NCBI GenBank assembly: GCA_913009205.1
Contig: CAJVYC010000001.1
Span: 310,001 to 374,000, forward strand
Origin: an uncultured Fluviicola sp.
Lineage (GTDB): Bacteria; Bacteroidota; Bacteroidia; Flavobacteriales_D; Crocinitomicaceae
Length of the DNA: 64,000 nucleotides
Direction of reading: 5' to 3'
The notes under the pieces are model-generated. The model was not told the DNA's origin. It saw only the letters and a list, made by a program, of their open reading frames with translations, and did not search any database. A program made the position numbers and the translations under genes. Positions 1 through 64,000 of the stretch are shown here, in pieces; within the stretch, counting starts at the first letter, position 1; each line of letters begins with the position of its first letter.

Positions 1-464
1 ACTTCTCCAAGTCGTTCTCGAATTGAATAAGAATCAAGTAAAGCTTGGGTCGGATGTTCATGTGTTCCGTCTCCAGCGTTTACTACTTTGGCGTCTACTC
101 TTTCGGAAAGAAACTTCGCTGCGCCTGGATTGGGATGCCTCATGACCACCATATCCACCTTCATTGAAAGAATATTGTTTACGGTGTCTATTAAAGTCTC
201 GCCTTTCTTAACAGAGCTACTTGCTGCTGAGAAGTTCACGATATCTGCTGAAAGTCTTTTTTCGGCCAGTTCAAATGAAAGTCGGGTCCGTGTTGAATTT
301 TCAAAAAATAGATTGGCAATAGTGATGTCTCTAAGTGAAGGAACTTTTTTAATTGGGCGATTGATGACTTCTTTAAAAGCATCTGCCGTTTTAAAAATGA
401 TATCAATATCATTTTTAGTGAGATCCTTTATTCCAGTTAAATGTTCAACGCTTAAACTATCCAT
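1..464 (-). CDS. pyrB: Aspartate carbamoyltransferase catalytic chain, partial (3' end outside window)
   Basis: Condenses carbamoyl phosphate with L-aspartate, the first committed step of pyrimidine synthesis, in the cytoplasm. About 154 N-terminal residues are visible. They carry the carbamoyl-phosphate loop FENSTRTR (about residues 54-61), the mobile-loop segment SSVKKGE, MRHPNPG, and the HPTQALLD helix, all diagnostic of the ATCase/OTCase fold; the order of motifs fits ATCase rather than OTCase. The ATG at 464 overlaps the last 8 bases of pyrR, so the two are translationally coupled in one operon. The C-terminal aspartate domain lies beyond the window. Identification is firm because pyrR-pyrB is a classical pair. 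Confidence 0.93.
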   Translation of the reverse strand, partial: MDSLSVEHLTGIKDLTKNDIDIIFKTADAFKEVINRPIKKVPSLRDITIANLFFENSTRTRLSFELAEKRLSADIVNFSAASSSVKKGETLIDTVNNILSMKVDMVVMRHPNPGAAKFLSERVDAKVVNAGDGTHEHPTQALLDSYSIRERLGE

Positions 465-1005
465 TGGCTTCCGGTGTAAAAAGTACGACTTTATCTTCTC
501 CTTCTATTTCATTCCATTCAACTGAGACTCTTTCAGAAATCAGCGTGTCTACTGTCTTTCCTACGTAATCCGCCTGAATTGGTAAATCTCTTTTAAATCT
601 TCTATCGATCATTGTCAGCAGTTCAACCTTAGATGGTCGACCAAAGGCAAGTAATGCATCCAGTCCTGATCTGATTGTTCTACCTGTATAAAGTACATCG
701 TCGATAAGAACTACATTTTTGTTTTCAATAACGAAATCAATATTAGTTGCACTTGGAATTAGTGGAACTTCTCTTCGTCTGAAATCATCTCGATAAAACG
801 TAATATCTAAATTTCCGCAAACAATTTCCTTTCCAAGAATTTCTTCCAATTTTGATTTCAGACGTCTAACAACGTTGACTCCTCTAGGTTGTAGGCCTAT
901 GAGAACTGAATTTGAAAAATCGTTGTGGGTTTCTATTAATTGATAACAAAGGCGGTTAAGTGTTAGTTCAAAATGCTTAGAATTAAGAATCACTTGCCTT
1001 TCCAT
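457..1005 (-). CDS. pyrR: PyrR-type uracil phosphoribosyltransferase / pyrimidine operon regulator
   Basis: Type I phosphoribosyltransferase fold of 182 residues. The PRPP-binding loop reads VVLIDDVLYTGRTIRSG around residues 100-116, and the N-terminal part has the IGLQPRG segment typical of PyrR. Family members convert uracil plus PRPP to UMP and may regulate pyr mRNA by binding it. The frame is open upstream to 1089, but ATG 1005 is chosen because a TAnnTTTG promoter box lies just before it and because the protein then starts like known PyrR (MERQVIL). The leader is only a few bases, so a classical PyrR-dependent attenuator upstream is not present; any regulation would have to act elsewhere. 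Confidence 0.92.
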   Translation of the reverse strand: MERQVILNSKHFELTLNRLCYQLIETHNDFSNSVLIGLQPRGVNVVRRLKSKLEEILGKEIVCGNLDITFYRDDFRRREVPLIPSATNIDFVIENKNVVLIDDVLYTGRTIRSGLDALLAFGRPSKVELLTMIDRRFKRDLPIQADYVGKTVDTLISERVSVEWNEIEGEDKVVLFTPEANG

Positions 1006-1010
1006 TGTAA

Positions 1011-1040
1011 CAAAGATAAAGAGTATTTTATTACGCCCAA
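1011..1040 (-). promoter_or_regulatory. Bacteroidota-type promoter of pyrR-pyrB
   Basis: On the minus strand TTG (1038-1040), 19 bases, then TATCTTTG (1011-1018), matching the Bacteroidota -33 TTG / -7 TAnnTTTG consensus. The pyrR ATG begins five bases after the box, so the mRNA must be almost leaderless. Confidence 0.7.
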
Positions 1041-1056
1041 CGCGAAACGATTGAAA

Positions 1057-1210
1057 TATATTTGAAACATTAAATTTCTGATTTAGCACTGTTAAATCAA
1101 CAATTCATACCATTCAGATTTTATTCAAAAAAGGGAGGCTAAAAGCCCCTATATTACTCTATTAGGTAGCATAAAGGGAAGTTAAATCGAATTAGACTTC
1201 CGTTTTTTTT
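1057..1210 (+). other. Possible small transcript bounded by a -7 box and a terminator-like hairpin
   Basis: A plus-strand TATATTTG box lies at 1057-1064, without a clear TTG upstream. At 1177-1201 there is a hairpin GGAAGT/ACTTCC followed by eight T residues (1203-1210). No plus-strand gene lies upstream, so the hairpin terminates nothing known. A transcript of about 140 nt would fit, but no known RNA family was recognised. Confidence 0.25.
1127..1150 (-). terminator. Minus-strand terminator-like hairpin
   Basis: On the minus strand GGGGCT, a three-base loop, and AGCC plus CCC with one bulged T, followed by six T residues. It may end transcripts coming from the SUI1 operon, although it lies about 400 bases downstream of that stop codon. 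Confidence 0.4.
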
Positions 1211-1554
1211 GTTTTAAATGCCTGAATTCAGATCTTCATTATTTATAGTAGTATTGGTTGACTGCGGTTTTTTTGATTTGAGCTCAGGTATTTTTTTTGC
1301 CTAAAAAACAGATTTTTCGATTGAATTAAACAATCTAAAATTGAAAAAGAAGAAGATTACTTCCGTTGATCTCGCTCGGCAATAAAGACGTGCAGATTTA
1401 ATTGAAGTACTTGGTTTATTTTTTAACCACAAAGGCGCAAAGGAGACTATTGACTTACTTGATACATGCGCAAAGAATCTAAAAATCGTTTTCAAATCAT
1501 AACCATCCAAAAGGCTTCAGCCGTTCTAATAATTGAAAAATAAAATGATCGAAA
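1211..1554. other. Intergenic stretch without a supported gene
   Basis: AT-rich sequence between pyrR and the SUI1-like gene. A plus-strand frame (1305-1500) reads through most of it but is broken by an in-frame TAA and has no start codon. No RNA motif or repeat could be identified. Confidence 0.5.
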
Positions 1555-1893
1555 TTAGTTCCCTCCTTTCTTCTTAACTTTATAACCTTCTGCAATTAAA
1601 AGATCAAAAATCTTATCCTTGTGTTTTCCTTGAATGAGAATATCTCCATCTTTAACCGCCCCACCAACACCGCACTTACCCTTCAACATCTTAGTCAAGT
1701 CTTTCAAATCATCTGGATCACCGATGAATCCTTCTACCAAAGTCACTTCTTTTCCGCCGCGTTGCTTTCGATCGATTGACACGTATAGGTTTTGGTCCTT
1801 GGCATCGAGTGTTTCTTCATTCTCTTCTTCGTCGTTATCGTAATTAAAGTCAGGATTTGTAGAATATATAGTGTATTTTTTCTTCTTTGCCAT
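1555..1893 (-). CDS. SUI1/eIF1-like translation factor (YciH family)
   Basis: A 112-residue cytoplasmic protein. Its C-terminal two thirds match the SUI1/eIF1 fold: VTLVEGF, then LKDLTKMLKGKCGVGGAVK, then DILIQGKHKDKIFDLL, ending in GYKVKKKG. The KxxCGxGGxVKxGxI signature is the conserved tRNA/ribosome-contact stretch of this family. The N-terminus is lysine-rich and then acidic (residues 18-32), which is usual for the Bacteroidota form. In E. coli, YciH affects start-site fidelity in vitro; the role here is inferred. It lies eight bases after the CotH-type gene and probably shares its mRNA. Confidence 0.88.
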   Translation of the reverse strand: MAKKKKYTIYSTNPDFNYDNDEEENEETLDAKDQNLYVSIDRKQRGGKEVTLVEGFIGDPDDLKDLTKMLKGKCGVGGAVKDGDILIQGKHKDKIFDLLIAEGYKVKKKGGN

Positions 1894-1901
1894 AATTTAA
1901 T

Positions 1902-3131
1902 TTATTGATTTAATGCGATCATGTATTGTTCCAGAAATTTGAATCGCTTTTCGAAGTACCGTTTCATGAGTCTTATTTCTGCATCATAATCCTTCTTATC
2001 CTCGTACCATTTACTTTCTACTGGCCATTCTTCAAAATTCTCTATTTGGTGGTCGTCAAGAAGTCTGGTATTCTCATCGATCATACGTTCTATGTTGTCA
2101 AGAGTAAAAGTCCAAGCAGCTTCAAGAGCATACCATTTCTGACTTAGTTTTTTTCCGTACCCCAATGTTTCACTTTCCAATAGGCGTTTGAGTAAAATAA
2201 TTTTATGACAATCAACTTCACCATTGGGGTTCATCATATTAATAGTTCCATCTCCATCTCGCCCATACGAATGATCGTAATCCCAAATAGCGAATCGCAT
2301 TGGTGATTCTGCGTTTATCTTATATAAATAGAAGTTTTTAAACAAACCATCATCATTGTTGGAAAGTAAAAGAATCAAATGCCAATCAATTACACTTTCA
2401 ATATCAACCCAATCGCTTATAAACTCTTCGAATTCTTCATCTGAAGTGTGAAACAAAAAGGTGTTGAATTCATCCAAAAATTGGGTTCTAGGTGAAACCC
2501 CTATTTTCGGGAATTTCTGCTGGTAATAATTGTTCGAATCTTGAGGGTTTTCCAGACGCTCTTCATAAAAGATTGGAGGATCTTTGAATAGCATTGCATT
2601 TGGGTCTTTTTTATCCAAACCAATCATGGACCCATTTATTTCCTGCATCGCAATGTAAAGCCCTTGGTAATTTCCATTGAGCATAACTCTGATGTATTGA
2701 CATTCGGCTGCAACATTGTTCGAATCCATTTGTCGGAACAAGTCATAACTCAACTTGTGCCGCTGAAACGTCTTATCAATATAACTGGCATTCAGAATCC
2801 AATCGTCATCTGCGGGAGAATTTCCAATCTTAAGGTACTTATCAAATTCAATACTATACGAATGCTTGTCGTACCTACTCGACATTCCACCTCGGCATTT
2901 TATTCTAGCGCCAATTTCAATCGTATCTCCTTTGTCTATATAAAAAGCAATACAACTGTCCTTTTTATCCCAAGGGATATTTCCTCCGGTTGTTTGAATA
3001 TTTATTGTAGGAATGGATTTAAATTCACCATGGTCTCCATCTCGAGTTGGCTTACCATCCGAACATGAGGATACGGTTAAAACGATGCAACTACAAAAAA
3101 GAATAAACTGGGAAAAGCGCATCATGGTCAT
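1902..3131 (-). CDS. CotH-type kinase-fold lipoprotein
   Basis: A 409-residue secreted lipoprotein with a short signal peptide and lipobox VSSC near residue 23. The body matches the CotH family, an atypical protein-kinase fold first known from Bacillus spore-coat protein CotH: RCRGG then a KHSYSIEF strand, the GLYIAMQEI strand, and the metal-binding segment FAIWDYDHSYG near residue 280. Family members phosphorylate secreted proteins in some systems, but most bacterial CotH lipoproteins are uncharacterised. Start could be ATG 3131, 3125 or 3122. It sits between the cysteine-rich gene (28 bases upstream) and the SUI1-like gene. It is more canonical than the two large CotH proteins at 17306-23178. 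Confidence 0.82.
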   Translation of the reverse strand: MTMMRFSQFILFCSCIVLTVSSCSDGKPTRDGDHGEFKSIPTINIQTTGGNIPWDKKDSCIAFYIDKGDTIEIGARIKCRGGMSSRYDKHSYSIEFDKYLKIGNSPADDDWILNASYIDKTFQRHKLSYDLFRQMDSNNVAAECQYIRVMLNGNYQGLYIAMQEINGSMIGLDKKDPNAMLFKDPPIFYEERLENPQDSNNYYQQKFPKIGVSPRTQFLDEFNTFLFHTSDEEFEEFISDWVDIESVIDWHLILLLSNNDDGLFKNFYLYKINAESPMRFAIWDYDHSYGRDGDGTINMMNPNGEVDCHKIILLKRLLESETLGYGKKLSQKWYALEAAWTFTLDNIERMIDENTRLLDDHQIENFEEWPVESKWYEDKKDYDAEIRLMKRYFEKRFKFLEQYMIALNQ

Positions 3132-3159
3132 TTAACGTCACGACCAAATTAGCAATTAA

Positions 3160-3312
3160 TCAAATCTTTGGGCACTTCTTACAGTGAATAGATTTTTTCT
3201 TGTACTTTTTACAACACTTCGTTTTCTTACCACACACATCTGCTGAACATGGTATGTTTAAACCAAGGTCAATTGGTAGAAAATTATTAGTATTTACGAC
3301 TTGTTGTTTCAT
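3160..3312 (-). CDS. Small cysteine-rich basic protein, function unknown
   Basis: A 50-residue protein. The first 20 residues are neutral and mildly hydrophobic without a real signal peptide. The C-terminal half is strongly basic and holds six cysteines at 22, 27, 33, 34, 44 and 47, with KCCKKYKKK and the ending HCKKCP. The paired CC and CxxC spacing suggests metal binding or disulfides, but no family was recognised with certainty. A TATCTTTG promoter box (3332-3339) and a perfect 17-base palindrome between box and ATG support it as a real, regulated gene. The CotH-type gene follows 28 bases downstream on the same strand. Confidence 0.65.
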   Translation of the reverse strand: MKQQVVNTNNFLPIDLGLNIPCSADVCGKKTKCCKKYKKKSIHCKKCPKI

Positions 3313-3314
3313 TA

Positions 3315-3331
3315 TTTAGAATAATTCTAAA
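3315..3331. promoter_or_regulatory. Perfect 17-base palindrome, probable operator
   Basis: TTTAGAAT-A-ATTCTAAA, 8-1-8 symmetry with no mismatch. It lies exactly between the -7 box and the ATG of the cysteine-rich gene, where a bound repressor would block transcription. The 7-1-7 core TTAGAATnATTCTAA is of the form bound by Fur-family regulators (Fur, PerR, Zur); that assignment is inference. Confidence 0.6.
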
Positions 3332-3339
3332 CAAAGATA
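3332..3339 (-). promoter_or_regulatory. -7 box of the cysteine-rich gene
   Basis: TATCTTTG on the minus strand, adjoining the palindrome at 3315-3331. No TTG was found at the expected -33 position, as might suit a regulated promoter. Confidence 0.55.
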
Positions 3340-3416
3340 ACAAAAATATATTCTTGGTAAAATGATATTTGTCATAATTTGAAATTGAACCTCTTAATTC
3401 AATGATTTAAAAATGA

Positions 3417-3992
3417 CTAGCGCGGTAATGTTAACTCTAAGCTAAAAAGAAGTGCATCAGGACCAACATCATCAAAAGAATATCTAAACTTCCCTGATTT
3501 TATTCGCGTCGTAATAAATCCAAGACCAGCTCCTCCTTTTTGACTTAAGAATTCATTGGATAAAACAGAAAGGTATTGTTCTTTCAATTCTTCTTCTGTA
3601 TATGAATTGATTTCGACCAGGTGCACCTCCATTTTTTCACGCTCACCTGCTTCAATAATATTTGACATCACCACTTTGTAATCGTCCGTATCACTTCCAA
3701 TAAGAAGAAACCCAAGTTGATTGCCAGAATCGTCTTGTCCTCCGTGAATTCTAATATTCTGAAGTCCTTCAAGAAGGATAGAAAACATCCTTTTAATGAC
3801 AATCTTTTTATCTCCAATAGAAATAAGAAGTTCTTCAACACTATTCGAAAGTGAACCAACGAGATCTTGTGAGAAAGTACCGTAATGAGAAACAAGAATT
3901 TTCCTCGCCTCAGTCTTTACCAAATCGTCGTGCTTGCTCTGAAACACATCTCGTATTACAGTCGCAATCTTGTTATTTTCTATTTCTTTCAT
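3417..3992 (-). CDS. SiaB-family (DUF6272) protein kinase-like protein
   Basis: A 191-residue cytoplasmic protein with a GHKL/HATPase-like layout: EGLQNIRIHGG (residues 75-85) resembles the N box, and KGGAGLGFITTRI (about 151-163) resembles the glycine box. This pattern and length match the SiaB family. In Pseudomonas aeruginosa SiaB phosphorylates SiaC, opposing the phosphatase SiaA and tuning the diguanylate cyclase SiaD. No SiaC (DUF1987), SiaA or GGDEF gene is nearby. It lies 45 bases downstream of the giant T9SS protein gene on the same strand, so cotranscription is possible. Confidence 0.78.
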   Translation of the reverse strand: MKEIENNKIATVIRDVFQSKHDDLVKTEARKILVSHYGTFSQDLVGSLSNSVEELLISIGDKKIVIKRMFSILLEGLQNIRIHGGQDDSGNQLGFLLIGSDTDDYKVVMSNIIEAGEREKMEVHLVEINSYTEEELKEQYLSVLSNEFLSQKGGAGLGFITTRIKSGKFRYSFDDVGPDALLFSLELTLPR

Positions 3993-4037
3993 TCTTATTG
4001 GGCTTATTTCGGATTAATGAAATAAACGTTTTCTTAA

Positions 4038-7000
4038 TTAGTTCCTTACAATTGTGACCGTACCTTTAAACGAATCATCACTTCCATCGTTACCAGTAAT
4101 GATGAAATAATAAGATGCAACTGGTAATTCTTGACCTTTAAATGTTCCGTCCCATTCATTCAATGAGTAAGGACTTGCAGCACTTGAAGTATATTTAAAA
4201 ACAACACTTCCCCATCTATTATACACTATTACTGAATTATCAGGATAATTATTATCTAAATCTTGAATTTCCCATGTTCCATTTACCCCATCCGAACCAG
4301 GCGTAAAGGCTGTAGGAATAACAATCGATAAAGGAACCGAACAATCATCTACAATCACATTCTCAATTGAACTTGCTGGACATGCACCCGCTGTGTTGTA
4401 AACAACAGCATAAGATGAATTATAATCTCCTCCAGAAATACTTCCAGTACCTGCATCAATAAGAGCAACATCCACTGTAGCAATCGGGAAAGCAAATGAA
4501 CCTCCTACCGTTCCTAATACAGTTGCTGTAGCTCCATCACATGTTGGTGTTAAAATAAACGATGCATCATCCAAATCCAAACCCACAACTGATTGCGAAG
4601 TGGTTAGAGGACACAGTCCATTTGTTGTGAACTCAACATCGTAATTAGTTCCATTTGTTCCACCAGAAATCGTTCCAGTTAGTGGATCAATCATTGCATC
4701 ATCCGTTGGTGCATTCAAGAAACTAAATACGCCTCCTGCAAGTCCAGTTAAGTTAACCGTCCCTCCATCACATGTCGATGTCATTGTAAATACTCCATTA
4801 TCAGTAGGAACAACATTTACAATTTGTGTACTTGAGTTTTGACAAGATCCAGATGGAGTTGTGTACTCAATCGTAATTTGATCTCCTGCAGCATATCCAG
4901 ATAAAATACCTGTCGTGCCATCAATTGTAGCTGAACCTGATTGAATTGCAATAGCGAACGTTCCACCGGGAATCGCAACAGCACTAATTGCGTTTACAGA
5001 CGATTCACAAAAATCAACCGAAGTAAATGATGCGTCATCTTGCGCTGTTACGTTTATTACTTGCGTACTTGTATTTTGACATCCTCCCGCTGGTGTCGTA
5101 TATTCAATTGTAATTTGATCTCCTGCAACGTAATTTGCAAGAACGCCCGTTGAACCGCTGATAGTAACTAAACCAGAACCTGTTTGACCCGCGATTACAT
5201 AAGTCCCACCTGGAATAGCGACTGCAGAAATCACATTAACCGAAGCTTCACAGAAATCAGAAGTTGTGAAACTTGCATCATCCAGAGGAGAAACATTGAC
5301 AATTTGTGTAAATGTATTCGTACATCCACCTGATGGCGTTGTGTACTCTATAGTTAATTGATCTCCAACAACGTAATCTGCAAGAACTCCTGTAGAACTG
5401 TTGATTGTTGCCAAACCAGACCCCGTTTGTCCGGTTATCGTATAAGTTCCACCCGGGCTTGCAACTGCTGAAATTGTGTTTGTTGCAGATGCGCAGAAAT
5501 CAGTTGAAACAAATGTCGCGTCATCCAATGGCAATACATTCACAATTTGTGTACTTGAATTTTGACACCCACCTGCTGGCGTTGTATACTCTATAGTCAC
5601 TTGATCTCCTACAACAAAATTTGCAAGCACACCAGTTGAACCATCAGCCGTTGCCAATCCAGACCCTGTTTGACCTGTTATTGTATAAGTTCCACCTGGG
5701 GTTCCTACTGCCGAAATCGTATTAACTGTTGAAGCACAGAAATCAATTGTCGTAAATGAAGCGTCGTCCAAAGCAGTTACGTTTACCACTTGTGAACTTG
5801 TGTTTGGGCATGCTCCGTTAGTTGTATACTCAATCGTTATCTGATCTCCCGCGATGTAATTTGAAAGGACACCTGTTGAACCATCAATTGTTACAAGGCC
5901 TGATCCTGTTTGTCCCGATATTGTAAAAGTTCCACCTGGGGTTGCAACTCCTAAAATTGTATTTACGGATGATTCACAGAAATCGGAAATAACAACCGTA
6001 GCGTCATCTGCTGGTAAAACATTCACTACTAATGAACTTGAATTTTGGCATCCACCTGCTGGTGTAGTATATTCAATTGTTACTTGATCTCCGGCAACAT
6101 AATTTGCAAAAACTCCTGTTCCTCCAATTATTGTCACTAGCCCAGAACCTGTTTGTCCAATAATAGAATATGTTCCGCCAGGAGTGGCAACACCACTAAT
6201 TGTATTCACTGTTGAAGCACAGAAATCTGAAGTTACAAATGTTGCATCATCCAATAGGTTAATGGTAACGAAAACAGAATCGAGAGCCTCACAACCTCCA
6301 CCTAAAGACAGATTGATGTAATGCCATCCAGCTCCTACTGCTGTTTCATCAACAATTGGAGTTGTCATTCCGTTGTCTTGCCAATACGTCAATATACCAG
6401 CATCACTTCCAGCAGTAATTGCTGGAACCGAAATATCTGCGGTAGGAGGAAAACAAAGAGCTGCTGGATCAGTTGTTACTAACGTTGCTCCGGGTGTCAC
6501 TGTTACTACAACTGGAATTCTCCATTTACCTGGACAAATTCCAACCCAATAAGTCGTTGTCGCTGAGGGAGTAACTGTAATTGTTAAACCAGTTCCTTGA
6601 ATATTTGTTGTTGGGTCACAAAATTGCTGTGTATACCATGTAATATCTGCATTACTTAATCCTGCTGAGAAAGTCCCTAAAGTTGAAACTGTCAAGTTAA
6701 CCGATTGGCCGACACAGATTGTAGTATCTGTTCCGGCAATATCGAAATAAGGTGCTGCTAAACTTTGCTCGCCAGGATAACCATCTGTGGCACCATTTAC
6801 GGTATGATTACTAACCATACCAGCAATGGTTGTATAAACTCCACCCTCAAAATTTTGTGTTATAATTGTTCCTGCCGATCCAGCCGCAACATCTTGTGTT
6901 GGTGCACCAGAATTGAAAGCAATATTTCCACCACCCCCAGAACCACCTGGTCCACTTGCTTCATCCGCTGTATTGATTCCGAAACCCGGGTTTTGATACA

Positions 7001-8525
7001 ATCTCATGTCTTGATTTCCACCATTACCACCGCGCGCTTGAATCGTTATTGTTGCTGGAATTGCAACTGCGTTTTCAATCAAAACTGAACCACCTGCACC
7101 ACCGCCACCTGCACCATCGTTCCCTTTTCTACGGTCTGCAGCAGCTATACCAGGATTTTGATTCGTTGGGTTTGTTTTTTCACCATCTTCACCATCAGCG
7201 CTTATGGTTCCATCACCAACAAAAGTTCCGTACGTAGTGATATGGATGATACCTCCACCATCTCCTCCTTTTCCACCTTGGAAAGAATCTTGATCTCCAG
7301 CACCACCTCCACCTCCGAGGAAAATACGTGTTGCATCGTAAACTAAAGGGTGACCACCACGACCACCATTTGGCTTTCTTCCGTCTCCTCCCCAAGCTGC
7401 TTGTCTCGGACCAATGGTGTTTTCATTATTATCGTTTATCGCTAAAGAATACCCGCCTCGACCTCCACCTGGAGAAGGACGACCAACTAAATTGCTATAT
7501 GTTTGCGGATCCAAATTAAAATCAGGATAAGAAAAATCCAATGCCCAATTCACATTGTAAAGTGGATTGGGTATTCCAGTACCCGTATATCGAAGTGTTC
7601 CTGCGTATGCGTTGGAACCGCCTCCGCCTCCACAATTTTGAAATCCTCCACCACCTCCACCATTGGAAGCTCCAGAAATCCCATATCGTGATGCGACTGC
7701 ATCTAATTCAGTATAATGTCCATGAATCCCCTCGCCTTTCTCAGAACCTAGTGCAGGATCAGATGTCCCTAAAAATTTAACATCGTCGAGCACCATAATT
7801 GATCCTACTGTTCCAAAATTGTCCAATTCGCCTCCTCTAAATCCAGTAGCATCTGCGCTAATTAAACCACCTGCGTTAATATCTAAATGAGAGTTGACTT
7901 CTATATCTACGACTCCACCTATTGTTCCATTCCATAAATTTGGTATGATAGATCCTGAACCAGTTATGGTAAGTGTATCGTATCTGGGAATTCTAACAAT
8001 TTGAACATGTCCTCCTCCGTCATAAGTATTGGTCAAATCACAACCTAATTCGATCGTAGTTCCACCGGTAACACTTAAAACCTCAATTTCCTCAAACTTT
8101 CCAGAGTTTCCATAACCGTTTGTTGGATTGCCAAAAATGTTTAAGTGGATTAAGGCTCCCCATTCGTGAGCATGGTGTTTCCAAGAATTTGACCAACGGT
8201 AAGGTGCTGGAATTGTATATGTCCCCCATCCGTTATCATTTGGATAGGTATCACAATTGAGAACAGCTCCTTGCATTTGAATTACCATTATCAAATCTCC
8301 TGGTGCCAAAGGAGTTCCTCCAAAAGAACCTCCTATCATTGCATTATTTCCAACAGTAAGAGTTGAAGTTCCTGCCGCAGCGGTCGTAGTAAGATTTGTG
8401 TATGTATTTACAACCGTGTTTGGAGTGGAGATTATTTGATTGCCTTCCTTGCCTCTTTGCGCATTAGAATTGAACAAAATCAATACTCCAAGACACGAAA
8501 AAATTAATTGAAGAGTAGTTTTCAT
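4038..8525 (-). CDS. Giant T9SS type-B secreted repeat protein, putative adhesin
   Basis: A 1495-residue secreted protein. Order: signal peptide (1-22, ending NSNAQ); a beta-rich N-terminal part; a glycine-rich region with many GGGGG runs (about 285-560); two Ig-like segments (about 600-760); six close repeats of about 81 residues beginning DDAxF and containing PGGTY, GQTGSG and IEYTT; two diverged copies; and a C-terminal gliding-motility-type (CHU_C, T9SS type B) sorting domain starting at IPTAFTPGSDG, with VYNRWGSVVF and WDGTFKG. It is expected to be exported by T9SS and stay at the surface. Each repeat has one cysteine near its start and one near its end, suggesting disulfides. Adhesion is inferred from the architecture only. 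Confidence 0.88.
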   Translation of the reverse strand: MKTTLQLIFSCLGVLILFNSNAQRGKEGNQIISTPNTVVNTYTNLTTTAAAGTSTLTVGNNAMIGGSFGGTPLAPGDLIMVIQMQGAVLNCDTYPNDNGWGTYTIPAPYRWSNSWKHHAHEWGALIHLNIFGNPTNGYGNSGKFEEIEVLSVTGGTTIELGCDLTNTYDGGGHVQIVRIPRYDTLTITGSGSIIPNLWNGTIGGVVDIEVNSHLDINAGGLISADATGFRGGELDNFGTVGSIMVLDDVKFLGTSDPALGSEKGEGIHGHYTELDAVASRYGISGASNGGGGGGFQNCGGGGGSNAYAGTLRYTGTGIPNPLYNVNWALDFSYPDFNLDPQTYSNLVGRPSPGGGRGGYSLAINDNNENTIGPRQAAWGGDGRKPNGGRGGHPLVYDATRIFLGGGGGAGDQDSFQGGKGGDGGGIIHITTYGTFVGDGTISADGEDGEKTNPTNQNPGIAAADRRKGNDGAGGGGAGGSVLIENAVAIPATITIQARGGNGGNQDMRLYQNPGFGINTADEASGPGGSGGGGNIAFNSGAPTQDVAAGSAGTIITQNFEGGVYTTIAGMVSNHTVNGATDGYPGEQSLAAPYFDIAGTDTTICVGQSVNLTVSTLGTFSAGLSNADITWYTQQFCDPTTNIQGTGLTITVTPSATTTYWVGICPGKWRIPVVVTVTPGATLVTTDPAALCFPPTADISVPAITAGSDAGILTYWQDNGMTTPIVDETAVGAGWHYINLSLGGGCEALDSVFVTINLLDDATFVTSDFCASTVNTISGVATPGGTYSIIGQTGSGLVTIIGGTGVFANYVAGDQVTIEYTTPAGGCQNSSSLVVNVLPADDATVVISDFCESSVNTILGVATPGGTFTISGQTGSGLVTIDGSTGVLSNYIAGDQITIEYTTNGACPNTSSQVVNVTALDDASFTTIDFCASTVNTISAVGTPGGTYTITGQTGSGLATADGSTGVLANFVVGDQVTIEYTTPAGGCQNSSTQIVNVLPLDDATFVSTDFCASATNTISAVASPGGTYTITGQTGSGLATINSSTGVLADYVVGDQLTIEYTTPSGGCTNTFTQIVNVSPLDDASFTTSDFCEASVNVISAVAIPGGTYVIAGQTGSGLVTISGSTGVLANYVAGDQITIEYTTPAGGCQNTSTQVINVTAQDDASFTSVDFCESSVNAISAVAIPGGTFAIAIQSGSATIDGTTGILSGYAAGDQITIEYTTPSGSCQNSSTQIVNVVPTDNGVFTMTSTCDGGTVNLTGLAGGVFSFLNAPTDDAMIDPLTGTISGGTNGTNYDVEFTTNGLCPLTTSQSVVGLDLDDASFILTPTCDGATATVLGTVGGSFAFPIATVDVALIDAGTGSISGGDYNSSYAVVYNTAGACPASSIENVIVDDCSVPLSIVIPTAFTPGSDGVNGTWEIQDLDNNYPDNSVIVYNRWGSVVFKYTSSAASPYSLNEWDGTFKGQELPVASYYFIITGNDGSDDSFKGTVTIVRN
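4805..6255 (-). repeat. Six tandem coding repeats of about 243 bp
   Basis: In-frame repeats inside the giant T9SS gene. Each begins with DDA[ST]F or DDATV, then DFC[AE], PGGT, GQTGSG, AGDQ[IV]TIEYTT and ends VNV. Copies are highly alike in protein and clearly related in DNA, so copy number may vary by recombination. Two more diverged units follow at about 4340-4800. Confidence 0.85.
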
Positions 8526-8583
8526 GGTTTCGTTAATTGGTTCCCCGTTCTACCAGACGAAAATAATGAAAATTTGGTTGGTT

Positions 8584-9069
8584 TTAGGTATATTCTTTTG
8601 TCACTTGTCGAACCACATTGCTAACTGCAGGGCATATTTCAATATTAATTCGGGTAAGATCCAAAACTTGATGCATCTTTTTTCTATTGGTATGCGGATA
8701 CTCTCTACAAGCCTGTGGACGAACATCGTAGATAAAACAACTGTTGTCTTCTCCTAAAAAAGTACATGGCGAACCTTTAAGAACCCAATCTCCATCCTCA
8801 TCTTTTTTAAGGTATTTTTTCTCAATATTTGCCGCGGGCTCTTTAAACTTTTTTGCAATTCGTTGAATGTCAATATCGCGAAAAATTGGGCTGGTTGTTT
8901 TGCAACAATTTCCACAAGAAAGACAATCAATTTTTTCGAAGGCATTATCGTGTGCTTCGTGAAAAACATTATCTAAATATTTAGGCCGTCTACGTTTTAG
9001 CCGATTAAACATTTTATCAACTTCTAAAAGTTCTTCTTTGCTGTAATTTAATTCATCCTGATATTCCAT
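8584..9069 (-). CDS. YkgJ-family CxxCxxCC cysteine-cluster protein
   Basis: A 161-residue protein of the CxxCxxCC (YkgJ/UPF0153) family. It has CLSCGNCCKTT near residues 50-60, then PCTFLGEDNSCFIYDVRP and ACREYPH, and a further Cys (ICP) near the end; together these form the zinc- or iron-binding cysteine pattern of the family. The precise activity of this family is not established. An N-terminal charged helical segment precedes the cluster. Its stop codon lies 58 bases upstream of the start of the giant T9SS gene on the same strand, and its start faces the flavoprotein gene across a 72-base divergent spacer. Confidence 0.85.
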   Translation of the reverse strand: MEYQDELNYSKEELLEVDKMFNRLKRRRPKYLDNVFHEAHDNAFEKIDCLSCGNCCKTTSPIFRDIDIQRIAKKFKEPAANIEKKYLKKDEDGDWVLKGSPCTFLGEDNSCFIYDVRPQACREYPHTNRKKMHQVLDLTRINIEICPAVSNVVRQVTKEYT

Positions 9070-9141
9070 AAAAAAAATGGTCGAGTTAAAAGATAGAAAC
9101 GAAAATTGCCTCTACTTTAGAGGTTACGAAATTACACATTA

Positions 9142-10632
9142 ATGGAGAAATATGACTTAATTGTTATTGGTGGAGGGCCAGCAGGATACGCTGCTGCCAT
9201 GAGGGGAATTGACTTTGGAAAAAAAGTGTGCTTAATAGAAGCTGATAAAATTGGTGGTGCGGGTGTTTATAATGGTGCACTTTCATCAAAAACATTATGG
9301 GAAATATCTAATAGAGTTGCTGACATTAACAAAACATTGATTGGTGAAGGCAGGAACTCATACAAGCCAGAATGGACAAACGTTAAGAAGACTTTGGACG
9401 AAGCTATTTTCGAAAGAAAATTCCAATATTCTTGTCACATAAAATTGCTACAAAACGAAACTAAAAACACGACATTTAAATATAAAAGAGGGTTTGGTAG
9501 TTTACTTTCCAAGAACGAAATTAAAATTGTTAATGGCGAACAAAAAGAAACAATTTGGGGAGAAAATATTGTTTTAGCGACAGGAAGTAGACCTCGGAAA
9601 ATTCCGACAATTGCGTTAGACGAGCAGAGTATTTTAACTAGTGACGGAATTGAAACTTTAAAAGACTACCCTAAAAGCTTGGTAATTGTCGGTGCGGGAG
9701 TCATCGGATGTGAATACGCGACAATTTTTTCCAATTTTGGACGAACGAAAGTTTATTTAATAGATCGTCAAGACCGAATCCTACCCTTTGAGGACCAAGA
9801 CATCAGCAAGCTTGTTTCTTGTAATCTAGAAGAAAATGGTGTGACAATTCACCACAATTCCAGCTTGGAAAGAATGGAGAAAATCGGCAATGAAGTTGAA
9901 TATGAGCTGAAATATCCGGATGGTTCAACTGAAATAATTCGCGTTGAAAAAGCATTGCTCTCCATTGGAAGAATTCCCAATATTGAACGTCTCAATATTG
10001 ATAAAGCAGGAATTAAAATGTCCAAGCGAGGTATACACATTGGAGATGATGACACTCGAACAAATATTCCGAACATTTATGCTGTAGGAGATCTTTCTGG
10101 AAGAATTGCGCTCGTTAATATGGGGGAAATTGAAGCGCGGCATGCTGTTGAAAAAGCATTTTTAGATTCGGTGTTGCCTTTGAGTTATGACAATGTTTGT
10201 ACAATCATGTTTTTAAAACCCGAAGTTGCTGCCGTTGGAGTGAATGAATCCGAATGCATTAAGAAGAATATTCCTGTCAAGGTAGTAAAATTGGACTACT
10301 CCGTTATTGCTAGAGCAATTGCAATGAGAAAAACGCAAGGATTTTTCAAAATAATCGTTACCAATGATGATGAAATGCGAATTATAGGAATGCGTGCTGT
10401 CGGAGAACATGCTTCTTCAGCGATTCAAGCAGTCGGACTATTGATCAAGATGAATGCTGCTGTAGAGGTTTTGGCAGAACTAGTTCACCCTCATCCATCC
10501 ATTGTTGAAGGAATTCAAGAATGCGTTCGAATGTTGTTAAACAAATCGATCTTCAAATCATCTGTTTTCAAAGATAAGTTGGCTTGCTATTCGCTTATAG
10601 ATGGAGTTAAAACACCGTTGGAACGCCTATAA
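9142..10632 (+). CDS. Class-I pyridine-nucleotide flavoprotein (lipoamide-dehydrogenase fold) lacking the redox cysteines
   Basis: A 496-residue FAD/NAD(P) oxidoreductase. The FAD motif is VIGGGPAGYAAA (8-19), the second nucleotide motif VIVGAGVIGCEYA near residues 180-195, and the FAD ATG-like segment YAVGDL near 310. The C-terminal dimer domain keeps HPHPSIVE, carrying the His/Glu dyad. In dihydrolipoyl dehydrogenase the active site reads GGxCxNxGCxPSK; here it is GGAGVYNGALSSK, so both cysteines are replaced (Gly41, Ala46). Disulfide chemistry is therefore impossible and a soluble transhydrogenase-like or other direct NAD(P)H reaction is more likely. It stands alone, without E2 or E3-partner genes. 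Confidence 0.8.
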   Translation: MEKYDLIVIGGGPAGYAAAMRGIDFGKKVCLIEADKIGGAGVYNGALSSKTLWEISNRVADINKTLIGEGRNSYKPEWTNVKKTLDEAIFERKFQYSCHIKLLQNETKNTTFKYKRGFGSLLSKNEIKIVNGEQKETIWGENIVLATGSRPRKIPTIALDEQSILTSDGIETLKDYPKSLVIVGAGVIGCEYATIFSNFGRTKVYLIDRQDRILPFEDQDISKLVSCNLEENGVTIHHNSSLERMEKIGNEVEYELKYPDGSTEIIRVEKALLSIGRIPNIERLNIDKAGIKMSKRGIHIGDDDTRTNIPNIYAVGDLSGRIALVNMGEIEARHAVEKAFLDSVLPLSYDNVCTIMFLKPEVAAVGVNESECIKKNIPVKVVKLDYSVIARAIAMRKTQGFFKIIVTNDDEMRIIGMRAVGEHASSAIQAVGLLIKMNAAVEVLAELVHPHPSIVEGIQECVRMLLNKSIFKSSVFKDKLACYSLIDGVKTPLERL

Positions 10633-10637
10633 ACAAG

Positions 10638-10665
10638 AAGAGCCCTCTATAAATAGAAGGTTCTT
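10638..10665. terminator. Hairpin terminator between convergent genes
   Basis: Arms 10638-10650 and 10653-10665 pair over 13 positions with one wobble and one mismatch. It separates the flavoprotein gene from the convergent Pmp3-type gene. Confidence 0.55.
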
Positions 10666-10689
10666 TTACAACATTTTTATCTACCCGTG

Positions 10690-11352
10690 CTAAATCAAGT
10701 CGAACACTACAAGTAGTGCGTAGATCATTCCAGGTAAATAAAATAAGATGGTTAATAGAAAAGCTATTAAAACCTTCATCCAATCAATGTTTGTGTAAAT
10801 CGCTACTCCTAACGGTGGAAAAAGAATTGCAAAAATTACAGCCAAAAGAAACATGGCATCTGCTCCCCATCCGCTGCTTTCTGAACCTTTAACTTTCTTT
10901 CTAAGCGACTCGCGCATGTCTTTCTTCGAATGCTCTATTTCAACTGCCGCATCCGCTGCATCAAGATCTTCAACAGAAACAGGTTCGTCTACTGTAACTT
11001 CAAAAGCATAAGCTCCATCCGCTGCAATTGCATTTCCTACCGTAAGTTCAGATTCCTCAGCCTGCCAAGTCATCGGTGCTGTTTCTGAAGATCCTACTCT
11101 TGAAACTTTCTGTTGTTTGTTAATAGATTTAGTTCTATCCGAAAACTTTTTAGGCTTTGTTTTATCGACATTTTCGTTTTTCGCTACATCTTCATTTGAA
11201 TTCTTGTAATTCCCCTTCTTATTGATGTGGAATCCTTTGCTGTACTTTCTCTTCGAAATTAGCTTGTTGCTCACAACATTGTTTGAACTCCCACAGGAAG
11301 CTAAGACAATGGTCATGGCTAGGAATAAGTATATAATGTTCAATCTTTTCAT
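10690..11352 (-). CDS. Lipoprotein with C-terminal YqaE/Pmp3 membrane domain
   Basis: A 220-residue protein. It starts with a lipoprotein signal (MKRLNIIY...LASC, Cys20), has a lysine- and asparagine-rich linker and an alanine/acid-rich middle part, and ends in two hydrophobic helices: LLAVIFAILFPPLGVAI and LLTILFYLPGMIYALLVVF. The PPLG and PGxIYAL motifs are those of the YqaE/Pmp3 family, small membrane proteins linked to membrane potential and stress in yeast. Fusion of a lipoprotein signal to this domain is known in Bacteroidota, but its topology is odd. It follows folD by 46 bases on the same strand. Confidence 0.8.
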   Translation of the reverse strand: MKRLNIIYLFLAMTIVLASCGSSNNVVSNKLISKRKYSKGFHINKKGNYKNSNEDVAKNENVDKTKPKKFSDRTKSINKQQKVSRVGSSETAPMTWQAEESELTVGNAIAADGAYAFEVTVDEPVSVEDLDAADAAVEIEHSKKDMRESLRKKVKGSESSGWGADAMFLLAVIFAILFPPLGVAIYTNIDWMKVLIAFLLTILFYLPGMIYALLVVFDLI

Positions 11353-11398
11353 TGTTTGTGTGTTTTTTGGTTTTTGGTTTTGGACTTTAGATGTTAAA

Positions 11399-12277
11399 TT
11401 ATTTTCCGTTTAGATCCATTGCGCGGAGGGTATTGATCATTAAAGATGCAATTGTCATTGGTCCAACGCCTCCAGGAACGGGAGTGATATACGAACATTT
11501 TGGAGCTACTTCATCAAATAGAACATCACCTTTCAATGCCCAACCATTCTTCTTAGATGCGTCCGATACGCGTGTGGTTCCAACGTCAACGATAACTGCT
11601 CCTTCTTTTACCATGTCGGCGGTCACAAATCCAGGAATTCCAATTGCTGCAATAATTATATCTGCTCTAGAGGCGATGTCTTTTAAGTTCTTCGTTCGAC
11701 TGTGCGCCAAAGTTACAGTGCAATTTCCAGGGTTTGAATTACGGCTTAGCATTATGCTCAATGGAGTTCCAACAATATTAGAACGACCAATAATCACACA
11801 ATCTTTTCCAGATGTTTGAATATTATTCCTTTTTAAAAGCTCCATTATTCCTGCTGGAGTTGCAGGCAAGAAACCGGGCAAACTCAAGACCATGTTACCA
11901 AGATTCATTGGATGGAATCCATCAACATCTTTCTTTGGATCGATCGCTTCTGTTACTTTCAACTCATCGATATGGTCTGGTAATGGGAGTTGAACTATAA
12001 ATCCATCAATGTTTTCGTCATTGTTTAATTCGTTCACTTTATTAAGTAGTTCCTCTTCGGTAACATCAGATTCATATTTTATTAATGAACTATCAAATCC
12101 AATATGATCACAAGCTTTTACTTTTGCATTTACGTAGGTCAATGATCCACCATCGCTTCCAACCAGCACTGCGGCCAAATGAGGAATTTTCTTTTCACCA
12201 TTTTTTCGGGACTCAACTGCTTTTCTCAGCTCTTCTCGAATTGCTTCTGCAGTTGCTCTTCCGTCTAATAATTGCAT
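11399..12277 (-). CDS. folD: Methylenetetrahydrofolate dehydrogenase / cyclohydrolase
   Basis: Bifunctional cytoplasmic enzyme interconverting methylene-THF, methenyl-THF and 10-formyl-THF with NADP+. Length 292 residues is normal. Visible motifs are the catalytic YVNAKVKAC (Tyr and Lys), [17 protein letters not shown], the glycine-rich nucleotide site [14 protein letters not shown], and the signature [14 protein letters not shown]. The frame extends to 12301, but that upstream TTG lies inside the TATCTTTG promoter box, so ATG 12277 is the start. A long antisense frame over this gene is a shadow. Confidence 0.95.
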
Positions 12278-12298
12278 ACAATAAATCTTTATTTTACT

Positions 12299-12306
12299 CA
12301 AAGATA
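12299..12306 (-). promoter_or_regulatory. -7 box of folD
   Basis: TATCTTTG on the minus strand, 21 bases before ATG 12277. It rules out the longer TTG start at 12301. Confidence 0.6.
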
Positions 12307-12364
12307 TAAGAACATCCGTGTTAACAATAAAAATTAATATGAAATATTCCTTGTTGAAATGACT

Positions 12365-12372
12365 TATATTTG
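12365..12372 (+). promoter_or_regulatory. -7 box of the outer-membrane-like gene
   Basis: TATATTTG, 15 bases before ATG 12388. It overlaps an upstream in-frame ATG at 12370, which therefore cannot be the real start. Confidence 0.6.
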
Positions 12373-12387
12373 ACGAAAATCAACCGT

Positions 12388-12972
12388 ATGAAAAAGCTTA
12401 TATTATTTCTTTCATTAATCTGCATTATAGAACCAGCCAATGCACAAATCGAAGGAACTGAACTTGGAATAGACGGAACTTTTTGGGCATCTCAGGTCGG
12501 TGGCACGGCTGGAATAGGAGCTAAGTATGGAATGAAATTCGGTGAGTTCGTAATTCTCGGGCCTTCTTTTCGCTACCAGCGTTCTTGGTCGAACCAACTA
12601 GCAGCAGGGACCAAATCTGGCTTTAATGTCTGGGGAGGTGGTGGATTTATTCACGCTCGATTTTTTGATGCTGTTTTCATAGGTGCAGAAGTTGAAATCT
12701 TGCGTTCTCCGTTTTCTCAAAATGGATTGTTCAGTTATAACCCTAAATGGGTTCCAACTTGTTTATTGGGTGGTGGACTTTCAATGAATCTTGGCGAATC
12801 AGATATTCGTTTAAACGTTGGAATCATGTATGACATACTCGATATTCCAAACACTAGTAATCCGGAGAGTAAAAACCCAAACAGCCCTTTGCAACCTTAT
12901 TTGACAAAGAGTTCTATCGGAACGGTAATTCCAATTATCTACAGAATTGCATTCTTCATCCCTTTAACTTAG
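12388..12972 (+). CDS. Putative outer-membrane beta-barrel protein, function unknown
   Basis: A 194-residue protein starting with a clear signal peptide (MKKLILFLSLICIIEPANAQ). The mature part is made of short alternating hydrophobic/polar strands rich in glycine and aromatic residues (GMKFGEFVILGPSF, FNVWGGGGFIHARFF, LLGGGLSMNLG), as in small outer-membrane barrels. It ends in a hydrophobic strand IIYRIAFFIPLT. No specific family was recognised. ATG 12388 is chosen because the signal peptide starts there and because the upstream ATG sits inside the promoter box. The gene ends at a strong bidirectional terminator. Confidence 0.6.
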   Translation: MKKLILFLSLICIIEPANAQIEGTELGIDGTFWASQVGGTAGIGAKYGMKFGEFVILGPSFRYQRSWSNQLAAGTKSGFNVWGGGGFIHARFFDAVFIGAEVEILRSPFSQNGLFSYNPKWVPTCLLGGGLSMNLGESDIRLNVGIMYDILDIPNTSNPESKNPNSPLQPYLTKSSIGTVIPIIYRIAFFIPLT

Positions 12973-12982
12973 TCGCATAAAA

Positions 12983-13012
12983 AAACCACAATTCAATTAA
13001 GAATTGTGGTTT
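12983..13012. terminator. Bidirectional intrinsic terminator
   Basis: Perfect 12-base stem AAACCACAATTC / GAATTGTGGTTT with a six-base loop, flanked by A and T runs. It serves the barrel-like gene on the plus strand and the FKBP gene on the minus strand. Confidence 0.85.
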
Positions 13013-13032
13013 ATAAAAAACAATTGATTCTA

Positions 13033-13995
13033 TTAAAACTGACCGTTTGGTGCAGCTTGTAACGTCATTATTTCCATTTCAAATTTCAATACCATGAATG
13101 GTTCAATTGGACCTCCTGGACGCGGAGTAGCTCCGTATGCCAATTCTTGAGGAATATAAACCTCAAATTTATCGCCTTTTTTCATCAATAGTAAAACCTC
13201 ATTCCAACCAGTAATAACTTGCGCTGGTAAAGTAAGAGGATACGGTTCATTTCTGTCATAAGAACTATCAAATTTAACACCATCCAAAGTTGTTCCAGTA
13301 TAGTGAACAGCTATTTGATCTCCCATTTTAGCCACCGACCCAGATCCTGCTTTCAATACTTTGTACTGCAGTCCAGAAGCAGTTGTAATAATACCTGGCT
13401 TTTTCGCGTTGTTCGATAAGAATTTTTCACCAGCGACTTTATTACCTCCAAATTGTGCTTCCTGTTCAGCCATCATTTTAGCTTGCATTTCTTGATCAAA
13501 AGCTTGGATTGTTGACTCGATTTCCTCTTCAGAAATAGCTGGATTCGTTCCTTTCAATCCCTCTTGAAACCCTTTAAAAAGAACTTCTTTATTAACTCTA
13601 TCTACTTCTGAAACGCTTTCCAATTGCATGTAAAATTGAGCAGCCATAAATCTTCCATAGCATTTAGACCCTTCTGACAAATACAATTCGTTGAAATCCA
13701 TTCCTCTTTGTCCAAAAAGGCTTTCCAAGGTTTGGTAACAAGGATCACTTTGATCTTGCCCAATTCCAGATGCGAATCCTTCTTTGTATCCCTCAAGAAT
13801 CTTATCTCTGTCTAATCGAGCTAAGTTTTCATTTTTTGAATCCGTTATCTTTCGTGACTCAAGGGCTCCAAATGAGTAAGACAATTTATCTTTTTCTGAT
13901 TTCACCTCAATCACTTTAACCTCCTCTGTTTTCACTTCATTATCTCCGCAGGCAAACAGCGCAAAGAATGGAAGAATAAATAAATAATTTTTCAT
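13033..13995 (-). CDS. FKBP-type peptidyl-prolyl isomerase lipoprotein
   Basis: A 320-residue envelope lipoprotein (signal MKNYLFILPFFALFAC, Cys16). Residues of about 35-190 form the helical FKBP N-terminal dimerisation domain typical of Mip/FkpA; the C-terminal 110 residues are the FKBP domain with SGLQYKVLKAGSG, VHYTGTTLDGVKFDSSYDR, VITGWNEVLLLMKKG and IPQELAYG. It would catalyse cis/trans proline isomerisation and chaperone folding of exported proteins. It overlaps the upstream cytoplasmic FKBP gene by one base (TAATG), so the pair is coupled. Confidence 0.92.
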   Translation of the reverse strand: MKNYLFILPFFALFACGDNEVKTEEVKVIEVKSEKDKLSYSFGALESRKITDSKNENLARLDRDKILEGYKEGFASGIGQDQSDPCYQTLESLFGQRGMDFNELYLSEGSKCYGRFMAAQFYMQLESVSEVDRVNKEVLFKGFQEGLKGTNPAISEEEIESTIQAFDQEMQAKMMAEQEAQFGGNKVAGEKFLSNNAKKPGIITTASGLQYKVLKAGSGSVAKMGDQIAVHYTGTTLDGVKFDSSYDRNEPYPLTLPAQVITGWNEVLLLMKKGDKFEVYIPQELAYGATPRPGGPIEPFMVLKFEMEIMTLQAAPNGQF

Positions 13996-14594
13996 TATGC
14001 TATTTCTAATAATTCAACATCAAATACCAATGCCATGTATGGCTCAATTGGTCCACCTGGGTGAGGAGTTGCTCCGTACGCCAAATCTTGTGGAATATAC
14101 AATCTGTATTTTGCTCCAGTAGGCATCAATTGAAGAGCTTCTGTCCAACCTGGAATAACTTGATTCACACCAAAACTAGCAGGTTCACCTCTTTCAACTG
14201 AGCTATCAAACACAGTTCCATCAGGCAAAGTGCCGTGATAATGAACAGTTACATTACTCGTTGGATCTGGCTTGTCACCACTTCCCGCTTCAATAACTTC
14301 ATATTGCAATCCAGAGTCAGTAATCTTGATTCCGTCTTTCTTTGCATTCTCAGCTAAGAAAGCTTCACTTACTGCTTTGTTTGCTCCGAATTTCTTTTCT
14401 CCTTCAGCATTCAAGAATTTTTGAATAATTCCGTTGGCCTCTTCTGGAGTATATTTCATTTCCTTACCAGCAAAAGCATCGTTGATGGCCTCAGCCAATA
14501 CCACTGTGTTAATTCCTTGTAAATTTTGTTGAAGTAAACTACCTCCTAAACTCATTCCTACGCAGTAACTAACTGCATCTAATTCTTCTGACAT
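13995..14594 (-). CDS. FKBP-type peptidyl-prolyl isomerase, cytoplasmic (FklB-like)
   Basis: A 199-residue FKBP without signal peptide, so cytoplasmic. A short FKBP N-domain (SYCVGMSLGGSL) precedes the catalytic domain: SGLQYEVIEAGSG, VHYHGTLPDGTVFDSS, VIPGWTEALQLMPTG, IPQDLAYG and PGGPIEPYMALVFDVELL. It is the first gene of a two-gene unit with the lipoprotein FKBP, giving one isomerase on each side of the membrane. A TATCTTTG promoter box at 14612-14619 supports ATG 14594 as start. Confidence 0.92.
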   Translation of the reverse strand: MSEELDAVSYCVGMSLGGSLLQQNLQGINTVVLAEAINDAFAGKEMKYTPEEANGIIQKFLNAEGEKKFGANKAVSEAFLAENAKKDGIKITDSGLQYEVIEAGSGDKPDPTSNVTVHYHGTLPDGTVFDSSVERGEPASFGVNQVIPGWTEALQLMPTGAKYRLYIPQDLAYGATPHPGGPIEPYMALVFDVELLEIA

Positions 14595-14611
14595 GTATTC
14601 TGTTTTTTTGA

Positions 14612-14619
14612 CAAAGATA
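14612..14619 (-). promoter_or_regulatory. -7 box of the FKBP pair
   Basis: TATCTTTG on the minus strand, 17 bases before ATG 14594. Confidence 0.55.
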
Positions 14620-14718
14620 GGGTTTAGATTAATATTATTTAATCCTAGGGAAGATTGTGAAAAAAAACATTGACGATAATTGTCATTTAAGTATTAAAAA
14701 CAAGCTATTTTAGCGAAT

Positions 14719-14726
14719 TATATTTG
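14719..14726 (+). promoter_or_regulatory. -7 box of the glycosyltransferase gene
   Basis: TATATTTG, 26 bases before ATG 14753. An ATG at 14731 between box and gene opens only a ten-codon frame. Confidence 0.5.
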
Positions 14727-14752
14727 ATTAATGCTTAGAAAAAAGGACTGTA

Positions 14753-15670
14753 ATGACGATTAGTGGATTTACCATGGTACGAAATGCTGACAAGTATTAC
14801 TTTCCTATTAAAGAAGCAATCGAATCCGTGTTACCGATTGTGGATGAGTTTGTTGTAGCGCTAGGTAACAATGACGAAGGCGATAAAACGAGAGAACTTA
14901 TCGAATCCATCGGTTCGGATAAAGTTAAAATCATTGACCGTATTTGGTCGGAAAAAGAATTTGTTGACGGGGTGATTTTTGCGAATGAAACAACTTTTGC
15001 CATGTCGCAGTGTAGTGGAGATTGGTGTCTTTATCTGCAAGCGGATGAAGTAGTTCATGAAGAAGATTTGGATTCTATCGTTCAGCTATGCACAGACAAT
15101 TTAAACAATCCAGAAGTAGAAGGTCTGTTGTTCAATTATTACCATTTCTTTGGCGATTACAACCATCATTTACCTGTTCACGGCTGGGCCAAGAATGAGG
15201 TTCGTTTGGTTCGGAATAATATCGGTGTCTACTCTTATTTGGATGCTGTTTCCTTCCGGAAAAACAATAATGAAAAGCTAAACGTTATCAAAACTAACGC
15301 TACTGTTTATCATTATGGATGGGTTCGCCCGCCGCGCTTGATGCAATCCAAAAAGAAGGAACAAGATTCTATGCACCACGGAAAAGCGATAATTGATTAT
15401 GAATACAAATTAAAGCCCTATGAATTCGATTACGGTCCTTTAGGAAAAGTGCCGAAATTTGTTGGAACACATCCTAAAGCTATGGCGCCATTTATTGCGA
15501 AGATGAACTGGGAAGGTAAATTGAATTCGACAAAAAAAGGCGTTATTACTCGAGATAAAATGAAGCATGAGAAGGTGAAATACCGTGTAGTTACGTTTTT
15601 GGAGAACGCTTTAAATGGTGGGAGACAGTTTTTTGGGTATTCGAATTGGAATTTGATACGGAAGAAATAG
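14753..15670 (+). CDS. Glycosyltransferase family 2-like protein
   Basis: A 305-residue soluble protein with a GT-A type N-terminal half: MTISGFTMVRN, then EFVVALGNNDEGD, and the metal-binding-like segment DWCLYLQADEVVHEEDL near residues 85-101, in the place of the DxD motif. The rest is long and basic without membrane helices. It resembles family-2 transferases that act on lipopolysaccharide or surface glycans, but the sugar and acceptor cannot be inferred. It is a single gene: a SAM riboswitch on the other strand follows. The ATG at 14753 gives the usual family start. Confidence 0.75.
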   Translation: MTISGFTMVRNADKYYFPIKEAIESVLPIVDEFVVALGNNDEGDKTRELIESIGSDKVKIIDRIWSEKEFVDGVIFANETTFAMSQCSGDWCLYLQADEVVHEEDLDSIVQLCTDNLNNPEVEGLLFNYYHFFGDYNHHLPVHGWAKNEVRLVRNNIGVYSYLDAVSFRKNNNEKLNVIKTNATVYHYGWVRPPRLMQSKKKEQDSMHHGKAIIDYEYKLKPYEFDYGPLGKVPKFVGTHPKAMAPFIAKMNWEGKLNSTKKGVITRDKMKHEKVKYRVVTFLENALNGGRQFFGYSNWNLIRKK

Positions 15671-15794
15671 GTTTAAATTTTGAGTTATGGGTGAAGAATT
15701 GTGTGTACGGATGTGTTCGAAAGTCGTTTGCGACTTCGGAATTCATTCACGAATTATTTTGGTGACTATTTACATCAAGAACAGCACATTCGAT

Positions 15795-15884
15795 TTATGA
15801 GAAGGTGTTTCTCAATAAACTCATTGTGTGCAATTGCGGTTGAATTTGTCTATTTCCGGAAGATTGAACCTTAGTGTTTTTCAT
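15795..15884 (-). CDS. 29-residue ORF directly under a SAM riboswitch
   Basis: The ATG at 15884 lies nine bases after the 3' closing strand of the riboswitch, so its access is likely controlled by it. The peptide is polar and basic (MKNTKVQSSG start; LHTMSLLRNTFS end), with no signal peptide or membrane helix and no family recognised. It may be a leader peptide, a new small protein, or the surviving first codons of a lost methionine gene. Downstream there is only a hairpin (arms near 15719-15739) and then the 3' end of the convergent glycosyltransferase gene. Confidence 0.4.
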   Translation of the reverse strand: MKNTKVQSSGNRQIQPQLHTMSLLRNTFS

Positions 15885-15893
15885 ACTCTCAAA

Positions 15894-16028
15894 ATTTATA
15901 TTCACCCATCGAACGATTCGATTAGGAATCAGGAATCGGCACCGGTTTTCCAATCTCCGCCTTCGCATCGACTTTAGGTTGGTTGCCAGAGGGTCTTCGA
16001 GCCTGTCTCTCAGCTCTTCTTTATAAAT
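15894..16028 (-). ncRNA. SAM-I (S-box) riboswitch
   Basis: On the minus strand the core reads GAGAGACAGGCTCGAAGAC, CCTCTGGCAACC and, after a variable P3 arm, GGTGCCGATTCCTG; these are the conserved S-box elements (P2 with kink-turn, GGCAACC, and GGTGCnAATTCC). The closing P1 helix is ATTTATA (16022-16028) with TATAAAT (15894-15900), and a P4 hairpin ATCGAA/TTCGAT precedes its 3' strand. S-boxes bind S-adenosylmethionine and switch off methionine or SAM synthesis genes. Here no such gene follows: only a 29-codon ORF. Covariance search was not run. Confidence 0.85.
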
Positions 16029-16069
16029 CATGTTCCACAGTTGTGGTATATTGATGAGAACAAATGTTT

Positions 16070-16077
16070 TAAATTTG
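16070..16077 (+). promoter_or_regulatory. -7 box of the 138-residue membrane protein gene
   Basis: TAAATTTG, 41 bases before ATG 16119. It lies inside the longer upstream reading frame, arguing against a start at 16041. Confidence 0.45.
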
Positions 16078-16118
16078 TTTTCAATAAAAAAAGATTTTAC
16101 AGAAAAAAGATTTTAATT

Positions 16119-16535
16119 ATGGCAAATCGCGGTAAATATTACGTTCCGGTATCACTAACAATTGCAGCTTTAACAATAGGCTTAGGCTTTTGGGGATACG
16201 CTGCCTATATCCGACCAATTTATTTGAATAATGCCGCACAAACGGAGACGATTGATCTGAAAAAGGAAACAAATTTCACTTTCTCGAAGCATTTGGACCA
16301 AGGAAAAGTATATGGAATTGAAATTGAAGTGAGCGGGAATGTAAAATCAAATTTCGATTTAATTATCTCAAATGGTGATAAAGAGGTTCACGCCGCTTCG
16401 TTAAAAGGAAAGAATATTCAATTCCTTTACAAAAACAATTGGAGCACTGATAGTTGTTTTTTAAGCGTTTTACCAAAGGGTGAAATTGGAGGAAAAGTTA
16501 CTATTGATTGTCGTTTTTTGGCGTTGGAAAAGTAG
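16119..16535 (+). CDS. Single-pass membrane protein, function unknown
   Basis: A 138-residue protein with one N-terminal membrane helix (about residues 9-29, VSLTIAALTIGLGFWGYAAY) and a soluble domain of beta-strand character facing out of the cytoplasm. No family was recognised. The frame is open from 16041, but that start lies upstream of the promoter box and its extra residues are lysine-rich and unlike a real N-terminus; MANRGKYYVPVS at 16119 is a better start. The gene is divergent from the SAM riboswitch and convergent with a decayed outer-membrane gene. Confidence 0.6.
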   Translation: MANRGKYYVPVSLTIAALTIGLGFWGYAAYIRPIYLNNAAQTETIDLKKETNFTFSKHLDQGKVYGIEIEVSGNVKSNFDLIISNGDKEVHAASLKGKNIQFLYKNNWSTDSCFLSVLPKGEIGGKVTIDCRFLALEK

Positions 16536-16558
16536 CTTGATTATCCGATTTTTCAAGG

Positions 16559-17215
16559 TTAATGATGAGCTAAGTCCATTTTCCAGATAATTCCAAGAGA
16601 AAAGAAATGGTTATTCATTGAAAGTGGAACGATCCTGTCTTTGTAAAAGTTGTAACCGTAATCCACTCTGAAAGATAATGGCTTAACAACAATATTTTTT
16701 TGGAATAATTCTATAAATGACGGGGATTCCCAAACCGATTTCTGACCGCATGTAATACGTTTTAAAATGACCTTTTAAGTATGTCAAAAAGTTAAAAGCA
16801 AAATCCAACGACCCTAAGCTTTTAATAAAAATTTAGTCCCTCTGTTCTTAGATGTAAAATCCGACATGGGCTTTTGTGTGTATAAATTTTTAAAAGGCTG
16901 GCAGCCGACACCGACTTTTAGGGCAATGATTGGATGTTTAAAGTTGTGCTCTGCTCCTAACCTCAAAAACAAACGATGAACAGCCAAGGGCTTTCCGATT
17001 CTGTGTATTTCTCGGTTGTTTGCATATCCTACGATGTAAACCAAATAATTTATTTCTCTGTCGATTTGAGTTTTAAAGATATAATTGGCAAAAATACCGG
17101 AACCCATGCAAATCCTACAAATTCGGTCCTTGTTTCCGCTCTTACCTAATTGACTATAGACAGAATTTAATGCAATTAAAAAGACACCGAGAAGGATGGC
17201 ACGAATTAGATTCAT
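16559..17215 (-). pseudogene. Broken outer-membrane-like protein gene with two frameshifts
   Basis: The 5' part (17215 to 16815) encodes a signal peptide (MNLIRAILLGVFLIALNSVYSQ) and a barrel-like stretch with GYANNREIHRIGKPL and LRLGAEHNFKHPIIALKVGVG. The frame then breaks in a T-run near 16830. A second frame continues SLGSLDFAFNFL...SEIGLGIPVIYRI, and after a break in an A7 run near 16700 a third frame gives VDYGYNFYKDRI...MNNHFFSLGIIWKMD and ends at TAA 16559-16561. The three pieces join into one ordinary porin-like protein of about 215 residues. Both breaks are in homopolymers, so base-call error is possible. Confidence 0.65.
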
Positions 17216-17305
17216 GACTTTAAATTATTTCATTTTTTCGGATTGATTTTCAGGCTCTTGCAGATCGCTCATTGCATTGCGAACAGCGGTAAACACACGT
17301 TGGTT

Positions 17306-20248
17306 CTACTTACTATACATCGCATACATGGCCTCGATATCGAACTTTCGAGTCCCGACGAATTCGTTTTTAAGGTAGTCAAGTTTGGAGTCTTTTTCAA
17401 GAAGGTATAGATTTTTGACATCCATTTTGATTTGCGATTCAACGTTAATAGAAGCGGGGCCGTATTCAGGTTTCTTTCGGTATGCTGCAAATCCATATTC
17501 TGTATTTGAAATACTGATCTCTTCGACAGAAATAGTCGATAAATCTTTAGATGCGACTGCAATATAAGCGCCATCAATTGAACATCCATTCACCAATAAA
17601 TGAGAATTTTCACCTCCTGAAACTCCTTTATCTCCAACATTTTTAAAGGAGCAGTTTTCAATTAAGATATCACTTCCAGAAAAATCTAAACAATCATTTC
17701 CAGTATTTTGAAATTGAGACGCGATAACTCTTCCTTTGCAAAAATCACCATCAAAACCGTCCGAAGTTGTATTTGAAACCGATGAATTTTCCATAATAAA
17801 CTCGCATCGAACTAGGTTCAATCCATCTTCACAATTGTTGTTGTCAAAGCTGCAGTTCATAATGAGTGCTTCTCCTTGATAGATTGTCACGGCGCCCGTT
17901 AATTTCCAAAACTCCTTGTTCAATGAACTCAAATTGGAGAACTGAACGTACTTCATAATTGAGATACCATTTTTAGTCAAAACATTGAATCCATTAGCAC
18001 TTTTATCAGACGAAGTAACTTGGATTGGATTTCCAGCTTTGCCTCCCATTAAAACGGGTGAATATGAAATAAAAGCAGCACTATTGATTAAATTCAATCG
18101 AACCCCAGCCTTAAAAACAATGAATTTATCTTTAGGGAAAACAACATCTTTTGAAACTGAATAACTTCCGCTTTTCAATACCAAACTATCGCCAACTTCT
18201 TTAAATGGCAACTGACTATAGTCTGCGGCGACAGGAATTTCAATTCGGTCGATTGGGCTCCATTTACTCAACTTCCCAAAGAAGAGTTCGTCGTTGCAAT
18301 TTGCCGCACGATACACAAAAGAATATGGCTTCTCCGTCAAAGTTATCGTTGTTTGATTCAAAGGCCATTTATATTCCTTCATTCGAATGGGTTGTTTCAG
18401 ATTGATTATTTTCTTCTTATCCATCTTTAGTGTGTATCCAATAATCTCAATGCCGTAAGAGTGAAAATTATTCAGTTGAATATCACAAAAAAATGAATCT
18501 TTCTTAATAATATAAGCTTTAAGCGAAACATCCTTATATAACTCACCTTGAGGCAGTTTATTAAACACTACTTGACCTTTAAAGAATTCCTTTGGTGTCG
18601 ACAAACGTTTCGTTTCAAATTCAGGAATGGACGTCCTAATTTGTGTGCAATTCGATACAAAAAACTCCTTATCGAATTTATAAAACGGATATTCATGCTC
18701 AAGCAATTGTTCCATTTTATTGATTTCAACATTCAAATCATTAAAGACATTCCGCAAGTAATTTGGATTGGAAAACTGTTTGAGATACTTCAAATAAAGT
18801 TCGTTTACCTCCGGATTGGATAACAAGGCCTCAGTCGTGTTGTACGAATTCTTTGACGTCCAACCCGTTCCAACCGTTACAACATCTTTCGACATTTGAT
18901 CTAGACTTGTAAAACAATCAAATGCAATAGGCTCCAGCCGACTTGTGACGGGGTTCATATAATAGCGCTGATTGTGCCAAATCAAACCGTGTTTGGCGTT
19001 TAAAATGTCCGTTAAGGCCAAATAGCGCGCTACAATATCGACATCCAGATAACCGTCGACATCAATATCGTGATTTCTAAGACGGTGCATGTGACTTTGA
19101 GCCACATTGAACTGCATCTTTAAGTTGGGATTCTTCTTCGTTCGGTTTTTCTTAAATGGATTGATTTCCGCAGCCAATAGCGTTGGAATGTGAAAGGCTT
19201 TACCTCCGTTCAGTTCTGCCAAATGCTGTTTCCAAACACCGTTTTCGTCGAACTTGACAATTGGACCTTCACGTCGGTTTCTACTCTCAAGAAGTTGCTT
19301 GTCAAAATGTTCTTCAAGTGCATAAACGCCTTTCTTTTCGCCATTGATAATGACGGGGATAAACGTATAGCGTGTTGTTAGAACATCTTCTTTTTCGAGA
19401 AGCTTGTGACCAAACCACTCCATCATGAAGGACCTTGTAGAAGGGTTTTGGATAGAAAAGGTTTTGAGTCCTTTGTAAGCGTGGTCATCTCCCATTTTTA
19501 TTCTAAACGACCATTTATCCGTCTTTAAATGATCCGTCCAATCTCCTTTAAATCGAATTTCAATAGGAACAAATTTACCATTGACATTTAGTTTTGCTGA
19601 GAAATAAGACTTCATTTTACTTGTGATCATTCCTTTCTTTAGCGCCTTGCTTCGAAGAATTCTCAACGAATCCATTGTCATAAAATCGATCTCCAATTCG
19701 AGTGCATTATCCGTCATTTTTGGAATTGAGTGCTTGAAATAACCACTGATTTTGAAGTCATCAAAGTAGGTCTTGACCTTGTTCTCATTTCTAATATAGA
19801 TGATCAGTTTCTCAAAATCTTTATGGGCAATGAAGTTCATTTCAATCAATCCCCAATTGCCTTCTCTGTCAATGATTGTGGAATTCTCTTCATACAAATC
19901 GCCTGAAGCGTCGTTACCAGAAATGATAATTGATCCAGCGCCATAGCCAATGTTTCTCCAAACAGAAACAACGAAAGCATCCCCTTTTTCAACGCCTTCT
20001 AAATTTATTCCAAATCCATTTGGTGTTTTTGTATTCAAAGCAAGGCTGTACTGTCCGTTTCTGGCCATTTTAGAGGATCGAAGATCTCCCCCAGTCAACC
20101 TGTATTTACCCGAAGTAAATTCGTCTTCATCAACTTTTTCTGCACCCGATGAAATTTTTAATGAATCGATCCCGTCAATAGAAACCGCATCTGAACAGGA
20201 TGAAATTAATCCGGCTAAAACACCCGTGATCCAAAGAATTTTTTTCAT
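17306..20248 (-). CDS. Large lipoprotein: CotH kinase-like domain plus right-handed beta-helix (copy A)
   Basis: A 980-residue lipoprotein (lipobox ISSC, Cys18). Order: carbohydrate-binding-like beta-sandwich (about 40-170, ending VKTYFDDFKISGY); CotH-like domain (about 215-450) with IEIRFKGDWTDHL, KTFSIQNPSTRSFM, GVYALEEHFDKQLL, REGPIVKFDE and LEPIAFDCF; a beta-sandwich segment; and from about 700 a parallel beta-helix with FDNNNCEDGLNL, NTGNDCLDFSGS and GDKGVSGGENS. The aspartate of IAFDCF stands where canonical CotH has WDYD, so the metal site is altered. It starts nine bases after the stop of its paralogue (copy B) and is surely cotranscribed. Function unknown; surface protein phosphorylation or glycan binding are possible. 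Confidence 0.8.
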   Translation of the reverse strand: MKKILWITGVLAGLISSCSDAVSIDGIDSLKISSGAEKVDEDEFTSGKYRLTGGDLRSSKMARNGQYSLALNTKTPNGFGINLEGVEKGDAFVVSVWRNIGYGAGSIIISGNDASGDLYEENSTIIDREGNWGLIEMNFIAHKDFEKLIIYIRNENKVKTYFDDFKISGYFKHSIPKMTDNALELEIDFMTMDSLRILRSKALKKGMITSKMKSYFSAKLNVNGKFVPIEIRFKGDWTDHLKTDKWSFRIKMGDDHAYKGLKTFSIQNPSTRSFMMEWFGHKLLEKEDVLTTRYTFIPVIINGEKKGVYALEEHFDKQLLESRNRREGPIVKFDENGVWKQHLAELNGGKAFHIPTLLAAEINPFKKNRTKKNPNLKMQFNVAQSHMHRLRNHDIDVDGYLDVDIVARYLALTDILNAKHGLIWHNQRYYMNPVTSRLEPIAFDCFTSLDQMSKDVVTVGTGWTSKNSYNTTEALLSNPEVNELYLKYLKQFSNPNYLRNVFNDLNVEINKMEQLLEHEYPFYKFDKEFFVSNCTQIRTSIPEFETKRLSTPKEFFKGQVVFNKLPQGELYKDVSLKAYIIKKDSFFCDIQLNNFHSYGIEIIGYTLKMDKKKIINLKQPIRMKEYKWPLNQTTITLTEKPYSFVYRAANCNDELFFGKLSKWSPIDRIEIPVAADYSQLPFKEVGDSLVLKSGSYSVSKDVVFPKDKFIVFKAGVRLNLINSAAFISYSPVLMGGKAGNPIQVTSSDKSANGFNVLTKNGISIMKYVQFSNLSSLNKEFWKLTGAVTIYQGEALIMNCSFDNNNCEDGLNLVRCEFIMENSSVSNTTSDGFDGDFCKGRVIASQFQNTGNDCLDFSGSDILIENCSFKNVGDKGVSGGENSHLLVNGCSIDGAYIAVASKDLSTISVEEISISNTEYGFAAYRKKPEYGPASINVESQIKMDVKNLYLLEKDSKLDYLKNEFVGTRKFDIEAMYAMYSK

Positions 20249-20256
20249 ATTACAGA

Positions 20257-23178
20257 TTACTTTGTGTAGACCATGTACATGGAGTCAATATCGAATTTCT
20301 TCTCTCCGACATAGCTTTTATTCAAGTAAATAAGCTCAGATCCTTTTTCGAGGAGTTTTAGATTTTCAGCGTCCATTTTTTTAATGGAAATCACTTCAAT
20401 TCGAGCAGGCCCGTATTCAGGTTTCTTGCGGTAACAAGCAAATCCATACTTAGAATTTTTGACACTGATACTATCAATGTAAACTACAGTTAAATCTTTA
20501 GCGGCCAAGGCAATGTACGAACCGTCTATTGAACAATTTGAGACACGTAACTCGGATCCTTCTCCGCCTGAGACCCCTTTGTCTCCTGCGTTTTTAATAG
20601 AACAATTGTCAATTTTAATTATACTTCCAGAGAAGTCAAGACAATCATTTCCAGTATTGGAAAAAGAAGAATTGGAAACTTTACCATGACAAAAATCGGC
20701 ATCGAAACCATCGGAATAAGCGTCGGAAATTGTTGAATTCTGCACTGTGAATTCGCAACGAATCAAATTCAATCCGTCTTCACAATTGTTATTTAAGAAT
20801 TCACAATTATCAATCGAAACCTTTCCTCCATAAAACGTTACTGCACCTGTTAAAGTCCAGCCGTTTTTATTCATCGTATTTAAATTATCGAAAATCGCAT
20901 AGTTAATTTTTGAAGCATCATCAGAAATCACCACAAATCCATTTGCCGTTCCGTCCGGTGATGAAATAAGAACTGGATTTTCTTTCGTTCCTCGAATATC
21001 TAAAGGTGAATACGAAACAATCGATGCATTATTTACAAGTTCAATTTTTGCTCCTGCTTCAATCACCAGCTTATAACCACTCGGAACCTGCATGTCATCT
21101 TTGAAAATATTTTTCCCACTCAAAACAACTTCTTTGCTTCCTTTTACTGGAATTCGAATATACGCCATTTTATCTAAAAACTGAGGTTGTTTTGCCACTC
21201 CCCATTTCTCGATTCCCGCTTTAAATTCGGTAGCACCACAATTCTTTGCACGGTAATGAATGCGTCTTGGTTTTTCTTTCAATTTTATAAACTGCGGCTT
21301 TGCGTTCGATTCATAAGCTTTCAAGGTTGTCTTTGGCATCGGCACAATGACTTTCTTGTTCGCTTTGGTCGAGTAACCGATAATTTCAAGATCAGCCGAA
21401 TGGAAGTTTCGAAATGAAATTGTAACACTTCCATCTTCTCTCTTTTCGTCCAGATTTACTTTCAAGGCTATATCCGTAAAGATTATATTCTCAGGCAATA
21501 CTGCGAAAGGTATCATTTCTTCACTTTCCACATTCGGATTCTTACGATGCTCGGCGTATTCTGGAAGTTGTTCCCTAACTTGTTTTGCGTTATTTCTAAA
21601 AAACTGCTTGTTGAGTTTTATATTTGGATACTCAAAACTCAACAATGTTTCGGCTGCCTTAATTTCCTCTTTCAATTCACTAAAAAGGGCATCGACGTAA
21701 TTCTCACTTGAGAATTCCTTTAAGTATTCAAAATATTTTTCTTCTACTTTCGGATTCGATAGCGCCGCCTCTATTAACGTGAAATTCTGTTTACGGCTTC
21801 GATCCAAACCTTCAATATCAACTTTCGTTTGAATGAGGTTGGGAGCCATAAAGCAATCATAAGCAATTGGCTCTAACTTAATCGTTACGGGATTAAAGTA
21901 ATTTCTTTGATTGTGCCAGATTAAGCCGTGCTTTCCATTAATGACATCGCTTAAGGCAATAAATTTGGCCAACGATTCCACATCGAAATAATCATCTACG
22001 TCTGTGTCGTGATTTCGATACCGTTCCATTTGACCTTTGGCGGTATTGAATTGCTTCGTTAAAGCTTCCGATTTATTCGTTCGGTTCTTTTTAAATGGTG
22101 TTACCTCCGCGGACTTAAATGCTGGAACTTTGTAATATTTGTGTTCGTTCTTTTCCATGTAATGCAGCTGCCAAATTCCACTTTCATCAAACTTAACAAT
22201 TGGGCCTTCTCTTCTTTTTCGGTATTCCAAAAGTTGCTTATCGAAGTGTTCTTCAAGCGCATAAACACCCATTTTCTTGCCATTAATTATGATAGGAACA
22301 AAAATATAACGCGTCGTCAAAACATCTTCGTTTTCATACATCCTATGCGCAAACCATTCCAACATAAATGAGCGTGTATGTGGATTCTGAATAGAGAAGG
22401 TCTTCATTCCTTGATAGGCATTATCTCCACCTATCTTGATTCTAAATGACCATTTATTTGTTTCTAAGTGGTCCGTCCAATCGCCCTTTAAACGAAGTTC
22501 AATTGGAATTTTCTTTCCTCCAACTGTTAAGTTTGCATCAACGTATTCCTTTAACTCTTTTGTAATTACGCCTTGCTCCAAAGCTGTCTTTCTAAACTCC
22601 GTCAAGGTAGTATATGCCGAACTATTGATGTTGATTTCAAGAGCCTCGTGAGAATCATCAGGTTTTGAATTATTCAAATATCCTTTGATTTTGATATCAT
22701 CAAAGTATGTCGGAATTGCTTCTGCGTTTAAAGCATAAATCAGAACTCTTTTATAGTCTTGTTCAGCAACGAAAAAAGATTCAATTTTCCCCCACTCACC
22801 TTGTTCTTCAATGAACATTTGATTGAATTCATATTGATTTTGAGGCTCTTCTCCAGAAATGACCAACCCGCCGGTCTTTCCACTTAAATGTTTCCAAACT
22901 GAGGCTTCGATTATGTCTCCTTTTTTAACATTCTTGACTTCATAGGTAAATCCATACGGGGAATCTTTGTTCAGTTTAACAGAATGCTTGCCGCTTCTTG
23001 CATGATCCGTGGATTGAGATTGCCCACCTCTAAACTCCACATTTGCAGAAATAAAATTGGCTCCTTTTAATTTTTCGGCATCACAAGAAACCGAAAGTGT
23101 ATTATTCACTTCCCCCTCCTTTTCCGAAGAACAGGCGATAAGGAGCAATAGCGCGAAGGTGTATAAACAATATTTCAT
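20257..23178 (-). CDS. Large lipoprotein: CotH kinase-like domain plus right-handed beta-helix (copy B)
   Basis: A 973-residue paralogue of the next gene with the same domain order: lipoprotein signal (MKYCLYTFALLLLIAC, Cys16), N-terminal beta-sandwich ending TYFDDIKIKGY, CotH-like domain (IELRLKGDWTDHLETNKW, GVYALEEHFDKQLL, LEPIAYDCF), beta-sandwich, and beta-helix (NNNCEDGLNLIRCEF, NTGNDCLDFSG, GDKGVSGGEGS). The frame is open to 23244, but ATG 23178 starts the lipoprotein signal and lies after a TATTTTTG promoter box. It is first of the two-gene unit. Long identical stretches between copies show a tandem duplication that has since diverged over its whole length. Confidence 0.8.
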   Translation of the reverse strand: MKYCLYTFALLLLIACSSEKEGEVNNTLSVSCDAEKLKGANFISANVEFRGGQSQSTDHARSGKHSVKLNKDSPYGFTYEVKNVKKGDIIEASVWKHLSGKTGGLVISGEEPQNQYEFNQMFIEEQGEWGKIESFFVAEQDYKRVLIYALNAEAIPTYFDDIKIKGYLNNSKPDDSHEALEININSSAYTTLTEFRKTALEQGVITKELKEYVDANLTVGGKKIPIELRLKGDWTDHLETNKWSFRIKIGGDNAYQGMKTFSIQNPHTRSFMLEWFAHRMYENEDVLTTRYIFVPIIINGKKMGVYALEEHFDKQLLEYRKRREGPIVKFDESGIWQLHYMEKNEHKYYKVPAFKSAEVTPFKKNRTNKSEALTKQFNTAKGQMERYRNHDTDVDDYFDVESLAKFIALSDVINGKHGLIWHNQRNYFNPVTIKLEPIAYDCFMAPNLIQTKVDIEGLDRSRKQNFTLIEAALSNPKVEEKYFEYLKEFSSENYVDALFSELKEEIKAAETLLSFEYPNIKLNKQFFRNNAKQVREQLPEYAEHRKNPNVESEEMIPFAVLPENIIFTDIALKVNLDEKREDGSVTISFRNFHSADLEIIGYSTKANKKVIVPMPKTTLKAYESNAKPQFIKLKEKPRRIHYRAKNCGATEFKAGIEKWGVAKQPQFLDKMAYIRIPVKGSKEVVLSGKNIFKDDMQVPSGYKLVIEAGAKIELVNNASIVSYSPLDIRGTKENPVLISSPDGTANGFVVISDDASKINYAIFDNLNTMNKNGWTLTGAVTFYGGKVSIDNCEFLNNNCEDGLNLIRCEFTVQNSTISDAYSDGFDADFCHGKVSNSSFSNTGNDCLDFSGSIIKIDNCSIKNAGDKGVSGGEGSELRVSNCSIDGSYIALAAKDLTVVYIDSISVKNSKYGFACYRKKPEYGPARIEVISIKKMDAENLKLLEKGSELIYLNKSYVGEKKFDIDSMYMVYTK

Positions 23179-23186
23179 ATAAGCAG

Positions 23187-23194
23187 CAAAAATA
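23187..23194 (-). promoter_or_regulatory. -7 box of the tandem CotH/beta-helix genes
   Basis: TATTTTTG on the minus strand, eight bases before ATG 23178. No -33 TTG at the usual distance. Confidence 0.45.
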
Positions 23195-23288
23195 ATACAA
23201 TTCACATCACCATTTTCATTTAAAAGCATCGATCTGAAGTTCATTATAAAAAGAGGTTCGCAACAGAATAATTTTTACTTTTAGGATT

Positions 23289-24317
23289 GTGAAATTGAAC
23301 AACGTTACTTCGTCCCTGATTATTACACTTTTAGTGATCGTCACTTTGGTTTTTGGTAAATCAATAATTGTCCCTTTTGTGGTCGCTTTGTTGATCTGGT
23401 TCGTCGTTAAAAAGATGAGAAATCTAATTGATAAAATTGGATTTGTGCACAAGTACATTCCGATGTGGGTAAAGACTTTAACAGCTTCTTTTAGTATTTT
23501 CGCTTTGCTTTTTTTTATTGGTGAACTGTTAACGAAAAATATTGAGAACATTTCCGTATCCTATGAAGACTATGCTTCTAACGTTGGAATAATTACCGAG
23601 AAATTGAATAGATTACTTGGAATTAATTTAAATGAAGAGGCTATAAAATTCTTACAGGATTTTGAATTCACGTCTTACTTAGAATCTTTCTTTAACTCTA
23701 TTTCCGAATTACTAGGCAGCATGGTCATGATCATCTTCTACACGATGTTCTTGTTTATAGAAGAGACATTGTTCCAGAGAAAAATAAGTATGATTTTTAA
23801 TGAAAACGGAAAGAAAGATGGCTTCCAATCAACATTGAAGAAGATTGATAAATCACTTTCAAGTTACATCAGTTTAAAATCGTTGATTGCATCGATGACA
23901 TCAACACTGAGCTATTTCATCTTACTTGGCGTCGGAATTGATTCACCAGTCTTCTGGGCCTTCTTGATCTTCATGTTCAATTTCATCCCTTCAGTCGGAC
24001 CGATATTGGGCACAATAATGCCTGCCTTGTTTTCCTTGCTTCAATTTGGTCAATTCACACCTTTCTTAATAATTCTGATCTCATTGGGAATTGTCGCTGT
24101 TCTTATTGGGAGCTTCGTAGAGCCACGATTGATGGGGAACACGCTAAACATAAGCCCGCTGGTTGCTATCCTCTCTCTAGCAATCTGGGGTGCCATTTGG
24201 GGAATAATAGGGATGCTTTTGAGTGTTCCGATAACGGTGACTATGATTATCATCTTTTCTCAGTTTAAGGGGACTCGGAATATTGCCATATTGTTGAGTG
24301 AGAAAGGTAAGGTTTGA
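23289..24317 (+). CDS. AI-2E family (PerM/YhhT-type) transporter
   Basis: A 342-residue polytopic inner-membrane protein. Helices occur at about 8-45, 62-82, then a soluble amphipathic region (90-150), followed by a C-terminal block of five or more helices. The C-terminal half carries the family pattern: FWAFLIFMFNFIPSVGPILG, then VEPRLMGNTLNISPLVAILSL and WGIIGMLLSVPITV. Members have been linked to autoinducer-2 export or Na+/H+ exchange, so the substrate is uncertain. Translation must start at GTG 23289, since no in-frame ATG precedes the first helix. It is divergent from the CotH pair. Confidence 0.88.
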   Translation: MKLNNVTSSLIITLLVIVTLVFGKSIIVPFVVALLIWFVVKKMRNLIDKIGFVHKYIPMWVKTLTASFSIFALLFFIGELLTKNIENISVSYEDYASNVGIITEKLNRLLGINLNEEAIKFLQDFEFTSYLESFFNSISELLGSMVMIIFYTMFLFIEETLFQRKISMIFNENGKKDGFQSTLKKIDKSLSSYISLKSLIASMTSTLSYFILLGVGIDSPVFWAFLIFMFNFIPSVGPILGTIMPALFSLLQFGQFTPFLIILISLGIVAVLIGSFVEPRLMGNTLNISPLVAILSLAIWGAIWGIIGMLLSVPITVTMIIIFSQFKGTRNIAILLSEKGKV

Positions 24318-24354
24318 TTGGATATTAGATTTTTAATCGATTAGATATTAAAAA

Positions 24355-24686
24355 ATGGGAGGATCCTATCTTTTATCACTTGTAGTTTTTTTTATGGGTG
24401 GTTTGATTTTTTCATTAGTGCTTGGCATTTGAAAAGAAGCAAATAGTATATTCTTGTTGGGATTTTTCGCCATGTATATAGCTGCAATTTTCGTTGGAAT
24501 CGTTAATTTACTTTATCAAGTCGCTTCATTTATCATTGAGATTAATAGCTCTAGGAATCATCTCTTTTGCCGAAGTGTTTGAATTGTTCTATTCCTCAAT
24601 CGACGAATTAATGTTTTTTTAGCTTTTTCGCTGGCATCAATTTACTCTTTGGGTTAGTCGTTCTGGTAAAGAGAAATATTCGATAG
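24355..24686 (+). pseudogene. Decayed small polytopic membrane protein gene
   Basis: ATG 24355 opens MGGSYLLSLVVFFMGGLIFS, then an in-frame TGA at codon 26, continuing FLLGFFAMYIAAIFVGIV in the same frame. The coding signal then jumps to a second frame (LRLIALGIISFAEVFELFYS) and to a third (FFAGINLLFGLVVLVKRNIR, stop 24684-24686). Together the pieces give a roughly 110-residue protein with four membrane helices. One stop and two frameshifts make it non-functional. Family not recognised. Confidence 0.5.
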
Positions 24687-24762
24687 TTCGAAGAATAATT
24701 AAAAATAGATTCATTGAAACCTATTCAAATCTAAAAAGGAGTTTACGTCCGATCTAATATTC

Positions 24763-25974
24763 TTACTTCAAATCGAAATGCTCATTGGCTTTATCTGCGA
24801 TATAACCACCAATTGCCAAAGATGCTGTTGCAGCAGGAGAAGGTGCGTTTAAAACATGAATTGCATTACCGTGGTATTCAATTCTGAAATCATCTCTTGT
24901 GTCACCATCTTGTCTCAACAGTAATGCTCTTACTCCTGCTCTGCCGGGACGAAGATCGTCCATAGTTAGGTCTGGAACCATGCGCTGAAGTGTTTTTAGA
25001 AACAACTTTTTTGAGAAGGCTCTACGGTACTCGTTGATTCCAAATCGCGCGTTTTTGAAGAACAGTTTCCATGTTCCTTGATACGTCAATGCATCCCAAG
25101 TATCTCTTAATGAGAAATCTGTTTTTCCGTATCCTTCGCGCTTGAATGTAAACACGGCGTTTGGTCCACATTCAATTTCACCATTGGTCATTCGTGTAAA
25201 GTGAACGCCTAAAAATGGAAAGTCAGGATTTGGAACAGGGTAAATTAAATTCTTGATCTTGTGCTTTCCTTGATCTGTCAATTCATAATAATCACCTCTA
25301 AATCCAACGACCTTTTCTTTTAAATCAACACCGTCTTTGACAGCCAATCTATCCGCTTGAAGTCCCGCACAGAAAACAAGGTATCTTGCTCTAATAATTT
25401 CATTGGTTGTTGTGAGAATAGCTGTTTCACCAGAACTATCAACATCCAATACTTCTTCGTTAAGCAACAACTTACTTTCCGGTTGCATTGCCAAGGCGAG
25501 CTCAACCATTTTCTCTGTTGCGCCTCTGAAATCAATAATTCCAGTACAAGGAACATGAAGTCCAGCGATACCTTCACAATGTGGCTCATATTCCTTTAAT
25601 TCTTCTCCAGTAATCTTTTTAAGGCCTTCTATTTCGTTTTCTAAGCCAATGTTATAAATCTTCTCTAGATTGGACAGTTCGGATTCGTCTACAGCAACGA
25701 CAATCTTACCACAAACATCGTGGTCAATTCCGTGCTCTTTGGCGAATGCAACCAACTCATGTCGGCCTTGAATGCAATTTTTGGCTTTCAATGAACCTGG
25801 TTTATAATACAACCCAGAATGAATAACACCCGAGTTATGACCAGTTTGATGATCGGCCAGCATTGCTTCCTTTTCAATGAGAACAATTTTCAGATTTGGA
25901 TTTTGCTTCTGAACTTTATAGAACGTTGCCGCTCCAACTATACCTCCACCAATTATTGCTATGTCGTAAGTCAT
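24763..25974 (-). CDS. lhgO: L-2-hydroxyglutarate oxidase
   Basis: FAD enzyme oxidising L-2-hydroxyglutarate to 2-oxoglutarate, usually membrane-associated and feeding electrons to quinone. The protein of 403 residues has the dinucleotide motif YDIAIIGGGIVGAATFY at its start, HNSGVIHSGLYYKPGSLKA (the family hallmark), VHFTRMTNGEIECGPNAVF, and RPGRAGVRA with NAPSPAATASLAIG near the end. An ATG five codons upstream (25989) is also possible, but 25974 places the FAD motif as in homologues, and a TAATTTTG box at 26000-26007 precedes both. It is a single gene. Confidence 0.92.
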   Translation of the reverse strand: MTYDIAIIGGGIVGAATFYKVQKQNPNLKIVLIEKEAMLADHQTGHNSGVIHSGLYYKPGSLKAKNCIQGRHELVAFAKEHGIDHDVCGKIVVAVDESELSNLEKIYNIGLENEIEGLKKITGEELKEYEPHCEGIAGLHVPCTGIIDFRGATEKMVELALAMQPESKLLLNEEVLDVDSSGETAILTTTNEIIRARYLVFCAGLQADRLAVKDGVDLKEKVVGFRGDYYELTDQGKHKIKNLIYPVPNPDFPFLGVHFTRMTNGEIECGPNAVFTFKREGYGKTDFSLRDTWDALTYQGTWKLFFKNARFGINEYRRAFSKKLFLKTLQRMVPDLTMDDLRPGRAGVRALLLRQDGDTRDDFRIEYHGNAIHVLNAPSPAATASLAIGGYIADKANEHFDLK

Positions 25975-25999
25975 ACTTATGAATTTCACTGATTCAATA

Positions 26000-26007
26000 C
26001 AAAATTA
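26000..26007 (-). promoter_or_regulatory. -7 box of lhgO
   Basis: TAATTTTG on the minus strand, 25 bases before ATG 25974 and 10 before the alternative ATG 25989. Confidence 0.45.
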
Positions 26008-26054
26008 ATCAATCATCGCATTGAGCGGTTAGAACAGGCCCACTTTATTAAAAC

Positions 26055-26084
26055 AAAAACGAGCTCCATAGAATGAAGCCCGTT
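26055..26084 (-). terminator. Intrinsic terminator of the PNGase-F-like gene
   Basis: Arms 26073-26084 and 26058-26069 pair at 10 of 12 positions. On the minus strand the stem is followed by TTTTTGTTTT. It lies 22 bases after the stop codon at 26107. Confidence 0.7.
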
Positions 26085-26106
26085 TCAAATCTTATTTAGA
26101 AGTCAT

Positions 26107-29100
26107 TTATTTTTTAATGAACTCTTCTGTGAAGACTCCATTCGGAGTAATCACCTTAACGATATAATGTCCAGATTCAACAGCTGAAAGATCTACATTT
26201 GAGTTTGCAGTTGTTAAACTTGTCTTCATTTTTTCAGAGAACACTTTGCGCCCCATGATGTCATAAATTTCCAATTCGGCATTATTGTCAACGCGGCCAA
26301 CCAATTCAATTCCAAATACACCGTCATTGGGATTTGGATACACCATTAATTTATCTTCAATTTCACCCAATTCTTCAGCATCCAAATGGAAACCAACGGT
26401 AAAATTGTATTGGTTATAATTCCCGAAATCTTTCTCAAAATTTTCCATTACTGGACCACCGACTAATTTAACGCTGAAAGAACCTGCAGTCTCACCTTGT
26501 TGAGAAGCTGAATACCAGAATGAAATCCCGTCATTATCGCTATCCTCTAAAATAATTGAATAACATCCTGGAGCTAAATCGAACGTATCTTTATAATCCG
26601 TGCTGTTTGCGAGATTGATTCTTTCGAAAATTGTATTTCCATCGCTGTCCATTAATCTCCATTTGTTCTCATAGGCCTTGTTGTTGGTTTTGAACCACAC
26701 AAAGAATCCATTATAAGGAATCCCGTTAAAGTACATTTGCTCTGGAGCTTCGAACGGAATAACGATTTCATCGTTTTGCTGGTATTCGTCCAAGTTCCAT
26801 GTTTCATTAAGGTAATTAATATGCGCCGTGAACGTTCCTGAATTTCCAAGATCGTACCAGAACGAATAGGCTGGAATTGGAATCTCAACCACTTCTTTTT
26901 CAAGGAATTCAAGATTACCTGTCCAATCGAAAGACACTTTATTGTTGTAGTCAATCCAAACCGTTACTCTGGCACTTGTCAAAGGTTGCTCACCAGTATT
27001 CTGAATAATCACACGAGGGTTTTGACAGCTTGGGTTCCATTTTCTGTAATATTCCCAAGAGTTCGGATTTAAGATATCAATGACTGCTGCATCATTTTGA
27101 TGATTTGGAGCGCTATATGATATTAAATCCAATGCAGCAACATAATTACCACCAGCTTGACCCGGGTCATTCAATGGAACATCGGTAACATCGTAATCCA
27201 ATAGTACACTTGTTCCAGGTGTTACAAATGGAGTTAGATCATGGTCATATTCTTTAACAACATCGCCAGGACACCATCCTTCACGTGCATAAGGCCAAGT
27301 GCCTCCTTGACTAACATTTGGATTATCTCCACATGCTGTTTCTTCCCAAATATCCCAATTAAAACGCTCAACTCCATCTACCAGTAGTTTATGATCTTTC
27401 GATGACCATTCGCAACATGCGCCATTCCCAACTTGTCCATGTCCAGAAAAACGCGTTTTAATTTTAAACATTTCAGCCGAATCTGATAACGCTACAGAAA
27501 CACTTTGAAGGTCTACATCATTTGCCAAATTGGCATAATTATAACTTCTATAGTCCGACCAAATCGCTTCTCTTTTCATAACATCTCTTGGAGGAATTCC
27601 TTCGATAAACGCGAATTTGATATCAATCAGTTCTTGCGTATTGTGTGCGGCAAAATCAACAAGATCTTTCAAATACATTTGGTAATCTGTAACGTCATAG
27701 ATCCATTCGAATCCATTGATACCAAGGTCGAACTGAATTCCATAAGGTGTGATGAAACGGCCAATTTCAATCTGGTTTAAAACTTCAAACGGTTCATCGT
27801 AATATGCCAATGATGCATTGGTTAACGTTTGACTTCCCGAGAAAGGAACGGAAGAAACAATCGTATTTGCAGCATCATAAATATCCTCAGATCCTTCTGG
27901 TATTGCTAAAAATGCATTTGAAATCTCGTAGTGTTCATCTTGCAATACATATTCAAAAACCACCTCTGGCTCTTTAAGCATTAAGTAATTAACGTTCACA
28001 TCTGAGAAAGGCCCAACTGCACCTTGTCCAATTGAAACTCTAACTCTATCCGCAGCCATATCGAAAACAGGATTCGCAGAGAATTCAATCATTCCTTGTT
28101 CAGAAGGCATCAATAAAATGTTATTCGGTGTGGCATCTTTTGCATAATTAACATTATCGAACGGATAGTAAACTATCAAATCCGCCCAATTTGGATGAGC
28201 TGCAGTAACAGTTTGGTTGTACCAAGTTGCTATATCTGCTTCACTTACCGCAGTGTTGTACAATTGGAATTCATCAATTTGACCTGTCCAGTGGTTAGCA
28301 ATACTTCTGTTAGATCCAATGACCATTCGATGCATGTAGCCGACCGGGGAATTCAATCCTGTGCCACTGTGCCAAAGAACGCCGTCACGCATAATTTTCA
28401 TCTCTCCTGTTGATGTACTTTTAATAAATGCCCAGTGGTGCCATTCATTGTCGACTCCTGCTCCGTTCATGTCTTGATCGATTCGATCATACGCACTTCC
28501 TTCTCCAGCATCCCAATAAATTCTATTGTTGCTCCAAGGCATGTGAATATTCATTACTCTATGATTCAGAGTGTCATAAGCTTCTAAAACTGAGGTGTTA
28601 ACTCCAGAATTCCCAAGTCCTTGTGCCCAAAAAGCGATTGTTACATCATCTCCTAAGTCCAAATCAGACAATTCCAACATCGCTTGATTTGAACCCGAGA
28701 ATTCCATAGCACCATTTCTAGCGCCAAATGATCTCGCCATATCTGGCGCAGTGTTGTCTGATTCGTAACTGATCCAGTTTGCTCCAGTATTAATTGAGCG
28801 GTCGTAATAGAATTCAATAATTATATTGCTCGTTCCATCCCAAGTATACGGCTGATAGAAAACCAATTCGTTTTCTCCGTCAACGATAAGTGGCCCTGCT
28901 CCGGATGTTCTCGAAAGATTGTATACTTCCATAAATCCAGTTGTGTGAAACTGAGTTATTGTTGCGGCGTTCGTTGCTTTAATTGAAATTCTAGGTTTGA
29001 TAATTTCACCTGATCCATTTACACCTCCAGTTGGAACAAACAAACTCAATGACTGTAAATCGCCAGCTGTTATTCCTCCGGCAGTCAATTCTGCACCTGT

Positions 29101-29598
29101 CAATAACATTTGGTACCGATCAGATTGTGCTTGCTGATCAAACGGAAATAAACCAGAACCGCCTGTACCTGGCAAAACCGATTGAAGCGTTGTCGAAACA
29201 GTAGAAGGTAATTTCTCTAAACTTACATATTGATCCATACGCATCGCATTATACGCTTCGTAATTATAAGATTGCGTTGCCGACCAATTGTTCAGAAATT
29301 GATCGTTGTAATGACCAACAGAATCCATCAATCCAGTATGCTCATAGATTTTAGAATATGCTAAATAATCCCATTCTCCGCAGTTGTATTGATCCCAAGG
29401 AGTAAGCGGGCTGCACTTTAATTTGTATGACATTAAAACGCGTTCGAATCGTTTTGAATTCAATTCAGGCGGAAAGAGAAATTCTCCACGTCGGGATGAA
29501 ATAGAATCGAAAGTAAAAGTTTGAACCCAAGTTGTGTCTTGTGCATTTGTCATTGTACTTGATAAAAGCGCAACGAAAAGGATTAAAATGGTTTTCAT
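26107..29598 (-). CDS. Secreted PNGase-F-like protein with LamG domain and T9SS type-A sorting domain
   Basis: A 1163-residue secreted protein with signal peptide (MKTILILFVALLSSTMTNAQ). An N-terminal region shared with PNGase-F-like proteins (CSPLTPWDQYNCGEWDYLAY) is interrupted by a LamG/concanavalin domain (about 290-460: MEFSGSNQAMLEL, WHHWAFIKS, GQIDEFQLYN). A PNGase-F C-terminal domain follows near 700-850 (GNGACCEWSSKDHKLLVDG, ETACGDNP). The end is a T9SS type-A domain (LMVYPNPNDGVFGIEL to GVFTEEFIKK). PNGase F removes N-glycans from glycoproteins; activity here is unproven because the N-terminal catalytic half is rearranged. Confidence 0.82.
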   Translation of the reverse strand: MKTILILFVALLSSTMTNAQDTTWVQTFTFDSISSRRGEFLFPPELNSKRFERVLMSYKLKCSPLTPWDQYNCGEWDYLAYSKIYEHTGLMDSVGHYNDQFLNNWSATQSYNYEAYNAMRMDQYVSLEKLPSTVSTTLQSVLPGTGGSGLFPFDQQAQSDRYQMLLTGAELTAGGITAGDLQSLSLFVPTGGVNGSGEIIKPRISIKATNAATITQFHTTGFMEVYNLSRTSGAGPLIVDGENELVFYQPYTWDGTSNIIIEFYYDRSINTGANWISYESDNTAPDMARSFGARNGAMEFSGSNQAMLELSDLDLGDDVTIAFWAQGLGNSGVNTSVLEAYDTLNHRVMNIHMPWSNNRIYWDAGEGSAYDRIDQDMNGAGVDNEWHHWAFIKSTSTGEMKIMRDGVLWHSGTGLNSPVGYMHRMVIGSNRSIANHWTGQIDEFQLYNTAVSEADIATWYNQTVTAAHPNWADLIVYYPFDNVNYAKDATPNNILLMPSEQGMIEFSANPVFDMAADRVRVSIGQGAVGPFSDVNVNYLMLKEPEVVFEYVLQDEHYEISNAFLAIPEGSEDIYDAANTIVSSVPFSGSQTLTNASLAYYDEPFEVLNQIEIGRFITPYGIQFDLGINGFEWIYDVTDYQMYLKDLVDFAAHNTQELIDIKFAFIEGIPPRDVMKREAIWSDYRSYNYANLANDVDLQSVSVALSDSAEMFKIKTRFSGHGQVGNGACCEWSSKDHKLLVDGVERFNWDIWEETACGDNPNVSQGGTWPYAREGWCPGDVVKEYDHDLTPFVTPGTSVLLDYDVTDVPLNDPGQAGGNYVAALDLISYSAPNHQNDAAVIDILNPNSWEYYRKWNPSCQNPRVIIQNTGEQPLTSARVTVWIDYNNKVSFDWTGNLEFLEKEVVEIPIPAYSFWYDLGNSGTFTAHINYLNETWNLDEYQQNDEIVIPFEAPEQMYFNGIPYNGFFVWFKTNNKAYENKWRLMDSDGNTIFERINLANSTDYKDTFDLAPGCYSIILEDSDNDGISFWYSASQQGETAGSFSVKLVGGPVMENFEKDFGNYNQYNFTVGFHLDAEELGEIEDKLMVYPNPNDGVFGIELVGRVDNNAELEIYDIMGRKVFSEKMKTSLTTANSNVDLSAVESGHYIVKVITPNGVFTEEFIKK

Positions 29599-29617
29599 TA
29601 TTCGGAAGTTTTAACAA

Positions 29618-29648
29618 CAAATATAAGACAGTTTCTTTCGACAAGCAA
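29618..29648 (-). promoter_or_regulatory. Promoter of the PNGase-F-like gene
   Basis: On the minus strand TTG (29646-29648), 20 bases, then TATATTTG (29618-29625); the ATG at 29598 follows 19 bases after the box. Both elements match the Bacteroidota consensus. Confidence 0.7.
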
Positions 29649-29705
29649 AAACGAGCGTTTACAGACTCCTAACCAATACTAAAGTCTATTCCAATTGGGC
29701 CTCGA

Positions 29706-31406
29706 CTATTTCTCGCAGCAAACCCCAACAGGTAAAACATTGTGAGTAGGCTCGTAATAATCGCTGTGTTGGTATATGAAATACAATTGCTGCAATGAAG
29801 ACTCTGCAAACGACTCATCCGTTGACTTTTTAATCTCGAATTCCTTTTTCAAGTGCGGATTCGCATTTAAGATCTCGAGGGCTTTGTCTTCGAAAACATA
29901 TGCAGAGAAATATTCTTTTTGTTGCATATAAGAATCAAAGAAATTCCATGCGAAGTAACTATCTGGAGTTTCCGGCTCTAAAACAGAAGCAATAAATCGC
30001 CTATTCAGTTGATGTGTTAAAATCATTACATCGCCCTCCTTCAAACTCCAAACATCAGCACCAACCTCCATTTCGACATCTGAATGCAAAAAGTGTCCTT
30101 CATAAGGAGACTTCCCTTCAGAAAACGCTACAATCCTTTGATTGCTAGAGTGCTCTTTGAAGTCTTTGCCCAATACCGTGTATTCAATATTATTGGCCGT
30201 CAATCTTTCGATAACATCCGTGCACTGGGAGCCAACAAAATAAATATCAGGAATTTGGATTGAATCACTTGCTACGTATTTATCGTAGTACAATATCTGT
30301 TTTTCATAGGGGCGGTCTCTGTGATATTTCAACCGTTCCAAACCGGTCACTTCACTTTTTGGCCGCGAATATTCGTATCCTTTAAAGAGTATTGAAACGG
30401 GTTCATCAACAATTTCAAAATCGTACTGATAATAATCCAAGTTTTGTTCCCATTCTCTCGCTTCTTCTCGTGCTTTTTCGATTGCCTTGGAATTCGTTTG
30501 CATCCAGTCAATAGTCGCTTCAATAAATATTCGTGTTGATTTTACTCTTTCCGGAAATGATTTCAACATGTGTGTTTCCGTTGTGAAACTAATTGCGTTC
30601 ATCAACGATGCATACCCCATTGCATAACGCGGTAAATCATTGAAGACTGTCATTCCATTTTCCGGCACCTCATCTTTCAAATTAACATACGGAATCAAAT
30701 CAAAACCTCTCGAAGACGACGCTTCCTTGAGTTTTGGAATCATCACCTCATGCATTAATTTTGCGAGGGAAGGCGCCATTCTCTCCTTTACAGAGGCAAT
30801 ATACGTCATTGTGTATTGGTAGTCTGCTCCATTTGAAACGTGAGTATCAACGAATACGTCTGGATCGAGCGCATGGTAAATTTTGGCAAATGTGAACATG
30901 TTTTTAGAATCCATTTTAATGAAATCGCGGTTCAAATCAAGATTTTGCGCGTTTCCTCTAAATCCATATTCCTCAGGTCCGTCTTGATTCGCCCGACTTG
31001 TCCCCGAACGATTCATCATCCCTCCAACATTGTATGCAGGAATAATTCCAATTACAGGAATGTCTTTTGATTTTCCATTTTTAATCCAAGCATTGATCCA
31101 AATCAAACACGCATTTACACCGTCCGGTTCACCGGGATGAATTGCGTTGTTAATTAATAAGGTTGTGCTCTTTCTCGCTTTTTTAAAGGTCTTTAACGAA
31201 TCTCCATCACCATTTAGGACGCATACGTAAATTGGAAGTCCGAAATCTGATTCCCCCATCTCATACAATTCAATTTCATTATGCTTTTCAGCAAGTTGTA
31301 TGTATGTTTTTATAAGATCAGGATAACTTAATGTTGTATTTCCGTTCAATTGGGCGAATGATCCAAAAGAGATATATGCCAATAGAACTAATAAAATTTG
31401 CTTCAT
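29706..31406 (-). CDS. M14-family zinc carboxypeptidase, secreted
   Basis: A 566-residue exported protein (signal peptide MKQILLVLLAYISFGSFAQ). The zinc site is visible as NAIHPGEPDG (His90, Glu93) and VDTHVSNGADY (His near 187), with the substrate-binding NLDLNRDFIKMD between them, as in M14 carboxypeptidases. The catalytic Glu is plausibly in TTETHML near residue 275. The C-terminal 240 residues are an extra domain of unclear role. It would remove C-terminal residues from peptides or cleave peptidoglycan-type peptides. No T9SS tail is visible, so it probably stays in the periplasm. It is divergent from trmD with a 41-base spacer. Confidence 0.86.
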   Translation of the reverse strand: MKQILLVLLAYISFGSFAQLNGNTTLSYPDLIKTYIQLAEKHNEIELYEMGESDFGLPIYVCVLNGDGDSLKTFKKARKSTTLLINNAIHPGEPDGVNACLIWINAWIKNGKSKDIPVIGIIPAYNVGGMMNRSGTSRANQDGPEEYGFRGNAQNLDLNRDFIKMDSKNMFTFAKIYHALDPDVFVDTHVSNGADYQYTMTYIASVKERMAPSLAKLMHEVMIPKLKEASSSRGFDLIPYVNLKDEVPENGMTVFNDLPRYAMGYASLMNAISFTTETHMLKSFPERVKSTRIFIEATIDWMQTNSKAIEKAREEAREWEQNLDYYQYDFEIVDEPVSILFKGYEYSRPKSEVTGLERLKYHRDRPYEKQILYYDKYVASDSIQIPDIYFVGSQCTDVIERLTANNIEYTVLGKDFKEHSSNQRIVAFSEGKSPYEGHFLHSDVEMEVGADVWSLKEGDVMILTHQLNRRFIASVLEPETPDSYFAWNFFDSYMQQKEYFSAYVFEDKALEILNANPHLKKEFEIKKSTDESFAESSLQQLYFIYQHSDYYEPTHNVLPVGVCCEK

Positions 31407-31447
31407 AAGATAGGATTAACCTTGCCTAAATTAGTTAATTTCGCGCC

Positions 31448-32122
31448 ATGCGTATTGATATACTCACAATTCTCCCAGATTTGCTTCACAGTCCTTTTTC
31501 GGACTCAATAATGAAGCGCGCTCAAACGAAAGGGCATCTGGAGTTGGAAATTCACAACATTCGCGACTATTCAACAGACAAGCACAACAAGGTGGACGAC
31601 TACCAATACGGCGGCGGCGCTGGAATGGTGATGACAATTGAACCCATTGCGGCTTTGATTGAAAAATTGAAGGCCGAACGCGAATACGATGAAATCATTT
31701 TTATGACTCCCGACGGTGAAATATTGCAACAAGGAATATGCAATAATCTTAGTCTTTCTAAGAATTTGATGATTCTCTGTGGACATTACAAAGGAGTTGA
31801 TGAAAGAATACGCGAGCATTATATTACAAAAGAGATCTCGATTGGCTCGTATGTGCTTTCTGGAGGCGAACTTGGTGCAGCCGTTTTGGTTGATAGCGTT
31901 GTTCGATTGGTTCCTGGCGTATTAAATGATGAAACCTCAGCACTGACAGATAGCTTTCAAGACGGTTTACTTTCTCCACCAGTTTATACGAGACCACCTG
32001 AATTTAACGGATGGAAGGTTCCTGAAGTTTTACTTTCAGGAGATTTTCCAAAAATTGAGGTTTGGAGGGAGAAAAAAGCGATCGAAAGAACAGAAGATAG
32101 ACGATCTGATTTATTGGACTAA
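31448..32122 (+). CDS. trmD: tRNA (guanine-37-N1)-methyltransferase
   Basis: SPOUT-class enzyme methylating G37 next to the anticodon, using S-adenosylmethionine, which prevents +1 frameshifting. The 224-residue protein has the family start [33 protein letters not shown], the trefoil-knot SAM site [15 protein letters not shown] and [14 protein letters not shown], and the C-terminal [18 protein letters not shown]. It overlaps the next gene by one base (TAATG). The usual rimM/rpsP/rplS partners are absent. Confidence 0.96.
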
Positions 32123-32676
32123 TGGATTTAAGCAAAACGATAGAAGCATTACGCGAAGGAAATACAGTATTGTATCCTTCTGACACTATTTGGGGATTGG
32201 GTTGCGATGCGACCAATGAGGAAGCGTGTCAGAAAATCTCTGAGCTAAAAGGAAGAGGGGATGACAAGAGTTTTATTTTACTTGTCGATAATTTTGCAAT
32301 GTTGGAATATTACATTCCTGAATTTCCAGAAGTGTGTTATGACTTGGTTGATTTATCTGAAAAACCAATGACGATTATCTATCCGAATGCTAAAAACTTA
32401 GCAGCATCTGTTCTCGCAAAAGACGGGTCCGTTGGAATTAGAGTTACCAAAGACCCTATTTGCTTGAAATTGATTCGAGGAATGCGGAAACCATTGGTAA
32501 GCACTTCAGCAAACATTTCTGGGGAAGCATCTCCAACTCGCTTCGATGATATCTCATCAAAAATTAAAGAGGGTGTTGACGAAGTTGTTGAAGAACGCAC
32601 AAACGAAAAAATGAATACACCGTCTCAAATTATTAAAATTGGCGTTGGTGGTGATGTGAAGATTATTCGCAGTTAA
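32122..32676 (+). CDS. L-threonylcarbamoyladenylate synthase (YrdC/Sua5 domain)
   Basis: Makes threonylcarbamoyl-AMP from threonine, bicarbonate and ATP, the first step to the t6A modification at position 37 of ANN-decoding tRNAs. The 184-residue length is that of the single-domain TsaC form. Motifs: VLYPSDTIWGLGCDATN, KGRGDDKSFILLV, PMTIIYPNA, GSVGIRVTKDP and PLVSTSANISGEASP. Start coupling with trmD, another position-37 tRNA modification enzyme, is a sensible functional pairing. The downstream 105 bases show no clear terminator. Confidence 0.93.
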   Translation: MDLSKTIEALREGNTVLYPSDTIWGLGCDATNEEACQKISELKGRGDDKSFILLVDNFAMLEYYIPEFPEVCYDLVDLSEKPMTIIYPNAKNLAASVLAKDGSVGIRVTKDPICLKLIRGMRKPLVSTSANISGEASPTRFDDISSKIKEGVDEVVEERTNEKMNTPSQIIKIGVGGDVKIIRS

Positions 32677-32781
32677 TTTTGTTAGTTTCGGGTTCAGCGT
32701 CTCGAGTTAATTCCCATTAGGTAGGTTAGCCTTATAGAGTCAATAAATCGGAAAACAGGGCAGATTACTAAATTTATTCTG

Positions 32782-33720
32782 TCAGATTTCCCGATTCAAA
32801 AACTCCAATAGCAAAGCATTAAACTTCTTGTGCTTCGTCATATTTGGCATATGAGTACTGTTCTCAATAACATAAAAACTTGCGTTGTACCCCAGGTATT
32901 CTTTCAATTTTTGACCGCGATCTACTGGAATAACTTTATCACCTTCTCCCCAAATCAATAGAGTCGGCATGTCCAGGTTGTACTCATGATTTTGATATTC
33001 TTCGAGACGTTTCATCATATGAGTTATTAAACCTCTCATTTCCTTTAAATTTTTCAAGTAGGCTTCTTTATGAAATTCGTTAAAGGCGCCATTTGGTAAG
33101 TGTGATTTTTTTCCAGTAGCCAAAAACAGCAACTTCTTTAATCCTTCAGGCTTTTCAGGTACGAATAATTCTTCAATACTTGAAGCATCAAAATAGCTTG
33201 TTACTTTAGTAACATCAGTCGAATCAAAGAACTTTACAGGGGCATCCAAAATAATTAATCTATTTACTTCAGACTCATATTCATTCGCTAGTTCCATGCT
33301 GATCAATCCTCCGTATGAGGCACCCAATAAAGAGTATTCCTTAAGCCCAAGATGCTCAATTAAGCTATGTACTAAATCAACTTGATCATCCACACCAAAC
33401 TTTTCAGAACCTGGCTTAGTATTTCCAAATTGATAGAGGTTCGGCAAAATCAATCGGTAATCATCAGTCAAAACTTTTACTTGCTTAGACCACTGATACT
33501 TCGTTGAAGCACCAAAGCCATGGACTAAAATCATTACGGGCTTATCCATCTTTTTATTGTCCCAGTATTCAACTGTGTCTCCTACTTGAGAATTGTTCCA
33601 AATCAATTTTGTTAAATCCGATTTATCCATCTTCTTATCCAAGTGTCTTTCCGCAATTTTAAAAGTATTACAGCTGAACAAAATAAAGGACAAAGCAATT
33701 ATGGATAGTTTTTTTGGCAT
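32782..33720 (-). CDS. Alpha/beta-hydrolase lipoprotein
   Basis: A 312-residue envelope lipoprotein (signal MPKKLSIIALSFILFSC, Cys17). The alpha/beta-hydrolase core shows the oxyanion strand MILVHGFGAS, the nucleophile elbow LLGASYGGLISM (Ser in GxSxG), the acid in LLIWGEGDKVIP, and the catalytic His in ENSTHMPNM. An esterase, lipase or haloperoxidase-type activity is possible; the substrate is unknown. Upstream lies a perfect palindrome (33728-33744) only seven bases from the start codon, so the gene may be under a specific repressor. It is divergent from the CCA-transferase gene. Confidence 0.85.
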   Translation of the reverse strand: MPKKLSIIALSFILFSCNTFKIAERHLDKKMDKSDLTKLIWNNSQVGDTVEYWDNKKMDKPVMILVHGFGASTKYQWSKQVKVLTDDYRLILPNLYQFGNTKPGSEKFGVDDQVDLVHSLIEHLGLKEYSLLGASYGGLISMELANEYESEVNRLIILDAPVKFFDSTDVTKVTSYFDASSIEELFVPEKPEGLKKLLFLATGKKSHLPNGAFNEFHKEAYLKNLKEMRGLITHMMKRLEEYQNHEYNLDMPTLLIWGEGDKVIPVDRGQKLKEYLGYNASFYVIENSTHMPNMTKHKKFNALLLEFLNREI

Positions 33721-33727
33721 AGTATAA

Positions 33728-33744
33728 ATCTAATAATATTAGAT
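33728..33744. promoter_or_regulatory. Perfect 17-base palindrome upstream of the hydrolase gene
   Basis: ATCTAATA-A-TATTAGAT, 8-1-8 symmetry. Its distal end overlaps a weak TAGATTTA -7-like box of the hydrolase gene, so a bound dimer would repress that gene. The binding protein is not evident in the window. Confidence 0.5.
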
Positions 33745-33780
33745 CATATCTATAATCCTTCATTTTTTCGACGAATCCGC

Positions 33781-33788
33781 TATCTTTG
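33781..33788 (+). promoter_or_regulatory. -7 box of the CCA-transferase operon
   Basis: TATCTTTG, eight bases before ATG 33797, so the mRNA is nearly leaderless. Confidence 0.55.
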
Positions 33789-33796
33789 CACTCGCA

Positions 33797-35221
33797 ATGT
33801 CAAATAACTACAGTCAATATCTTAAACACCCTGTTTTCAAAGTTGCTTCTCAGATTGTTACTGAGCAGAACTTGGAAGCCTATGTGATTGGTGGATTCGT
33901 TCGAGATCTAATCTTAGAACGTCCGTCGAAGGATATTGATATCGTTGTAATTGGCAATGGATTAGACTTGGCAAAGGCGTGCGCAGACAAACTTCGTGTT
34001 AAAAAAGTTTCCGTTTTCGAACGTTTTGGAACCGCTCAATTCGTTTATAAAGATTTAGACGTTGAATTTGTTGGAGCTAGAAAAGAATCTTACAGAAGTG
34101 ATTCTAGAAAACCAACCATTGAAAACGGCACGTTGCAAGACGATCAAAACAGAAGAGACTTTAGCATCAATGCACTTGCAATTAGTTTGCACAAAGACAA
34201 TTTCGGTGACCTAATCGACCCGTTTAGTGGAATGGAAGACATCGAAAATGAAATTATTCGAACGCCGCTTGAACCGGCAAAAACATACAGTGATGATCCT
34301 TTGAGAATGATGCGTGCCATTCGTTTCGCGACGCAACTTGATTTCAAAATCGAACGAAAAAGTCTTGAAGCTATTTCTGAAAATGCACACCGCCTTGAGA
34401 TTATTTCGCAAGAGAGAATTATGGATGAATTGAATAAAATCATCTTATCCAAAACTCCCTCTAGAGGGTTTAAATTGTTGAATTCAACGAAGTTATTGCA
34501 CCAGTTCTTTCCGGAAATGATTGCGCTTCAAGGAATTGAAACGAGAGACGGTAAATCACACAAAGACAACTTCTACCATACTTTGGAAGTTCTAGATAAT
34601 ATTTCTGAAAACACAGACAACTTATGGCTGAGATGGGCCGCAATCATGCACGACATTGCAAAACCTCCAACAAAGCGGTTTAATGATACTACCGGTTGGA
34701 CATTTCACGGACACGAAGACTTAGGATCTCGATGGGTTCCAAAAATTTTCAAAAGAATGAAACTTCCTTTGGATCACAAAATGAAGTACGTTCAAAAGCT
34801 TGTTCGACTCCACCTCCGCCCTATTTCTTTGGTGAAAGGACACGTAACGGATTCAGCAGTCAGACGGCTTCTTTTTGAAGCTGGCGATGATATTGATGAT
34901 TTAATGACACTGTGTAATGCGGACATCACTTCAAAAAATGACTTCAAAGTCAAGAAGTACAAAAAGAACTTCGACGATGTAAAGCAAAAATTATTGGCCG
35001 TTGAAGAGAAGGATCACATTCGAAATTTTCAACCTCCCGTTTCTGGAGATTTGATTATGAAAACATTTGGGCTTGAACCTTGTGCCGAAATCGGTGTATT
35101 AAAGAATAAGATAAAAGAAGCTATTTTGGAGGGTACAATTGAAAATGACAAAGATGAAGCCTTTAAATTTATGTTAGATCAAGCGAAAGAAATGGGACTT
35201 GAAGCAATAGCAAATAATTGA
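33797..35221 (+). CDS. tRNA nucleotidyltransferase (CCA-adding type) with HD domain
   Basis: Class-II nucleotidyltransferase that builds or repairs the 3' CCA of tRNA (or a poly(A)-polymerase relative). The 474-residue protein has the head motif VIGGFVRDLILERPSKDID with both metal-binding aspartates, RRDFSINALAISL, DDPLRMMRAIRFATQL, and a C-terminal HD phosphohydrolase domain (WAAIMHDIAKPP, HGHEDLGS). This fused form is the common CCA enzyme of Bacteroidota. It heads a plus-strand run that continues through 37820. Confidence 0.92.
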   Translation: MSNNYSQYLKHPVFKVASQIVTEQNLEAYVIGGFVRDLILERPSKDIDIVVIGNGLDLAKACADKLRVKKVSVFERFGTAQFVYKDLDVEFVGARKESYRSDSRKPTIENGTLQDDQNRRDFSINALAISLHKDNFGDLIDPFSGMEDIENEIIRTPLEPAKTYSDDPLRMMRAIRFATQLDFKIERKSLEAISENAHRLEIISQERIMDELNKIILSKTPSRGFKLLNSTKLLHQFFPEMIALQGIETRDGKSHKDNFYHTLEVLDNISENTDNLWLRWAAIMHDIAKPPTKRFNDTTGWTFHGHEDLGSRWVPKIFKRMKLPLDHKMKYVQKLVRLHLRPISLVKGHVTDSAVRRLLFEAGDDIDDLMTLCNADITSKNDFKVKKYKKNFDDVKQKLLAVEEKDHIRNFQPPVSGDLIMKTFGLEPCAEIGVLKNKIKEAILEGTIENDKDEAFKFMLDQAKEMGLEAIANN

Positions 35222-35261
35222 TTAAATTCGTTCTTGATAACTATAGGAACAACGTATCAGT

Positions 35262-35777
35262 ATGGCAGGATTAAAATTTAGAGTTCTTCTCGATTCCAAA
35301 GACAAAAACGAAGTGTTTCGCGACATTCTCATCAGTGATAATGATAATTTCGAATCATTCTACAAGGCCGTCCTAGATGCGTATCATTTTTCCGATGATC
35401 AAATGGCGTCTTTCTACATGTCGAATGATATGTGGGACAAAGGACATGAGATTAGCCTTTTCGATATGTCGTTTGGAGAAGATGCAACACAAATCCTCCC
35501 AAGCGTTATGCGTACTTCAATGATGCAAGCTTACGTGAAGGAAGCAGATCAAAAAATGATTCTTGTTCACGACTTCATCCGTATGTGGATTTTCTTAATT
35601 GAATTAATCGGATACGAAGAAGAAGGTCCAGAAAACGCAAAAACAGTTCTTTCCGTTGGAAATGCGCCTGCCGAAGATTCTAAATCTGGCGACGATGAAT
35701 CGATTCAATTCGAAACGGAATCGGAAGAAAGTGAAGAAGAAGACGAGTTCGGATTCGGAGAATACGAAGATTATTAA
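35262..35777 (+). CDS. pRiA4b ORF-3-like (IS1096 TnpR-like) domain protein
   Basis: A 171-residue cytoplasmic protein. The first 125 residues match the pRiA4b ORF-3-like domain (KFRVLLDSKDKNEVFRDI, FYKAVLDAYHFSDDQMASF, LVHDFIRMWIFLIELIGYE). The tail is very acidic (SESEESEEEDEFGFGEYEDY-type, about residues 140-171). The function is not established; despite the family name nothing here looks mobile. It lies 40 bases after the CCA-transferase gene and six bases before the methyltransferase gene, within the operon. Confidence 0.78.
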   Translation: MAGLKFRVLLDSKDKNEVFRDILISDNDNFESFYKAVLDAYHFSDDQMASFYMSNDMWDKGHEISLFDMSFGEDATQILPSVMRTSMMQAYVKEADQKMILVHDFIRMWIFLIELIGYEEEGPENAKTVLSVGNAPAEDSKSGDDESIQFETESEESEEEDEFGFGEYEDY

Positions 35778-35782
35778 TCCGC

Positions 35783-36493
35783 ATGTCAGACCGATTAAAT
35801 GACCCAATGGGGAAAGCAATCATCGACTTTGCTCGCACTCACGAAGAAGAAAATATTGATGTTATTTCTGACATCTGTGAAGACGATATAATTCCCGCCT
35901 CTTACCTCTTTCGCTCTTACGATGAAATGCCCAAACTGGAGCAATTCGCTTTGAGTAAATGTACAGGACGAACTTTAGACATTGGCGCTGCGGCGGGAAT
36001 GCACGCTGAATATCTTGTCGAGCAAGGCATAGACGTTGAAGTGATTGATATTAGTAAAAACTCAATCGAACATTTAAAATCAAAAAGCTTAAAAGCACGT
36101 GAAGTAGATTTCTTTGAATACGATGGAATTGCATACGACACGCTGTTGTTTTTGATGAACGGAATTGGAATTGCAAAAAACCTAGCCAATCTAGAAAACA
36201 CGCTTTTGCGTGCCAAAGGAATGTTAAATGAAAACGGGAAAATTCTTTGTGACTCCGCAGACATCAAGTATCTTTATGAAGCCAACGATGGTGGAATGTG
36301 GGTTGATTTAAATACAACGTATTACGGAAATTTCAAATTTCAAATGAAATACAAAGACCACGAAACAGATTGGTTTGAATGGCTTTATGTTGATTTCGAT
36401 ACACTTGCAGAAGCCGCAAAGAATGTTGGGATGATTGCAACTAAAATGTACGAGGAAGACGATCAATATCTAGCAGAATTAAAAATAGTATGA
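35783..36493 (+). CDS. Class I SAM-dependent methyltransferase
   Basis: A 236-residue cytoplasmic protein with the Rossmann motif I RTLDIGAAAGMHAEYL (about residues 62-77), the acidic motif II VEVIDISKNSIEHL, and motif III-like DTLLFLMNGIGIAKNL. No substrate domain gives the target away. It begins six bases after the acidic pRiA4b-like gene and overlaps the next gene by four bases (ATGA), so it is translationally coupled to the TraB/GumN gene. Confidence 0.85.
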   Translation: MSDRLNDPMGKAIIDFARTHEEENIDVISDICEDDIIPASYLFRSYDEMPKLEQFALSKCTGRTLDIGAAAGMHAEYLVEQGIDVEVIDISKNSIEHLKSKSLKAREVDFFEYDGIAYDTLLFLMNGIGIAKNLANLENTLLRAKGMLNENGKILCDSADIKYLYEANDGGMWVDLNTTYYGNFKFQMKYKDHETDWFEWLYVDFDTLAEAAKNVGMIATKMYEEDDQYLAELKIV

Positions 36494-37374
36494 AATACAT
36501 CTTTACAATTCTCGCACTGATTATCAGCTTAAATGCAATTAGTCAAGACGGGACTGTTTCTGAATATCCAATGAAAGATGGCGCACTTCTTTGGCAAATT
36601 ACAAACGAAAACAATTCGGATACATCGCACTTGTTTGGTACGATGCACATGATTGAAAGTGAGTTTTATATTTTCCCTGACCAATTAAGTATGCTTGCCA
36701 AAAATTCAGACGCAATCGTAATGGAACTGCCCGGACTTCCTTCGCCGTATGAAATGTTGAAATATGTAATGCTCAAAGACGATACCCTTTGGAATTACTT
36801 TGGAGCAGGACAAGAAGATTCATTAATGGCTTGGATTGATGAATTCACCGACTATGAAAGATCTATGGTAAAGAATGTCTTTTCCAAAATGAAGCCTTTC
36901 GCCTTGATTCAATTAACAACTGCTAGTCAATTTAAAGGCAAAGTTGAATCTTATGAGATGGATTTTACCGAAATCGCCAATTCAGATTCTATAAAGATTA
37001 TTGGCCTTGAAACTGTCGCAGATCAAATGAAAATCTTTGATGACATGTCAATAGAAGAGCAAGTAGAAATGTTAATGGTAACAGTTCGTGATCCTGAAGC
37101 AGACAAAGACCTAATGGAATCGATGCAATCCATCTACTACAGCCAAGAAATAGATGAATTGTACGAACTCATTCACGAAGATGATGGTACGATTGCCGAA
37201 AAAGAAAAGGCCTTTTTGACGGACAGAAACAAAAACTGGATTGGGATATTGAAAAACATTCTCCCAAGCTCAAAACTTTTTATCGCTGTTGGCGCAGGAC
37301 ATCTTGGTGGTCCCGAAGGCGTCATTCGATTATTACAAAAAGAAGGGTATACTTTAACACCAATCGAATTATGA
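36490..37374 (+). CDS. TraB/GumN family protein, exported
   Basis: A 294-residue protein with signal peptide (MKYIFTILALIISLNAISQ). The TraB/GumN (Tiki-like) fold is shown by the conserved SHLFGTMHMI near residue 47, AIVMELPG near 78, LETVADQMKIFD near 175, DRNKNWIGIL and the ending FIAVGAGHLGGPEGVIRLL. The two conserved GxxH/GAGHLGG motifs are those of the proposed metalloprotease active site of Tiki. The role in bacteria is not established. It overlaps genes on both sides by four bases. Confidence 0.88.
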   Translation: MKYIFTILALIISLNAISQDGTVSEYPMKDGALLWQITNENNSDTSHLFGTMHMIESEFYIFPDQLSMLAKNSDAIVMELPGLPSPYEMLKYVMLKDDTLWNYFGAGQEDSLMAWIDEFTDYERSMVKNVFSKMKPFALIQLTTASQFKGKVESYEMDFTEIANSDSIKIIGLETVADQMKIFDDMSIEEQVEMLMVTVRDPEADKDLMESMQSIYYSQEIDELYELIHEDDGTIAEKEKAFLTDRNKNWIGILKNILPSSKLFIAVGAGHLGGPEGVIRLLQKEGYTLTPIEL

Positions 37375-37820
37375 AAATAATATTGAGCTTATTCCTTCTT
37401 GTTTTTTGCTTGAGCAGCTGCGGTGACACGTATTCAGAAGAGCAATTAGAGGGCTTTGACACGAAGATTAAAAAGTACCTTAAAAAGGAAACCATCGAAT
37501 GTGAACGATCTGCTTCGGGACTCTACTATAAAATTCTTGAAGAAGGTAAAGGCCGAAAAATTCAATACAACGACATTGTTTCCTTCACTTATACAGGAAG
37601 GTTATTGAGCGGAAAAATGTTCGATGATCGAAAAGATCCCGTTGAATTTGAAGTTTCGAAATTGATAGGCTGCTGGAAAGAAATCATGTTGAATTTGAAG
37701 CCTGGTGGTAAAGCGTATTTGGTTTCTCCTCCGCAATTGGGATATGCGACACATCAGTTGAATGACATTCCTCCAAATTCCATTCTTGTATTTGAATTGG
37801 AAGTTATATCCGTCAAATAA
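37371..37820 (+). CDS. Short FKBP-type peptidyl-prolyl isomerase lipoprotein
   Basis: A 149-residue lipoprotein (signal MKIILSLFLLVFCLSSC, Cys17). The FKBP domain occupies about residues 45-149: SGLYYKILEEGKGR, DIVSFTYTGRLLSGKMFDD, LNLKPGGKAYLVSPPQLGYA and PPNSILVFELEVISV. Some active-site aromatic residues differ from the two FKBPs at 13033-14594, so activity may be low. It is the last gene of the five-gene run starting with the CCA transferase and overlaps the TraB/GumN gene by four bases. Confidence 0.87.
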   Translation: MKIILSLFLLVFCLSSCGDTYSEEQLEGFDTKIKKYLKKETIECERSASGLYYKILEEGKGRKIQYNDIVSFTYTGRLLSGKMFDDRKDPVEFEVSKLIGCWKEIMLNLKPGGKAYLVSPPQLGYATHQLNDIPPNSILVFELEVISVK

Positions 37821-37866
37821 ACTGTTCAAAGATTGCCTACTTCTTATCTAGTTTCTAATTATTTTT

Positions 37867-38007
37867 TTAGAAAAAACCACAGTTGGAACTATGGCGCCAG
37901 GTTACGAAGGAACTTTGGATATGGGAGTAAACATGACGAAAGAACAACGTGCGACAATTAGCTCAATCACAATTGAAATTGATGAAATCCGATACTCAGA
38001 AAAATAA
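37867..38007 (+). pseudogene. 3' fragment of a lost gene
   Basis: An open stretch without proper start codon reads LEKTTVGTMAPGYEGTLDMG and then VNMTKEQRATISSITIEIDE, ending at TAA 38005-38007, just before an intrinsic terminator. The composition is clearly protein-like, and the terminator fits its original 3' end. The rest of the gene is gone. An in-frame ATG at 37885 would allow a 40-residue peptide. Family not recognised. Confidence 0.4.
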
Positions 38008-38025
38008 TCCAATCTTAAACAAATT

Positions 38026-38062
38026 AACGGCAGTACTCATTTTGATTGTTGCCGTTTTTTTT
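38026..38062 (+). terminator. Intrinsic terminator
   Basis: Stem AACGGCA (38026-38032) with TGCCGTT (38050-38056), followed by a run of eight T residues. It ends the five-gene run and the gene remnant. Confidence 0.75.
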
Positions 38063-38225
38063 GAATTCGTATTATGAGAAAAGTCCGATAGATACTATTT
38101 CGTTAGACGATATATAATTGGGAGTAAATATCTAAAGATGATACAGCAGTTGACTGGCTTACAAGGTCCATTTTTAGATTTATCAACAGTAGTCAAAAAT
38201 TGTCAAAAACTTAAGGAAATAATCG
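38063..38225. other. Intergenic stretch upstream of sucD
   Basis: AT-rich sequence with no supported ORF, repeat or RNA motif. The sucD promoter begins at 38226. Confidence 0.5.
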
Positions 38226-38256
38226 TTGACAAAACAAATCCAAAAACCTACTTTTG
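38226..38256 (+). promoter_or_regulatory. Promoter of sucD
   Basis: TTG (38226-38228), 20 bases, then TACTTTTG (38249-38256), matching the Bacteroidota consensus. The leader to ATG 38292 is about 30 bases. Confidence 0.72.
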
Positions 38257-38291
38257 AGACACGATAAATTAATTGTAAAAAAACCGCAAGC

Positions 38292-39170
38292 ATGAGCGTA
38301 TTAGTAAATAAAAATTCTAAAGTTATTGTTCAAGGATTTACTGGAAGTGAAGGAACATTTCACGCCGGTCAAATGATTGAGTATGGAACGAATGTAGTGG
38401 GTGGCGTTACTCCTGGTAAAGGTGGACAAACTCACTTGGATCGTCCTGTTTTTAACACTGTTGCTGATGCTGTCAATGAAGCTGGGGCTGACGTTTCAAT
38501 TCTTTTCGTACCTCCAGCATTTGCTGCTGATGCGATAATGGAAGCTGCTAACGCGGGAATTAAGGTTATCATTTGCATCACGGAAGGGATTCCAGTTAAA
38601 GATATGGTTAAGGCGAAAGAATACATTGCTCAATACGATTGTACATTGATTGGACCTAACTGCCCTGGAGTTCTTACTGCAGGAGAAGCGAAGGTTGGAA
38701 TTATGCCAGGATTTATTTTCAAGCCAGGAAAAATTGGAATCGTTTCTAAATCGGGAACATTAACATACGAAGCCGCGGATCAAGTTGTAAAAGCTGGATT
38801 GGGAATTACAACTGCTATCGGAATTGGTGGTGATCCAATTATTGGAACAACGACTAAAGAAGCAATTCAACTTCTAATGGAAGATCCAGAAACAGAAGGA
38901 ATCGTGATGATTGGCGAAATTGGTGGAAATCTTGAAGCAGATGCTGCTCGTTGGATTAAAGACAATTCTAAAAAACCAGTTATTGGATTTATCGCGGGGG
39001 AAACAGCTCCTAAAGGTCGTACAATGGGTCACGCCGGTGCAATCGTTGGTGGACATGAAGATACTGCAGAAGCAAAGAAAGCAATTATGAGAGAGTGTGG
39101 AATTCACGTTGTTGATTCTCCAGCTCAAATCGGTCAAAAAATGGCTGAAGTGTTAGGCGTTACCGCTTAA
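38292..39170 (+). CDS. sucD: Succinate-CoA ligase, alpha subunit
   Basis: Alpha subunit of succinyl-CoA synthetase of the TCA cycle, which makes ATP or GTP from succinyl-CoA. Its 292 residues are the usual length. Motifs: VIVQGFTGSEGTFHAGQM (CoA-binding Rossmann domain), TPGKGGQTHLDRPVFNTV, GPNCPGVLTAGE, GIVSKSGTLTYEA, GIGGDPIIGTT, and the phosphohistidine loop MGHAGAIVGG. The beta subunit gene sucC is not adjacent, a separation common in Bacteroidota. It has its own promoter and a strong terminator, so it is monocistronic. Confidence 0.97.
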   Translation: MSVLVNKNSKVIVQGFTGSEGTFHAGQMIEYGTNVVGGVTPGKGGQTHLDRPVFNTVADAVNEAGADVSILFVPPAFAADAIMEAANAGIKVIICITEGIPVKDMVKAKEYIAQYDCTLIGPNCPGVLTAGEAKVGIMPGFIFKPGKIGIVSKSGTLTYEAADQVVKAGLGITTAIGIGGDPIIGTTTKEAIQLLMEDPETEGIVMIGEIGGNLEADAARWIKDNSKKPVIGFIAGETAPKGRTMGHAGAIVGGHEDTAEAKKAIMRECGIHVVDSPAQIGQKMAEVLGVTA

Positions 39171-39193
39171 TTCATTCAAATAATATTGAAGTT

Positions 39194-39230
39194 AAAAGCT
39201 TCTCTTGGTTCTCCAAGAGAAGCTTTTTTT
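39194..39230 (+). terminator. Intrinsic terminator of sucD
   Basis: Perfect stem of at least 13 bases (AAGCTTCTCTTGG / CCAAGAGAAGCTT) with a four-base loop and seven T residues. Confidence 0.92.
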
Positions 39231-39312
39231 ATTTGGCTTAAAATAATTTCCAACCCTTTCTAATATAGTTACGTATTGTAAGTAGTAAAACTGACATAAA
39301 CCTTATTTCTTA

Positions 39313-39347
39313 AACTCCGATTCGAATTTTGAATTGGAGTTTTTTTA
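39313..39347 (+). terminator. Second, orphan terminator downstream of sucD
   Basis: Stem AACTCCGATTC (39313-39323) with GAATTGGAGTT (39331-39341), one wobble pair, followed by T5 or more. No gene lies between it and the sucD terminator 83 bases upstream. Confidence 0.7.
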
Positions 39348-39366
39348 TTAAAATGATTGCAAACAG

Positions 39367-39525
39367 ATGGCTTTAGTTATAGAATCTAAACATCTCAAAT
39401 GGATCCAAGCCAACCTCAAAGTTGGAAAAGATATAATCGAAGTCTTAAATATCCCAGATAACTATAAATACTATTCAAGAGAGTTGATTGAGATGTTCCA
39501 ACTTGTTTGCCCACGGTTCTTTTGA
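39367..39525 (+). CDS. Hypothetical 52-residue ORF
   Basis: ATG to TGA frame of 52 residues (MALVIESKHLKWIQANLKVG start, EMFQLVCPRFF end) between two terminators. It looks protein-like and soluble but has no recognised family, no promoter box and no partner gene. It may be the remnant of a longer gene, in keeping with the orphan terminator just upstream. Confidence 0.25.
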   Translation: MALVIESKHLKWIQANLKVGKDIIEVLNIPDNYKYYSRELIEMFQLVCPRFF

Positions 39526-39576
39526 ACCAAATTTAGCGCCAATAGAAAAGGTTCGTTAAAAAGTTACAGCTATAAA

Positions 39577-39615
39577 AAAAGGGATCCTCTCGAAATCATC
39601 GAGAACATCCCTTTT
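39577..39615. terminator. Bidirectional terminator of the SPFH gene
   Basis: Outer stem AAAAGGGAT (39577-39585) with ATCCCTTTT (39607-39615), a 3x3 internal loop, and an inner CTCG/CGAG stem. It ends the minus-strand SPFH gene 18 bases after its stop codon. Confidence 0.75.
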
Positions 39616-39633
39616 AAAATATGTGTACTTCTT

Positions 39634-40506
39634 CTACTGTTGCTTCAAGATAGAAACTCCAGATCCGAAAACGTTTCCAGTACCGTAAGGCGAACCTTTA
39701 CCGTCCCAAGATTCCCATTTTTTTAGCTCAATGTATTGAGGATTCTTACCAATTTGTTCAGCCTCTAATTTAATTGCTTCTGCCTTATAACGTGCAGATA
39801 CTATTAAAGATGAATCTCCTCTTGATTTCTCAATTCTTGCGTTGGCCAAGAATTCCTCTTCCTGTTGTTTCTCCTTAGCAGTTTTGTTTCTTTGCTTTTG
39901 CGTTTCTTTAAGAACAATCTGCTTTGCAATGTCTGCAGGTAAATCAACATCCTTGATCTCAACATATTCAAGGTTTACATAATTTTTATTGAACTTCTCA
40001 ATCAAAATATCTCTAATCTCACCCTCAAGAACGTTTCTTTTCGTACTGTAAACCTCTTCGTAAGTGTACTTACCAATTACATTCTTAATTGCACCTTGAG
40101 ATTTATCATCAATAATCTGGATGTAATTCTCTCCAATTTTCAAATGTAATGTTGGTGTATTCCCTTTTTGAATTGAAAAGTTAATCGCAACTTCAACTGT
40201 AATATCCGTTCCGTTTTTATCCATAACAGTCGAAGTATATGTTTTTGACTGCTGAAGAACCGTATACGTAATCATTTCGTTCCAAGGTGCAATAAAGTGC
40301 GTTCCTTCCTTGTAAGTTGTTGATGCATCTACACCGCCGTTATACGGTTTATTAACAAACCCTTCGTATCCAGGATCTACTGTTTTCCATGACATAATGA
40401 ATCCTACCAATAGAATTACTACTAATACACCGATTGCAATATACCTTCCTAGTTTTTTAGGATCCATATTGAATTGCGGCATTTGTGGTTGCTTAAAATC
40501 GTTCAT
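39634..40506 (-). CDS. SPFH/Band-7 (prohibitin-like) membrane protein
   Basis: A 290-residue protein with one N-terminal membrane helix (about 21-40, YIAIGVLVVILLVGFIMSW) followed by the SPFH/Band-7 domain (VDPGYEGFVNKPYNGGV, EGTHFIAPWNEMITY, KNGTDITVEVAINFSI) and a charged helical C-terminal part (ETQKQRNKTAKEKQQEEEF) expected to form coiled-coil oligomers. Such proteins organise membrane microdomains or guard membrane proteases. The frame is open to 40542, but ATG 40506 gives the natural start and follows the upstream small gene by one base. Confidence 0.88.
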   Translation of the reverse strand: MNDFKQPQMPQFNMDPKKLGRYIAIGVLVVILLVGFIMSWKTVDPGYEGFVNKPYNGGVDASTTYKEGTHFIAPWNEMITYTVLQQSKTYTSTVMDKNGTDITVEVAINFSIQKGNTPTLHLKIGENYIQIIDDKSQGAIKNVIGKYTYEEVYSTKRNVLEGEIRDILIEKFNKNYVNLEYVEIKDVDLPADIAKQIVLKETQKQRNKTAKEKQQEEEFLANARIEKSRGDSSLIVSARYKAEAIKLEAEQIGKNPQYIELKKWESWDGKGSPYGTGNVFGSGVSILKQQ

Positions 40507-40507
40507 C

Positions 40508-40696
40508 TTAAATCTCCTTGTTTTTTTTGCGTAAATAATCAATAACTAAATAGGACACTGATACTATTAACGCAATCGCCAAAATTTTGACAAATGGAGA
40601 TTTCGTTAGTAAGTATCTAGCAGACAAAAATATAACTCCTGCAATTATTACTGCGCCGCCTGCGACCATGTACTTAAACTGAGTTTTTTTATCCAT
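40508..40696 (-). CDS. Small two-helix membrane protein upstream of the SPFH gene
   Basis: A 62-residue protein with two hydrophobic helices, VAGGAVIIAGVIFLSARYLL (about 11-30) and FVKILAIALIVSVSYLVIDY (35-54), and basic ends. Its TAA is separated by one base from the ATG of the SPFH gene, so the two are surely coupled. No family recognised. A partner or membrane anchor for the SPFH protein is a reasonable inference, like the small NfeD-type partners of other SPFH proteins, to which it is not obviously related. Confidence 0.6.
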   Translation of the reverse strand: MDKKTQFKYMVAGGAVIIAGVIFLSARYLLTKSPFVKILAIALIVSVSYLVIDYLRKKNKEI

Positions 40697-40832
40697 TGAA
40701 TCTTATTATACCTTAAAGGTAAATAATTTGAGACGCTTGTCTTCATGAAATGCGATTAATATCGTTAATGATTGCTAAAGAACTGTATTAATATTTTAAT
40801 GGGCTATTCTTTAATAACGCCCAAGGTATTCC

Positions 40833-40840
40833 TATCTTTG
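40833..40840 (+). promoter_or_regulatory. -7 box of the DnaQ/GIY-YIG gene
   Basis: TATCTTTG only five bases before the GTG start at 40846; the mRNA would be leaderless or nearly so. Confidence 0.6.
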
Positions 40841-40845
40841 CCGCT

Positions 40846-42216
40846 GTGCATTATGCAATTATAGATATAGAGACAACAGGCGGGAGTCCAAAAAACTCCA
40901 AAATCACAGAAATTGCGATTTACAAACACGACGGCGAAAAGATTATTGATGAGTATCAAACACTCATTGATCCTGAAATGCCAATCCCACCCTTCATTGT
41001 TCAACTGACGGGGATTAGTGATAAAATGGTTAGCGAAGCTCCTAAGTTTTTCGAAGTAGCGAAGAAAATTATTGAGTTTACGGAGGGTTGTATTTTTGTA
41101 GCACATAATGTCGGTTTCGATTACGGAATTATGAGAATCGAATTCAAGACTTTGGGGTATGATTACCGACTTCCGCATTTGTGTACGGTAAGAACTTCTC
41201 GTTATGTTCTTCCTGGGAAAGATTCATACAGCTTAGGGAAATTGACACGTTCTCTTGGAATCCAATTAGTTGGACGGCACAGAGCCGGTGGAGATGCTTT
41301 TGCAACCGCTCAATTGTTCACCCTGTTAATGAAAACAGATCCGAACAACTTGGAAAACTTTGTTCAAGAAGAATTGAATCCGAAACGATTGCACCCAAAT
41401 TTAAACTTGGCAACGCTAGAGGAAATTCCAAATAAAACGGGTGTCTACAGGTTTTTCAATGACACCAATCAACTTATTTACATAGGAAAGAGTATTCATA
41501 TAAAAAAGCGCATTGAACAGCATTTGAGGAATAATAAAACCCTGAAGGCTGTTAAAATGCAGAAAGAAATTTCAAGGATTGAATTCGAGCTTACAGGGTC
41601 GGAATTGCTTTCACTTTTGAAAGAATCTATATTAATAAAAGAACACCAACCGATATACAATAGGACTCTTCGGCGTAATTCATTTCCGTATGGATTGTTC
41701 AATTACACGGACGTAGATAATTACTTGAGATTGTTTATCGCAAAGGTTTCCACAACTAATGAAATCCCTATATCGAGCTTCAACACAAAACGAGAAGGCG
41801 TTGCATTTCTTGAGCGTAAGGTTGAAGAATTTGACATTTGTACAAAGCTGTGCGACTTATACAAAACGAAAAGTTCTTGTTTTCAATACACCATTAAAAA
41901 CTGTTTAGGGGCTTGCATTAAAGAGGAACCTTTTGAATCCTACAATTCTAGATGCCAGAATCTAATCAACGAATTAACAATGAGCGGATCTTCGTTCTAT
42001 GTTTTAGACAAAGGGCGTCAAAGAGGCGAAAAAAGTATGGTCTTCGTTAAAAACGGATCGATTAGAGCGATGGGGTATGCGCCCTACCATTATAAAAAAT
42101 TGAAACCTGAAAGATGGGTTGAATTTCTTGATATCATTCAAGACGATAGAGACGCAAGAACGATTTTGAAATTATTTTTGAGTAAGAGTGAAAAACACGG
42201 TATTGTGAAAGTTTAA
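40846..42216 (+). CDS. DnaQ-like 3'-5' exonuclease fused to GIY-YIG nuclease domain
   Basis: A 456-residue cytoplasmic nuclease. Residues 1-165 are a DEDDh exonuclease domain (IIDIETTGGSP with DxE, VAHNVGFDYGIM, and HRAGGDAFATAQL with the catalytic His and Asp). Residues of about 195-280 are a UvrC/Cho-type GIY-YIG domain (NKTGVYRFFN, LIYIGKSIHIKKRIEQHL, ESILIKEHQPIYN). A C-terminal region with several cysteines follows (KLCDLYKTKSSCFQY, NCLGACIKEEP). This fusion is known in Bacteroidota and Actinobacteria and is thought to act in excision repair like Cho; the biochemical role is inferred. Start is GTG, as no in-frame ATG precedes the DxE motif. Confidence 0.87.
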   Translation: MHYAIIDIETTGGSPKNSKITEIAIYKHDGEKIIDEYQTLIDPEMPIPPFIVQLTGISDKMVSEAPKFFEVAKKIIEFTEGCIFVAHNVGFDYGIMRIEFKTLGYDYRLPHLCTVRTSRYVLPGKDSYSLGKLTRSLGIQLVGRHRAGGDAFATAQLFTLLMKTDPNNLENFVQEELNPKRLHPNLNLATLEEIPNKTGVYRFFNDTNQLIYIGKSIHIKKRIEQHLRNNKTLKAVKMQKEISRIEFELTGSELLSLLKESILIKEHQPIYNRTLRRNSFPYGLFNYTDVDNYLRLFIAKVSTTNEIPISSFNTKREGVAFLERKVEEFDICTKLCDLYKTKSSCFQYTIKNCLGACIKEEPFESYNSRCQNLINELTMSGSSFYVLDKGRQRGEKSMVFVKNGSIRAMGYAPYHYKKLKPERWVEFLDIIQDDRDARTILKLFLSKSEKHGIVKV

Positions 42217-42237
42217 TTGTGAATTGATAATTAGGAA

Positions 42238-42715
42238 TTATTTGACATAATTGGTTACTAGTTTTGTCTTTTTCAGTTTCATATCCTTATCTTTCAAATA
42301 TTCAGAAAGTTCATGTGATATGTAACATGAAACAGTGTCAGATAATAGTTTTGGTCTGTTTTTATCAGGTACATTTGAAACCAATAATGCTTCATCCAAG
42401 GTGTCTTTGAGGTCTTCTGGTTTCATCGTATAGCAGAGGTCCAGATTAGGATGTAAAGGCTGTAGTCATCTAAAATGGTGACAAGTAACACCAACCCCAG
42501 CCGAATATCTTGAAATAGGTGAAATCAGTTTGCCACATTTGATTCACTGCCGTTGGTTTATCATGAAAACTGTCCAAGGCACTCATAGTTCTAAATGAAG
42601 GTGCAGTGATAAGATCATTTTCCCTTAATATCGGATAGACGCTTGATTCAGTGATATAGTATTTATGATTATCAGTGATATGCCAAGCAACTTCTCTAGA
42701 AGATAATTCTGGTTT
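42238..42715 (-). pseudogene. Decayed IS3-family transposase (OrfB, integrase core) fragment
   Basis: Read on the minus strand, three frames join into an integrase-core transposase fragment: PELSSREVAWHITD (42715 on), then VNQMWQTDFTYFKIFGWGW with the first catalytic Asp, a frameshift, ILDDYS, another frameshift, and then KPEDLKDTLDEALL and RPKLLSDTVSCYISHELSEY, where the second catalytic Asp lies. The usual NG after LLSD is TV here. The N-terminal helix-turn-helix part and the C-terminal end with the catalytic Glu are missing. No inverted repeats were found. Confidence 0.75.
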
Positions 42716-43050
42716 CTACAACGCTTATGGCAGAATAGTCAAAGAATCGAATTACAAAAGTTCAAAAACGGGAATTGGAAATTGGAGAACTTAAGAAATC
42801 ACGATGCTACAAAAGCGTTCTTCGTGCCGACGATTGATAAATCCCATAAAGGCATGACTATGTTAAACAACCTTTGTCAGTAATTAGCGAAGCTGCATAC
42901 ACTAGCGCCGATTTAAATGACACTTCACCAATAATTCAATAACTATTCATTGACCTTGATAAAGTCTCCTTAGAGGAAGTCGAGATGTTTAAAGTGATAT
43001 GGTTAAGCTCATCTGCCTGGGCAAGCTGATTTATCTAATGATTAAACAAA
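42716..43050 (+). other. Degenerate intergenic region with coding-like fragments
   Basis: Short protein-like stretches occur on the plus strand in different frames, such as FYNAYGRIVKESNYKSS (near 42716) and NHDATKAFFVPTIDKSHKG (near 42795), but no intact frame of useful length exists. They look like remains of a gene destroyed next to the IS3 fragment. No family could be assigned. Confidence 0.35.
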
Positions 43051-43083
43051 AAATCCCCTCGACTCTAAGAATCGAGGGGATTT
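43051..43083. terminator. Terminator of secDF
   Basis: Stem AAATCCCCTCGA (43051-43062) with TCGAGGGGATTT (43072-43083), perfect over 12 bases, 20 bases after the secDF stop codon on the minus strand. Confidence 0.85.
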
Positions 43084-43102
43084 AAATATAATTAGAGCAA
43101 TA

Positions 43103-46100
43103 TTAAACTTCTACAGTTTCAATTACTTCTGGTTCTGGTTCTTTTAATCCTTTCTTGCTCTTCTTAGAAAAGTCAATCAAGATTGGTGTTGCGATACATA
43201 CTGAAGAGTAAGTACCAACGATAACACCGATCATAAGAGCGAAGATGAATCCTTTAATTGCTCCACCACCAAATAGGAAGATAATTAACAAAACAATGAA
43301 CGTTGTCATCGATGTATTGATCGTTCTCGATAATGTAGAATTCAATGATCTATTAATTTCATCATTCTCATTTGTATTCTTATTCATTCGTAGGTTTTCA
43401 CGAATTCTATCAAATACAATCACGGTATCATTTATGGAATAACCAATTACCGTTAGAATAGCGGCAACGAAGGCTTGATCGATATCCATGTTAAATGGAA
43501 GGATGCCGTGGAACAATGCAAAGATCCCGAGTACCAAGGTAACATCATGGGCCATCGCGATAATCGCTCCCGTTGAATATTGCCATTTTCCGAATCGTAA
43601 TAAGATGTAGGCAAAGATGATTAACAATGAAATCGCAACCGCAAGCATAGAAGATCCCAGTAGCTCATCAGAAATTGATGAAGTAACACTTCTTGATTCC
43701 TGAATCTCTGCTTTTCCAACTTTACTCTCTGACAAAGACAAACCTTCTTCAATTTTCTCTTTTACTTCTTCATTTGGATTCCCGTCCTTTTTAAAGTTCG
43801 TTGTAATCTCAAGGATAAAACTGTTTGATTTAGTTTTAACAGTTGTAGATGCTACTTTTCCATTTTCATCAACAAGAACTTTGTTCAAGTTCGCCTTGAT
43901 TAAATTACTGTGTCCCTCTGTTGAATTGTCAAATTTAATGGTATAGGAGTGACCTCCTGAGAACTCAACACTTGGACTTAACTCGCGAGTGAAAATTGCA
44001 GCAATACTTCCAATTACCAAAACTGCTGATAAGATATAGAAGGATTTACGTTTTCCAACGAAGTCAATTTTGAAGTTTTTGAACGCATTTTTTGTAAGCT
44101 TCGATTCGAAGTTGATTGTCTTACCTGATTTCAACCACCATGAGATACACAATCTTGTAATTACTAAGGCTGCAAATACAGATGTGAAAATACCAATGAT
44201 TAGAGTTGTTGCAAATGATTCAATTGCACCTGAACCGAATGACTTAAGAACAATCGCTGTTAATAAAGTCGTTACATTGGCATCAATAATTGAAGTCAAG
44301 GCTTTCTTAAACCCAGTGTCGATAGATGTTTTTAAATCTTTACCTGATGCTTGTTCCTCTCTAATTCTTTCAAAGATAAGTACGTTCGCATCAACGGCCA
44401 TACCAATGGTAAGAACAATACCTGCAATACCTGCAAGGGTAAGAACTGCTCCAAATGATGCAAGCGATCCGAAGATGAATAAGATGTTCGCGAATAGAGC
44501 GATATCAGCAACAATTCCAGCTTTACCGTAATAGAAAATCATATAAGCAAATACCAAAAGCAATGCGAATCCAAATGACATTAAACCAGCACGAGAGTTT
44601 TCAGCTCCAATAGTAGGTCCAACTTTAGATTGTTCCTTAATGATACATGGAGCTGGAAGAGCACCACCATTCAAAAGACCTGAAAGATCATTTGCTTCAT
44701 CAATTGTGAATGTTCCAGAAATCTCTGTACTTCCACCGTTAATAGCACCTTTCACGTTTGGAGCACTGTAAACAACACTATCCATTGTGATCGCTACTTG
44801 TCTTTCAATGTTATCGGCTGTCATTTGTGCCCATTTAGCACTTCCTTCTTCGGTCATGTCCACATTAACAGTAATGCTTCCGTTTTCAGAATCATACCCT
44901 GTAGAGGCTTTCTTAATGTCTTTACCGCCTACTTTTGCTTTACCATCAAGAGGTGTCTTAATCGCATATAGAAGGTATCCTGTTTCTTTGGTTTCAGGAT
45001 ATTTCATTGTTGCTGCATCCCACATAAACAATAAGTTCTTTGGGAACAAACCGGCAATATCTTTTCTTTGTTTTAACAGTTTCTCAACAGTAGCTCTGTC
45101 GTTCATCTTAACAAAGTATTGGTTTCCAAAAGGAACCATAAGAGACGCCAATCCTTTGAACCCATCAGCGCCTACTTTTAAAATTTCAGCCGTTACTTCA
45201 TCTTCTGCATTAGCTCTTAATGAATCAGGGATAAGTACTCCATTTTCATCAATCGAATCATTTGAAGCAGCGTCAGGAGTATCCTGTAAATCACTTGCTT
45301 TTAATTCTAGAGACATAGACAATTGATTTGCCCGTGTCATTACCCCTTGAATTGCTGAAAGGTCCCATGTTTCGTAGAATTGAAGGTTTGCCGTAGAAAC
45401 TAATTTAGCTGCCACAGTTGCCTCATCTTGAACACCTGGTAATTCAATGTAAATTCTATTATTATCTTCATCAATTTGAATGTTTGGCTGTGCAACTCCG
45501 AACTGATTGATTCGACGCTCCATAATATCCTTCACACCCTTCATTGAAGATTTTCTCTTATCCAACAAGAACTCAAAAACTTCGTCATCTGAAGAATTAC
45601 GATTCAACTCATCGATATCAGAGTGGTTCATATAACCCACTAGACTTTTGCCTGCATTCAATTCTTGATGCGCAGCAACAAACGTTTCAATGAAGTTACC
45701 ATCACCCGCTTCGCTATTTGCCTTTTTAAATGCTCTTTTGAATTCAATATCATTCTCGTTTCTGATGTAGTTCTTAACAAGGTCTGGAATAGAAACTTCC
45801 ATTGTAACACTCATTCCACCTACAAGGTCAAGCCCGAAAGCTAAACTGCGGTTTTTTACTTCAGCAAAAGTAGAACCAAGAAATACTGACTTGTCTGCCT
45901 TTCTAGATAGTTTAAAGTTGATGATATCAGCAACTGCAATTTCTTTCGATTCTGCCTTACTAAAGTCAATTGGATCTAAACTGTTAGGTAAGATCCCTAT
46001 GTTGTCATTCGCCTTCGATTTCTCGATTAGAATTTCAACCTCGGCTCTCGCCTCCTTCTCAGCTTGTTTCTCAACTCCGTTCGACACCCATGTAAATGAC

Positions 46101-46165
46101 AACTGATAAATACAGATTACTGTAAGTAGTATTGTCAGAAACCAAAAAAATCCTTTATTACGCAT
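43103..46165 (-). CDS. secDF: Protein translocase subunit SecDF (fused)
   Basis: RND-type proton-driven accessory of the Sec translocon in the inner membrane, pulling exported proteins out of SecYEG. The 1020-residue protein is a SecD-SecF fusion as usual in Bacteroidota. SecD part: first helix (7-25), LGLDLVGGMSVTMEV, QFGVAQPNIQI, ITMDSVVYSAPNVKGAI, AVDANVLIFERIREE. SecF part: ELSPSVEFSGGHSYTI, GYSINDTVIVFDRIREN, STLSRTINTSMTT. The frame runs to 46228, but that start lies at the -33 element; ATG 46165 after the promoter is right. Confidence 0.96.
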   Translation of the reverse strand: MRNKGFFWFLTILLTVICIYQLSFTWVSNGVEKQAEKEARAEVEILIEKSKANDNIGILPNSLDPIDFSKAESKEIAVADIINFKLSRKADKSVFLGSTFAEVKNRSLAFGLDLVGGMSVTMEVSIPDLVKNYIRNENDIEFKRAFKKANSEAGDGNFIETFVAAHQELNAGKSLVGYMNHSDIDELNRNSSDDEVFEFLLDKRKSSMKGVKDIMERRINQFGVAQPNIQIDEDNNRIYIELPGVQDEATVAAKLVSTANLQFYETWDLSAIQGVMTRANQLSMSLELKASDLQDTPDAASNDSIDENGVLIPDSLRANAEDEVTAEILKVGADGFKGLASLMVPFGNQYFVKMNDRATVEKLLKQRKDIAGLFPKNLLFMWDAATMKYPETKETGYLLYAIKTPLDGKAKVGGKDIKKASTGYDSENGSITVNVDMTEEGSAKWAQMTADNIERQVAITMDSVVYSAPNVKGAINGGSTEISGTFTIDEANDLSGLLNGGALPAPCIIKEQSKVGPTIGAENSRAGLMSFGFALLLVFAYMIFYYGKAGIVADIALFANILFIFGSLASFGAVLTLAGIAGIVLTIGMAVDANVLIFERIREEQASGKDLKTSIDTGFKKALTSIIDANVTTLLTAIVLKSFGSGAIESFATTLIIGIFTSVFAALVITRLCISWWLKSGKTINFESKLTKNAFKNFKIDFVGKRKSFYILSAVLVIGSIAAIFTRELSPSVEFSGGHSYTIKFDNSTEGHSNLIKANLNKVLVDENGKVASTTVKTKSNSFILEITTNFKKDGNPNEEVKEKIEEGLSLSESKVGKAEIQESRSVTSSISDELLGSSMLAVAISLLIIFAYILLRFGKWQYSTGAIIAMAHDVTLVLGIFALFHGILPFNMDIDQAFVAAILTVIGYSINDTVIVFDRIRENLRMNKNTNENDEINRSLNSTLSRTINTSMTTFIVLLIIFLFGGGAIKGFIFALMIGVIVGTYSSVCIATPILIDFSKKSKKGLKEPEPEVIETVEV

Positions 46166-46197
46166 TTTGGTAATTAGTTTATTTATTATTAAGCCTG

Positions 46198-46228
46198 CAA
46201 ATATAGGCTTTACGTTTCTTAAAGTCAA
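46198..46228 (-). promoter_or_regulatory. Promoter of secDF
   Basis: On the minus strand TTG (46226-46228), 20 bases, then TATATTTG (46198-46205). The leader to ATG 46165 is about 26 bases. Confidence 0.75.
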
Positions 46229-46316
46229 TATTAAATTCGTCTATTTGAGGAAGAATATTTCTAGGCTTAAAAACGGGTTCGTTCTTACGCTTCCTTAACT
46301 TTCTTAAAATGCTTTA

Positions 46317-46770
46317 TTAGAGCTTTTTAATACTAACAAAAGCACAGGGGAGCCGCAAATTTCCAATGGATAAAATTTGCGCTAAAGCGCTAGCCTCAGT
46401 CATGATAAAGAAACCTGAAATTTCCGTATCACCTCCTTTTATTGCACCTCTAACATTAGGAGCGCTGATCACGATGTCATGCATGCAAATTGCTATTGTT
46501 CGCTCAGTATTACCAGATGTCATTGCAACCCATTCCTTATCTCCACCTGGTGTCATTTTGATGTTAACGGTATACTCTACCGTCTCACTATCCGAACCAG
46601 TAGTAGCTTCTTTAATATCATCTTGGTCAACTCTTGCCTTGCCATTTCTTGAAAGTTTACAAGGATGCAAAATATACCCATCTAAATTCCCGTTTTCATC
46701 TTTCACTTGACCCTTTGACCACTTGCACCTTAAATCCTTGTGAAGGAAATATTAATTTAAAGTGTTTCAT
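46317..46770 (-). pseudogene. Broken SecD periplasmic (P1 head) domain copy
   Basis: The frame 46317 to about 46750 reads LRCKWSKGQVKDENGNLDGY, TGSDSETVEYTVNIKM, ERTIAICMHDIVISAPNVRG and GGDTEISGFFIMTEASALAQ. It aligns along its length with secDF residues of about 390-520 (for example ITMDSVVYSAPNVKGAINGG), the P1 head region. A possible ATG at 46770 (MKHFKLIF) is out of frame by one shift, and the frame itself has only a GTG at 46706. It may be a partial duplication of secD or a decayed stand-alone gene for a SecDF-P1-head-type protein. Confidence 0.6.
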
Positions 46771-46810
46771 GCTAAATAACATTTGAGCGAATTTGAAATT
46801 TTAAATTCAC

Positions 46811-47812
46811 CTAAGTGCCAGGCACTTTTTCTTTGCCTAAGATTACGTGATTCCATATGGCTTTCATAAAACCGAGACCGTATCCAATCAATTGAATGTA
46901 ACTTGTAACGACCGCCATAGAACCAATCACAATACTTTTATTTTGAATACTCGCATCAATAAACAGTATCAAAACATGAGCCGGGATAGGCAAAAGAAAC
47001 AATGGTGACACAAAAATAGACAATAGAATTAAACTCAAAATTCCTACAACAAAAAAGGCTGGTGCGAAATGCAACCATTTTAATGATTCAGGATGTCTTT
47101 TATAAATTGTTATTCGAGCATAGCCAAAATTTGCAACTTGCTTTCTAAATTGACTCCAACTTGTACGTCTTTTGTGATATACATGTGAGCTTTTAAAAAG
47201 CGCTGTCGAAAACCCTTTTTTTTTAATTGTAATACTTAAATCCATGTCTTCACCGGCGGCTTTGGCTTTGGCGAATCGATAACTTGGAAAGCCTCCTGTT
47301 GATTCAAACACTTCTCTGGAAAACCCCATATTGAAACTTCTCGGATAAAATTTATCGAGTTTCTCCCCTCCTCCGCGGATCCCTCCTGTTGTAAAGAATG
47401 AAGTCATTGAATAATTTATAGCCTTCTGAAGATCGGTAAAACTTTCGTGCGCTTTATCCGGACCACCGAAAGCATCAACATACGTTTCCTTTAGATTATC
47501 AACTACAGTTTGAAAGTATTGCGGCGATAAAATACAATCTGAATCTAAGAAAATGCAATAGTTCCCTTTTGCTCTATCACAACCATAATTCCGGCTAATT
47601 CCAGGACCCGAATTTTCCTTGTAGAAATACTTAATATCCAAACGATCTTGATAGCATTTAACTACTTCATCGCTCTTTTCAGTTGAACCATCCTCAACGA
47701 TAACAACTTCGAAGTTTTTATTAGTTTGCGAAATGAGACTTTCGAGCAATTCCTCAACTTCAACGGGTCTATTGTATACGGGAATGATTAACGAAAATTC
47801 TAACTTTTGCAT
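46811..47812 (-). CDS. Glycosyltransferase family 2 with C-terminal membrane helices
   Basis: A 333-residue GT-A enzyme: FSLIIPVYNRPVEVEELL, FEVVIVEDGS, the nucleotide-sugar site CIFLDSDCIL (DxD), FNMGFSREVF, and GEDMDLSITIKKKGF with the catalytic-type acid. Two to three hydrophobic helices follow from about residue 250 (APAFFVVGILSLILLSIFV), anchoring it in the inner membrane. It probably adds a sugar to a lipid-linked glycan; donor and acceptor unknown. It is the last gene of the minus-strand run from 50866, after an 83-base gap. Confidence 0.88.
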   Translation of the reverse strand: MQKLEFSLIIPVYNRPVEVEELLESLISQTNKNFEVVIVEDGSTEKSDEVVKCYQDRLDIKYFYKENSGPGISRNYGCDRAKGNYCIFLDSDCILSPQYFQTVVDNLKETYVDAFGGPDKAHESFTDLQKAINYSMTSFFTTGGIRGGGEKLDKFYPRSFNMGFSREVFESTGGFPSYRFAKAKAAGEDMDLSITIKKKGFSTALFKSSHVYHKRRTSWSQFRKQVANFGYARITIYKRHPESLKWLHFAPAFFVVGILSLILLSIFVSPLFLLPIPAHVLILFIDASIQNKSIVIGSMAVVTSYIQLIGYGLGFMKAIWNHVILGKEKVPGT

Positions 47813-47895
47813 AAAATGGAGATCATTTACTTTTATTCGAGACGTAAATTTACAATTTTGAATTTATTCAACTTTAAAACGCATTGAAATTGAGG

Positions 47896-48576
47896 CTACT
47901 CCATACCGTGTTCTAGGTAGGTATAGTAAACTTCTGTACCTAGGATAACTGTGCTACTGGCAAATTGATAATAATTATCAACGAAATGCTTGTAAATCAA
48001 ACCTACATTTTTCGCGTAACCTTCATAATTGCGAACCGTATCAGTAAGCGATGTAAATTCATCAATTTCGACAACGAGTGTAGAATCGAATTGAACATTA
48101 TTGATCGTTGTATCATCGTGAATATCTCTGTAATAACAATCCTTCTCGCCCATTATATTATATGCATTTGCATTCCATTGCTTTAATAATGTTGGTGCAA
48201 AAACAAGTTTAATAATTCGTTGATTTTCTTCAGTTAATTCTGCTCGAATTCCGTCGTAAACTCCCGTCCAAAGATCTGTATAAATCCACGGATCACCTGG
48301 AGTATCTCGCTTATACCTTTTAAATTCTCGAGCAGTTCGCCCTTCATTATCAATGTATTCTCCTCCCCAAACCGTTTTCAATTGATACAATGTTGTATCA
48401 TGAACTTGAATTGCATCGTCGTGCTCTACCTCAACAACGTCATAAATAACGTAGCGGCCTTCTTTAAGTCCAAAATACTCGTAATGAAATTGTGGAGCTG
48501 GGTCTTGATTACATGAAGTAAAGATTACAACAGTAACGATAAGAACAATAGTAGATATAAGCTTGATTCGTTTCAT
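47896..48576 (-). CDS. Lipoprotein of unknown function
   Basis: A 226-residue lipoprotein with signal MKRIKLISTIVLIV and lipobox FTSC near residue 22. The mature part is rich in aspartate, tyrosine and beta-strand patterns (YVIYDVVEVEHDD, WTGVYDGIRAEL, VEIDEFTSLTDTVRNYEGYA) with no recognised family. It resembles the many small lipoproteins of Bacteroidota that form a beta-sandwich. ATG 48576 is preferred over 48585 because the signal peptide starts there. It lies 23 bases after the MORN-repeat gene, in the same direction. Confidence 0.6.
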   Translation of the reverse strand: MKRIKLISTIVLIVTVVIFTSCNQDPAPQFHYEYFGLKEGRYVIYDVVEVEHDDAIQVHDTTLYQLKTVWGGEYIDNEGRTAREFKRYKRDTPGDPWIYTDLWTGVYDGIRAELTEENQRIIKLVFAPTLLKQWNANAYNIMGEKDCYYRDIHDDTTINNVQFDSTLVVEIDEFTSLTDTVRNYEGYAKNVGLIYKHFVDNYYQFASSTVILGTEVYYTYLEHGME

Positions 48577-48599
48577 AATATACAAGACGAAACTAACGA

Positions 48600-49373
48600 T
48601 TATTTGGTTGTCATTGTGTATGGATTCATACCTTTCTTCTCCATTTCTTTGAGCATGTCTTCTAGTGGCTTACCATCTAATCTAAGTCCATAATAATAAA
48701 AAGCTTCGCCGAGTCTAGCACCTTTGGTATCGTAAGCAATTGCATAACCGTGCTTTCTTCCTGCGTCATACCTGTATGTTGCGGCGCGTTGTCCATTAAT
48801 GTGAAATTCTTCCCACGCTCCCGTTTGTTTGTTATTGGTATAATTTCCGCGAATCTTTACCTTTTTGGACAGGAAGTATTCTTTATACTCACCATGAAGC
48901 TCACCAGCTTTATATGTCATAATTGTTGCCACAATTCGTGATTTGTCACTTGGGTCTTCTGGAACAAAATAGATTTTCTTAATCCCATCCAACTTATCGT
49001 CTTTATAGGTCTCAGTATTACTTAATCTCCCAGACGGTGTGAAATTTTGCCAAACACTATCTTTTTTCAAGTTGTTGTATATCCCAATACTCATCGCTTT
49101 GCCAGTTGACTCATGGTAGAGATAAGCAACCGAACGTCCAGTTCTTAGAGCGTTGTGATTGACTACAGCTTTTGTTTTTGATGATTTATAGAAGTAGACA
49201 AATTTACCAACGGGCTTGTTATCTTTGAATTCACCGCGGTACATAAACACACGTGTTCCTGGATGTACTTTTTCCCACTTGCCTTGTTTTCGTCCTTTAC
49301 TATCAACTTGGTTGACTTGTGCAAAGCTGACAAATCCAATAAACGCAAAAAGAAATATAAGATTAAGTTTCAT
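48600..49373 (-). CDS. Exported MORN-repeat (YwqK-like) protein
   Basis: A 257-residue exported protein (signal peptide MKLNLIFLFAFIGFVSFAQ). The mature part consists of MORN-type repeats of about 22 residues: GRKQGKWEKVHPGT, YRGEFKDNKPVGKFVYFY, YKDDKLDGIKKIYF, YKAGELHGEYKEYF, NYTNNKQTGAWEEFHINGQ. YwqK-family proteins were once annotated as antitoxins, but no toxin lies here and no such role is implied. MORN repeats mediate membrane or protein contacts. The first 11 bases overlap the end of the HAD-phosphatase gene. Confidence 0.8.
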   Translation of the reverse strand: MKLNLIFLFAFIGFVSFAQVNQVDSKGRKQGKWEKVHPGTRVFMYRGEFKDNKPVGKFVYFYKSSKTKAVVNHNALRTGRSVAYLYHESTGKAMSIGIYNNLKKDSVWQNFTPSGRLSNTETYKDDKLDGIKKIYFVPEDPSDKSRIVATIMTYKAGELHGEYKEYFLSKKVKIRGNYTNNKQTGAWEEFHINGQRAATYRYDAGRKHGYAIAYDTKGARLGEAFYYYGLRLDGKPLEDMLKEMEKKGMNPYTMTTK

Positions 49374-49917
49374 TGTTAATTCGTTTCAAAAATTGATTTA
49401 AACTGTCAACCGTTAAATCGGCTTCTAAGCCAATTGGTTCTTCCGTTTTAATTCTTACTGTTAACATACCAATATTCTTGCCAAAAAGAATATCTGAATC
49501 AGTATCACCTATCATTATAGAGCGTTTGAATTCGATTTCTGAAAATTCCATTTTAGCCATATTGGCCATTTCTGGATTGGGTTTCCTTAAGTCGTCCTCA
49601 GCTCCTTTTAGATTCGGCGCAAAATAACATTTGTCAATTTTTCCTCCTTCTAAATGAACCCGATCACACATATAAGAATGAATTTCCAGAACGTTACGCT
49701 CCGTCATCAAACCTTTTCCAATTCCTTGTTGATTTGTGACTACAATGAGCCGGTTAAATTTTTTTGTGAGTCCTGCGATTGCCGATTCTACTCCTGGAAG
49801 AAATTTGAATTCGTCAACTTTGGTTATGTATCCTCCAAAAATACGCTCATTAATTACTCCATCACGATCGAGGAATAAAGTCCAAGTAGCGTCTATTTGC
49901 CAATCTTTAATCGACAT
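49363..49917 (-). CDS. HAD-IIIA phosphatase (GmhB/HisB-N-like)
   Basis: A 184-residue cytoplasmic phosphatase. HAD motifs: FLDRDGVINE (nucleophile Asp17, acid Asp19), VVTNQQGIGKG (motif II), LRKPNPEMA (motif III Lys) and SIMIGDTDSDILFG (motif IV). The length and sequence resemble D-glycero-D-manno-heptose-1,7-bisphosphate phosphatase or the histidinol-phosphatase domain, but the zinc loop cysteines (CPHHP and CxCRKP) are missing, so the substrate is open. Its location between GT2 genes suggests a role in making nucleotide sugars or heptose for surface glycans. It overlaps both neighbouring genes by 11 bases. Confidence 0.82.
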   Translation of the reverse strand: MSIKDWQIDATWTLFLDRDGVINERIFGGYITKVDEFKFLPGVESAIAGLTKKFNRLIVVTNQQGIGKGLMTERNVLEIHSYMCDRVHLEGGKIDKCYFAPNLKGAEDDLRKPNPEMANMAKMEFSEIEFKRSIMIGDTDSDILFGKNIGMLTVRIKTEEPIGLEADLTVDSLNQFLKRINNET

Positions 49918-50866
49918 TTATTTTCTTTTCTATCAAGTAGACATTTCTTCCAGAGGCATTTCTTCCAATAAGTTCAGCGATAAATCCTGCTAAAAAAAAT
50001 TGAGACCCAATAACCATGGCTGCCAAGGCGATAAAGAATTCAGTCCTATCTGCGATTAATTTCGCATTACTGTTTACAAATAATTTTTCGATACCGAGAT
50101 AAGCGAAGATTCCAAAACCAATGAAGAAAAGTATTGTTCCAATAATTCCAAAAAAGTGCATTGGTTTTTTTCCAAACTTCCCCATGAAAGCCACTGTCAT
50201 TAAATCGAGTGGTCCATTAATGAATCGATTCAATCCAAATTTGGTTGTGCCGTATTTACGAGCCTGGTGCTGTACAATCTTCTCACCAATCTTATTGAAA
50301 CCTGCGTATTTTGCCAATGGCGGAATGTAGCGGTGCATATCCCCATAAAGTTCAATACTCTTTACAACTGCATTTTTATAAGCCTTTAGACCGCAATTGA
50401 AATCATGTAATTTAATTCCAGTAATTACACGCGCTGCCCAGTTGTATAACTTCGTTGGGATTGTTTTTGTAATTGGATCAAACCGTTTTTTCTTCCATCC
50501 AGAAATCACGTCGTAATCCTCTTCAATAATTAAACGATGTAATTCAGGGATTTCATCTGGTGAATCTTGAAGATCAGCATCCATTGTAATAACAACCCTA
50601 CCTTGCGCCGCTTCAAAACCATTTTGCAAAGCTGCTGACTTCCCATAATTGCGTTGAAATTTAATTCCTTTGGCATTTTCATCCTTAGAATTCAACCCTT
50701 CAACAACCTTCCAAGAACCATCTTTACTGCCGTCATCGATGAACAAAATCTCATAAGAGAAATTATTTTCTTTCATTACTTTTACGATCCAAGAATGCAA
50801 TTCAGGAAGGGATTCCTCCTCGTTAAGTAAAGGCACAACTACGGAGATGTCATATTTTAATTCCAA
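49907..50866 (-). CDS. Dolichyl-phosphate-mannose-synthase-like glycosyltransferase (GT2)
   Basis: GT2 enzyme of the DPM1/GtrB type, loading a sugar onto a polyprenyl phosphate. Motifs: ISVVVPLLNEEESLPEL, YEILFIDDGSKDGSW, FQRNYGKSAALQNGFEAA, VVITMDADLQDSPDEIP (DxD), FNCGLKAYKN and YGTTKFGLNRF; two membrane helices lie near the C-terminus (GIIGTILFFIGFGIFAYLG; FIALAAMVIGSQFFLAGFI). The frame opens with TTG 50890, but that codon is inside the TATATTTG box (50888-50895). The next in-frame start candidate, TTG 50866 (MELKYDISVVVP), fits family starts. Start choice uncertain. Confidence 0.82.
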   Translation of the reverse strand: MELKYDISVVVPLLNEEESLPELHSWIVKVMKENNFSYEILFIDDGSKDGSWKVVEGLNSKDENAKGIKFQRNYGKSAALQNGFEAAQGRVVITMDADLQDSPDEIPELHRLIIEEDYDVISGWKKKRFDPITKTIPTKLYNWAARVITGIKLHDFNCGLKAYKNAVVKSIELYGDMHRYIPPLAKYAGFNKIGEKIVQHQARKYGTTKFGLNRFINGPLDLMTVAFMGKFGKKPMHFFGIIGTILFFIGFGIFAYLGIEKLFVNSNAKLIADRTEFFIALAAMVIGSQFFLAGFIAELIGRNASGRNVYLIEKKINVD

Positions 50867-50887
50867 ATCAACTACTTTAGATATGGA

Positions 50888-50895
50888 CAAATATA
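50888..50895 (-). promoter_or_regulatory. -7 box of the glycosyltransferase/HAD/MORN operon
   Basis: TATATTTG on the minus strand. It overlaps the upstream TTG of the GT2 frame and so rules it out as start. The mRNA probably begins near 50880 and carries genes down to about 47896. Confidence 0.5.
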
Positions 50896-50911
50896 ACTAA
50901 TCCAAACGTGC

Positions 50912-53248
50912 TTATTGTGATATAACAATCTTTTGCATTTGATCTTCCAATCGAATAAAATAGACCCCATCTTGCAAGACGGTTACATCAATTTTATTTT
51001 CAGTTGGAGAAATAGAACCTGAAAGCATTTTTCTACCGTTGATTGTTACAATTTCATATTGAGCATCTTTCGTCAACCCATCAATGTTAAATTCCTTTGC
51101 AGCTGGATTTGGATAAATCACATACGGATCGTTCTCCTTGAATTCAATATTGACAAATTCAGCTTCCGAAATGTAAAATCGATCAATGGCAACTTCTGTA
51201 ATATTGATGTCTGGAGCATAATCAGATGCGAAGAATGTAAACTGCATCGTCGCTGTAAGGGGAACATAATCAAGAATTCTAATTCCTTTTTCTATCCATT
51301 GAGAATTAATAGAAGGATCATAAGTTTGAACATCTATTTGAGCCGTTGTTGTTCCGTTGCTTACAAATACTTCTAACGAATCACCTGGGGGCAGAATTCC
51401 GTATTCACAGAAAAACCATCTTTGGTACCCAACATAAGGATCCGAATACCCAGTTAAATCGATTAATGGAGAACGCAATATCACATCACCATCATCAATA
51501 TCATCTGCGTTGAAATCAAAAACATCAGCATTACCACTCACGTAGCAATAATCATTGCAATCGTTATCAGAATCAAATCCAGGATTTGCCATTTCAGCAG
51601 TACCAATTGGAATATCCCGAACAAATAAACCGCCCGCAGCTGACCCTGCTGTCGTCCATCCAAAATCAAAAACAAAATCATCATAAATTCCGGGCTTCAG
51701 GTGAATTGTAAACGCTCCTGTTGAATTGTCAATTGCAATCGATTCACAATGTGTAAGATATCCCCACTTCCCTAACGTAACGCGATACGTTTCCTCATAG
51801 AACATTGTAAAATCTTCTTCTCCTAAAGCGTTCGTAGCTCCAAGATGTTCAATTAATTGAGCTTCCAATAAGATATCAGCTCCATCAATTGGATTGTTTG
51901 TTCCTTCTTCCAAAACGGTAATTGTTAAACTGTAAGGAGGAATCGGCACAAGAACAACATCTTGTGTTGCAATAATCCCGTTTACCAGATTCACTGAAAT
52001 CGTTTGCGGAAAATATCCAACCTTTGAATATTCAACATCATACGTTCCCGCAGTTGCAATTCCCGTTGCGTAAAAACCAGCCAGATTGGTTTCATCCACC
52101 TGATTGTGTCCAAGGATTTGTGTTTCTACGAAATCAATAGGCAAAAGCGTTACAGAATTTGTAATTGTTCCTTCTAAATACGCCGCTTGCATATAAGTTG
52201 GCCCTAACACAAACAGTCCTTCCGATCTGTCTGAAGCTACCATTGTTCCTGACGGGAAAAATGGAAATACTCCCCAACAACCATCATAACCTGTTGTTTG
52301 AGTTGGATAAGTATCGTAGTTTCCAACTTCAATCATGTTGTATGGATACGTAATATCATGAACAGTGACACCGTCGGAATAATAACTGGTAATAAGGAAA
52401 TTCCCCATAACGTGTGTATTGTGCGGAATAACTTTCGCTCCAGGTGAGCTTTGGATTCTATCCAATTCAATAATATTCGCTGGGTCTGAAATATCATAAG
52501 CCCCAAGGTATCCATCCGACACTTCATCTGTCGTAAAAGCATATTGACCACCAGACGTCCAAACGTTATGCGTAAAAACAGAAGGAGTTGGATGCGTTCC
52601 CAATAAGACTGGGTTTGCGCGGTCTTGAATATCTACAACACTGAAAAAACCATCTGAGATGTGCCCTAAATACATTGTATCTCCCTCAGCAAAACCGTCA
52701 TGAACGTACCAATCGTCAAAAACTCCAACTTCAGTTGGATTCATTGGATCTGTTGCTACATCCAAAATAATACAACCTCCAGTTCCTCTATCTGCTCCGA
52801 AAATATATGCATATCCAAGGGTATCAACGTAAAGGTTATGTGCTGAACTCCATCCTTGCCCTACTGAACCATTGTAATAAGCCACCGGCAAAACGGATGA
52901 AGCGGGTAATGGCGACAAGTCAATAATTAACAATCCATTTGACGCTTCAGTTGTGATGTAAGCGAAATCGCCATAGGTTTTACAGTCTCTCCAAACGGAT
53001 TCCAGTCCAATTTCAAAAAAAACTTCTACAGGATTTGCAGGATCGGAAATATCTACAATACTCGTCCCTTTTGTTCCACCAACAATTGCGTATTCATTGC
53101 CAAATTCATCAACATATCCCCAGATATCATTTAAGCCTTGGTTGTGCATCCCTCCTACATCTAGATTTGACAACGAATCAATATTTAACTGGGCAAAGGC
53201 AGAAGAAGTAAAAACGAGTAAAAGAGTCAGGAGTAATGTTTTAAGCAT
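50912..53248 (-). CDS. Secreted choice-of-anchor B family protein with T9SS type-A sorting domain
   Basis: A 778-residue secreted protein with signal peptide (MLKTLLLTLLLVFTSSAFAQ). Residues of about 35-360 are LVIVD-type repeats folding as a beta-propeller (TSIVDISDPANPVEV, NGLLIIDLSPL, GAYDISDPANIIEL), typical of the choice-of-anchor B family. A carboxypeptidase-regulatory-like domain follows (about 365-450), then a second (450-510), a jelly-roll-like segment (520-690), and a C-terminal T9SS type-A domain (YVIYPNPAAKEFNIDGL to MQKIVISQ). Function unknown; probably anchored at or released from the surface. Confidence 0.85.
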   Translation of the reverse strand: MLKTLLLTLLLVFTSSAFAQLNIDSLSNLDVGGMHNQGLNDIWGYVDEFGNEYAIVGGTKGTSIVDISDPANPVEVFFEIGLESVWRDCKTYGDFAYITTEASNGLLIIDLSPLPASSVLPVAYYNGSVGQGWSSAHNLYVDTLGYAYIFGADRGTGGCIILDVATDPMNPTEVGVFDDWYVHDGFAEGDTMYLGHISDGFFSVVDIQDRANPVLLGTHPTPSVFTHNVWTSGGQYAFTTDEVSDGYLGAYDISDPANIIELDRIQSSPGAKVIPHNTHVMGNFLITSYYSDGVTVHDITYPYNMIEVGNYDTYPTQTTGYDGCWGVFPFFPSGTMVASDRSEGLFVLGPTYMQAAYLEGTITNSVTLLPIDFVETQILGHNQVDETNLAGFYATGIATAGTYDVEYSKVGYFPQTISVNLVNGIIATQDVVLVPIPPYSLTITVLEEGTNNPIDGADILLEAQLIEHLGATNALGEEDFTMFYEETYRVTLGKWGYLTHCESIAIDNSTGAFTIHLKPGIYDDFVFDFGWTTAGSAAGGLFVRDIPIGTAEMANPGFDSDNDCNDYCYVSGNADVFDFNADDIDDGDVILRSPLIDLTGYSDPYVGYQRWFFCEYGILPPGDSLEVFVSNGTTTAQIDVQTYDPSINSQWIEKGIRILDYVPLTATMQFTFFASDYAPDINITEVAIDRFYISEAEFVNIEFKENDPYVIYPNPAAKEFNIDGLTKDAQYEIVTINGRKMLSGSISPTENKIDVTVLQDGVYFIRLEDQMQKIVISQ

Positions 53249-53296
53249 AACTGAATATATTGAGTTTGGAATTAAATCTCCAATTAACGAAAGCGA

Positions 53297-53404
53297 TTAT
53301 AAAATAAAAATGGCCGCAAGGATGAACAAAACAATTATAACCAAGTACTGCCAAACATCAATGAAATACGGTTTGTATTTTTTAATAGATTCTTTCATTC
53401 CCAT
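53297..53404 (-). CDS. Tiny single-helix membrane protein
   Basis: A 35-residue ORF (33 from the second ATG at 53398): basic start MGMKESIKKYKPYFIDVWQY, then one strong membrane helix LVIIVLFILAAIFIL running to the stop. This clean charge-then-helix layout is typical of real small membrane proteins. A TAAATTCG box lies eight bases upstream, close to TAnnTTTG. It is 48 bases upstream of the choice-of-anchor gene and could share its mRNA. No family recognised. Confidence 0.45.
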   Translation of the reverse strand: MGMKESIKKYKPYFIDVWQYLVIIVLFILAAIFIL

Positions 53405-53628
53405 AACGCGAATTTAATGGTTTTGGTTGGTAATCTGGATAAGGGATTGTATTATTGATTGTAGTTTATCCCTCAGAATGTTACTAGCGACAAATTTCAT
53501 TTCATCAAACCCAAAATACCCAGTAAGAATCACTGATTTTAGACGTCGATAGTTAGATAGAGAGACACAAGAGAGATTACAGCAAACGGTTTCTCGCTTA
53601 ATCCCTTCCAAATTCACTAAAAATTACG

Positions 53629-53636
53629 TACTTTTG
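53629..53636 (+). promoter_or_regulatory. -7 box of the E1 dehydrogenase gene
   Basis: TACTTTTG, 21 bases before ATG 53658. It overlaps the upstream TTG at 53634, so the longer frame start is not real. Confidence 0.6.
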
Positions 53637-53657
53637 TACTCCCTAAAATCAAACAAT

Positions 53658-56102
53658 ATGGCGAAAGAATCTGTCGTTGAAACACTGGAAAATGTTGATT
53701 TCGAATCATTCAAGAAACAAGTTCTTGAGGATTATCGTTTAGCCACGACCTCAAGAGAGACCTCTTTACTCGGTCGCCGTGAGGTTTTGACTGGTAAGGC
53801 GAAGTTTGGAATCTTTGGCGATGGAAAGGAACTGGCCCAGATTGCGCTTTCAAAGCAATTTAGAGACGGTGACTTTAGATCTGGTTATTACCGTGATCAA
53901 ACAATCATGATGGCAATTGGACAATTGAACGTTCAACAATATTTCGCAGGGCTATACGCTCATACGGATGTTGAAGTTGAACCTCAATCTGCTGGTCGAC
54001 AAATGGGAGGCCACTTCGCCACAAGAAACCTTGATGAAAAAGGGAACTGGAAAAACTTAATGGAACAAAAAAACAGCTCTGCCGACATTTCTCCAACTGC
54101 TGGACAAATGCCGCGATTGTTAGGTCTTGCCTATGCCTCTAAGGTATACCGCGAGCATCCAGAATTAAAAGACTTAGAAGAATTCAAAAAATTCACGAAC
54201 GGAGGAAACGAAGTAGCATTTGGTACTATCGGTGATGCTTCAACATCTGAAGGTCCGTTTTGGGAAACGATAAATGCTGCTGGTGTTTTACAAGTACCAA
54301 TGGTTATGTCCGTTTGGGATGACGGTTACGGAATTTCGGTAGCAAGAGAACACCAAACGACAAAAGACAGTATTTCTGAGGCACTCGCTGGAATGCAACG
54401 AACGGAAGAAAAGCCTGGATATGAAATTTTTGTCACTAAGGGATGGGATTATCCACACTTGTGTGAAACTTACGAGAAAGCAGTAAAACTCGCGAGAGAA
54501 GAACACGTTCCAGTTTTGGTTCACGTTAAAGACGTGAATCAACCACAAGGACACTCAACAAGTGGATCTCACGAAAGATACAAGAACGAAGCTCGCCTGA
54601 AATGGGAAGTTGATTTTGATTGTAACAGTAAATTTAAAGAGTGGATTCTAAATTTCGACGCAGATGGTTTGTCTATCGCAACGGAAGAAGAATTGGATCA
54701 AATTCAAAAGGAATCAAAGAAATCAGTAAACAACGACAAGCGTGCTGCTTGGTCTGCATTTTCTGCAAGTTTAAAATTGGACATGGATGCAGCATTAACG
54801 CTAATCAAGGCAGCGGCAAATGGAAGTAGCAATGCAGCTTTCATTAATAAAATTGCTGATGATCTTGAAAAAGCGATGGAGCCAATCAGAAAAGATTTCA
54901 TTGGTGCGGCAAGAAAAGCGTTGCGTTTGTTAAGAGGTGAAAATTCAGCTGCGAGAAAAGCGCTATCTACTTGGACCCAACAACAAATTGATACGAATTA
55001 CTACAGATATAGTAGTTATCTATACAGCGAATCAGAAAGATCAGTATTGAACATTGAACCAATTGCTCCGACTTATGATGGCTCTGGCGCAACGGAAGAT
55101 GGAAGAATTATACTTCGCGACAACTACGAGAAAATTCTTGAACGAAATCCAGAAGTATTGGTTTACGGAGAGGATGCAGGAAAAATTGGCGGTGTAAATC
55201 AAACGCTTGAAGGGATGCAAGATCGCTTTGGCGCATTGAGAGTTGCTGATACGGGAATTCGTGAGTGCACAATTATCGGTCAAGGAATTGGAATGGCAAT
55301 GCGTGGTTTACGCCCAATTGCTGAAATTCAATACTTGGATTATCTGCTTTACGCGATTCAAGTGATGTCGGATGATTTGGCAACAATTCAGTACAGAACA
55401 AAAGGCGGTCAGAAAGCGCCACTTATTATTAGCACAAGAGGGCATCGTCTGGAAGGGATTTGGCACAGTGGCTCTCCAATGGGAATGATTGTGAATTCAA
55501 TACGTGGAATTCACGTTTGTGTTCCTAGAAACATGACCAAAGCGGCTGGATTCTATAACACATTAATTGCTTCTGATGAGCCTGCATTGGTTATTGAACC
55601 ATTGAACGGATACAGAACAAAAGAATTAATACCAACTAATATTGGTGATTTCAGAGAACCATTTGGTATTCCTGAAATCGTTCAAGAGGGAACAGATTTA
55701 ACAATGGTTTCCTATGGTTCAACATTCAACCTCTGTGAAGTTGCTGTAAAGCAGTTGAACGAATTGGGAATTTCTGCTGAATTAATTGACGTTCAAACCT
55801 TACTTCCATTCGATATTGATCATTTGATTACGGTTTCTCTTAAGAAAACAAATCGTTTGATGATTGTTGATGAAGACGTTAGTAGCGGTGCAACGGCCTT
55901 CATATTGGATAGAATCATGGTTGAGCAGCAAGGTTATTATCACTTGGATTCAGCGCCTTTAACGCTGAGTGCAAAGGATCACAGACCTGCTTACGGTACA
56001 GATGGAGATTACTTCTCGAAACCAAGCATCGATGATATCGTTGAGAAAGCCTACGGAATAATGAACGAGGCCAATCCAACTGATTTCCCCTCTATTTACT
56101 AG
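53658..56102 (+). CDS. Fused alpha/beta E1 component of a 2-oxoacid dehydrogenase (branched-chain/pyruvate type)
   Basis: An 814-residue thiamine-diphosphate enzyme. The N-terminal half is E1-alpha (FGDGKELAQIALSK, QPQSAGRQMGGHF-like segment, GDASTSEGPFWETINAA with the ThDP GDG-like motif, VPVLVHVKD); the C-terminal half is E1-beta (RNPEVLVYGEDAGKIGGV, MRGLRPIAEIQYLDYLLYA, GMIVNSIRGIHVCVPRN, VEQQGYYHLDSAPL). It decarboxylates a 2-oxoacid and passes the acyl group to E2 lipoate. The fusion is common in Bacteroidota and often annotated as 2-oxoisovalerate dehydrogenase; the real substrate is not certain. E2 and E3 are not adjacent. Start ATG 53658 follows the promoter box. Confidence 0.92.
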   Translation: MAKESVVETLENVDFESFKKQVLEDYRLATTSRETSLLGRREVLTGKAKFGIFGDGKELAQIALSKQFRDGDFRSGYYRDQTIMMAIGQLNVQQYFAGLYAHTDVEVEPQSAGRQMGGHFATRNLDEKGNWKNLMEQKNSSADISPTAGQMPRLLGLAYASKVYREHPELKDLEEFKKFTNGGNEVAFGTIGDASTSEGPFWETINAAGVLQVPMVMSVWDDGYGISVAREHQTTKDSISEALAGMQRTEEKPGYEIFVTKGWDYPHLCETYEKAVKLAREEHVPVLVHVKDVNQPQGHSTSGSHERYKNEARLKWEVDFDCNSKFKEWILNFDADGLSIATEEELDQIQKESKKSVNNDKRAAWSAFSASLKLDMDAALTLIKAAANGSSNAAFINKIADDLEKAMEPIRKDFIGAARKALRLLRGENSAARKALSTWTQQQIDTNYYRYSSYLYSESERSVLNIEPIAPTYDGSGATEDGRIILRDNYEKILERNPEVLVYGEDAGKIGGVNQTLEGMQDRFGALRVADTGIRECTIIGQGIGMAMRGLRPIAEIQYLDYLLYAIQVMSDDLATIQYRTKGGQKAPLIISTRGHRLEGIWHSGSPMGMIVNSIRGIHVCVPRNMTKAAGFYNTLIASDEPALVIEPLNGYRTKELIPTNIGDFREPFGIPEIVQEGTDLTMVSYGSTFNLCEVAVKQLNELGISAELIDVQTLLPFDIDHLITVSLKKTNRLMIVDEDVSSGATAFILDRIMVEQQGYYHLDSAPLTLSAKDHRPAYGTDGDYFSKPSIDDIVEKAYGIMNEANPTDFPSIY

Positions 56103-56130
56103 ATATTTGGACTAATACACTATTAAAATC

Positions 56131-56250
56131 TTGAAAAATAAGCTTCTAATTGTATTTTTAATCCTATCGGCCTTCTGTTTTGGACAGCCAACACCAACTT
56201 TTGACATCATCATGGTATCGATGCGATTAACAGCGAACAAAAAATTCTAG
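56131..56250 (+). pseudogene. 5' remnant of an exported-protein gene
   Basis: TTG 56131 opens a 39-residue frame with a signal-peptide-like start (KNKLLIVFLILSAFCFGQ) that stops at 56250. Coding signal continues in the +1 frame as HHHGIDAINSEQKILENSSS, running into the GNAT gene. It looks like the head of a secreted-protein gene broken by a frameshift and truncated. Confidence 0.35.
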
Positions 56251-56268
56251 AAAATTCATCAAGCTCTA

Positions 56269-56763
56269 ATGTCAATATTAATTCGTCCGATAGAAGAAAA
56301 GGATAACGTCAAATTAGCTGGACTGATCCGATCCGTTCTCACAGAGCATAGAATGAACAAACCGGGAACTGTTTACACAGATCCAACAACGGACAACCTC
56401 TTTGATTTATTCAAGATTAATAATTCGTGCTACTGGGTTGTTGAGCAGGGAGATGCGATATTAGGAGGCTGCGGATTGTATCCTACGGAAGGATTGCCAA
56501 AAAATTGCGTAGAACTGGTAAAGCTATATTTAAGTCAAGAACTTCGTGGTCTAGGAATTGGGAAGAAACTCATGGAAATGTGTACCGAAGCAGCGCTTAA
56601 TTTGGGCTTCACTCAAATCTATTTGGAGTCCATGCCTGAATTGAACAGCGCCGTTGGGCTCTATGAAAAACTGGGGTATTCAACTCTTAATAAACCGATG
56701 GGAAACTCAGGTCATTTCGCCTGTGATTTATGGATGGTTAAAACACTTAATTCAGCACTATAA
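56269..56763 (+). CDS. GNAT-family N-acetyltransferase
   Basis: A 164-residue cytoplasmic GNAT enzyme. It begins with SILIRPIEEKDNVKLAGLIR, the usual GNAT first strand and helix. The acetyl-CoA site is VELVKLYLSQELRGLGIGKKL (motif A, with RGLGIG at about 95-100), and motif B/C appears as IYLESMPELNSAVGLYEKLGY. The arylamine, protein or small-molecule acceptor cannot be told. Resembles YjgM-like acetyltransferases. Confidence 0.87.
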   Translation: MSILIRPIEEKDNVKLAGLIRSVLTEHRMNKPGTVYTDPTTDNLFDLFKINNSCYWVVEQGDAILGGCGLYPTEGLPKNCVELVKLYLSQELRGLGIGKKLMEMCTEAALNLGFTQIYLESMPELNSAVGLYEKLGYSTLNKPMGNSGHFACDLWMVKTLNSAL

Positions 56764-56836
56764 ACCCTATAATAAATTGATAAAGTAATTTTTCGTTTAA
56801 AATTCAAGTAAGTTTTTCTTCTGAAAAGGTTCTCCG

Positions 56837-56844
56837 TATATTTG
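56837..56844 (+). promoter_or_regulatory. -7 box of the T9SS beta-propeller-like gene
   Basis: TATATTTG, four bases before ATG 56849; mRNA nearly leaderless. Confidence 0.55.
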
Positions 56845-56848
56845 CGTT

Positions 56849-58294
56849 ATGCGTTTGCATTTAATTTTACTTCTTCTTTTCTCTAGCTCAATTTCACGGG
56901 CCCAAACTGATACGTTTACACATGGTGGCAATGACGATGATATCGGTTATTGTTTTGCGCTAAACAATATTGGAGGATACATACTTGCGGGTTCTGAGCG
57001 GACAGCAATTGACAGCTCTGAACAATTTTCGATTGTTAACATTGACGGAAAAGGCAATATTGTTTGGAAAAAAACGTACGGCGGAATACACCACGACATT
57101 GCCGAACATATTGAACAAACAACAGACGGAGGCTATATCGTTGCCGGTAATAAATGGGACGGTGGTTTTGCGCGGCTGGATGGGTATATGATGAAGCTGA
57201 ATCAAGAAGGTGAAGTCGAATGGACAAAATACCACGGAGGTTCTTCGAGAGAAGAAATTTTTTCGGTGAAGCAAACTATGGATGGTGGCTATGCAATCTG
57301 CGGGTATACAAATTCTGATACCATCTTCAGTTTTGGACAAATGTATATCGTCAAAACAGATAATTTGGGCAACGAAGAGTGGCGGAATTATGTTGGCGGT
57401 CCTGGAAAAGACTACGCTTTTGACATTATCGAAACATCGGATGGATCATTTGTGGTTACAGGTGTTTATGCAGGATTCCACCGCTATTCGACCTTTGAAT
57501 TTACACATACGCATTCGGATATGCTCGTTGCAAAATTAGACGCAAACGGAAATGAATTGTGGGCAAATACTTATGGAGGAATCGAAAACGAGCTCTCGTA
57601 TCAAGTAAAGGAAGCTGATGATCAAGGTTATTACGTAATTGGATCGACGCAGAGTTCAGGGAACGGTAGCTTTGACATGAACCTCATCAAGCTCGATGAA
57701 AATGGTACTGAATTGTGGTCCAAAACATACGGCAATTCAGGATTTGAATATGGAAAATCAATTGACTTAAGCGAAGACGGTTTCATCTATCTGACGGGAA
57801 GTGCGAGTATGGATACATTGACATATCAGACAGATGTTATTGTAATCAAAACGGACCTTCTAGGAAATGAAATTTGGTCCATCACTTTGGGCGGCAACAA
57901 ATCCGACTGCGGTAATTTCATTCGAGCGACAGAAGACGGAGGATGTGCTATTATAGGCAATTCAAAATCATTTGGAGCTGGAGACGATGACATCTACTTT
58001 GTGAAATTGAGCAAGAACGGATTGCTAGAACCACTTTCCGGATCGGAGGAAAACAATATGTTCATTTATCCAAACCCGGCCGTTGATAACATTAGCTTTT
58101 ATATCCAAGAAGGCCAAGAATGTTTGGACTACAACTATGAAATATTTGATGAAAGAGGACGGTTGATTTACGCGCTTGAAAAGAACACCAAATTGGTCAA
58201 TCTCGATGTTTCAGCTTTTGGACAAGGAACATATATCTATCGAATCACATCTCCTTGTTCCGCTGAATTTCGCGGAAAATTTATTGTGTACTGA
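56849..58294 (+). CDS. Secreted beta-propeller-like protein with T9SS type-A sorting domain
   Basis: A 481-residue secreted protein (signal peptide MRLHLILLLLFSSSISRAQ). Six to seven repeats of about 50 residues follow, each with a TDGGYIVAG-type strand and a GN[EI]xW strand (TTDGGYIVAGNKWDGG, TMDGGYAICGYTNSD, TSDGSFVVTGVY, EDGFIYLTGSA, TEDGGCAIIGNSKS), forming a predicted beta-propeller. The C-terminus is a T9SS type-A domain (NMFIYPNPAVDNISFYI to FRGKFIVY). Such repeats are frequent in secreted Bacteroidota proteins, with unknown role. The 3' end overlaps the convergent metallophosphoesterase gene by 14 bases. Confidence 0.83.
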   Translation: MRLHLILLLLFSSSISRAQTDTFTHGGNDDDIGYCFALNNIGGYILAGSERTAIDSSEQFSIVNIDGKGNIVWKKTYGGIHHDIAEHIEQTTDGGYIVAGNKWDGGFARLDGYMMKLNQEGEVEWTKYHGGSSREEIFSVKQTMDGGYAICGYTNSDTIFSFGQMYIVKTDNLGNEEWRNYVGGPGKDYAFDIIETSDGSFVVTGVYAGFHRYSTFEFTHTHSDMLVAKLDANGNELWANTYGGIENELSYQVKEADDQGYYVIGSTQSSGNGSFDMNLIKLDENGTELWSKTYGNSGFEYGKSIDLSEDGFIYLTGSASMDTLTYQTDVIVIKTDLLGNEIWSITLGGNKSDCGNFIRATEDGGCAIIGNSKSFGAGDDDIYFVKLSKNGLLEPLSGSEENNMFIYPNPAVDNISFYIQEGQECLDYNYEIFDERGRLIYALEKNTKLVNLDVSAFGQGTYIYRITSPCSAEFRGKFIVY

Positions 58295-59222
58295 CGAGTG
58301 AATCCAAATCTTGGAATTGCCATGTCATTTCTTGTGTCGCCAAGACATGTTCAAATACTAGAACGCGATCCAATGGCTTTGTCGCCAAAACCGCCGAGTC
58401 CAAATATTTTGAATTTCCGATACCACTCGCGAAAAAATGAATCGAATCCGTTGACTCTTGATGGAATTGCTTCACGCTTGTTCCTGTATCTCCCATAATG
58501 ACATGAACCATAATTCCTTTTTCTTTTACCGCTTCCAGCATTGGATAAATTGCCGTTGTAAATGTTTGGGTTGAACTTGAACAATTGGCGTTCCAATTCG
58601 TGAAGTTTGAATGCGCGAATGTGTTTGGTGGCGGAATATTTGGAACTCCATAAAACAAACAATTATGCATAATCAAAACCAAATGTGATGAATTCTGAAT
58701 CGTATCGCAGACATTCTTAAGCATCTGAAATTGCAGATTCAAATCTTCGCAGTTACTCGGGTTTAATTGAGAATTCATACAAACGGAAACAATACCATTC
58801 GCCGAATACACATTATAGCTTTTTCTGCCTGTCGCTTCTCGATAATATTGAATGTTTCCATTTCGAATATCATGATTTCCCAATGCATATTGAGTCGCTG
58901 GCGCCATCAGATCAAAAACACTGTCCAAGTAAACGAAGTTTCCTCGATTCAATGTAGCCTCACTTGAAATATCTCCACCCAACCAAGTTCTTGAATAACC
59001 TGTAAAATCAAAATCTTGTATTCGGGGATCCACGATATACCTTGGGCCCGGATTGTTGTACCTATAGGTGTGCCCCATAAAAACATACCGAAGCGTATCT
59101 TCTGCCTTCTTCGCTATAATTAAGTCGTCCTTCAATTGACTTTCAATACGACGGCCATTGTTTCGGAATCCACTTCCAAAAAAAATGGTTGCCAGAACAC
59201 CAATAAAAAGTAAATATTTCAT
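58281..59222 (-). CDS. Exported calcineurin-like metallophosphoesterase
   Basis: A 313-residue exported protein with a hydrophobic N-terminal signal or anchor (MKYLLFIGVLATIFFGSGF). The binuclear metal site of calcineurin-like phosphoesterases is partly visible: TWLGGDISSEATL (GGD), YALGNHDIRNG (GNHD, about residue 116) and LIMHNCLFYG (the metal-binding His). It may act on phosphomonoesters or phosphodiesters in the periplasm; substrate unknown. A TATCTTTG box at 59243-59250 precedes the start. Its last 14 bases overlap the end of the convergent T9SS gene. Confidence 0.78.
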   Translation of the reverse strand: MKYLLFIGVLATIFFGSGFRNNGRRIESQLKDDLIIAKKAEDTLRYVFMGHTYRYNNPGPRYIVDPRIQDFDFTGYSRTWLGGDISSEATLNRGNFVYLDSVFDLMAPATQYALGNHDIRNGNIQYYREATGRKSYNVYSANGIVSVCMNSQLNPSNCEDLNLQFQMLKNVCDTIQNSSHLVLIMHNCLFYGVPNIPPPNTFAHSNFTNWNANCSSSTQTFTTAIYPMLEAVKEKGIMVHVIMGDTGTSVKQFHQESTDSIHFFASGIGNSKYLDSAVLATKPLDRVLVFEHVLATQEMTWQFQDLDSLVSTQ

Positions 59223-59242
59223 ATGTAAATTTTCAACTATAC

Positions 59243-59250
59243 CAAAGATA
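59243..59250 (-). promoter_or_regulatory. -7 box of the metallophosphoesterase gene
   Basis: TATCTTTG on the minus strand, 20 bases before ATG 59222. Confidence 0.5.
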
Positions 59251-59279
59251 CGATACTTTTATGATAGAATCTCAGCAAA

Positions 59280-59581
59280 ATGTCAGTTGAAAGAAAATGC
59301 CTCAAATGTAGAGCCTGGAATAAGGATAATGATTATTGTATTTCATGCGGGGAAGCAGTTTCACCTATGATTATCGAGAAGGAAAGAGAGGAAGCACGGG
59401 AAAAGAAACGATTTCACCGCTTCTGATTTTCATTCAAGTGGTGCTAATTCCTCTTTACTTTGAAGTGTATTTCCCGAAAATTACCAGTTATGTTTCTGAT
59501 CCAATTAATATCCTGATGCACGTTCTCGGCGGGTTTATTTTTCTTTTGATCCAGCCAACGACTGTTCTGAAAAAATACTGA
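59280..59581 (+). pseudogene. Frameshifted zinc-ribbon membrane protein gene
   Basis: ATG 59280 gives 48 residues with a zinc-ribbon (RKCLKCRAW and DYCISCGEAVSP, four cysteines) and a charged helix (IIEKEREEAREKKRF), ending at TGA 59424-59426. The +1 frame continues with membrane helices SPLLIFIQVVLIPLYFEVYF and INILMHVLGGFIFLLIQ to TGA 59581. The zinc-ribbon plus membrane-helix layout is that of a normal small Bacteroidota membrane protein, so a single frameshift near 59420 seems to have split it. A true split into two products is less likely. Confidence 0.5.
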
Positions 59582-59830
59582 TTTGGATACAAAACTAGAT
59601 ATGCACATTTAAGTAAGTTTGAAGTTGTGAAAGGCTAAAAAGTAAGGCGGGTAGAGCTCATAGGATTGATAGGCTCGACTGGCAAATCCACTGGACCTCA
59701 CTCACACTATAAGTTTGTGAAGGATGGAGTGAAAATTAATCCAATTGGTTTCTTCCATTCGGATTTAACTCCAGAGCAATATGAGCATTTATTGGAAATT
59801 AGTGAGAACTCTCACAAGGCTTTTGATTAG
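59582..59830 (+). pseudogene. C-terminal remnant of an M23-family peptidase
   Basis: The frame reads FGYKTRYAHLSKFEVVKG, then an in-frame TAA, then KVRRVELIGLIGSTGKSTGP, followed by HSHYKFVKDGVKINPIGFF and DLTPEQYEHLLEIS to TAG 59828-59830. This is the core of an M23 (LytM-type) zinc endopeptidase: the AHLS and HxH histidines survive. The stop sits where functional members usually have Gln in KGQKV. The first zinc ligand and all N-terminal parts are missing. It abuts the zinc-ribbon remnant in the same frame, so a deletion may have joined two broken genes. Confidence 0.7.
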
Positions 59831-60038
59831 ATTCAAATCTGTCTGAGAAATTCTAAAAAAAAGTTAATACAAATCGCATTAAATTCTTGCCTATGCATAG
59901 TTTAGTCAGACTGATATAGAATTAGTTACTCCCTCATAATTAAAATTTTTAACGTTCGAGCATTACGACTAATCTCGAATTAATCAATTGACTGATATTT
60001 ATTAAAATAGTTTGTAACTTGTCGTAATTATATTTCTT

Positions 60039-61676
60039 ATGATAACTTGTCAAAATGCACCAGTTGCATCGCTTAGTATGCTTCCTTACACTGGTTCTTG
60101 GTCAGCAGAAACTGCGATTCATCTGCTTCGAAGAACATTGTTTGGTCCTACCCGATTCCAAATAGATCAAATGGTATCCCTTGGAATGGACCAGGCGGTT
60201 GAGTCAATTCTTCAAATCGTTTCACCGGCGGACCCAATTACGTGGCATCCTCTTGAGGCTGTCGGTTCGCAGGGGGCTAGTTGGGTTAATGAATTTCTTC
60301 CAGCAGATGAAACCTTAAGAAATGAAACAATAAGTGCAAGGCACCATTCAATGTATACTTGGTTTGTGAAAAGAACAAACGAAGAACAACAACTAGCTCC
60401 TTCTATTACAGAAAAAATGTGCTTTTTTTGGCACAATCATTTTTCGGTAACAATGAGGCAAGATGATCGCGTTAATTATGCTTACCATAAACTCTTGGAA
60501 ACGCATGCTCTTGGTAATTTCCAAACATTCGTTGAAGAAATGACTATTAATCCATCGATGATGCTGTTCTTGGATACGGCATCAAACACTAAGTGGTCTC
60601 CAAACGAAAATTATGCGCGTGAATTGCTGGAGTTGTTTACAGTAGGAAAAGGACCACAGATAGGTCCAGGTGATTATTCTAATTTCACCGAAGATGATAT
60701 CGCTGCTGGGGCTAGAATTTTAACTGGATGGAAGGTGCGTGAATACGCAAGTTCAGTTGCTCATCCTTATAGCGAATTTGATCAATCTCATCATGATGAA
60801 GATGGCAAAACACTCTCTTACCATTTCAATAATGCAATCGTATCTAATACAGATGATCTTGAATACAAAGATTTTATAGGTCTAATTTTTCAAAAGGACG
60901 AAACAGCCTATCACATTGCTAGAAAATTATACACTTTTTTTGTTAACACAGAAATCACGCAAGACATAGAGTCTGAGATTATCAACACAATGGCACAAAC
61001 TCTTTTAGTGAATAATTATGAAATCAGACCTGTCTTAGTAGAGTTGTTTAAAAGCGAACATTTTTACGATATCGCAAATATAGGAGCTCATTTGAAATCA
61101 CCATTTGAGTTTATATTTAGTATGTTGAATGCGACAGAAACGATTCCGGATTATGGAATAGAAGGAGATAATATGATGTGGGAAAAGCTATACCATAAAG
61201 CAATAGCTTTTGACCTAAATTGGGGTTTTCCGCCAAGTGTAGCTGGCTGGCCAGCATATTATCAAGCTCCTGCGTTTATGCAGCATTGGTTGAATTCAGG
61301 AACGATTAATAATCGCTTTTGGTGTATAACCCAATTGACAACAAATACTAACGGTATATGGAGTGATGAATTTGGAACCTTTTATAACATTAAGATCGAC
61401 GCATTAAACTTTCTAGCAACCATTCAGGATCCAAGCAATGGAGCCGCGTTGATTGATGAAATATGTCTGTTTTTATTATCGAGGACGCTTGATCAATCTA
61501 AAAAGGATGCCTTGTTGAATACACTTACCGGAGGATTGCCTGAGTTTGAATGGACACTGCAATACGCTGAATTTACTGCTAACCCTGGAGACATAACGTT
61601 TTCGGACCCCATTAAATCAAAAGTAGAAGAGGTGCTCTCACAATTATTTATGTTCCCAGAATTTCAAAGCTGTTGA
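60039..61676 (+). CDS. DUF1800 family protein
   Basis: A 545-residue protein matching DUF1800: LLRRTLFGPTRFQIDQM near residues 29-45, EKMCFFWHNHFSVTM near 128-142, WSPNENYARELLELFTVGKG near 188-207, AARILTGWKV near 227-236, and the C-terminal WGFPPSVAGWPAYYQ. The role is unknown, but genes for DUF1800 and DUF1501 proteins nearly always lie together. There is no clear signal peptide at this start; an upstream start was not found. The DUF1501 gene begins four bases after its stop. Confidence 0.85.
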   Translation: MITCQNAPVASLSMLPYTGSWSAETAIHLLRRTLFGPTRFQIDQMVSLGMDQAVESILQIVSPADPITWHPLEAVGSQGASWVNEFLPADETLRNETISARHHSMYTWFVKRTNEEQQLAPSITEKMCFFWHNHFSVTMRQDDRVNYAYHKLLETHALGNFQTFVEEMTINPSMMLFLDTASNTKWSPNENYARELLELFTVGKGPQIGPGDYSNFTEDDIAAGARILTGWKVREYASSVAHPYSEFDQSHHDEDGKTLSYHFNNAIVSNTDDLEYKDFIGLIFQKDETAYHIARKLYTFFVNTEITQDIESEIINTMAQTLLVNNYEIRPVLVELFKSEHFYDIANIGAHLKSPFEFIFSMLNATETIPDYGIEGDNMMWEKLYHKAIAFDLNWGFPPSVAGWPAYYQAPAFMQHWLNSGTINNRFWCITQLTTNTNGIWSDEFGTFYNIKIDALNFLATIQDPSNGAALIDEICLFLLSRTLDQSKKDALLNTLTGGLPEFEWTLQYAEFTANPGDITFSDPIKSKVEEVLSQLFMFPEFQSC

Positions 61677-61680
61677 CACT

Positions 61681-63246
61681 ATGGATAGAAGAAAATTTAT
61701 TAGAAATGTCTCATTAGCCTCTTTGTCTGTTCCTTTTTTCGTCAAAAATTTAAGTGCACAAGCTATGCTTTCATCAGGCTTTGATATACCTGTATCTTAT
61801 GAAGACCGGGTATTAGTTATCATTCGCATGAATGGAGGTAATGATGGTTTGAATACTGTTATTCCTCTTGATCAGTATAGTAATCTTAGCATACAGCGGC
61901 CAAATATTATTTTGCCCGAATCTAAAATTTTATTAGGAACAAACGAATTGGGATTTCATCCCGCAATGAGTGGCATCCAAAATTTATTTCAGCAAGGTCG
62001 AGCTGCGGTTATTCAGGGTGTTGGGTATCCAGAACAAAACAGATCGCATTTTCGGTCCAATGACATCTGGACTGCAGGCTCCACTTCAACTGATGAAAAT
62101 CGGGGTTGGCTTGGGCGTTATTTTGAGCAAAACCATTCCCAATATCCAGCTAATTATCCAAATGATGAATATCCAGATCCATTTGCGATTAGTCTAGGTG
62201 GTTCATTGTCTGCAACATGCCAAGGCTCTGTTTCGAATTTCTCCGCTTTAGTCTCTAACCCTAGTAATTCATTTAATCTGAATGAAAGTGCTGTTATTAA
62301 TGACGGTACTATGTACGGATGCAACCTTGATTTTGTTTCTACTTTAATAGAACAAACAAATGCCTATGGAGCTCGAATAAACGAAGCATATGACTTGGGG
62401 AGCTCTTTATCGAATCATTATTACCTAGACAACAATCCACAGAATGATTACAAAAGTAGTTTAGCTAAGCAATTGCGCTATGTTGCGCAAATGATAGCGG
62501 GAGGAATGCAATCTAAAGTATATATTTTGAATATTGGAGGTTTTGACACGCATGGGGATCAGGTCGATACAAATGATACGTCACTTGGTAAACATGCAGA
62601 TTTATTGCAACAAGTTTCGGATGCGATTCATGCATTTGAAGATGACTTATCTTTATTAAACTTGGACCAGAGAGTTATGGGAATGTCATTTTCTGAATTC
62701 GGGAGACAAATAGCATCTAACGGAAGTAACGGAACAGATCATGGTGACGCGGCGCCACTCCTTCTTTTTGGAAAGTGTATTTCAAGTCCAGTGATTGGTT
62801 CAAACCCATTGATTGCAGGTGAAATTGAAAATCAAAAAGGGGTTGATATGCAATTTGATTTTCGCGATGTATACGCATCAGTTTTGAAAGATTGGTTTAG
62901 AGTCCCGGAAGAACAAATAGAAAGTGTTTTTGGTGATCACTCGCCGGCATACATTAGCTTGATGGATGGATGCTATAGTAACGGTCTTCACAATGAAGAG
63001 CCGATTCTTTTGTGGCCAAATCCAGGATCGGGAGTCGCTTTTGTTGATTTTTATAGTCATGAGGGCCAAACTGTTGTTAATCTAGTGGATACCAAAGGAA
63101 GAGTTGTTAGAACCTTCTTAGAACAAACGTTAGAAGAAGGAAGAAAGAAATTACAGCTGGATATTTATGGAGTAAGCGCAGGGTATTATCGTGTGAGTAT
63201 AAATGACTCAAATGGTATTAAATCTGTTGCCCTGATAGTCCAATAG
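61681..63246 (+). CDS. DUF1501 family protein with T9SS-type C-terminal domain
   Basis: A 521-residue exported protein. The N-terminus has a Tat-like signal (MDRRKFIRNVSLASLSVPFF) ending near LSAQA. The DUF1501 (sulfatase-like) core shows RVLVIIRMNGGNDGLNTVIP, GVGYPEQNRSHFRSNDIW, LNIGGFDTHGDQ, FSEFGRQIASNGSNGTDHGD. Those Asp/His pairs resemble the metal sites of the alkaline-phosphatase superfamily. The last 80 residues look like a T9SS type-A sorting domain (LLWPNPGSGVAFVDFY to GIKSVALIVQ). Together with DUF1800 it probably forms an envelope enzyme pair of unknown substrate. Confidence 0.87.
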   Translation: MDRRKFIRNVSLASLSVPFFVKNLSAQAMLSSGFDIPVSYEDRVLVIIRMNGGNDGLNTVIPLDQYSNLSIQRPNIILPESKILLGTNELGFHPAMSGIQNLFQQGRAAVIQGVGYPEQNRSHFRSNDIWTAGSTSTDENRGWLGRYFEQNHSQYPANYPNDEYPDPFAISLGGSLSATCQGSVSNFSALVSNPSNSFNLNESAVINDGTMYGCNLDFVSTLIEQTNAYGARINEAYDLGSSLSNHYYLDNNPQNDYKSSLAKQLRYVAQMIAGGMQSKVYILNIGGFDTHGDQVDTNDTSLGKHADLLQQVSDAIHAFEDDLSLLNLDQRVMGMSFSEFGRQIASNGSNGTDHGDAAPLLLFGKCISSPVIGSNPLIAGEIENQKGVDMQFDFRDVYASVLKDWFRVPEEQIESVFGDHSPAYISLMDGCYSNGLHNEEPILLWPNPGSGVAFVDFYSHEGQTVVNLVDTKGRVVRTFLEQTLEEGRKKLQLDIYGVSAGYYRVSINDSNGIKSVALIVQ

Positions 63247-63469
63247 ATTATATCAAACATATTTCGACCAATTTTTTCATGTAGAATAATACTGACAGCT
63301 TTACTCGAAATGTGACATATCGACCCAAGTTTGGAGGAATTTTCTTTTTTAACCGCTTAGCCACAAAATGCGCAAGCATATCGTTTTGTTGATTTGGTTT
63401 GATGCAAGAATTACTTTGTAATAAATCGAATGATCCGACATCCAAAAGGAAGCTTGCTACTTATCCAAA

Positions 63470-64000
63470 CTACCACCAAACAACGAACGCCGCTTCTAAC
63501 CTACTTCCTCTCTTTAACCAAATCAATGGAGAACGCTCTTCCTTAATCGAATGTTGGATTTCCAATTGACCGATTTCAAACGGCATCCACGCTACCTCAT
63601 CGTTTGGTTCTACAAGCCAATCGTGTTTTGATGGAATGAACAATTGCGCTGCTTCGAATTGATTCAAATCTTTAAATAAGATATAAAATCCAGCTACGCA
63701 TTCTTGATTTAAAGGCAGAACGGAAATATCTTTTCCAAAAGGCACAAACAATTTCGCTTTGAAGTAAACACGTTGCACAATATTTGCAGAATCAATTCCG
63801 AGCAATTTCAAAGCACCAATGGATTCCGGTCGGTTAATTAAAGGAAACTGTTTTTCTTTAATCTTATCCATTTTCTGAATCAATGAATCCTTTCTGTTGG
63901 GGCCAATCCATGATTTAATGTCAGAGCTCCCGACGCTTTCATCATAAACATAGAACTTATAAGCAACCTCAATATGGTATTGCTTTCCATCTTGTTCAAT
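63470..64000 (-). CDS. Protein of unknown function, partial (5' end outside window)
   Basis: The frame enters from the window edge and runs 176 residues to a stop at 63470; the start lies beyond 64000. The visible part reads QYHIEVAYKFYVYDESVG, IGALKLLGIDSANIVQRVYF, VPFGKDISVLPLNQECVAG, QFEAAQLFIPSKHDWLVEP and ends LIWLKRGSRLEAAFVVWW. It has a beta-rich, extracellular-domain-like composition. The YxFYVY strand recalls DUF3592-type membrane proteins, but the match is weak. It is convergent with the DUF1501 gene across a 223-base spacer. Confidence 0.55.
   Translation of the reverse strand: MEQDGKQYHIEVAYKFYVYDESVGSSDIKSWIGPNRKDSLIQKMDKIKEKQFPLINRPESIGALKLLGIDSANIVQRVYFKAKLFVPFGKDISVLPLNQECVAGFYILFKDLNQFEAAQLFIPSKHDWLVEPNDEVAWMPFEIGQLEIQHSIKEERSPLIWLKRGSRLEAAFVVWW

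Follow-up and report, generated by a model that had tools for sequence, protein, structure and literature searches.

SAM-I riboswitches and amino-acid-coding leaders are each well known. In mycobacteria, polycysteine leader attenuators control sulphur genes through consecutive Cys codons in a short ORF that has a leaderless start. The unit considered here, found intact in relatives of our locus, consists of a SAM-I aptamer, a short ORF with a Cys- and Met-rich tail, and metX, metY or hom; it differs from the mycobacterial leaders, which belong to another phylum, start leaderless and are not known to be preceded by a SAM-I aptamer. The attenuator candidate uORFC-8-2, which stands before cysS in Rhodobacterales, contains Cys codons, and ribosome-mediated attenuation has been proposed for it (PMC8632094). 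It shares with the intact unit a short ORF with Cys codons in the 5' leader, but its two Cys codons usually stand at positions 14-15, it has an intrinsic terminator, it belongs to another phylum and another gene, and no riboswitch is described for it. The ppe2 leader of Mycobacterium tuberculosis has a B12 riboswitch that controls a uORF whose translation is needed by the downstream gene (PMC11260477). A riboswitch-controlled uORF would be common to both systems, but in ppe2 the stop and start codons overlap and coupling is tight, whereas 54-428 nt separate the leader stop from the gene in the intact unit; coupling must therefore work otherwise there. No report of a SAM-I riboswitch combined with a Cys leader was found in the one open-licence library searched, which we count as weak evidence of novelty. 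The orphan described below is, in our view, an ordinary relic within a known family; the interesting and apparently new part is the intact pair of aptamer and leader, with the mechanism proposed for it.

The window, that is the whole 64-kb stretch of DNA analysed (genome G000), contains a single Rfam match at the gathering threshold (cmscan). This minus-strand match to the SAM-I family (RF00162) spans the full model (1-108) and scores 52.4 bits (E 3.3e-9), against a gathering cut-off of 44.4 bits (Table 1). The sequence-only reading had placed an S-box on this strand; the score bears this out, the motifs and P1 helix that it quoted are found in the sequence, and the lack of a significant SAM-I match, which it had named as grounds for giving up the idea, is not what Rfam returned. 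The copy has the P1-P4 layout of the family, and its GGCAACC and GGTGCC motifs, which we take to be the SAM contacts in SAM-I, are intact. Unlike SAM-I aptamers in their usual 5' UTR position, it has no SAM or methionine gene downstream, and it carries changes in one P2 pair and at one near-universal A; a further difference from the family at large is that the intact relatives place a Cys/Met leader between aptamer and gene. A second SAM-I aptamer in the same genome (C4:137090-137202, 75.2 bits) precedes a metH-type gene. An overlapping frame of 78 codons (15795-16031) that covers the aptamer was taken as chance; the related genome G003 has a stop in the same frame.

Table 1. Features of the orphan SAM-I locus and its surroundings, in window coordinates.
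Feature	Coordinates	Strand	Basis
folD-like gene, next 3' neighbour	11399..12301	-	named by resemblance
FKBP-type isomerase 2, 3' neighbour	13033..13995	-	ORF list and domain match
FKBP-type isomerase 1	13995..14594	-	neighbour comparison
Glycosyltransferase-2-like gene, now occupying the place of the operon	14753..15670	+	Pfam resemblance below cut-off
End of DNA homology to G003, putative edge of the metX-hom deletion	15716..15717		alignment
Hairpin after the leader	15717..15739	-	kept in window and G003 with changed pairs; pairing by eye from alignment
Out-of-frame remnant of the Cys tail, INRMCCS*CK* (G003: MHRMWCCCCK*)	15766..15798	-	alignment to G003
29-codon ORF, truncated leader-peptide remnant	15795..15884	-	alignment to G003
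SAM-I aptamer (RF00162), probable relic	15893..16029	-	cmscan; core-column comparison
Short inverted repeat CCACAACTGTGG directly 5' of the aptamer	16035..16046	-	by eye from alignment
Conserved block AAACAAATTTAAAACATTTG upstream of the aptamer	16061..16080	-	conservation, by eye
Divergent gene U, 138 aa	16119..16535	+	gene-neighbour comparison

SAM-I aptamers are present in 50 of 60 related genomes. Within the genus most copies are of two kinds, a shorter one in front of metH and a longer one of about 120-150 nt like that of the window, and 31 stretches, mostly with the long type, were retrieved and their surroundings compared. The typical layout in the genus is a long SAM-I aptamer, an ORF of about 30-50 codons that starts some 8 nt after P1, and then metX and hom; in G008 these are followed further downstream by a gene for a PLP enzyme of the Cys/Met family, then by two FKBP genes and one that is folD-like. 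Both aptamer and metX are present in 16 genus genomes. In 13 of these, no more than about 200 nt separate gene U from the aptamer (the distance is 1.5 kb in G004, and U has no match in G018 and G030); in 12, FKBP 1 is on the contig of the aptamer, 4-10 kb downstream of it (no FKBP match in G003 and G032; another contig in G004 and G009). An ORF similar to the folD-like gene follows FKBP in G008 (L079) and G006 (L058). With U on one side of the window aptamer and the FKBP-FKBP-folD series on the other, the locus is therefore the place of metX. Upstream of it, the window has two tandem minus-strand ORFs of 980 and 995 residues (17306-20248 and 20257-23244) that look like paralogues; G015, G020, G025 and G017 also have ORFs upstream of the metX place whose C-terminus is similar.

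The operon itself is missing from G000, a genome with a stated completeness of 99.2%, in which no match to metX and no homoserine dehydrogenase gene (hom) was found. For comparison, hom is present in 18 of the 34 genus genomes and metX has matches in 19, of which 16 are near full length (the others being a partial match at a contig end in G009, fragments in G012 and a 35% relative elsewhere in G029). In the MetH tree (30 rows, 28 from the genus and two from outside, the chosen outgroup not falling on one side of a branch), G000 is sister to the metX-bearing G003 with support of 98/87; an rpoB tree was set aside, as only 28 of the 34 genomes matched and the piece from G000 was partial and badly aligned, with an end branch of about 10. 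DNA homology between the window and G003, at 78%, runs unbroken through U, the aptamer, the leader and the post-leader hairpin, and then ends sharply at 15716. G003 is 79% complete and has no FKBP match, so that its 3' side is not comparable with that of the window. We conclude that the window aptamer is very probably (about 85%) a recently orphaned riboswitch, orphaned because its operon is gone; it would once have headed a metX-hom operon that also carried, downstream, a gene for a PLP enzyme of the Cys/Met family. Loss of the target gene had been among the options offered in the sequence-only reading, and synteny, the sharp end of homology and the lack of metX and hom in G000 strongly support it. 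That reading had also named, as a finding that would count against it, a methionine gene in related genomes that is cut off within this stretch by misassembly. Relatives do have a methionine gene here; a deletion fits best, however, and not an artefact of assembly. G000 is an assembly of 37 contigs, and the riboswitch end of a metX operon could have been joined to an unrelated contig, but the expected FKBP genes are present on the far side, metX and hom were found nowhere in the assembly, the same place has lost the operon in other genomes, and both aptamer and leader carry lesions; we consider such a false join very improbable.

The 29-codon ORF begins 8 bases past the Rfam end of the aptamer. 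In alignment with the leader of G003, a 1-nt gap shifts the reading frame of the window copy and a TGA stands inside the former Cys run; the ORF is the front part of this broken leader peptide. The suggestion of a true leader peptide thus holds for its origin, as relatives carry a Cys/Met-rich leader at this place, but not for its present state, with a frameshift and a stop in the Cys run; the idea that the riboswitch controls only a 29-codon ORF is not supported. A real small protein under SAM regulation would agree with the conserved place of the ATG and with the similarity of the N-terminus to that of G003 (MKNARIQSSGNRQ against MKNTKVQSSGNRQ). What relatives conserve, however, is the Cys/Met tail, which the window ORF does not have, while the remainder of the peptide varies freely among them; a functional small protein was rejected on the frame broken relative to G003 and the lack of an NCBIfam match for the window ORF, and we give it hardly any credence.

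The aptamer of the orphaned riboswitch departs from the genus pattern at three of the 83 columns that are invariant in the 16 genus aptamers from genomes keeping metX: a C at 16013, which breaks a P2 pair, a C at 15977 (T to C) and a G at 15937. The last position is A in 96 of 97 scanned aptamers and G in the window, in a tally that includes the window itself and a scan whose pattern allowed only A or G there. Intact copies of the genus, each left out in turn, differ at 0-2 of the 83 columns, and the excess in the window is modest (P about 0.02, in a simple Poisson model that ignores relatedness). These core departures make a functional SAM-I less probable for the window copy; its assignment to SAM-I by descent stands. 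Outside the genus, aptamers in front of metX or metY differ at 2 (G034), 2 (G035) and 16 (G036) columns, and departure from the genus pattern alone therefore does not prove decay. It also speaks against decay that the window aptamer is still very good and that the post-leader hairpin is still paired. Divergence at four-fold sites between G000 and G003 is 1.08 per site for MetH (131 sites) and 0.82 for gene U (34 sites). With half of this divergence assigned to each branch, an aptamer free of constraint from the split onwards would be expected to show changes at about 26-30 of the 83 columns on the G000 side. Only three changes are seen; therefore, the loss is recent or some constraint remains.

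Remaining constraint would be expected of an orphan RNA that still responds to SAM and acts either by read-through, antisense to the 3' end of the convergent glycosyltransferase gene, or in trans as a small RNA; SAM riboswitch RNAs in Listeria reportedly have a trans role. The low count of core changes, the intact SAM-contact motifs and the intact conserved block upstream, which is probably the promoter of the lost operon, agree with a working RNA of this kind. Against it, one P2 pair is broken, the near-universal A is altered, the leader is broken, and a recent deletion accounts equally well for the low divergence; no terminator was found downstream of aptamer and leader in the window, which is neutral in this respect. 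The inverted repeat between this block and the aptamer has similar counterparts in several genus copies, with other but pairing letters (CCAC..GTGG in G015 and CCAT..ATGG in G008, by eye). As for the supposed partner, a convergent gene does end at this place, as had been noted, but its resemblance to glycosyltransferase family 2 lies below the Pfam cut-off. Its closest relatives (65-70%, in G022, G008, G028, G012, G006 and G016) are on contigs other than those of the FKBP genes, which also counts against a function of the RNA directed at it. In the metX-less G026, a 40% relative lies just upstream of FKBP in opposite orientation (L203/L074, G026:C4), the FKBP is the most similar to that of the window (86%), and no riboswitch was detected. 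This arrangement counts against a simple story in which the glycosyltransferase gene moved in, and one event or two may have been involved. Positive evidence for an antisense or trans-acting RNA is thus lacking, and we regard it as unlikely, with a slim chance of being right.

Several other genomes show the place of the metX-hom operon after its loss. On the MetH tree the distribution of metX needs seven changes, at least three of which are forced by well-supported branches. The aptamers of G012 and G016 and the second copy in G028, none of which precedes an intact metX, differ at 0 of the 83 columns: in G012 the intact aptamer is accompanied by pieces of metX and the PLP gene, and in G016 it stands before a different gene. 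The G006 aptamer differs at 15 of 83 columns, in a genome that is only 82% complete; G016 also has a second, poor match, which differs at 25. G007 has kept a scrap of the 5' part of the aptamer (nhmmer E 8e-4) and scraps of the PLP gene, G013, G019, G031 and G033 have an unrelated gene between U and FKBP, and only 42 nt (G021) and 115 nt (G029) are left in two further genomes. The unrelated gene is similar in the four metX-less genomes concerned (L066, L067, L068 and L071 in G013, G031, G033 and G019, respectively). The unchanged aptamer in G016 (L052, G016:C30:93452-93590) has no leader ATG at the usual place, and the next gene starts signal-like and is followed by FKBP. The second long-type SAM-I in G028 (L055, G028:C15:6235-6372) has a leader-like ORF and precedes a membrane protein, the C-terminal part of which looks, by eye, like an AraC-type regulator; this may be a new target acquired by duplication.

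The intact unit was followed beyond the genus by scanning named MetX loci, the best 80 of 574 (from Pedobacter, Mucilaginibacter, Hymenobacter, Adhaeribacter, Olivibacter and many MAGs), together with the loci fetched earlier; after filtering, 97 distinct aptamers were scanned. From these best 80 of 574, 18 had no match to the aptamer pattern (at least one of them, L103, does contain SAM-I according to Rfam), eight were dropped with aptamer letters equal to those of another row (four of them being the genus genomes G022, G008, G030 and G018), four failed the AAGA filter (L098, L106, L125 and L145, each with a Cys-rich short ORF) and 50 were used, 45 of which have at least three Cys. Rfam recognised SAM-I in nine of 11 named loci tested, the others being L141 and L147. 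Where metX, metY or hom follows, the first short ORF contains at least three Cys at 56 of 66 loci, and where metH follows at 0 of 25, with gene classes assigned by pattern in the first 40 residues and many rows coming from related species, so that the counts are not independent. In 100 rounds of shuffling, the number corresponding to the 56 of 66 averaged 2.9 and never exceeded 9. The first-ORF rule missed the right ATG at two or more loci, among them L042 and L137, and 56 of 66 is therefore probably an undercount. Two loci with Cys leaders (L053 and L095) were left uncounted, as neither has a gene of 100 codons within reach; three loci classed as other (L052, L055 and L135) have fewer than three Cys or no ORF.

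Runs of at least three TGY codons are in frame with the first ATG at 35 of 43 loci and out of frame at eight; a further 23 loci have no such run. Cys and Met are concentrated in the leader tail: the last 12 residues contain 280 Cys and 113 Met in 732, against 29 and 18 in 1562 for earlier residues (61 leaders with a length of 20-60 codons, chosen without regard to Cys). NCBIfam gave no convincing match for six leaders or for the ORF of L147 (one leader had two insignificant matches to FliQ). The leader AUG lies 31-60 nt after the aptamer motif, and 37-45 nt after it in 46 of 56 loci. In L043 and L123, which have no leader, the AUG of metX itself stands 44-45 nt after the motif; this match to the leader-AUG distance points to an action of SAM-I on translation start at the AUG just after P1. 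Other combinations were also seen. L158 (Sphingobacterium detergens) has a leader after SAM-I with a Met-rich tail, SMRMRMHMH, and a single Cys, possibly reflecting a shift in codon specificity. L141 (a Kapabacterium MAG, 3.1 kb upstream of metX) and L147 (an Ignavibacteria MAG, 1.7 kb upstream) have short ORFs (...MMQMCMMMCCCM...) in which Met and Cys codons occur together, with no SAM-I match.

Folding of 46 gaps between leader and gene (up to 160 nt) gave a mean z of -1.4, a tendency towards structure, with some values near or above 0. By alifold, two hairpins were found in 11 loci of the Pedobacter group and one in 13 loci of the Mucilaginibacter group; a common gap fold was not found in 15 loci of the genus (RNAalifold energy 0). 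In most Pedobacter-group loci (L101, L105, L117-L120, L131, L133, L140, L143 and L163), inspection by eye and single folds show a CTTCC...GGAAGG pairing in the gap between leader and metY, followed by CCC...GGG, as well as a hairpin formed by the Cys codons themselves; these are candidate switch elements.

We propose that the intact unit would work as follows. The order of parts, as seen in relatives, is a SAM-I aptamer, a leader AUG about 8 nt after P1, an often hairpin-rich gap, and metX with hom (metY or hom in other taxa). Translation in Bacteroidota generally starts without strong Shine-Dalgarno sites. Binding of SAM would stabilise P1 and block initiation at the AUG right after it; at low SAM the leader would be translated. 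Passage of the ribosome through the Cys and Met codons, slow when the tRNAs are uncharged, would then set the fold of the gap and with it the expression of metX or metY. Attenuation through the leader is suggested by layout and codon content. That metX, metY and hom operons across Bacteroidota are under such a two-part regulator, with SAM-I gating initiation of the leader and the Cys/Met tail of the leader reading tRNA charging, seems to us an evenly balanced proposition. In the window no target is left, and the RNA most likely does nothing.

The window thus offers an example of the death of a riboswitch, and several stages of decay after gene loss can be read in its sister species. The lineage of G000 would be without homoserine-derived methionine, and probably threonine, by the usual route. 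Some lineages appear to have only one part of the regulator, either metX directly after SAM-I (L043 and L123) or a Met/Cys-rich leader with no SAM-I detected (L141 and L147). If the proposed mechanism is true, a single 5' UTR integrates both sulphur amino acids and SAM, the end product, and a metabolite riboswitch placed directly before a leader rich in codons of the same pathway would allow two-input control to be tested within a single mRNA leader.
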